From: a virus
Direction: 5' to 3' (one strand)
Length of the DNA stretch: 21,955 nt
Virus record (IMG/VR): IMGVR_UViG_3300048919_000275
Location: 1-21,955 of that record
Part shown: piece after piece, positions 1-21,955 of the stretch
Layout of the letters: the number at the start of each line of letters is the position of its first letter
Position numbering within the stretch: position 1 is the first letter of the stretch
Notes under the pieces: generated by a model
What the model was told of the DNA's origin: nothing
The model's input: only the letters and a program-made list of their open reading frames with translations
Databases searched by the model: none
Translations under genes and position numbers: made by a program

Positions 1-124
1 TCAGGCTAGTTCGTTAGTGGCGTGTCTGTCCGCAGCTGGCGTGCGAATGTAAAGACAAACTAAGCATGTAGTACCGAGGATGTAGAAATTTCGGACGCGG
101 GTTCAACTCCCGCCAGCTCCACCA
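1..124 (+). ncRNA. ssrA: tmRNA 3' end (partial)
   Basis: The first 124 bases match the 3' end of enterobacterial tmRNA as I recall it: the last pseudoknot region, then the tRNA-like domain with the T-arm (GGTTCAACTCC, 100-110) and a terminal CCA at 122-124. The 5' part and the tag-peptide frame lie outside the window. tmRNA rescues stalled ribosomes. The prophage restores the last bases on its own DNA, so the gene here should be functional. ssrA is a common integration target for tyrosine-recombinase elements. Confidence 0.95.
80..117 (+). other. attL: attL core (38-bp direct repeat, left copy)
   Basis: Bases 80-117 are repeated exactly at 21809-21846. The repeat covers the T-arm and acceptor part of the tmRNA tRNA-like domain, the usual crossover region for phage integrases that use tRNA-like genes. 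DNA to the left is bacterial; DNA to the right (from about 118) is phage and completes the tmRNA 3' end. Confidence 0.93.
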
Positions 125-132
125 AATAAAAC

Positions 133-165
133 AAGGGGTTACGTGAAAACGTAGCCCCTTTGTCT
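133..165 (+). terminator. Phage-supplied terminator downstream of ssrA
   Basis: A near-perfect 12-bp stem pairs 133-144 with 149-160 around a GAAA tetraloop, followed by TGTCTTTT. It lies just after the tmRNA CCA end on the phage side of the crossover, so it probably replaces the chromosomal ssrA terminator, which is now displaced to 21896-21928. Confidence 0.8.
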
Positions 166-172
166 TTTCCGA

Positions 173-210
173 TGGCGGCAAAATGGCGACAGGCTTTTGG
201 ACTGGCGACA
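173..210 (+). repeat. Left integrase arm-type sites
   Basis: TGGCGACA occurs at 184-191 and 203-210, with a one-mismatch copy TGGCGGCA at 173-180. The first two are 11 bp apart, one helical turn. The same octamer appears twice, also 11 bp apart, at 21696-21714 next to attR. Such paired repeats flanking both cores are the expected arrangement for Int arm-binding sites. Function is inferred from position and repetition. Confidence 0.65.
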
Positions 211-236
211 AAAAACCCGCTTTCAAAGCGGGTTCT
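211..236 (-). terminator. Terminator of the late operon after ogr
   Basis: A 9-bp stem (214-222 with 226-234) has an AAAAA run on its left and TCTTTTT on its right, so it can end transcription in both directions. On the minus strand it follows the ogr stop codon and should end the FI-E-T-D-ogr transcript before it reads antisense into ssrA. Confidence 0.75.
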
Positions 237-238
237 TT

Positions 239-457
239 TTAAAAATTCATGTGCCCTTGTTCACCTTTTCCCGGATGTGGGGGCGCAGAAGAAATCACAT
301 TAGGCTTAATGATATGCCTAACAAATGTTTCATGCGTGACAAAAGTACAACCGCAGTTGATATTTTGGCACTGGTTGTAACGTTCTTTCGTTGTTGCTGA
401 TACCTGAAAACTGCTTCTTGTATGAGCTGCCTGGCCGCACTCTGGACAATTCATCAT
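239..457 (-). CDS. ogr: Ogr/Delta late transcription activator
   Basis: A 72-residue zinc-finger protein of the Ogr/Delta family, the same length as P2 Ogr. It activates sigma70 late promoters from a site near -55. The Zn ligands C4, C7, C30 and C35 and the central segment TTKERYNQCQN are visible. I chose the ATG at 457 because it gives the MxCPxC start typical of the family; an in-frame ATG at 505 would add 16 unsupported residues. The gene sits between D and attL as in P2. Two Ogr-type boxes (3428-3445 and 9867-9884) survive in this prophage, so the protein could still activate what is left of the late operons, or those of a co-resident P2-like phage. Confidence 0.93.
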   Translation of the reverse strand: MMNCPECGQAAHTRSSFQVSATTKERYNQCQNINCGCTFVTHETFVRHIIKPNVISSAPPHPGKGEQGHMNF

Positions 458-525
458 TCCGGTTATCCCACCACTTCTGCAAAAATCACAATAATGATAC
501 ATCATTATACAATTTTGAGAACCTA

Positions 526-1626
526 TTACTCTATTTCGAGATCATCAATCCTAACCTCAAGCTCCAGAGTCGTAGTGAAACCATTATCTGCACTGACACT
601 ATGCGTCAGCGTGGTAATGGTCCATTCGGCATCATCAATCGGCTGTTTAAACCCGCTCACCTTCACCGGCATTTCGGTATACAGATCAGCCCTTCCCTCT
701 GCGAGCTGCAGGGAGAAGCTTGCAACCCCGCGCTGCAGACGTTCCCACTGCATCTTTGCCGCTCGCTCTGCATTGCTGCGGTTTGCATAAGTTCTGTTGA
801 GTACCAGCACGTTTTCATCCGTCCCAACCAGGTAATCTCCCTGTTTTGCTTCCGGCTCCTTTGCCGTGGCGGTTTTCTTTCGACGGCGCTTAACCTTTGC
901 TGTCTCTTTTTTCTTTGGCTCGCGGGTATGGAGCCAGCTGGCAATTACCCCCGTATAGGCATCACGATCGGCCAGGGTAAAACGATGACCGTCACCGACC
1001 TGGCGGGTTATGGTGATAACCGGCAGCGGCTTACCGCTTGCCGTTCTGCCCCGCCCCTGACGGATAAACAACAGATTGCCGTCCTTAACGGAGGCTATCG
1101 CACCATACTGCCGCGCCAGCTTCATCAGGAAACTCGCATCGCTCTCGTTGGTCTGGTCAAGATGATCCACAGGCTTGTCCATCAGGTCCTGCCCCAGCGC
1201 CATCTTTAATTTATGCCTGGCAGCTATTTCCTTCACCACTTCACCCACCGTTGTCTGGTGCCATGATTTTTCACGCCGCGTGTTCAGGGTTTCACGGAAA
1301 TCTGCGCTACGTGCGCGAATTGTGAGACGGTCAGGCGCGCCGCTGTGCTCAATCTCATCGACAGTAAAGCCCCCTTTCGGGAAAAGCGGCTGACCTTTCC
1401 ACCCCAGCGCAAACTGAATACTGGCACCACGACGCGGCAGAACGATTTGCCCGTCCGAGTCATCCAGCTCCAGATCAAGCTGGTCAGCTTCAAAGCCCCT
1501 GTTATCCGTAAGCGTCAGACTCATCAGACGTGAATCCAGTACGGTTGTGACATCCTTTCCTTCAATAATGATGCTGAAACCCGGTGCTTTACTGTTCAGG
1601 TTCGTGAGATCAGAGGTGAAATTCAC
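526..1626 (-). CDS. D: Late control / tail spike-hub protein D
   Basis: A 366-residue protein of the P2 gpD (late control D) family, related to T4 gp27/VgrG-type baseplate hub proteins; P2 gpD is slightly longer (387). It begins MNFTSDLTNLNSKAPGFSI and has the family pattern DFRETLN..R..SW (about residues 110-122). A lysine/arginine-rich, low-complexity insert lies around residues 238-260. Its ATG abuts the stop of the upstream T'-U' fusion with a short overlap (TGA 1623-1625, ATG 1624-1626), so the two are probably translationally coupled. It appears intact. In P2 it acts in the tail together with U and T, most of which are missing here. Confidence 0.92.
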   Translation of the reverse strand: MNFTSDLTNLNSKAPGFSIIIEGKDVTTVLDSRLMSLTLTDNRGFEADQLDLELDDSDGQIVLPRRGASIQFALGWKGQPLFPKGGFTVDEIEHSGAPDRLTIRARSADFRETLNTRREKSWHQTTVGEVVKEIAARHKLKMALGQDLMDKPVDHLDQTNESDASFLMKLARQYGAIASVKDGNLLFIRQGRGRTASGKPLPVITITRQVGDGHRFTLADRDAYTGVIASWLHTREPKKKETAKVKRRRKKTATAKEPEAKQGDYLVGTDENVLVLNRTYANRSNAERAAKMQWERLQRGVASFSLQLAEGRADLYTEMPVKVSGFKQPIDDAEWTITTLTHSVSADNGFTTTLELEVRIDDLEIE

Positions 1627-2921
1627 TGCAGTAACCCTCCCACCGTATTTTTAATATTCCCTATCGCAGAGGTGGCGGTGTCCTGCAAATTGCTGAGCTG
1701 ATCGCTGAGGCTGCCGAACATATCAGACAGCGATTCATCCACCATGGCATTCGATGCACTGGCAGCAATTTCTGGCGCAGCACCAAGAGACAGGAAAGTT
1801 GAACCCAGCGCGGCCGCCTTGCGGAAATCAAGCCGGTCGGCCACGCCCCCCATACGCTGCAGCACGTTGATAATATCGCCACCTTTTGACATGGCGTTAT
1901 CGTCCAGGTAGTTCAGGGCATCGCCAAGCTGTTCAATATTTCGGGTCGGCACTTTATACAGCTGTGCGATTTTACCCAGACCTTCCGCCAGCTCATCAGC
2001 GGGCAGTTCAAAGGCGGTTGCGGCTTTTGCTGCCGTGGATGCAAAAGCCAGCAGGTCACGCTTCTGGTCTTCGTAAGGATCATTCTGATTTGTCACCCCC
2101 ATACGCGCGCCACCTTCAACCAGCGCGGCATAGTCAATAGCGCCATTCTCCATCGGCAGCTGCTCACTGGCGGCCTTGATGGCATCCTGCATGTCATAAT
2201 ACTGTTTTGTCCGGTTGCCGTTGTCGTCCCGCAGACCGTTCACCTGCTTTGCCACCCCTTTCATGGCATCTTCCATGCTGGCATAGCTTTTCACGGCGGC
2301 CATGACCGGCGCCCCCATCGCCAGCCCGGCTGCAGAGGTAGTTGCTCCGGCGCCCGCAATACGATCCCTCACCTCAAGGCGGCGGGAATACTGATCGCGG
2401 ACAGCATGCATTCGCGCCTGTTGCGCGCCAAGACGTTTAAGAGATTTTTGCTGACGGTCCAGAGCCTGCCGGGTTTCGTCGGCGTTCTGCCGCAGCTCCC
2501 GCTGCGCGCTACTCAGCTTTTTGGTATCCAGCCCGGCCTCATTGAGCGCAAGACGCTGACGCTGCACAGACTGACGCAGACCGTTGTATTTGCTCTGCAG
2601 CTCGTTAACGCGGTTTTTTGCCTGCTCAAGCAGACGTGCCTGCGCCGCCGTCGGGCGGTTAGTGGCCGAGAACTGCGTGGCAAGCTTCGCCGCTTCTTCG
2701 CGTGCGGCTTTAAGACTGTTGCCGGTGACGGCCAGCTGCGCGCTTGCCTTGCGGAAACCGTCAATACGGCCCGCCTGGGCATCCAGTTCTTTTAATCTTG
2801 CGCGGCTTTGCTGAATGGCGGTAGCCAGCTCTTTAGAGCTGGCCTGCGCGGATCGGAATGGGCGGGTGAGCTTATCAACCGCATTTAGAATTACCTGCAA
2901 ACGCAGGTTAGTGTCACTCAT
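1623..2921 (-). pseudogene. T'-U': Tape measure T - tail U in-frame deletion fusion
   Basis: A 432-codon open frame. Residues 1-393 are the start of a P2 gpT-like tape measure protein: MSDTNLRLQVILNAVDKLTR, then long coiled-coil (about 10-165), then APEIAASASNAM. From residue 394 (base 1742) the sequence VDESLSDMFGSLSDQL to the stop matches the C-terminal end of gpU, which in P2 follows T. T is normally about 815 residues and U about 159. An in-frame deletion therefore removed roughly the second half of T and three quarters of U. The product lacks the tape measure's transmembrane and C-terminal parts and cannot set tail length normally. The reading frame stayed open, which keeps coupling to D. 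Confidence 0.85.
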
Positions 2922-3033
2922 CGCTGGCCCCGCTTCTCTGAATCGCTTTGTGCCGCCACTCCAGCACTTCGGTCAGCGGCATAACGTCAGTGACGGACGG
3001 CGGCCAGTGAAAAATGGTGGCGATATCAGCCAC
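2914..3033 (-). CDS. E': GpE+E' family tail protein (E' reading frame)
   Basis: The E' frame is 39 codons from a GTG at 3033 to the TGA at 2914-2916, giving VADIATIFHWPPSVTDVMPL and ending RSGASDE. This matches the GpE family of P2-like phages, best known by its FHWPP motif. In P2 this frame is reached mainly by a -1 ribosomal frameshift out of E, producing E+E', the tail-assembly chaperone for the tape measure. Here the E' frame joins the E frame at the slippery site 3087-3093. The stop overlaps the T start (ATGAGTGA). Confidence 0.8.
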   Translation of the reverse strand: MADIATIFHWPPSVTDVMPLTEVLEWRHKAIQRSGASDE

Positions 3034-3047
3034 CAGGTCTTCTACCG

Positions 3048-3353
3048 TCAGGCTGTCGGCAAACCGGCAAGCACCGATTTCTTCAACAAAAAAGTGACCA
3101 CCTCAACCGACAGCGCGGTGAGATCGGCGGGGTCCATTTCAGCCATTTCCTGAGCGGTCAGCGCGGGCGTGGAGATGCGGGGAATAATCGTCATCATCGC
3201 ACCGACGTCCATATCCATGATCGCCTGCAGGCGGGTGCCACGCAGTGCGCCGGACTGCGGCTTGCGCAGCACAATTTCGGCAATTTCGGTTTTACCGCGT
3301 TTGCCCTCGTTGATTTCAACAACGCGCACCCCGTGGTGGTAATCCTGAGCCAT
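3048..3353 (-). pseudogene. FI'-E: Sheath FI start fused in frame to tail protein E
   Basis: A 101-residue frame starts at ATG 3353 behind GGAGAG. Residues 1-17 (MAQDYHHGVRVVEINEG) match the extreme N-terminus of P2 tail sheath FI (MSDYHHGVQVLEINEG). From about residue 18 (base 3302) the protein is gpE: KRGKTEIAEIVLRKP, then RGTRLQAIMDMDVGAM and IPRISTP. A deletion therefore removed nearly all of FI (about 395 residues), all of tube protein FII and the first few codons of E. The fusion is in frame and uses the FI start, RBS and late promoter. Without sheath and tube there can be no contractile tail. Confidence 0.87.
3087..3093 (-). promoter_or_regulatory. Programmed -1 frameshift heptamer T TTT TTG in E
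   Basis: On the minus strand, codons ACT TTT TTG of E form the slippery heptamer T TTT TTG in the right phase. Slipping back one base leads straight into the E' frame, which then runs open to 2914. P2 uses the same heptamer to make E+E'. The site and both frames are intact despite deletions on either side. Confidence 0.85.
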
Positions 3354-3427
3354 AAGGCAGTCTCTCCGGTTTACAGGGGGTGTGCCTATGTTCTGGTTGA
3401 TACACGCGCTGCGCACGCTTTGGGCTT

Positions 3428-3445
3428 TGTGTAGGGAATGGCACA
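3428..3445 (-). promoter_or_regulatory. Ogr-binding box of the FI late promoter (PF)
   Basis: TGT-N12-ACA (TGT 3428-3430, ACA 3443-3445; TGTG...CACA dyad) is the known recognition pattern of Ogr/Delta activators, which bind near -55. Measured from its centre on the minus strand, transcription would start near 3381, about 28 bases before the FI' ATG. This fits the PF promoter of P2. The IS911 remnant ends only about 15 bases upstream. Confidence 0.78.
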
Positions 3446-3459
3446 GTTTGCAAGTAATA

Positions 3460-3836
3460 ATTTGAGCTGCTGCGATGATCCCCGAACACATGGCAGAGAA
3501 TAGCCACAGGATAATGAGACCTAAGGTTTCCCGATTATCGGGAACTGTTCAGGGAGTCTGACATCCAGAGCGCGATAGCCTTTATTAATATTTACTCTTC
3601 ATTTCAATACGTTGTAGCTATTATTGAGCTCGCTTATTTCTATTTGTTCCGAGGTTATCGGGGAGGATTTTGGCGTCTTGCCCTGACGCACATCACGCAT
3701 TTGTTTGACACATTTAGCCATTGCGGAAAGGCCAACATCAGTAGAGTTAGCTAGCGTCAGAGGCGGTGTAATTCTGGTCGGCAACCAACTTTGCGGTTTC
3801 GAGTTTGAATTAAGGAATGAAATTTCTTATTTTCAT
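3460..3836 (-). mobile_element. IS911 (IS3 family) remnant: orfA plus start of orfB
   Basis: Minus-strand translation gives degraded IS911 OrfA. It starts at ATG 3836 (MKIRNFIP, in-frame stop, [15 protein letters not shown]), shifts frame near 3743, then reads [26 protein letters not shown] and SEQIEISEL. After a second frameshift (about 3626) the DNA still matches the KLQRIEM segment (GCTACAACGTATTGAAATG). OrfB homology follows to about 3460 (CHVFGDHRSS against IS911 CHVFGVHRSS). The rest of orfB, with its DDE catalytic region, is missing. At least one stop and two frameshifts show it is long dead. I did not identify a terminal inverted repeat. Confidence 0.82.
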
Positions 3837-3904
3837 TGAAGCACATGTGTTGTTCTTAGAAGAATGCTGAACCTCTGTTCAGGAGGCCTAACTCAGCAAA
3901 CCAC

Positions 3905-3933
3905 TTCAAATTACCGTGCAATATCATTACAAT
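3905..3933 (+). promoter_or_regulatory. Sigma70-like promoter for the acyltransferase moron
   Basis: TTCAAA (3905-3910) and TACAAT (3928-3933) are separated by 17 bp and lie 36 bp upstream of the ATG at 3970. This is the best promoter-like match in the 130-bp gap, as expected for a moron expressed from the prophage independently of late phage control. Prediction only. Confidence 0.5.
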
Positions 3934-3969
3934 GCGATTAAATTCATTCACTCCATAACTAGGATAATA

Positions 3970-5088
3970 ATGCTGCAAAATTCTTCTCTTACAGAAAATA
4001 AGCCTAACCTGGATTATATTCAGGCCTTAAGGGCACTGGCTGCACTGATGGTAGTCCTCCATCATGCTAAAGCCTTTCTGGTTGGAACTGTTTATGAAAA
4101 ACTTTCGTTTGATCTCTTTTGGCCAGGAGCCTTCGGTGTAGATCTTTTTTTCATAATCAGCGGATTTATTATAGTTTACACATCCTACGACTATACAAGA
4201 AAAGACTTACCAACCTTTATAAAAAAGAGATTCATCAGAATTTGGCCTTTGTATTTCATTGCAACAATGATTTATGCCTTACTATTCAAAAACACAGATC
4301 TGTCAACAATGCATGGCTTTGTTTATTCCGATAAAATTGATGCAGTACAATCACTCAATATTATTAAAAGCCTTTTATTTATCCCTCTTAATTTTTATGA
4401 TCCTGTGTACTTTGGCGCTGCCACATTATTCGTCGGATGGACCTTAAATTACGAAGTTTATTTCTATATAGTCTGCGCAACAGGGTTGCTATTTTCCAGG
4501 AATAAATACTGGTTTTATACTCTTTGGTTTTTAACAACGCTATTTATAATCCCCTCGTTTATGGGGTTAGCCACGACTATAAGACCTACTATAGAGAATG
4601 GTGGGTATTTCAACCTCACAATACAAAGCGTTGTATGGGAGTTTGTTTTTGGTGCATGCGTTGCTATTTTATTCAAAAAAAATATGCTTAGGATAAAAGA
4701 TCCCAAAAAAGCAATACCGTTAATACTCATTGCATTCGCAATCCCTGCATATGGCTATGTTACAAAAAGGAACACAATGCATGGGGTAGAATATTTCGGA
4801 ATGTATTATTGCATAATGTTTTTCCTTCTTACATCATGCCATCAATTTATAAAGGACAATATAAAAATACCCAAAACAATACTTTCCATAGGAGATGCGT
4901 CTTATTCTTTATATCTCTTACACCCTATAGTTTTCATTGTCTTGTTCAAATTAAAAGAACGATTACTACCAACATTAGATTACCAGAACTTTTATTTCAT
5001 GTTCATTTCAGTAATAGTATCAATTTTAGTGTCAATCCTTTCTTATAATTATCTTGAAAAAAAGCTAATTAACATATATAAAAAATAA
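3970..5088 (+). CDS. Acyltransferase-3 family membrane protein (O-antigen/LPS acetylase moron)
   Basis: A 372-residue integral membrane protein of the acyltransferase 3 family. The N-terminal signature LDYIQALRALAALMVVLHH contains the family R-x(9)-H pattern (R21, H31). About ten hydrophobic segments follow, with FGVDLFFIISGFII and YSLYLLHPIVFIVLFK as typical helices. The start at 3970 is preceded by AGGA; an earlier in-frame ATG at 3916 has no such signal. Family members add acetyl or other acyl groups to surface polysaccharides. Phage-borne ones often cause seroconversion and block superinfection by phages that use the same receptor. The gene is strongly AT-rich and opposite to the flanking late genes, between G and FI, a known P2 moron site. 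The substrate cannot be told from sequence. Confidence 0.85.
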   Translation: MLQNSSLTENKPNLDYIQALRALAALMVVLHHAKAFLVGTVYEKLSFDLFWPGAFGVDLFFIISGFIIVYTSYDYTRKDLPTFIKKRFIRIWPLYFIATMIYALLFKNTDLSTMHGFVYSDKIDAVQSLNIIKSLLFIPLNFYDPVYFGAATLFVGWTLNYEVYFYIVCATGLLFSRNKYWFYTLWFLTTLFIIPSFMGLATTIRPTIENGGYFNLTIQSVVWEFVFGACVAILFKKNMLRIKDPKKAIPLILIAFAIPAYGYVTKRNTMHGVEYFGMYYCIMFFLLTSCHQFIKDNIKIPKTILSIGDASYSLYLLHPIVFIVLFKLKERLLPTLDYQNFYFMFISVIVSILVSILSYNYLEKKLINIYKK

Positions 5089-5102
5089 TTGCATTCGTTG
5101 AT

Positions 5103-5124
5103 TGGGGTAGTTCATTCTACCCCA
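5103..5124. terminator. Convergent terminator between acyltransferase and G
   Basis: A perfect 8-bp stem (5103-5110 with 5117-5124, TGGGGTAG/CTACCCCA) with a 6-base loop lies between the convergent 3' ends of the acyltransferase gene and G. There is no long T-run, so termination efficiency is uncertain. Confidence 0.5.
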
Positions 5125-5142
5125 CAACGCGTTACTTCGGCA

Positions 5143-5568
5143 TCAGTTGTTTTTTGGCCAATTAATATTGGGTGCGCAGGAGATATCTACAGACTCCAGT
5201 GCATCAAGATAATCCAGCCACATATTGTATTGTATCAATTCTTCCTCGTTGAGTCTCCCAATCGCCGCCTTACCAGGCCATTGTTTGCCATTCATGTAAA
5301 TGTTTGCAGCATCAATCCGGTTTTGTTTTTCGACTCGAGCCTGCGCCAAACTCTCTTCGCGAGTCGGCGGAGGGACATCTCCCCATGCAGGTAAACCATC
5401 ATTACCGGCAATTAATAATTTTCCTTTAGGTGGATCGGCCGAAAATTTCTCATGAATATTGTCGGCCACCTCAATGGCATCAGATGGCCATGTACCAGCG
5501 GCATAATACTCATCCTTCCAGCCGAAATAATAAAAAGCATTTTTAGAAGGGCTATAGGCATAATTCAT
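5143..5568 (-). CDS. G: Tail fibre assembly chaperone (Tfa/gpG family)
   Basis: A 141-residue protein of the phage tail fibre assembly (Tfa) family, which helps fold and trimerise the distal tail fibre and is coupled to a particular fibre C-terminus. It has an aromatic-rich N-terminus (MNYAYSPSKNAFYYFGW), the family WPSDAIEVAD segment, and a PPPTREESLAQARVEKQNRI helix in the middle. The gene starts 3 bp after the H stop, so the two are co-translated. P2 gpG is somewhat longer (175). It appears intact. Confidence 0.88.
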   Translation of the reverse strand: MNYAYSPSKNAFYYFGWKDEYYAAGTWPSDAIEVADNIHEKFSADPPKGKLLIAGNDGLPAWGDVPPPTREESLAQARVEKQNRIDAANIYMNGKQWPGKAAIGRLNEEELIQYNMWLDYLDALESVDISCAPNINWPKNN

Positions 5569-5571
5569 TTT

Positions 5572-6720
5572 TTATTTCCCGACTGCCAGAAACATTGCAC
5601 GAGTACTTGTAATACCACCCGCGATAGTTGTAATGAGCGTTACCACCGCATCAAAGCCAGTCAGCGACTGGTTCTCGCAGCTCACAGCAGCCTGAACATA
5701 GTTTTTCTTGGTAGCGAACACACCAATCAATCGTAAAGGGAAGGCCTGAGGGAAAGTAATGGGGGTTGTTACGCCCGTACCGACAGTAGTTGAGTTGTTT
5801 ACTAATCGGTTAAAAGCCATGAGCTTATATCCACCAGGCAGCGTGTAAACAACAGTTTCTGTATCTGGTTCACTGAGAGAGTATTGCAAACCGAGGTATT
5901 CGAGAATGGACGCAATAGATTTTCCCGACAAGGCTGTAAGCGTATTATCCAGAGGCTGCTTGTTCGCCAGGGCATTATTCATAGTGGCCGCAAAGTTAGG
6001 ATCGTTACCTAACGCCGCCGCCAGTTCGTTCAATGTATCAAGCGCTGCAGGTGAGGAACCAACAAGCCCTGCAATAGCGGCCTGCACAAAAGCAGTATTG
6101 GCAAGCTGAGTTGAATTGTTACCAGCTGCCGCCGTCGGAGCTTTTGGGGTGCCGGTAAACGTCGGGCTGGCTTTTTGTGCATATTGCGAATGCGGATCAG
6201 CTGCCGCAACATGTGTCGCCATCAGCTCATCCACATACACCTTTAACTCCAGCACCTTGTCATCCACGTATTTGCGGGTTGCCAGCACCACTGCAGGGTC
6301 AATTTTAAGAGTGATGTTATCGGTGCTGCTGGTAATCAGCACCATGCGCACGGTCTGCGTGCGGCCGCTGCCCTCTGCCAGCTGCGGCTTGTAGCTCTCC
6401 GGGCAGTTACCGACAGCAATCAGCGCGCCGGTTTCATCAAACAGACCAACCTCACGAATCCACCAACCGCCCTCCGTTTCTGGTATCACCTGCTCAGCGA
6501 TCACCTGGCTGCTGTTCTGCGGATCGATATAAAGCATATTCAGAGCTGCACGGCGTTTTTCACCGACCAGCTTTGTCTGTTGTGCGTTTGGCGTTGGCAG
6601 CACGCCGCCGCCATCACCCACCGCCATCTGTGTAATTTTCAGCGGAACACCGAGCGCGGCGGCATTTGCCAGTTTCGCCGCGCCGATATCCGTCAGCAGG
6701 GTATAAAATTTTGCGCTCAT
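5572..6720 (-). CDS. H: Tail fibre protein H
   Basis: A 382-residue tail fibre. Residues 1-155 are the conserved P2 gpH N-terminal attachment domain (MSAKFYTLLTDIGAAKLANA, EGGWWIREVGLFDETGALIAV). Around 175-217 is a short collar/fibre repeat of the PHSQYAQKASPTFTGTPKAP type, then a linker. From about 285 a different C-terminal receptor-binding region begins (VVYTLPGGYKLMAFNRLV... to the AVGK end). P2 gpH is 669 residues, so this is a short fibre; C-terminal swapping in this gene is common and sets host range. The start overlaps the I stop by 4 bp (ATGA). The adjacent G gene should be its dedicated chaperone. Confidence 0.9.
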   Translation of the reverse strand: MSAKFYTLLTDIGAAKLANAAALGVPLKITQMAVGDGGGVLPTPNAQQTKLVGEKRRAALNMLYIDPQNSSQVIAEQVIPETEGGWWIREVGLFDETGALIAVGNCPESYKPQLAEGSGRTQTVRMVLITSSTDNITLKIDPAVVLATRKYVDDKVLELKVYVDELMATHVAAADPHSQYAQKASPTFTGTPKAPTAAAGNNSTQLANTAFVQAAIAGLVGSSPAALDTLNELAAALGNDPNFAATMNNALANKQPLDNTLTALSGKSIASILEYLGLQYSLSEPDTETVVYTLPGGYKLMAFNRLVNNSTTVGTGVTTPITFPQAFPLRLIGVFATKKNYVQAAVSCENQSLTGFDAVVTLITTIAGGITSTRAMFLAVGK

Positions 6721-7322
6721 GGGTTCACTCTCATTGTGTCAATAACATGGACCGCGCCGCCCTCATAGGCAGAACCACCGGAAAGGATGGTTTCGTTGAT
6801 ATACGGGTAAATCGTGATTTCTTCGCCGGTGTAAGTGGCAGCCCCAACGAAATATGGTCCGCTCGTCTGCAGGTTTATGGACATGCCGATCAGATGCCGG
6901 CTGCAGGGTTTGGCGTCACCAATCAGGCGCTCCAGCTCCAGATAGGTTTCCTCTGTTATGCCCTGGTCCTGCACCCCGATATCCAGGCGAAACGTGCCCG
7001 GCGCCTCGCCGGTCTGCCACCATTCAATAATGCGGATCAGAAAGCCGAACGGCTCCACCACACGCCGCACAGCACTAGTTGTGCCCTTGTGCTGATGGAT
7101 ATAGAAAGCATCCTGCACCACACGGCGCTTCACGTTCTCCGCCCATCCTTCGTCCCAGCGATCAACCGAAAAGGCCCACGCCAGATACGGCAGAAACTTG
7201 ACCGGGCATGTTGCGGGGTTCCATAAATCCCGCAGCGGCACCTGCAGATCGGAAATTCCGCTGCAGGTCTGAGCAAGTCGGCGCTCAAGCGGCGATGAGC
7301 CAGGAGGAAGTAGACTATTCAT
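6717..7322 (-). CDS. I: Baseplate/tail protein I
   Basis: A 201-residue P2 gpI-family protein (P2: 176). It has the typical NSLLPPGSSPLERRLAQ opening and the FLPYLAWAFSVDRWDE core, with the conserved RRVVEPFGF and E..W segments in the middle. gpI joins J and W in building the baseplate wedge that carries the fibres. It overlaps the end of J and the start of H, so J-I-H are translationally coupled. The extra C-terminal stretch (residues about 165-201, TYTGEEITIYPYINE) is a natural extension seen in relatives. No damage seen. Confidence 0.9.
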   Translation of the reverse strand: MNSLLPPGSSPLERRLAQTCSGISDLQVPLRDLWNPATCPVKFLPYLAWAFSVDRWDEGWAENVKRRVVQDAFYIHQHKGTTSAVRRVVEPFGFLIRIIEWWQTGEAPGTFRLDIGVQDQGITEETYLELERLIGDAKPCSRHLIGMSINLQTSGPYFVGAATYTGEEITIYPYINETILSGGSAYEGGAVHVIDTMRVNP

Positions 7323-8223
7323 CCGTTCCCCCGTTGGTTACGCTCCATTCCGTACATGAAGCGGCTTGTGTCTTATCCAGCACCACATCAGCGAGCGGCG
7401 AGGCCAGCTCAACACGCTGCACACCTTCAACATGCAGCGCGGCATAAATAGCACTGCGGCGAATATCACGCCCCAGCCTCGTCTGGCTGGCGATATATTT
7501 CTGCAGGCTGGCTTTTGCCGCCTCCATCACCGGCTCAGCTTCTGGCCCCGGGTAAAGAAAAATCGTCGCATCCACGCTGTACGGAATAATTTCAGCGCTG
7601 CGCACCGTCAGACGGTCAGCAACCGGCCGCACGTTCTCACTGTTAAGCGCCTGTTCAACCACCGCCAGCAGGTCCGCCGCTGCCGTTCCGTCGCCCTCAC
7701 GGCTCAGCACGGTAAGCACCACCTCCGCCGGTGCCGGGCTGGTTGCGCTGGCGTCAGCGACTCTCCCGTCCGTGCTTTTAGCGTGAAACTCATAAGCCGC
7801 CGTTGGTCCCGCAACGGACAGCCCCTCAAATGCAGCAGGAACACGCAGGCGCAACGCCTCGTCACTTTCCATTATCGCTGCGACCGGCGGCACCGCGTCG
7901 TTATCGGCAGGTGTAACCGTCAGCCGCTTCACATTGTAGTTGGCCGCCATCTGATCGAGATCGCCGCCCATGGCATAAGCCACCATGACCGCCTGCGCCG
8001 CCTCGTTGATACGCTGGCGCAGCAGGATTTCCCGGTACGTGTTTTCCTGCAGTTGTTTGGTGATGGGTTCAGATTCCAGCTCAAGCGTGCGCCGCACCGC
8101 GTCCTGTTCATCTGCCGGATACAGGGCCACAAAGGCGGCCTTACGCTCAGCCAGCAGGGATTCAAAGTCCGGCACGTCAACGATTTGCGGCGCGGGGAGC
8201 TGGGAAAGGTCAATGACTGCCAT
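7315..8223 (-). CDS. J: Baseplate assembly protein J
   Basis: A 302-residue protein, the same length as P2 gpJ, in the baseplate J-like family (wedge protein related to T4 gp6). The start MAVIDLSQLPAPQIVDVPDFE and the EAAQAVMVAYAMGGDLDQMA region are typical. The gene overlaps W by 14 bp upstream and I downstream, which keeps the original P2 operon spacing. Base composition is GC-rich like the rest of the phage backbone. It appears intact. Confidence 0.92.
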   Translation of the reverse strand: MAVIDLSQLPAPQIVDVPDFESLLAERKAAFVALYPADEQDAVRRTLELESEPITKQLQENTYREILLRQRINEAAQAVMVAYAMGGDLDQMAANYNVKRLTVTPADNDAVPPVAAIMESDEALRLRVPAAFEGLSVAGPTAAYEFHAKSTDGRVADASATSPAPAEVVLTVLSREGDGTAAADLLAVVEQALNSENVRPVADRLTVRSAEIIPYSVDATIFLYPGPEAEPVMEAAKASLQKYIASQTRLGRDIRRSAIYAALHVEGVQRVELASPLADVVLDKTQAASCTEWSVTNGGTDE

Positions 8224-8569
8224 TGTCTGCTCCTGTTGATACCGAAAGGGAAACAGGCGCGCCGTTATTGCGCTTCCCGGTTAGCTCAACTACCATCGAG
8301 CCGTCAAAGCTGCTGTTGATGGTGATGGAATCCAGCATAAGCCGAGGCTCCCAGCGACTCAGCGATACGTAAACAGCCGCCATAATCTGCAGGCGCAGCG
8401 CCGGGTTCTGGGGTTGGTCAATCAATGCTGACAGCAGGGAACCATATTCCCGGCGTGCTATACGGCTTCCCTGGGGAGTCAGCAAAATATCCCTGACCGA
8501 CTGCCGCAAATGGTCCGCATCAGAAATGGCTTTGCCATTGCCCTGATTCATACCGATATACAGCGTCAT
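8210..8569 (-). CDS. W: Baseplate assembly protein W (gp25-like)
   Basis: A 119-residue protein of the gp25/W lysozyme-like baseplate family (P2 gpW: 115). It begins MTLYIGMNQGNGKAISDADH, followed by the conserved ILLTPQGSRIARREYGS motif that anchors the wedge to the tube-sheath initiation complex. The start overlaps the stop of the truncated V gene by 4 bp (ATGA). It appears intact. Confidence 0.92.
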   Translation of the reverse strand: MTLYIGMNQGNGKAISDADHLRQSVRDILLTPQGSRIARREYGSLLSALIDQPQNPALRLQIMAAVYVSLSRWEPRLMLDSITINSSFDGSMVVELTGKRNNGAPVSLSVSTGADNGSH

Positions 8570-8895
8570 ACAGGACCTCCCGATGTATCGCCGCCGGACT
8601 TAACGCCGGTATGACCGTGTTTATCGACTACGATCCCGTTAGAACTCATGGCGCCGCCGCCCTGGGTGACGCCACCATTGATCACCACCTCGCTGTTTAT
8701 GCGCGTGGTGCTTGCTTCCACCACAAACTCCCCCGTTTTCAGGGTTATGTTATCTGCCGCCTCGATCACCATGGATTTGATACCCCGCACATGCCAGCGG
8801 CCGGTCGCGGGTTCATATTCAAACCATCCACCGTCCGGGTATTCCGTTACGCAGCCGTCCACTGAGTCCGACGGCGGCGCGAACTGGTTGGAATA
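8566..8895 (-). pseudogene. V': Tail spike V, C-terminal half only
   Basis: Reading upstream from the stop, the V frame runs YSNQFAPPSDSVDGCVTEYP, WFEYEPATGRWHVRGIK, and ends TGVKSGGDTSGGPV. This matches the second half of P2 gpV, the membrane-piercing spike (211 residues). The first half, with the OB-fold that plugs into the hub, is missing; homology begins at about 8895, where a stub of capsid gene N takes over in another frame. A GTG at 8862 could start a 98-residue fragment covering the beta-helix and the histidine-containing tip (KHGHTG). Such a fragment could not join the hub. Confidence 0.85.
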
Positions 8896-8939
8896 AATCG
8901 CAGGTAGCCGTTGAATTTAATACGTGTCTCTTTTTTCAT
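8847..8939 (-). pseudogene. N': Major capsid N, first ~14 codons, running out of frame into V
   Basis: The ATG at 8939, behind GGAG, starts MKKETRIKFNGYL, which matches the P2 capsid N-terminus MRQETRFKFNAYL. After about codon 14 (base 8898) the DNA becomes the V gene in another phase, and the frame stops at 8847 after 30 codons. This junction marks a deletion of most of N plus M, L, X, Y, K, the lysis genes, R, S and half of V, about 10 kb in P2 order. Confidence 0.85.
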
Positions 8940-8954
8940 TGTGCTTTTGCTCCG

Positions 8955-9782
8955 TCAGCAATCGGTGGTTTGTTCTGCGCCGTTATTGCCGGTCGCATTA
9001 GGGCGGCGTTCGCTGCGGCTGTCCTGAGTGGAAAGCTGCTCACGCAGGGTGGAGAGTGCGCTGGTTGTCTCATCAACAACCTTTTGCATATCGCTCAGCT
9101 TGTTACTGAAATCGGTCTGATGGGTGCTGACCTGCTCCGCCAGCGTCTGATGCTCACGCGCGATGGTTTCAACAGCCTGATTCACATCAGCAAAGCGGGC
9201 GTTATCATCGGCGCCTTTGCGGGACAGCAGCTCTTTCACACGGGTAAACAGGCTGGTTTTTTCCGGCACGTTCTCAAACTCGATCAGGGTTTCAACAGCA
9301 GCGGTAAACAGGTTGTCTTTGTCCAGCTTGCGGCGCGCCAGTGGGTTATGTTCTGCGCTGGCGCTGAACTGCAGCATTTCAGTGCCGAGGCTTGCCGGAT
9401 CGTCAGTAATCGCCAGGCCAACCAGATAAGCGGAGCCGGTATCGGCAAAGCTGGTGTTAACTTCCATTGAGGTGAAAAGCTTCTGCCAGTTGCTGGTCAT
9501 CGTGACCAGATCGTCAGTCGGGGCAATCCAGCCATACAGCGCCATTTTCCCGGATAATGCCCCTTCGGTGATTTCTTCCGCTTCCAGCTTTTCCACCATG
9601 CCAAAACGACGGAAAGGCCCATCAGGGGTGAAGCCCTTGATGTGTTCCATATTGATCAGCGCGGTGTATACCTGCGGGTTATAGCTCGCCGCCATCTGGG
9701 TGAGCCATTCACGCTCAATAACGCGCCCGTCAGTAGTGGCCCCTTCGACCCCAATACGAAAACGCTTAGATTTTTTTGCCAT
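8955..9782 (-). CDS. O: Capsid scaffold and prohead protease O
   Basis: A 275-residue P2 gpO-family protein (P2: 284). The N-terminal half is the serine protease that cuts capsid and scaffold; D18, H47 and S105 align with the P2 triad D19/H48/S107. The C-terminal half is scaffold: helical (KLSDMQKVVDETTSALSTL), with a polar tail. The gene is in the late minus-strand operon behind its own Ogr box and ends 16 bp before the N' start. It appears intact, but its substrate, the capsid protein N, is deleted. Confidence 0.92.
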   Translation of the reverse strand: MAKKSKRFRIGVEGATTDGRVIEREWLTQMAASYNPQVYTALINMEHIKGFTPDGPFRRFGMVEKLEAEEITEGALSGKMALYGWIAPTDDLVTMTSNWQKLFTSMEVNTSFADTGSAYLVGLAITDDPASLGTEMLQFSASAEHNPLARRKLDKDNLFTAAVETLIEFENVPEKTSLFTRVKELLSRKGADDNARFADVNQAVETIAREHQTLAEQVSTHQTDFSNKLSDMQKVVDETTSALSTLREQLSTQDSRSERRPNATGNNGAEQTTDC

Positions 9783-9866
9783 CGGTCCGGCTCCGGTTAG
9801 TTAGTTCGTAACACGTTCAGAGCCTTATGTTTGCGGTGATGGCGCGTGTAAACAACGCGTTGGGCT

Positions 9867-9884
9867 TGTGCGAACTCCCACACA
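9867..9884 (-). promoter_or_regulatory. Ogr-binding box between O and P (PO)
   Basis: A second TGT-N12-ACA site (TGT 9867-9869, ACA 9882-9884), also TGTG...CACA at its ends. Placed 55 bp upstream of a minus-strand start it predicts transcription from about 9820, leaving a 38-base leader before O. On the plus strand the start would fall on the P start codon, so I assign it to O. No second box for P was found. Confidence 0.72.
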
Positions 9885-9930
9885 ATGCGAAGCCGGGGAA
9901 AGTGCTGATTTGAGGCCGTATGTTTGTGCC

Positions 9931-11694
9931 ATGACAACACTGACCCCCGCAGACCTCGATCCCCGTCGTCAGGCAATGCTGATGTACTTTCAGGGATACC
10001 GCGTAGCCCGCATTGCTGAAATGCTGGGCGAGAAAGTTGCAACCGTTCACAGCTGGAAAAAACGCGATAAGTGGGGCGAATATGGCCCACTGGATCAGAT
10101 GCAGCTCACCACCGCCGCACGTTACTGCCAGCTCGTCATGAAGGAGCAGAAGGAAGGAAAGGATTTTAAAGAAATTGACCTGCTGGCGCGTCAGTCCGAA
10201 CGACAGGCCAGAATCGGCAAATTTAACAATGGCGGGAATGAAGCAGACCTGAATCCGAACGTGGCGAACCGCAATAAAGGTCCGCGCAAGCCGCCGGAAA
10301 AAAACCTGTTTACCGACGAACAGATCGAAAAGCTGGAAGAGATTTTCCGCGCTGGTATGTTCGAGTACCAGCGCCACTGGTGGGACGCTGGTATCAAGCA
10401 CCGTATCCGCAACCTCTTAAAATCACGCCAGATCGGTGCAACCTACTATTTCGCCCGTGAAGCGTTGATAGACGCCCTGACCACGGGCCGAAATCAAATC
10501 TTTCTGTCAGCGAGTAAAGCCCAGGCACACGTTTTTAAACAGTACATCATCGACTTCGCAAAAGAGGTGGATGTTGAGCTGAAAGGCGATCCGATGGTGC
10601 TGCCTAACGGCGCGTGTCTTTACTTCCTCGGTACAAATGCCCGTACCGCGCAGAGCTATCACGGCAATCTGTATCTTGATGAGTATTTCTGGATACCGAA
10701 ATTCCAGGAGCTGCGCAAGGTGGCCTCCGGTATGGCGCTGCACAAAAAATGGCGTCAGACCTATTTCTCTACCCCTTCCAGCCTGACGCACAGCGCCTAC
10801 CCGTTCTGGTCTGGCGCCCTGTTCAATAAAGGGCGCCCGAAAGCCGACAGGGTGGAATTTGACCTTTCTCACAGTAGCCTGGCGCACGGCGTTTTATGCC
10901 CTGACGGCCAGTACCGCCAGATAGTCACCATTGAAGATGCCGTAAACGGCGGGTGTAACCTTTTCGACCTGGACCAGCTGCGCCTGGAGTACAGCCCGGA
11001 CGAATACAACAACCTGCTGATGTGTCAGTTTGTTGACGATCTGGCGTCCGTGTTCCCGCTGGCGTTGCTGCAGTCCTGCATGGTTGACAGCTGGGACGTG
11101 TGGGACGATTTCGAACCGCTTTTACTGCGTCCGTTTGCATACCACCCTGTCTGGATTGGCTATGACCCGGCAAAAGGAACGCAGAACGGTGACAGCGCCG
11201 GTTGCGTGGTCATTGCGCCTCCCGTCGTCCCCGGCGGTAAATTCCGCATCCTTGAGCGTCACCAGTGGCGCGGGATGGACTTTCGCGCCCAGGCCTCAGC
11301 GATTGAGGAAATCACCAGACGCTACAACGTGACCTACATCGGCATTGACTCGACCGGCGTTGGCGATGGCGTTTACAAAACGGTTAAGCAGTTCTTCCCT
11401 GCTGCGCGTGAGTTTGTCTACAACCCGACCGTTAAAAATGCCCTGGTGCTTAAAGCCTACGACATCATCAGCGGGCGCCGTCTGGAGTTTGATGCGGGGA
11501 TGCTGGATATCGCGCAGTCCTTTATGTCCATTCGACGTTCAACCACTGCCAGCGGCAACCGGCCAACCTACGAAGCAGCCCGCACAGAGGAAGCCAGCCA
11601 CGCGGATTTAGCCTGGGCAACCATGCACGCACTTTATAACGAACCACTGGCAGGAGCTTCCGCCAGTACCAGTAACATCGTGGAGATTTTTTAA
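9931..11694 (+). CDS. P: Terminase large subunit P
   Basis: A 587-residue P2 gpP-family terminase (P2: 590). It has an N-terminal HTH (residues about 10-48: RRQAMLMYFQGYRVARIAEM), an ATPase domain with the variant Walker A SRQIGAT (165-171) and Walker B LYLDEYFW (247-254), and an RNase H-like nuclease domain with IGYDPAKGTQNGDSAG and IGIDSTGVGDGVY. It would cut cos and package DNA with gpM, which is deleted. I chose the ATG at 9931 because it matches the P2 start (MTTLTPADLDPRRQAML); an upstream in-frame ATG at 9868 would sit inside the Ogr box. The stop overlaps the Q start (TAATG). Confidence 0.93.
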   Translation: MTTLTPADLDPRRQAMLMYFQGYRVARIAEMLGEKVATVHSWKKRDKWGEYGPLDQMQLTTAARYCQLVMKEQKEGKDFKEIDLLARQSERQARIGKFNNGGNEADLNPNVANRNKGPRKPPEKNLFTDEQIEKLEEIFRAGMFEYQRHWWDAGIKHRIRNLLKSRQIGATYYFAREALIDALTTGRNQIFLSASKAQAHVFKQYIIDFAKEVDVELKGDPMVLPNGACLYFLGTNARTAQSYHGNLYLDEYFWIPKFQELRKVASGMALHKKWRQTYFSTPSSLTHSAYPFWSGALFNKGRPKADRVEFDLSHSSLAHGVLCPDGQYRQIVTIEDAVNGGCNLFDLDQLRLEYSPDEYNNLLMCQFVDDLASVFPLALLQSCMVDSWDVWDDFEPLLLRPFAYHPVWIGYDPAKGTQNGDSAGCVVIAPPVVPGGKFRILERHQWRGMDFRAQASAIEEITRRYNVTYIGIDSTGVGDGVYKTVKQFFPAAREFVYNPTVKNALVLKAYDIISGRRLEFDAGMLDIAQSFMSIRRSTTASGNRPTYEAARTEEASHADLAWATMHALYNEPLAGASASTSNIVEIF

Positions 11695-12743
11695 TGGCTA
11701 ACCGCAAAAACCGCAGCAAGGCACCGCGCGTCCAGACCGCCACCGATACGGCCAACATAGGCAGTAATGCCCATGCGGAGGCGTTTACGTTTGGCGATCC
11801 GATCCCCGTGATGGACCGCCGGGAGTTATTTGATTACCTGGAGTGCGCGCAGGTAGACCGCTGGTACGAACCACCGATCAGCATGGATGGCCTGGCGCGA
11901 ACTTACCGCGCTGCCGTGCATCACTCCAGCGCTATTCAGGTAAAACGCAATATTCTTACCAGTACCTTCATCCCTCACCGCTGGCTGTCTAAACAGGCTT
12001 TTTCCCGGTTCGCCCAGGACTTTCTGGTATTCGGTAATGCCTACCTTGAAAAACGCATGAACCGGTTAGGGCAGATCATGGAACTGCGCGCCTCGCTTGC
12101 CAAATACACACGTCGTGGCATTGACCCGGACACCTACTGGTTTGCACAGTATGGCTACAACTCACAGCCCTATCAGTTCGATGAGGGAAGCGTTTTTCAT
12201 CTGATGGAACCCGACGTTAACCAGGAGCTTTACGGGATGCCGGAATACCTCTCCGCCATTCCTTCCGCCCTGCTGAATGAATCGGCCACGTTGTTTCGCC
12301 GTAAATATTACCTTAACGGTAGCCATGCTGGTTTCATCATGTACATGAGCGACCCTGCCGCCGATCAGAAAGACGTGGATAATATACGTGAAGCTCTCAA
12401 AAAATCGAAAGGGCCTGGCAACTTCCGCAACCTGTTTATGTACAGCCCGAACGGCAAGAAAGACGGTATTCAGATCATCCCGTTGTCAGAAGTCGCAGCG
12501 AAAGATGAATTTCTGAACATCAAGAATGTGAGCCGTGATGACATGTTAGCAGCTCACCGCGTACCGCCCCAACTGATGGGGATTATGCCTAATAACGTTG
12601 GCGGTTTTGGCGATGTAGAAAAGGCGAGCCGTGTATTTGTCCGTAATGAATTGATTCCACTCCAAAAAAGAATAATGGAAGTAAATGAATGGTTTAAAGA
12701 AGAAATTATTCAGTTTGATGAGTATAGACTTAGTGAAGGCTGA
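11694..12743 (+). CDS. Q: Portal protein Q
   Basis: A 349-residue P2 gpQ-family portal (P2: 344), the head vertex through which DNA enters. Family motifs include RRELFDYLECAQVDRWYEPP near the start and the strongly conserved AHRVPPQLMGIMPNNVGGFG near the end. The gene is coupled to P by a TAATG overlap. The last 80 or so bases are clearly more AT-rich than the rest (ending EEIIQFDEYRLSEG), so the 3' end has been exchanged along with the adjacent accessory block. It still encodes a full-length protein. Confidence 0.92.
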   Translation: MANRKNRSKAPRVQTATDTANIGSNAHAEAFTFGDPIPVMDRRELFDYLECAQVDRWYEPPISMDGLARTYRAAVHHSSAIQVKRNILTSTFIPHRWLSKQAFSRFAQDFLVFGNAYLEKRMNRLGQIMELRASLAKYTRRGIDPDTYWFAQYGYNSQPYQFDEGSVFHLMEPDVNQELYGMPEYLSAIPSALLNESATLFRRKYYLNGSHAGFIMYMSDPAADQKDVDNIREALKKSKGPGNFRNLFMYSPNGKKDGIQIIPLSEVAAKDEFLNIKNVSRDDMLAAHRVPPQLMGIMPNNVGGFGDVEKASRVFVRNELIPLQKRIMEVNEWFKEEIIQFDEYRLSEG

Positions 12744-12756
12744 ATAAAGAAATGAA

Positions 12757-12780
12757 AACTGGCTGTAAAAACAGCCAGTT
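12757..12780 (-). terminator. Terminator between Q and the accessory operon
   Basis: A perfect 10-bp stem (12757-12766 with 12771-12780) with an AAAA/TTTT loop. On the minus strand it touches the stop of the downstream gene and is followed by TTCATTTCTTT, so it is best read as the end of the three-gene operon; it may also slow transcription from Q. Confidence 0.68.
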
Positions 12781-13643
12781 CATACACCTGCGCCAATAAA
12801 GTCTCCATAGGACTCATCTTCAAGACTAATGTATTCCACCCTCCACTGATCCATCCTTCGCAAGGCATAAAGTGAAAAATGAGTATCAGCAACTGCTACA
12901 CAATTAGTTAATTCGATGAGTTCCGAATGTCCCTGTTTCGGGTCGCCATAGAATTTAAAAAATAGCTTTTTCAAAGCAAGACAGGTATTTTCTGCAGCAG
13001 TTCTTGCATCTGGACCACCCTCTGTCGCATCGTACACCACATTGATGACCAGCTCGTAAGGCTCACCTTCCTCGAGATCGGTGAATCTCTCCTCACCTAA
13101 ATCAAAAAATATACCAATCAAATGCTCTGAGTTTGTTGAAATTATGTCAGCAACTGCTTTTTCAAAAACGAATTTATCATCTTCGTCATTTTTTTCCAGG
13201 TCGAAGGCGCGCAAACGCTCTTCGAAGGAATCAGGGAACGCGGGACGACCGTACTTAGCAGCTAGCCACTGCTTAAGTCCTTGTTTCTCTTCTGATGAAA
13301 TAGTATATGCAGGATCATTTTCCGTACAATGGAAATTCTTTTTAGAGATTATTGCTTTCCTTTCATGTCGAAGTTCAACTGCCCCTTTCTTAGGGCTTTC
13401 AGGATTCTCAAAACAAAGATCAAGGATTCTTGGGTGTTTTGCTCTCTTCATCTTGCTTGACCCCTTTTTCAAGGGGCCAAACATGAGTTCAACGTTCTTT
13501 TCAGAATCACTTTGTAAATCACAATCATGTGTAATCACAACAACTTTATGGTTAGTTTCATCAGGGCTCAGAAGTCCAAGTGAAACGGCATCATCATGTT
13601 TAAGAACATGCCCCTGACGCCATGATGTTCCTCGTACCAACAT
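12780..13643 (-). CDS. Unknown accessory protein with a THDCDL motif (operon gene 3)
   Basis: A 287-residue soluble protein that I do not recognise. Near the N-terminus a hydrophobic strand runs into a striking polar motif, KVVVITHDCDLQSD (residues 33-46), with H39, D40, C41 and D42 as possible metal or catalytic residues. A KLKK-type basic patch follows (PLKKGSSKMKRAKHPR, about 57-72), then a charged middle. The C-terminal half looks like an alpha/beta domain. There are no membrane segments. It is the last gene of a three-gene operon, 9 bp after the HTH gene, with its stop in the terminator. More AT-rich than the phage backbone. Being in the P2 Q-to-A accessory site it is a defence candidate, by inference only. 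Confidence 0.72.
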   Translation of the reverse strand: MLVRGTSWRQGHVLKHDDAVSLGLLSPDETNHKVVVITHDCDLQSDSEKNVELMFGPLKKGSSKMKRAKHPRILDLCFENPESPKKGAVELRHERKAIISKKNFHCTENDPAYTISSEEKQGLKQWLAAKYGRPAFPDSFEERLRAFDLEKNDEDDKFVFEKAVADIISTNSEHLIGIFFDLGEERFTDLEEGEPYELVINVVYDATEGGPDARTAAENTCLALKKLFFKFYGDPKQGHSELIELTNCVAVADTHFSLYALRRMDQWRVEYISLEDESYGDFIGAGV

Positions 13644-13652
13644 AAATGTGAT

Positions 13653-14324
13653 TTAATCCTCTACAGAGCCAGGAATCGAAACAGATGATTTCCAACCATC
13701 TGTAGGCTTCGCCTTACTTGCTGCAAAATTGGCAGCCTCTGCAGCCGCATTCATCGCTTTAGATTCATCAATCAGTATCTGGACAGGCTTATGCCAATCT
13801 TCTCCTTCTTTGACCAAGTCCATTAACGACCGGCCATTGAAAGCTTTCATTTTGGCTAACATTTTTGCATCAGCGATTCCTGCCTCAGAAAAGGCATCAG
13901 CAATGTTACTCAGATTTCTGATAACAAGCGTTTTGACGTCATCTTCAGGCTGATATTCTCCAGAAAGCCACTTATAGAGAGCTTGTCGTGTTATCCCCAA
14001 ATCCTTTGCCAATTCAGACATTGAAGGGGAAAGGATCTCTCGTATATTAGCCAAATGCTGGGCAACGCTTCTTACATCAACATCAGGGGCAGAAGCAGAA
14101 AAAATCAATGTATCACTTGAGTCAAAAGCAAACTGAACCCTTGGCTGTACATAATGACGCCAATGCTTATACCCATCAACTGGATAAGAGGCACCAGTAC
14201 CAACAAGCAATAATGATGCAGCGACCACGATACCCGGCATTTTCGAATTCTTTTGCGTACAACTCAGCGGAGGAGTCGCAAAACGCTCGATTCGTCCAGT
14301 ACCGCCAGTAGGAGTTGCTAACAT
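13653..14324 (-). CDS. Membrane-anchored helix-turn-helix protein (operon gene 2)
   Basis: A 223-residue protein. A single hydrophobic segment (PGIVVAASLLLVGTGA, about residues 30-45) follows a polar N-terminus, so it is probably a bitopic membrane protein or has an uncleaved signal anchor. Residues about 101-128 read SMSELAKDLGITRQALYKWL, a clear XRE-like HTH. A helical C-terminus (EAANFAASKAK) completes it. An HTH attached to a membrane segment is an unusual arrangement and could couple a membrane or envelope event to DNA binding. The start is 18 bp after the TIGR04255-like gene, with a strong GGAGG 7 bp upstream. The exact family is unknown to me. Confidence 0.72.
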   Translation of the reverse strand: MLATPTGGTGRIERFATPPLSCTQKNSKMPGIVVAASLLLVGTGASYPVDGYKHWRHYVQPRVQFAFDSSDTLIFSASAPDVDVRSVAQHLANIREILSPSMSELAKDLGITRQALYKWLSGEYQPEDDVKTLVIRNLSNIADAFSEAGIADAKMLAKMKAFNGRSLMDLVKEGEDWHKPVQILIDESKAMNAAAEAANFAASKAKPTDGWKSSVSIPGSVED

Positions 14325-14342
14325 ATTAATTCCTCCGATGTA

Positions 14343-15152
14343 TCATTTCCATTTTGCCCAAGCAAAATCTGAAACCATACCTTTAAACGCTTCTTTAACT
14401 TTACTATGCAAGGAGAGTATCTGTTCTTCAACCATTTGCAAGTCAAATGGCATATTACCTTCTACATAGTGATCAGTATCAATGACCGCATGACGACGCT
14501 GTTCCGTATCTCTAAACCTTGGTAGTGCAACCAAACCATTAGGCACCATGTCCGGAGGAAAACCAAGTTGAGTGTTCGTTTTGTAAATACGCGAAACCAT
14601 GAAGCCATTTTGGATCACTGGTCCCACGGAAGTTTGATATACGGCCTCCTGTAAGGATTGAATAGGAGTTAATCCAAGGTCAACCCCATGCAATTCATTT
14701 ACGAGGTATTGTTCTATAACCTCTTCACCTTCAGGAAATACAGCGTCAAGATATCTTAGCCCAATACGGCTCACCAAGGACGGCCTTGCAAATTCAAGAA
14801 CTTTACTAAGTCCCAGCATCAGTGCAGAAACAAATGGTTCATGCGTATTATAGTCCGTTGTATGAAAGGTAATAAAGTCGTTACCTATGACGAACCCAGA
14901 AGTTCTTTCAGCGTTAAAGATTATCCACTGCGTGACGGGCTCAAATGAATGAACCGGCGGTTCGTTCGGATTAACGATCTCGAACTTTAGTTGGGTAGTA
15001 CTTTGAGTCTCATAAAAAGGGTAGCCCTCAACTCGCAATGCTTCCTGTATGTCAGGAATGTACATGGCCATTTTTGCCACAGGCGTGAACTTAACCTGTA
15101 CCAATGCGTAATAAACGGGCGCATTGGACATGCGTTCAGTGTTAGCACTCAT
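14343..15152 (-). CDS. TIGR04255-like protein (operon gene 1)
   Basis: A 269-residue protein resembling the sporadically distributed TIGR04255 family, of unknown function. Signs are the opening NAPVYYALVQVKFTP (residues 10-24), the central LVSRIGLRYLDAVFP (about 130-144), and the overall length (family about 250-270). No membrane segment or catalytic motif is evident. The start has a strong AAGGAGG Shine-Dalgarno 5 bp upstream. As first gene of the operon it is probably expressed from a promoter in 15153-15260. Members of this family are known to me as scattered accessory genes; a defence role here rests on location. Confidence 0.72.
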   Translation of the reverse strand: MSANTERMSNAPVYYALVQVKFTPVAKMAMYIPDIQEALRVEGYPFYETQSTTQLKFEIVNPNEPPVHSFEPVTQWIIFNAERTSGFVIGNDFITFHTTDYNTHEPFVSALMLGLSKVLEFARPSLVSRIGLRYLDAVFPEGEEVIEQYLVNELHGVDLGLTPIQSLQEAVYQTSVGPVIQNGFMVSRIYKTNTQLGFPPDMVPNGLVALPRFRDTEQRRHAVIDTDHYVEGNMPFDLQMVEEQILSLHSKVKEAFKGMVSDFAWAKWK

Positions 15153-15310
15153 GTCGCCCTCCTTGATAATGTTTCATTAAATATCTCTTGTTTCATGACG
15201 CCTAGTTTACACATAGATTGACACTTTCTCCATCGATAAGTTCAAGATTAAATCGATAGTACGGGTCTATGGATTCGGAAAAGAACGATACCGCTTTCCA
15301 AGAACGCGCG

Positions 15311-15329
15311 CTCGTAGCCCCGCCACGCC
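15311..15329 (-). other. cos: Candidate cos site
   Basis: The minus strand reads GGCGTGGCGGGGCTACGAG and then GCGCGC. The first 12 bases are the same as I recall for the 186 cohesive end and differ by one from P2 (GGCGAGGCGGGG); P2 also continues to GCGCGC about ten bases on. It lies between Q and the early genes, in the same orientation as in P2. The inner seven bases differ, so cleavage is not proved. Confidence 0.7.
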
Positions 15330-15352
15330 TGCCCGCTTTATGCAGAGGTTTT

Positions 15353-15453
15353 CATGCACCTGCATGACATAAGCAAAACCCCGCCAGTTCTGGCGGGCTT
15401 CAGCGAAAACGACCCTCGAACGATCATGCGATATCATGCAGCATAGACATGCA
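15353..15453. repeat. CATGCA repeats next to cos
   Basis: CATGCA and its complement TGCATG form a palindrome at 15353-15366. CATGC recurs at 15425-15429, 15435-15440 and 15448-15453 (spacing 10 and 13 bp). Clustered beside the cos-like site on the side away from Q, they could be terminase-binding elements, but this is a positional guess. Confidence 0.4.
15375..15396 (-). terminator. GC-rich hairpin, minus-strand terminator
   Basis: CCCGCCAG and CTGGCGGG form a perfect 8-bp stem with a 2-base centre. On the minus strand it is followed by GTTTTGC, so it can end leftward transcription. In an intact 186-like phage the early/replication operon would end here; with A deleted there is no obvious gene upstream for it to serve. 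Confidence 0.6.
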
Positions 15454-15652
15454 CTTCTTGCTTTGCCGATCCTTAAGTATGTCAATTGAGACCGTATAGG
15501 CTACTTTTGCCCGGAGCGAACCTGAAAGGGATGCGTTACGCTAGCCTGTCTTAATGCAGCCTTAGTTAGTCGATCTAGAAAAAATCACAGTACTCAACGT
15601 AGTAATCGCACAGTACAAAACATAAAACATGTAAAAACTAGAAATCAAGCCA

Positions 15653-15682
15653 TTGACCAACCATCATTCTAGTGCATATACT
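15653..15682 (+). promoter_or_regulatory. Sigma70-like promoter for the solitary accessory gene
   Basis: TTGACC (15653-15658) and TATACT (15677-15682) are 18 bp apart and lie about 49 bp upstream of the ATG at 15731. Both boxes match consensus at 5 of 6 positions. This suggests steady expression from the prophage. Confidence 0.6.
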
Positions 15683-15730
15683 AATTAAATCGACAGTATC
15701 CCCTCTAAAATATTAACGGGACATGATTAA

Positions 15731-16261
15731 ATGGCTAATACTAACTGCATTACTGTACTTACTGCTCGTGGCATTACTGAGATTCTTAGCACAGGAGGAA
15801 GTCAAGCATGGAGACTTGACGCCAGCCATGCTGCTAAATACGAATATTTAGTTTGTGTACAAAATTCGAAAAAAGACTGGGGATCACAAGAAGCAAAACA
15901 TCACCATGCATTCATGGTGGGTCGTATCTCGGGAATCAGCAGGGCTCCCGAAAATCCTCACCGCTGGATCATAAATATCAGTTCTTATGCTGAAATTGAC
16001 ATCCCAGAGCAATGGGATGGTAACCGAAACCCCGTTTCTTATCGCAACCTCAAAGATATTGGCATCGAGACGGATAAACTGGAATTCAAAGCTGTTCCAA
16101 AATTCGCTCCAGCGAATTTGAATGTCGAACAAGCGGGTGATGAGTACGAAGATGAAGAAGAAAATGTTGTTAAGCCGTTAACACTTAAAGAGGCAAAAGC
16201 TGGGCTAGCCTTATATTTTGGAGTCAATGAAGAAAACATCCAAATCACCATACAAGGATAA
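15731..16261 (+). CDS. Unknown accessory protein, 176 residues
   Basis: I do not recognise this protein. It is soluble, with tryptophans and histidines in the first half (QAWRLDASHAAKYEYLVCVQ; SQEAKHHHAFMVGRISGI) and a highly acidic linker at about 139-149 (EYEDEEENVV). A short C-terminal part follows (LTLKEAKAGLALYFGVNEEN), which looks like a small helical domain. It stands alone on the plus strand between cos and the truncated dam gene, where P2 carries tin and old, with its own good promoter. That position argues for a lysogenic-conversion or phage-exclusion role; the sequence itself gives no function. The start at 15731 is preceded by a weak GGGA. Confidence 0.7.
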   Translation: MANTNCITVLTARGITEILSTGGSQAWRLDASHAAKYEYLVCVQNSKKDWGSQEAKHHHAFMVGRISGISRAPENPHRWIINISSYAEIDIPEQWDGNRNPVSYRNLKDIGIETDKLEFKAVPKFAPANLNVEQAGDEYEDEEENVVKPLTLKEAKAGLALYFGVNEENIQITIQG

Positions 16262-16283
16262 AAACTCACTACACTCGTTGTTC

Positions 16284-16326
16284 AACGTTGCTGGCATAAG
16301 ATTCAAGTTCTCAAGCCAGCAACGTT
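16284..16326. repeat. 12-bp perfect inverted repeat after the solitary gene
   Basis: AACGTTGCTGGC (16284-16295) and GCCAGCAACGTT (16315-16326) flank a 19-base spacer. It begins 22 bp after the stop of the preceding gene. There is no T-run on either side, so it may be a factor-dependent terminator or stabilising hairpin, or a recombination scar at the edge of the accessory block. Confidence 0.6.
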
Positions 16327-16340
16327 CCTGGTTCCTACTG

Positions 16341-16425
16341 CTAACCGGGAAGATCCATCGACCGGCCATTTTCATGAGCACGAATCTTCGCCATCAACTC
16401 GTCCGTTAACTCAGAAACCCACTGG
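16341..16425 (-). pseudogene. Short unidentified C-terminal gene fragment joined to dam'
   Basis: Right after the truncated dam frame, another minus-strand phase reads QWVSELTDELMAKIRAHENG and on to DLPG and a TAG at 16341-16343. It looks like the end of some other phage early gene brought in by the deletion, but I cannot name it. Confidence 0.4.
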
Positions 16426-16557
16426 ATAGTCTGTCGCCATCATCACAGCACAGGAACCTGCGAAAGGTTCAACCAGTCGTGGGCCAGTAGGAAGGTGCTT
16501 AATCAGTTCCGGCATAATAGCGGTTTTATTTCCCGCCCATTTCAGGATGGTGCTCAT
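16411..16557 (-). pseudogene. dam': DNA adenine methylase, N-terminal fragment
   Basis: A 48-codon frame starts MSTILKWAGNKTAIMPELIK and contains LVEPFAGSCAVMM. This is the N-terminus of phage Dam-type adenine methylases: motif X (KWAGNK) and the FxG motif I (residues about 34-37) that binds S-adenosylmethionine. It stops at codon 49 after TDYPVGF. The target-recognition domain and the DPPY catalytic motif are absent, so it cannot methylate. The start overlaps the TraR gene stop (ATGA), as in intact relatives such as Fels-2-like phages where dam precedes A. Confidence 0.87.
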
Positions 16558-16781
16558 ACAGCGCCTCCGTTGTAGTGTTTACCTTTAAGCTCTGCGATTT
16601 CCTGACAGGTAACACAGAGATCACAGCCCGGCATGGCGGCCCGGCGTTCTTCGGGAATGACTATTCCGCAGCTTTCACACTCCAGTGAAGAAGCCCCAAC
16701 CTTTCGGATACGGGCATTGTGGATGTGGCGCTGCAGCTGTTCTTCAACGCGCTGCTGTACAAGGTCCATAGAGTCAGCCAT
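16554..16781 (-). CDS. TraR/DksA-type zinc finger protein
   Basis: A 75-residue protein of the TraR/DksA C4 zinc-finger family, as found in the early operon of P2-like phages. The Zn ligands are C35/C38 and C56/C59 (ECESCGIVIPEERRAAMPG then CDLCVTC). Small phage members can bind RNA polymerase in the secondary channel and modulate promoters. The start overlaps the previous stop (TAATG) and the stop overlaps the dam' start, so it is translated within one operon. Confidence 0.88.
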   Translation of the reverse strand: MADSMDLVQQRVEEQLQRHIHNARIRKVGASSLECESCGIVIPEERRAAMPGCDLCVTCQEIAELKGKHYNGGAV

Positions 16782-17008
16782 TAGTGCAGCTCCTGTGATT
16801 CGTTTTCGTAGCGGGTTGCTTCGCGGCGCAGCAGTTCAGCCGCTTCAATGCCGTTTAACCCTTTGTTGGTGATATGGGTTGCCAGCGCCTCAAGACGGAT
16901 TGAAACTGCGAGCGCGCGCCCTTTGCGCTCCTCGCGTTTGGCAATATCGATCACCGCGATAAGCTGGTCGGTTTCGGGTACAAACATTTTTGGTAATTCG
17001 TTTTGCAT
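16781..17008 (-). CDS. Small early protein, DUF2732-like
   Basis: A 75-residue protein, helical and charged (REERKGRALAVSIRLEALA; GIEAAELLRREATRYENES). It resembles the DUF2732 proteins of P2/186-like early operons; no function is known to me. A GGAGAAAG ribosome-binding site lies 7 bp before ATG 17008. It is the gene immediately before the TraR-like gene, with a TAATG overlap. Confidence 0.7.
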   Translation of the reverse strand: MQNELPKMFVPETDQLIAVIDIAKREERKGRALAVSIRLEALATHITNKGLNGIEAAELLRREATRYENESQELH

Positions 17009-17075
17009 TGTTCTTTCTCCTGAATTTGGGCAAAAGAATGCCCGGCGGGTTTACGCCATTAATTTCTGTTGTGGG

Positions 17076-17417
17076 TTAATTCGGCATGGTTAGCCGTTTG
17101 GGAAATAAGCTCACCACTGCACGAAAATGATTCATTGCTTTAACCAGTTCCCGCTTTTCGTCAGTAGTCAGATCACTAATATTGACGCCGTGACGTTCTG
17201 CCGGAATTTTTGCCATAAAGAATATGGCTGCCAGTGCGCGTTCATTTTGCTTATGGTTTATATCGCGGCGGTCGCGCATATCTTTAATAAACCTTTCAAG
17301 CTCTGGCTCGCTATTCAGACCAAACACATTTGCCCTTAATTCCGCTATTCGATTCAGCCCTTCCATACGTTGACCCGGGCTTAATGGAACAGTCGCCGCA
17401 GCGCCTTCAATAGCCAT
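17076..17417 (-). CDS. Early protein, DUF5347-like
   Basis: A 113-residue, mainly helical protein (GQRMEGLNRIAELRANVFGL; ERALAAIFFMAKIPAERHG), resembling DUF5347 proteins of enterobacterial P2-like prophages. Function unknown. It starts inside the end of fil (overlap 17381-17417), which implies translational coupling. It ends in an unremarkable 67-bp gap before the next gene. Confidence 0.7.
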   Translation of the reverse strand: MAIEGAAATVPLSPGQRMEGLNRIAELRANVFGLNSEPELERFIKDMRDRRDINHKQNERALAAIFFMAKIPAERHGVNISDLTTDEKRELVKAMNHFRAVVSLFPKRLTMPN

Positions 17418-17581
17418 GGTTTCCCCCGTTTGGTAGTGGTCAGCCCTGCCAGCAGTTCATCCTGAGAGCGGGACGGGTGCCAGCGCTTGCCATCTTTCCC
17501 GATAATCCAGCCATGACCGCAGTGCATGCCCTGGCTTTGTTTAACTAAAAGCGATGCGAATGAGGGTTCTTTAGTCAGCAT
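17381..17581 (-). CDS. fil: Filamentation protein Fil (DUF2724)
   Basis: A 66-residue protein like Fil of phage 186, which blocks host cell division when expressed early in infection. The family pattern SLLVKQSQGMHCGHGWIIGK, then GKRWHPSRSQDELLAGL, is clear. I took the ATG at 17581, which has GAGGTG 5 bp upstream; a frame extension to 17638 would run back into cII without a signal. A basic C-terminus ends LLKALRRLFH. It follows cII by only a few bases. Confidence 0.82.
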   Translation of the reverse strand: MLTKEPSFASLLVKQSQGMHCGHGWIIGKDGKRWHPSRSQDELLAGLTTTKRGKPWLLKALRRLFH

Positions 17582-17588
17582 GATCACC

Positions 17589-18098
17589 TCAGATGATACC
17601 GAACGAAGCGCCAAGGCCGGTGACGGTGTCCACCGCACTTGCCATTGCGGGATTGGCCTGCAGGCGGGCCTGCATGGAAACGGCAGCCAGTGCCATCAGG
17701 CGAGTTACTGAGTTAATGCTGCTGATTACATCACGGCGTCCGGCAGTGGTTTTCACATCGCCAGTAACAGCACCGGCAGCAACGCGCCCTATCTCTGCGG
17801 TAGCGCTCATGACATAGTGCGGCAGTTTCTCTTTTGCCACTTCGTTCATCGGTACGCATGGCAGGCAGTGAATCTGTGCCAGGAAGCCATCAACCAGGGT
17901 TGAGTCCTCAGTGAGATCGGTAAGCAGCCAGATTTCAGGCGGTGTGAGCTGATGCGGCTGGTCCGGGTTCAGCTTGTTGCGCAGCGTTTGGACATTCATT
18001 CCCGCGCGTTCTGCCAGCTTCGCCATGTTGTGAAGCAGTGCGAAAGCCCGGCAGGCCTCTTCAAAGTGTGGATGTTTGGAAATCTTATAATCAAACAT
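17589..18098 (-). CDS. cII: CII-family lysogeny establishment activator
   Basis: A 169-residue protein of the 186 CII family (P2 has no counterpart), which activates the establishment promoter of cI. The N-terminal HTH region is visible (LAERAGMNVQTLRNKLNPDQ, residues about 28-50, followed by HQLTPPEIWLLTDLTEDSTL). A helical oligomerisation region makes up the C-terminal half. Its presence between cox/apl and fil shows a 186-type early operon. Confidence 0.88.
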   Translation of the reverse strand: MFDYKISKHPHFEEACRAFALLHNMAKLAERAGMNVQTLRNKLNPDQPHQLTPPEIWLLTDLTEDSTLVDGFLAQIHCLPCVPMNEVAKEKLPHYVMSATAEIGRVAAGAVTGDVKTTAGRRDVISSINSVTRLMALAAVSMQARLQANPAMASAVDTVTGLGASFGII

Positions 18099-18130
18099 GT
18101 GAGCTCCTTAAAAAGTTCTCATAATCGAAC

Positions 18131-18373
18131 TTACTGACCAACAATGACGCGGAAGTTGGAATGACCAAGAGACTCACGGACCTGATCGGTTTTGTACATT
18201 AAGTAACGCAGGCTTACGCGACCTTTGTTTTTCTCTTTTTTAACCATGTACTTAGCAAGATGACCATGGTGAATTTTTTGGTATACAGAGCCACGGGAAA
18301 TACCTTCCCACTCCGCGAACTCTGCAGGCGTAGCCATCTCTTTTGGTACACGAATTGAAATATCTGTGCTCAT
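18131..18373 (-). CDS. cox: Cox/Apl-type excisionase and regulator
   Basis: An 80-residue DNA-binding protein with the start of a MerR/excisionase-like winged helix (TPAEFAEWEGISRGSVYQKI, about residues 15-34, with a basic wing MVKKEKNKGR). As first gene of the early operon, divergent from cI, it occupies the place of P2 cox and 186 apl, which direct excision and repress the lysogenic promoter. I took ATG 18373 (MSTDISIRVPKEM); an upstream in-frame ATG at 18406 adds a poorly supported basic extension and would sit between the promoter and the usual start. It is not a close match to either P2 Cox or 186 Apl that I can recall. Confidence 0.8.
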   Translation of the reverse strand: MSTDISIRVPKEMATPAEFAEWEGISRGSVYQKIHHGHLAKYMVKKEKNKGRVSLRYLMYKTDQVRESLGHSNFRVIVGQ

Positions 18374-18409
18374 AGTGCAGTATCTCTTAGTTTGTTTTCG
18401 TTTCATCTC

Positions 18410-18438
18410 GTTTTATGTGGTTTGGTTTTGCTTTTCAA
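18410..18438 (-). promoter_or_regulatory. Early promoter for cox-cII-fil (minus strand)
   Basis: Minus-strand TTGAAA (18433-18438) and TAAAAC (18410-18415) are 17 bp apart, about 37 bp upstream of the cox ATG. The -35 box shares a base with that of the opposing cI promoter, so occupancy by repressor or by polymerase on one side should affect the other. Prediction only. Confidence 0.55.
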
Positions 18439-18456
18439 ACCATGAACGGATATTAG
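18428..18456 (+). promoter_or_regulatory. Promoter for cI-int (plus strand)
   Basis: TTGCTT (18428-18433) and TATTAG (18451-18456) with a 17-bp spacer, 33 bp upstream of the cI ATG. It is back to back with the early promoter, whereas the P2 and 186 switch promoters are usually face to face. Prediction only. Confidence 0.5.
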
Positions 18457-18489
18457 GATCACTTTTTATATGCGTCAAGGGGTTTGATT

Positions 18490-19122
18490 ATGAGTTTAAT
18501 CAAGGCGGGAAATGATAGTGGTGGGCGTGATGCAATCAACAGGCTTATTAAGGCCTACAATTTCAACTCACGTCAGCAGCTCTGTGAACATCTGGACGTA
18601 TCGAAAAGCACTATGGCTAACAGATACTTAAGAGATAGTTTCCCCGCTGAATGGGTAATTCAATGCGCCCTTGAAACAGGAATTTCCCTTCTATGGCTGG
18701 CTACCGGTCAGGGAGATATGTATGCGAGTGAGAACGAAGAAAAGAATCTCAAAAACGAAACCACCGTCACGGTAAGACCACTTTCTAAAATCGTGGCTCC
18801 CAGCATCAAACATGCTGAGCTGAAGAACGGCGAACTGCATCAGAGTGATGAAATCCTTCTCGATAGCAGACTGCTGGATGGTGAATCGTCCAACTCTCTT
18901 TTTGTAAAAACAGCTAGTGATAGCTTTGTTGTGGATACGTCTGTGAAACAAATCAGCAATGGTTATTGGCTGGTAGACATCGACGGCGTTAAAAGCTTCG
19001 TAAAGATTGCCCGCATTCCTGGCAATAAAATTGTGGTTCATCAGGATGAAGCATCCTTTGAGTGCGCCGTAGATGATGTAGAGGTAGTTGGCCGCGCCGT
19101 AAAAGTCATTAAGAGCATCTAA
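18490..19122 (+). CDS. cI: CI-family phage repressor
   Basis: A 210-residue repressor of the 186 CI type (186 CI: 192). The N-terminal HTH domain (LIKAYNFNSRQQLCEHLDVS then KSTMANRYLRD, about residues 20-52) is followed by a linker. The C-terminal S24-like oligomerisation domain (SFVVDTSVKQISNGYWLVDI, about 138-157) has no clear autocleavage A-G site, consistent with 186 CI, which is inactivated by an antirepressor and not by RecA. I chose ATG 18490, 9 bp after AAGGGG; an in-frame TTG at 18484 is less likely. It maintains lysogeny by repressing the early promoter. Its stop is 2 bp before the int ATG, so cI and int form one operon as in 186. Confidence 0.9.
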   Translation: MSLIKAGNDSGGRDAINRLIKAYNFNSRQQLCEHLDVSKSTMANRYLRDSFPAEWVIQCALETGISLLWLATGQGDMYASENEEKNLKNETTVTVRPLSKIVAPSIKHAELKNGELHQSDEILLDSRLLDGESSNSLFVKTASDSFVVDTSVKQISNGYWLVDIDGVKSFVKIARIPGNKIVVHQDEASFECAVDDVEVVGRAVKVIKSI

Positions 19123-19124
19123 CT

Positions 19125-20156
19125 ATGACGATCAGAAAGCAGCCGAACGGAAAATGGTTGTGCGAGTGTTACCCGAACGGGCGTGACGGCAAGCGTGTAC
19201 GCAAGCAATTTGCGACAAAGGGCGAGGCTGTAGCATTCGAAAACTTCACCATGGATGAAGTGAACAAAAAGCCGTGGCTGGGTGAAAAGGAAGATCGGCG
19301 GCGTTTGTCAGAATTGATTGAGCAGTGGCACTCTCTTTACGGCCAGACGCTCGCAGACCCCAAGCGCCTAATGGCGAAACTGAATATTATCTGCAATGGC
19401 CTGGGCGATCCCGTCGCCTCTGAGTTAACCGCCGGTGACTTTACAAAGTATCGCGAAGCACGATTAAAAGGTGAAGTACGTAACGAAGACGGCGCGCTAA
19501 TGTCGCCAGTAAAGCCCCGCACGGTAAACCTAGAACAGCGTAACTTATCATCCGTTTTTGGCACCTTGAAAAAGCTGGGCCACTGGTCTGCGCCTAACCC
19601 GCTCGCCGGGCTTCCAACATTCAAAATCGCTGAGGGGGAACTGGCGTTCCTTGCCCAAGACGAAATTAAACGCCTACTTGATGCCTGCGCTGATTCTCAA
19701 AGCCCCAGCCTGTTAATGATCGCAAAGGTATGCCTTGCCACCGGCGCGCGGTGGAGTGAAGCCGAAAACCTGCAGGGCCATCAGTTATCTAAATACCGGA
19801 TCACCTATACCAAAACCAAAGGTAAGAAAAACCGAACCGTACCGATATCACAGGATCTGTATGACGAACTCCCCAAAAACAGAGGGAAGCTATTCACCCC
19901 ATGCAGAAAAGCTTTTGAGCGCGCAGTAAAAAGAGCGGGTATCGACTTGCCTGAAGGCCAGTGCACACATGTGCTGCGTCATACATTCGCCAGCCACTTT
20001 ATGATGAATGGTGGGAACATATTGGTTTTGCGAGATATATTAGGTCATGCAGATATTAAGATGACTATGATTTATTCTCACTTTTCTCCAGACCACTTGG
20101 AAGATGCAGTAACTAAGAACCCACTATTCAACTTGAAATGGGAAAATTCGAGATGA
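19125..20156 (+). CDS. int: Tyrosine recombinase integrase
   Basis: A 343-residue P2/186-type integrase. The N-terminal arm-binding domain starts MTIRKQPNGKWLCECYPNGR; a core-binding region covers about 55-165; the catalytic domain has R209 (ATGARW), H282 and R285 (HVLRHTF), H308 (LGHAD) and Y317 as nucleophile, with a lysine of the KGKK beta-hairpin (232-235). All residues required for strand exchange are present. Together with cox, the 38-bp cores and arm repeats it could excise the element. It targets ssrA. It overlaps the following nuclease-like gene by 4 bp. Confidence 0.95.
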   Translation: MTIRKQPNGKWLCECYPNGRDGKRVRKQFATKGEAVAFENFTMDEVNKKPWLGEKEDRRRLSELIEQWHSLYGQTLADPKRLMAKLNIICNGLGDPVASELTAGDFTKYREARLKGEVRNEDGALMSPVKPRTVNLEQRNLSSVFGTLKKLGHWSAPNPLAGLPTFKIAEGELAFLAQDEIKRLLDACADSQSPSLLMIAKVCLATGARWSEAENLQGHQLSKYRITYTKTKGKKNRTVPISQDLYDELPKNRGKLFTPCRKAFERAVKRAGIDLPEGQCTHVLRHTFASHFMMNGGNILVLRDILGHADIKMTMIYSHFSPDHLEDAVTKNPLFNLKWENSR

Positions 20157-21682
20157 AACAATTAAATTCCGTTTCCGATGCAGTTATTCAACTACGTCTA
20201 AATGCCGTAAAGTCAAGCATACAACAAGTAAATCCTGATACGTTCATTCATCACTGCCTCAATTATAATCATCAGAATTTTAAAGACCAAATTGAAATGC
20301 TGCGACATCTACCTTGGGTAGTGAATTTATGTATAAAATGGTCTGCCATTGCAATTGAAAAAAAACGCCAATTCAAGCCAATTGATGGCCCGGGAACTGT
20401 AAGATTATTACAAAGGGCATATGAACAATTAAGCATAATACCAACAGGATTAGAGCGCAATGATAATGGCATTGATTTCTTTCTTCGAAACACGTTGTAT
20501 CAGCAGGGGATTTACCAAAGACTGGATGGTTTAAACACCGTTAGTCGGCAGGCTTTTCTTTTCTCCTCATTAGAGGAGAATAATAGAATCAAACGTCGAT
20601 TTAAAGAGTTAACCAATGTGGATATAAATGATTTTTTAAAGTTATCATTTGTTCTTATATCCATGGTTACAACTCAAGCGCCAGTACGAAAAATAGGCGC
20701 AAATACTTTCTCAATTCTCTTTCCATTAATTTCAAAAGAAATTATAGAGAACTTCCTCAGCACAATATCTTGTCCTTATGAAAACCTATCTACTTTTTGC
20801 CGAAATAGAAGTGACGACACGCCGCTAGTCGAATATTTTTCCCCTTCCCCATTCTTAGAAAAACCATTCATAAGCTCCAAAAATGAATATTATCAGATAC
20901 ACACTCAACTAACATCCACTAGTCTGCAAACTTTCATTTATGATCTACTTAGGAGAGATGACGCTGAATCATTCATGGATAACTTCGGTAGTATTTTTGA
21001 AAATGCAGTGAATCAACTTTTAGAAGAAAGTGGTATTAGCTATATCGCAGAAGATGAACTAAAAAAACTCCTTCCTCAGGAAAACAAAGTTGTTGACTTC
21101 CTCATAAAACATACGGACGCAAATATTTTCATTGATGCAAAAGGGGTAGAGATACATCAAAAAGGAATGGTTACACTGCGACCAGGAGACATATCAGGTA
21201 AAATAAAGAGCTCGGTATTAAAAACTATAGAACAAGCCCACTCTGTAAATCGGGAATTAATAAAAGAAGAAAGCCGAGACATACCATTTAAAAAAGAATC
21301 TTACATTTTATGTCTTACTTATAAAAATTTATTCCTTGGAAATGGTACCTTCCTTAACAAATCATTTGCAAATTTTGAGATGAGAAAAATTCGTGACAGG
21401 CATAGCGAAGAATACCAAATACCCGATGAACATATTTTCTGTATATCCTTTGAAGAATTCGAGTATCTATTGTCATCTTGTAAGGTATACAATAAACCCG
21501 TACATGAGGTTCTTCGGGAAGCTGTAGATAGAAACAAATCACCGTCAAGTGCTGTATTTCTTTTCGCGCACCATATACGTGACACGTTCCCTAAAACACG
21601 TTCATCTGAAATCGTGAAGCAGGCTGGCCTAAACCAACTTAATCAGCTAATCGAAACCTTAAAGCAAACTATTCCCTCTTAG
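20153..21682 (+). CDS. Putative PD-(D/E)xK nuclease-like protein, possible defence gene
   Basis: A 509-residue protein in the int-attR interval. The C-terminal half has the spacing of a PD-(D/E)xK nuclease fold: FGSIFENAV with E283, then KVVDFLI with D315, then NIFIDAKGVEI with D328 and K330. The N-terminal half is helical with no motif I recognise, perhaps a sensor or binding domain. I chose ATG 20153, which overlaps the int stop (ATGA); an in-frame ATG at 20138 lies inside int. The gene is AT-rich, unlike the phage backbone, which indicates late acquisition. It is coupled to int and thus to the lysogenic transcript, as expected of a gene protecting the lysogen. The nuclease assignment is from motif reading; the defence role is an inference. 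Confidence 0.75.
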   Translation: MKQLNSVSDAVIQLRLNAVKSSIQQVNPDTFIHHCLNYNHQNFKDQIEMLRHLPWVVNLCIKWSAIAIEKKRQFKPIDGPGTVRLLQRAYEQLSIIPTGLERNDNGIDFFLRNTLYQQGIYQRLDGLNTVSRQAFLFSSLEENNRIKRRFKELTNVDINDFLKLSFVLISMVTTQAPVRKIGANTFSILFPLISKEIIENFLSTISCPYENLSTFCRNRSDDTPLVEYFSPSPFLEKPFISSKNEYYQIHTQLTSTSLQTFIYDLLRRDDAESFMDNFGSIFENAVNQLLEESGISYIAEDELKKLLPQENKVVDFLIKHTDANIFIDAKGVEIHQKGMVTLRPGDISGKIKSSVLKTIEQAHSVNRELIKEESRDIPFKKESYILCLTYKNLFLGNGTFLNKSFANFEMRKIRDRHSEEYQIPDEHIFCISFEEFEYLLSSCKVYNKPVHEVLREAVDRNKSPSSAVFLFAHHIRDTFPKTRSSEIVKQAGLNQLNQLIETLKQTIPS

Positions 21683-21695
21683 CAAAAACTAATGA

Positions 21696-21714
21696 TGGCG
21701 ACAAATTGGCGACA
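21696..21714 (+). repeat. Right integrase arm-type sites
   Basis: TGGCGACA at 21696-21703 and 21707-21714, 11 bp apart. They match the left-end copies at 184-191 and 203-210. They lie between the stop of the nuclease-like gene and attR, as expected for the other arm. Confidence 0.65.
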
Positions 21715-21808
21715 AAGACTTAAAAACGCATAAAATTGGTTAACACGGCAAAAGAGTAAGCGGCTGTTTTTAAAAGTAAATGACTGTTTATCTTGTAAAG
21801 AGAATGGT

Positions 21809-21846
21809 ATGTAGAAATTTCGGACGCGGGTTCAACTCCCGCCAGC
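21809..21846 (+). other. attR: attR core (38-bp direct repeat, right copy)
   Basis: An exact copy of 80-117. It carries only a fragment of the tmRNA tail, preceded by phage DNA. Directly after the repeat, the four bases TCCA expected before CCAAAATTCTCC of the chromosomal flank are missing, so this copy also lacks an intact acceptor end. Confidence 0.93.
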
Positions 21847-21955
21847 CCAAAATTCTCCATCGGCGATCACCAGAGTCGACTGATGAAGTCCTGAAAGCCC
21901 GCACGGCGCAAGCCCTGCGGGCTTTTTTGTGCCCCATGCCCACGGTTCCTTCCAT
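21847..21955 (+). terminator. Chromosomal flank with the original ssrA terminator
   Basis: The sequence after attR resembles the known downstream region of ssrA. It holds a perfect 8-bp GC-rich stem (21896-21903 with 21916-21923) followed by six Ts, positioned as the displaced ssrA terminator. No gene starts before the end of the window. Confidence 0.85.

Follow-up and report, generated by a model that had tools for sequence, protein, structure and literature searches.

A mobile three-gene module in the P2 prophage defence hotspot combines a TIGR04255-family protein, an Xre-type HTH protein and a predicted MazF-like fold

Which function is served by three adjoining genes at the Q-A site of a P2-like prophage, a region described as a defence hotspot in two studies (PMC9122126; PMC9519451)? 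The question is raised by IMG/VR virus record IMGVR_UViG_3300048919_000275, a P2-like prophage fragment of 21,955 bp which was studied over its whole length (the window) and which carries scaffold, Cox, phage repressor and integrase genes. The three genes (G1, G2, and G3; the trio) lie between the portal gene Q (11694-12743), whose identity was confirmed, and the conserved cos-side sequence GGCGTGGCGGGG; the terminase gene is located at 9868-11694. A first-pass annotation, made from the sequence alone, had described a three-gene minus-strand operon between Q and cos and proposed a defence role in view of the Q-A site. The hotspot is indeed published, but gene A itself is gone from this prophage: the replication gene is absent, and of dam only a fragment comprising its first 45 codons is left, fused directly to the final part of a short, conserved ORF (16350-16557). 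Because gene A is missing, the prophage is probably replication-defective, with the trio intact. Between G1 and the dam remnant, a 176-aa gene (15731-16261, plus strand) matches phrog_37247, a family of unknown function, over its full length (5e-85). Two further plus-strand genes were noted elsewhere in the window, i.e. an O-acetyltransferase/O-antigen acetylase-like gene in the tail region (3916-5088; phrog_3333), a probable lysogenic-conversion gene, and a gene adjoining the integrase (20138-21682) whose 514-aa product matches phrog_14259 (unknown function).

All three ORFs of the trio are intact on the minus strand, as first annotated, and are separated by gaps of 18 and 9 bp. G1 (14343-15152, 269 aa) belongs to the TIGR04255 family (NCBIfam, E = 3e-52) and is a putative sensor or adaptor. 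G2 (13653-14324, 223 aa) is an Xre-type HTH protein (HTH_3, E = 7e-5) and a putative autoregulator/antitoxin. G3 (12780-13643, 287 aa) is an orphan whose AlphaFold model marks it as a putative toxin/effector. Ribosome-binding sites (AAGGAGGGCGAC-ATG and CGGAGGAATTAAT-ATG) were read from the sequence, and a strong intrinsic terminator just past the G3 stop codon (12756-12781, minus strand) consists of a hairpin with 11 pairs (folding z = -3.55). The ribosome-binding sites, short gaps, and own terminator noted in the first pass were thereby borne out, as was the higher AT content: GC amounts to 42.7% in the trio, compared with 50.5% in the portal gene, 55.0% in the terminase gene, and 48.7% in the whole window. 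On the strand of the operon, nothing resembling a sigma-70 promoter was detected.

With G3 as the only query, we collected 80 loci from genomes and 41 from viruses. G1, G2, and G3 were present in this order in 115 of these 121 loci, and three of the six exceptions were cut by a contig end; the prospect that the genes do not co-occur elsewhere, considered in the first-pass annotation, did not come true. The trio was found in P2-like prophages, on plasmids, and in chromosomes of at least six phyla, its hosts including Pseudomonadota, Deinococcota, Cyanobacteriota, Verrucomicrobiota, Bacteroidota (Emticicia), Actinomycetota, and others, several of them metagenome bins. E. coli prophages carried it at the same site with a protein identity of 72-86% to the trio of the window, and a near-identical version of this E. 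coli trio (at least 99%) was present in 18 of 5,426 complete genomes. Plasmid-borne copies were detected in Robbsia, Meiothermus, Klebsiella, two Pseudomonas, Vibrio, and Gloeocapsa, always in the order G1-G2-G3, which was also that of an Acinetobacter phage contig. Among 395 Enterobacterales species, seven were positive for TIGR04255, and all seven had the trio, with some very divergent members. Compared with the E. coli copy, dN/dS was ~0.05 for G3 and ~0.10 for G2, with dS near saturation. The trio is a true conserved unit and mobile, with strong purifying selection on G2 and G3.

The first gene, annotated initially as TIGR04255-like, proved to be a full-length family member (177.9 bits at a curated NCBIfam cut-off of 30, covering model positions 1-252 of 252). 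Its AlphaFold model (pLDDT 95) displays a two-lobed alpha/beta fold. No confident fold match was obtained for this model, AdoMetDC, Rep initiator, and PII being weak matches with TM ~0.25 to the query; a PDB sequence search with the G1 profile returned chance matches only, and a test for likeness between the two halves of G1 found none. TIGR04255 genes occurred in 30 of 399 sampled Pseudomonadota genomes, often with other partner genes. The family is broader than the trio, whereas G3 is nearly always found within it. A search of the open-access literature for TIGR04255 by name gave no result.

A second three-gene module was observed in the same P2 hotspot of three other loci (L193:7515-9469, L182:7546-9434, and L205:2792-4619). 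It begins with a divergent TIGR04255 protein, followed by two partners unrelated to those of the trio; relatives of these partners adjoin TIGR04255 genes in other Pseudomonadota, and the middle gene in L193 matches the C-terminus of the PADLOC candidate PDC-M32A (E = 2e-7). In an Acinetobacter genome (L225:1453-3246), the gene after TIGR04255 encodes a 201-aa protein whose SNTCDI motif resembles the HDCD motif of G3, which hints at a reduced version of the trio.

For G2, the HTH (residues ~89-130; 13935-14060, minus strand) contains the invariant residues R113 and W119. HTH_3 was detected in 49 of 79 G2 relatives and an Xre-like antitoxin HTH in five. A weak, colinear profile match linked G2 to Xre/MbcA/ParS antitoxins (P = 0.002); for the C-terminal part alone the match was marginal (P = 0.01; the best of 40 shuffles reached 0.012), and the toxin-binding domain PF09722 was absent among the 25 Pfam families listed for the 79 relatives. 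Further HTH matches of G2 were to phage repressor and CII-like families, and its only PADLOC matches were weak, unrelated ones to the HTH parts of RmrA and mad1 (E above 0.002). The protein had been described in the first pass as membrane-anchored. Upstream of the HTH, a hydrophobic segment (residues ~29-45) followed by a conserved GTG motif is encoded at 14190-14240 (minus strand). By a simple threshold, 48 of 75 relatives have a hydrophobic N-terminal stretch (C-terminal part: one of 75), and a GTG/STG-like motif was kept in 62 of 75. Since the motif persists where the hydrophobic stretch is lost (e.g. in L017, L018, and L037), the functional element may be the motif, with an optional membrane tether. 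The description thus holds for the HTH but for the tether only in part; membrane anchoring is plausible, not secure.

For G3, invariance was read from an alignment of 73 sequences. Invariant residues were Q10, G11, C41, D42, R72, W126, Y131, and R133; C41 and D42 belong to the HDCD motif (residues 39-42, within THDCDL; 13518-13529, minus strand), and W126, Y131, and R133 to the WLAAKYGRPAFP motif (residues 126-137; 13233-13268, minus strand). Homology searches gave no match in Pfam, NCBIfam, or PADLOC and nothing useful in PHROGs, and a PDB sequence search with the G3 profile returned chance matches only. A match to a known housekeeping family, raised in the first pass as an outcome that would speak against a defence system, was thus not seen. 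The AlphaFold model (pLDDT 89) consists of an N-terminal MazF/PemK-like SH3 barrel and a C-terminal alpha/beta part. In a Foldseek comparison with the PDB, most of the top 30 matches were MazF/PemK/CptIN toxins (probability up to 0.99, E-value 0.007, TM 0.5-0.6 over the toxin), and PemK-like proteins were also among the matches to viral models. At the sequence level, PF02452 (PemK_toxin) matched none of 79 G3 relatives, a profile comparison with 15 PemK proteins gave no match (P = 0.28-0.36), and the catalytic Arg before strand 2 of MazF had no conserved counterpart in G3 as judged by eye. From its predicted structure, we consider G3 a putative MazF-fold toxin/effector.

The region upstream of the operon harbours an operator-like direct repeat, AGTGTCAATCTATGTGTAAACT, with a period of 12 bp (15204-15225, minus strand; ~52-73 bp before G1). 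Alignment of upstream regions revealed an invariant block, TGTMAA-N6-TGTMAA, which in most cases lies 20-80 bp before G1. Because its half-sites form a direct repeat, a palindromic operator was rejected. Allowing one mismatch, an 8-mer repeat of period 12 was found in 56 of 79 dereplicated loci, compared with 3.6 +/- 2.0 in dinucleotide shuffles. Other periods were seen in one to seven loci each, except period 19 (32 loci), which is explained by doubled 12-7-12 arrays. In 63 of the 79 upstream regions, TGTNAA pairs were spaced by exactly 12 bp. The pattern TGT[AC]AA-N6-TGT[AC]AA was present at 116 sites before G1, spread over 97 of 126 loci, and at none elsewhere in 1.43 Mb of loci. Among eight complete trios found independently of motif discovery, five had a 12-bp repeat, with altered half-sites (e.g. 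TGTGTAAT, GTGTATA, and TGTGCAAA); before TIGR04255 genes without the trio, one was found in none of 16 cases. Furthermore, in several loci whose half-site is of the GTAAT type, the recognition helix belongs to the TRKTL type rather than SRQAIY, a pairing that would be expected if G2 reads the site. Conservation of the repeat only before G1 and its absence at TIGR04255 genes outside trios imply that G2 controls its own operon, probably through this element. While the conserved unit and the hotspot were recognized in the first-pass annotation, this operator and the predicted MazF-like fold of G3, both of which shape the proposed mechanism, had been missed.

The genomic surroundings point to defence in part. 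In prophages with related portals collected here, the same site is occupied by homologues of retrons, PARIS AriA, AbiLi, PtuA, and methyltransferases. Outside P2, immediate neighbours of the trio include homologues of type I RM, ThsB, SoFic, PD-Lambda-4, MzaE, and AIPR; these neighbourhoods are mixed, with integrases, TniQ, and metabolic/housekeeping genes as well, and defence genes are a minority in them.

With middling confidence, we interpret the trio as a mobile, autoregulated three-component module resembling toxin-antitoxin systems, most likely an anti-phage system acting by abortive infection, in which both toxicity and defence are our inference. G2 would bind the tandem 12-bp direct repeats, whose conservation before G1 is observed, and thereby keep the operon low. 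G2, perhaps together with G1, would also hold G3 inactive, as suggested by the gene order, the resemblance of G2 to HTH antitoxins, and the near-obligate co-occurrence. Release of G3 would follow a phage signal, which might be sensed by G1 or, via the N-terminus of G2, at the membrane. G3, with its predicted MazF/PemK-like N-terminal barrel, might then attack RNA or another core target and stop the infection. If true, an undescribed toxin-antitoxin-like immune module spanning at least six phyla would be added, the orphan TIGR04255 family would gain its first likely role, and the G3 family would represent MazF-fold effectors whose conserved residues are unfamiliar. Owing to its conserved operator, the system is detectable by a DNA signature alone. 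More speculatively, the trio might stand for a new and widespread class of three-component bacterial immunity. Its parts would be a TIGR04255 sensor, an HTH switch, in many cases inserted in the membrane, that recognizes 12-bp direct repeats in head-to-tail fashion, and a MazF-fold effector that contains cysteine and has a new chemistry; TIGR04255 would then be shared as sensor by several other multi-gene modules, including the second one at the same P2 site.

Several other explanations account for parts of these observations. A pure addiction module, which would maintain prophages, plasmids, and islands in their hosts by post-segregational killing instead of acting on phages, would suit the location of the trio on plasmids and prophages and beside integrases and TniQ, as well as the implied autoregulation by an HTH protein and the predicted MazF-like fold of G3. 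We nevertheless regard it as rather unlikely, since three components exceed the needs of simple addiction, some chromosomal copies adjoin defence genes, and the P2 site is mostly occupied by defence genes (this analysis; PMC9122126). Rousset et al. (PMC9122126) report that about one in four P2 hotspots contains putative partition genes, and an HTH protein whose operon is preceded by tandem direct repeats, together with a possible membrane segment, could likewise belong to a locus for partition or stability (StbA or single-protein Par kind), in which G2 on its repeats ties the element to membrane or nucleoid and G1 and G3 are accessory. Such a locus is improbable here: half-sites number only two to four and lie just before the first gene, the trio contains no NTPase, the partner with the predicted MazF fold is constantly present, and copies also reside on integrated chromosomal islands. 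Slightly less probable still is a non-killing regulatory module of prophage or host, e.g. a superinfection or transcription regulator; the resemblance of G2 to phage repressor and CII-like families and the conserved operator would fit, but the trio is spread far past any single phage type, and in the loci examined the operator precedes only G1.

Identity with 3HP (Rousset et al. 2022) is the explanation to which we assign the least weight, as a very remote prospect. As described in PMC9122126, 3HP comprises three genes without clear Pfam domains, located at the same prophage site and active against P1, so hotspot and gene number agree with the trio. A study that used PADLOC-DB v2.0.0 reports 3HP and cites Rousset (PMC10855318), from which we take 3HP to be included in that release; neither G1 nor G3 was matched by it, and G2 only by the weak, unrelated HTH matches described above. 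On this ground, 3HP was rejected, and the trio is very probably a different system.

The reading of the trio as an abortive-infection module can be set against systems already described. No catalogued system in PADLOC-DB v2.0.0 matched it, in keeping with the first-pass remark that the combination was unlike any recognized one, and the DefensePredictor text (PMC13092281) does not name a MazF/PemK or TIGR04255 system; the arrangement may be contained in Table S5B of Rousset et al. or in a later tool. PD-Lambda-2 (PMC9519451), an example of the tripartite toxin-antitoxin defence systems, is likewise built of three components, one of them an Xre HTH protein, and occurs in an E. coli mobile-element context, but it consists of HigB, a HigA-peptidase, and a P4-type antitoxin, and unlike the trio lacks TIGR04255 and a MazF-fold part. 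Within the TIGR04255 family (NCBIfam sporadTIGR04255), G1 is a full-length member of a group that is wider than the trio and often has other partners. MazF/PemK RNase toxins (CcdB/MazF fold), the top structural matches of G3, share with its predicted structure an SH3-like barrel with a helix after strand 2. They measure ~110 aa, whereas G3 has 287 aa with its additional C-terminal alpha/beta part, other invariant residues (Q10, G11, C41, D42, R72, W126, and R133), and no sequence similarity to them; also, the trio has no adjacent MazE. Finally, antitoxins of the Xre/MbcA/ParS and HigA/HI1420 types resemble G2 in having a short helical C-terminal part behind an Xre-type HTH, in being encoded beside a toxin-fold gene, and in the implied autoregulation. 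G2 differs from them by its N-terminal hydrophobic/GTG extension, and its C-terminal likeness is marginal; the trio as a whole is set apart by the order sensor-HTH-toxin and by direct repeats in place of palindromes.
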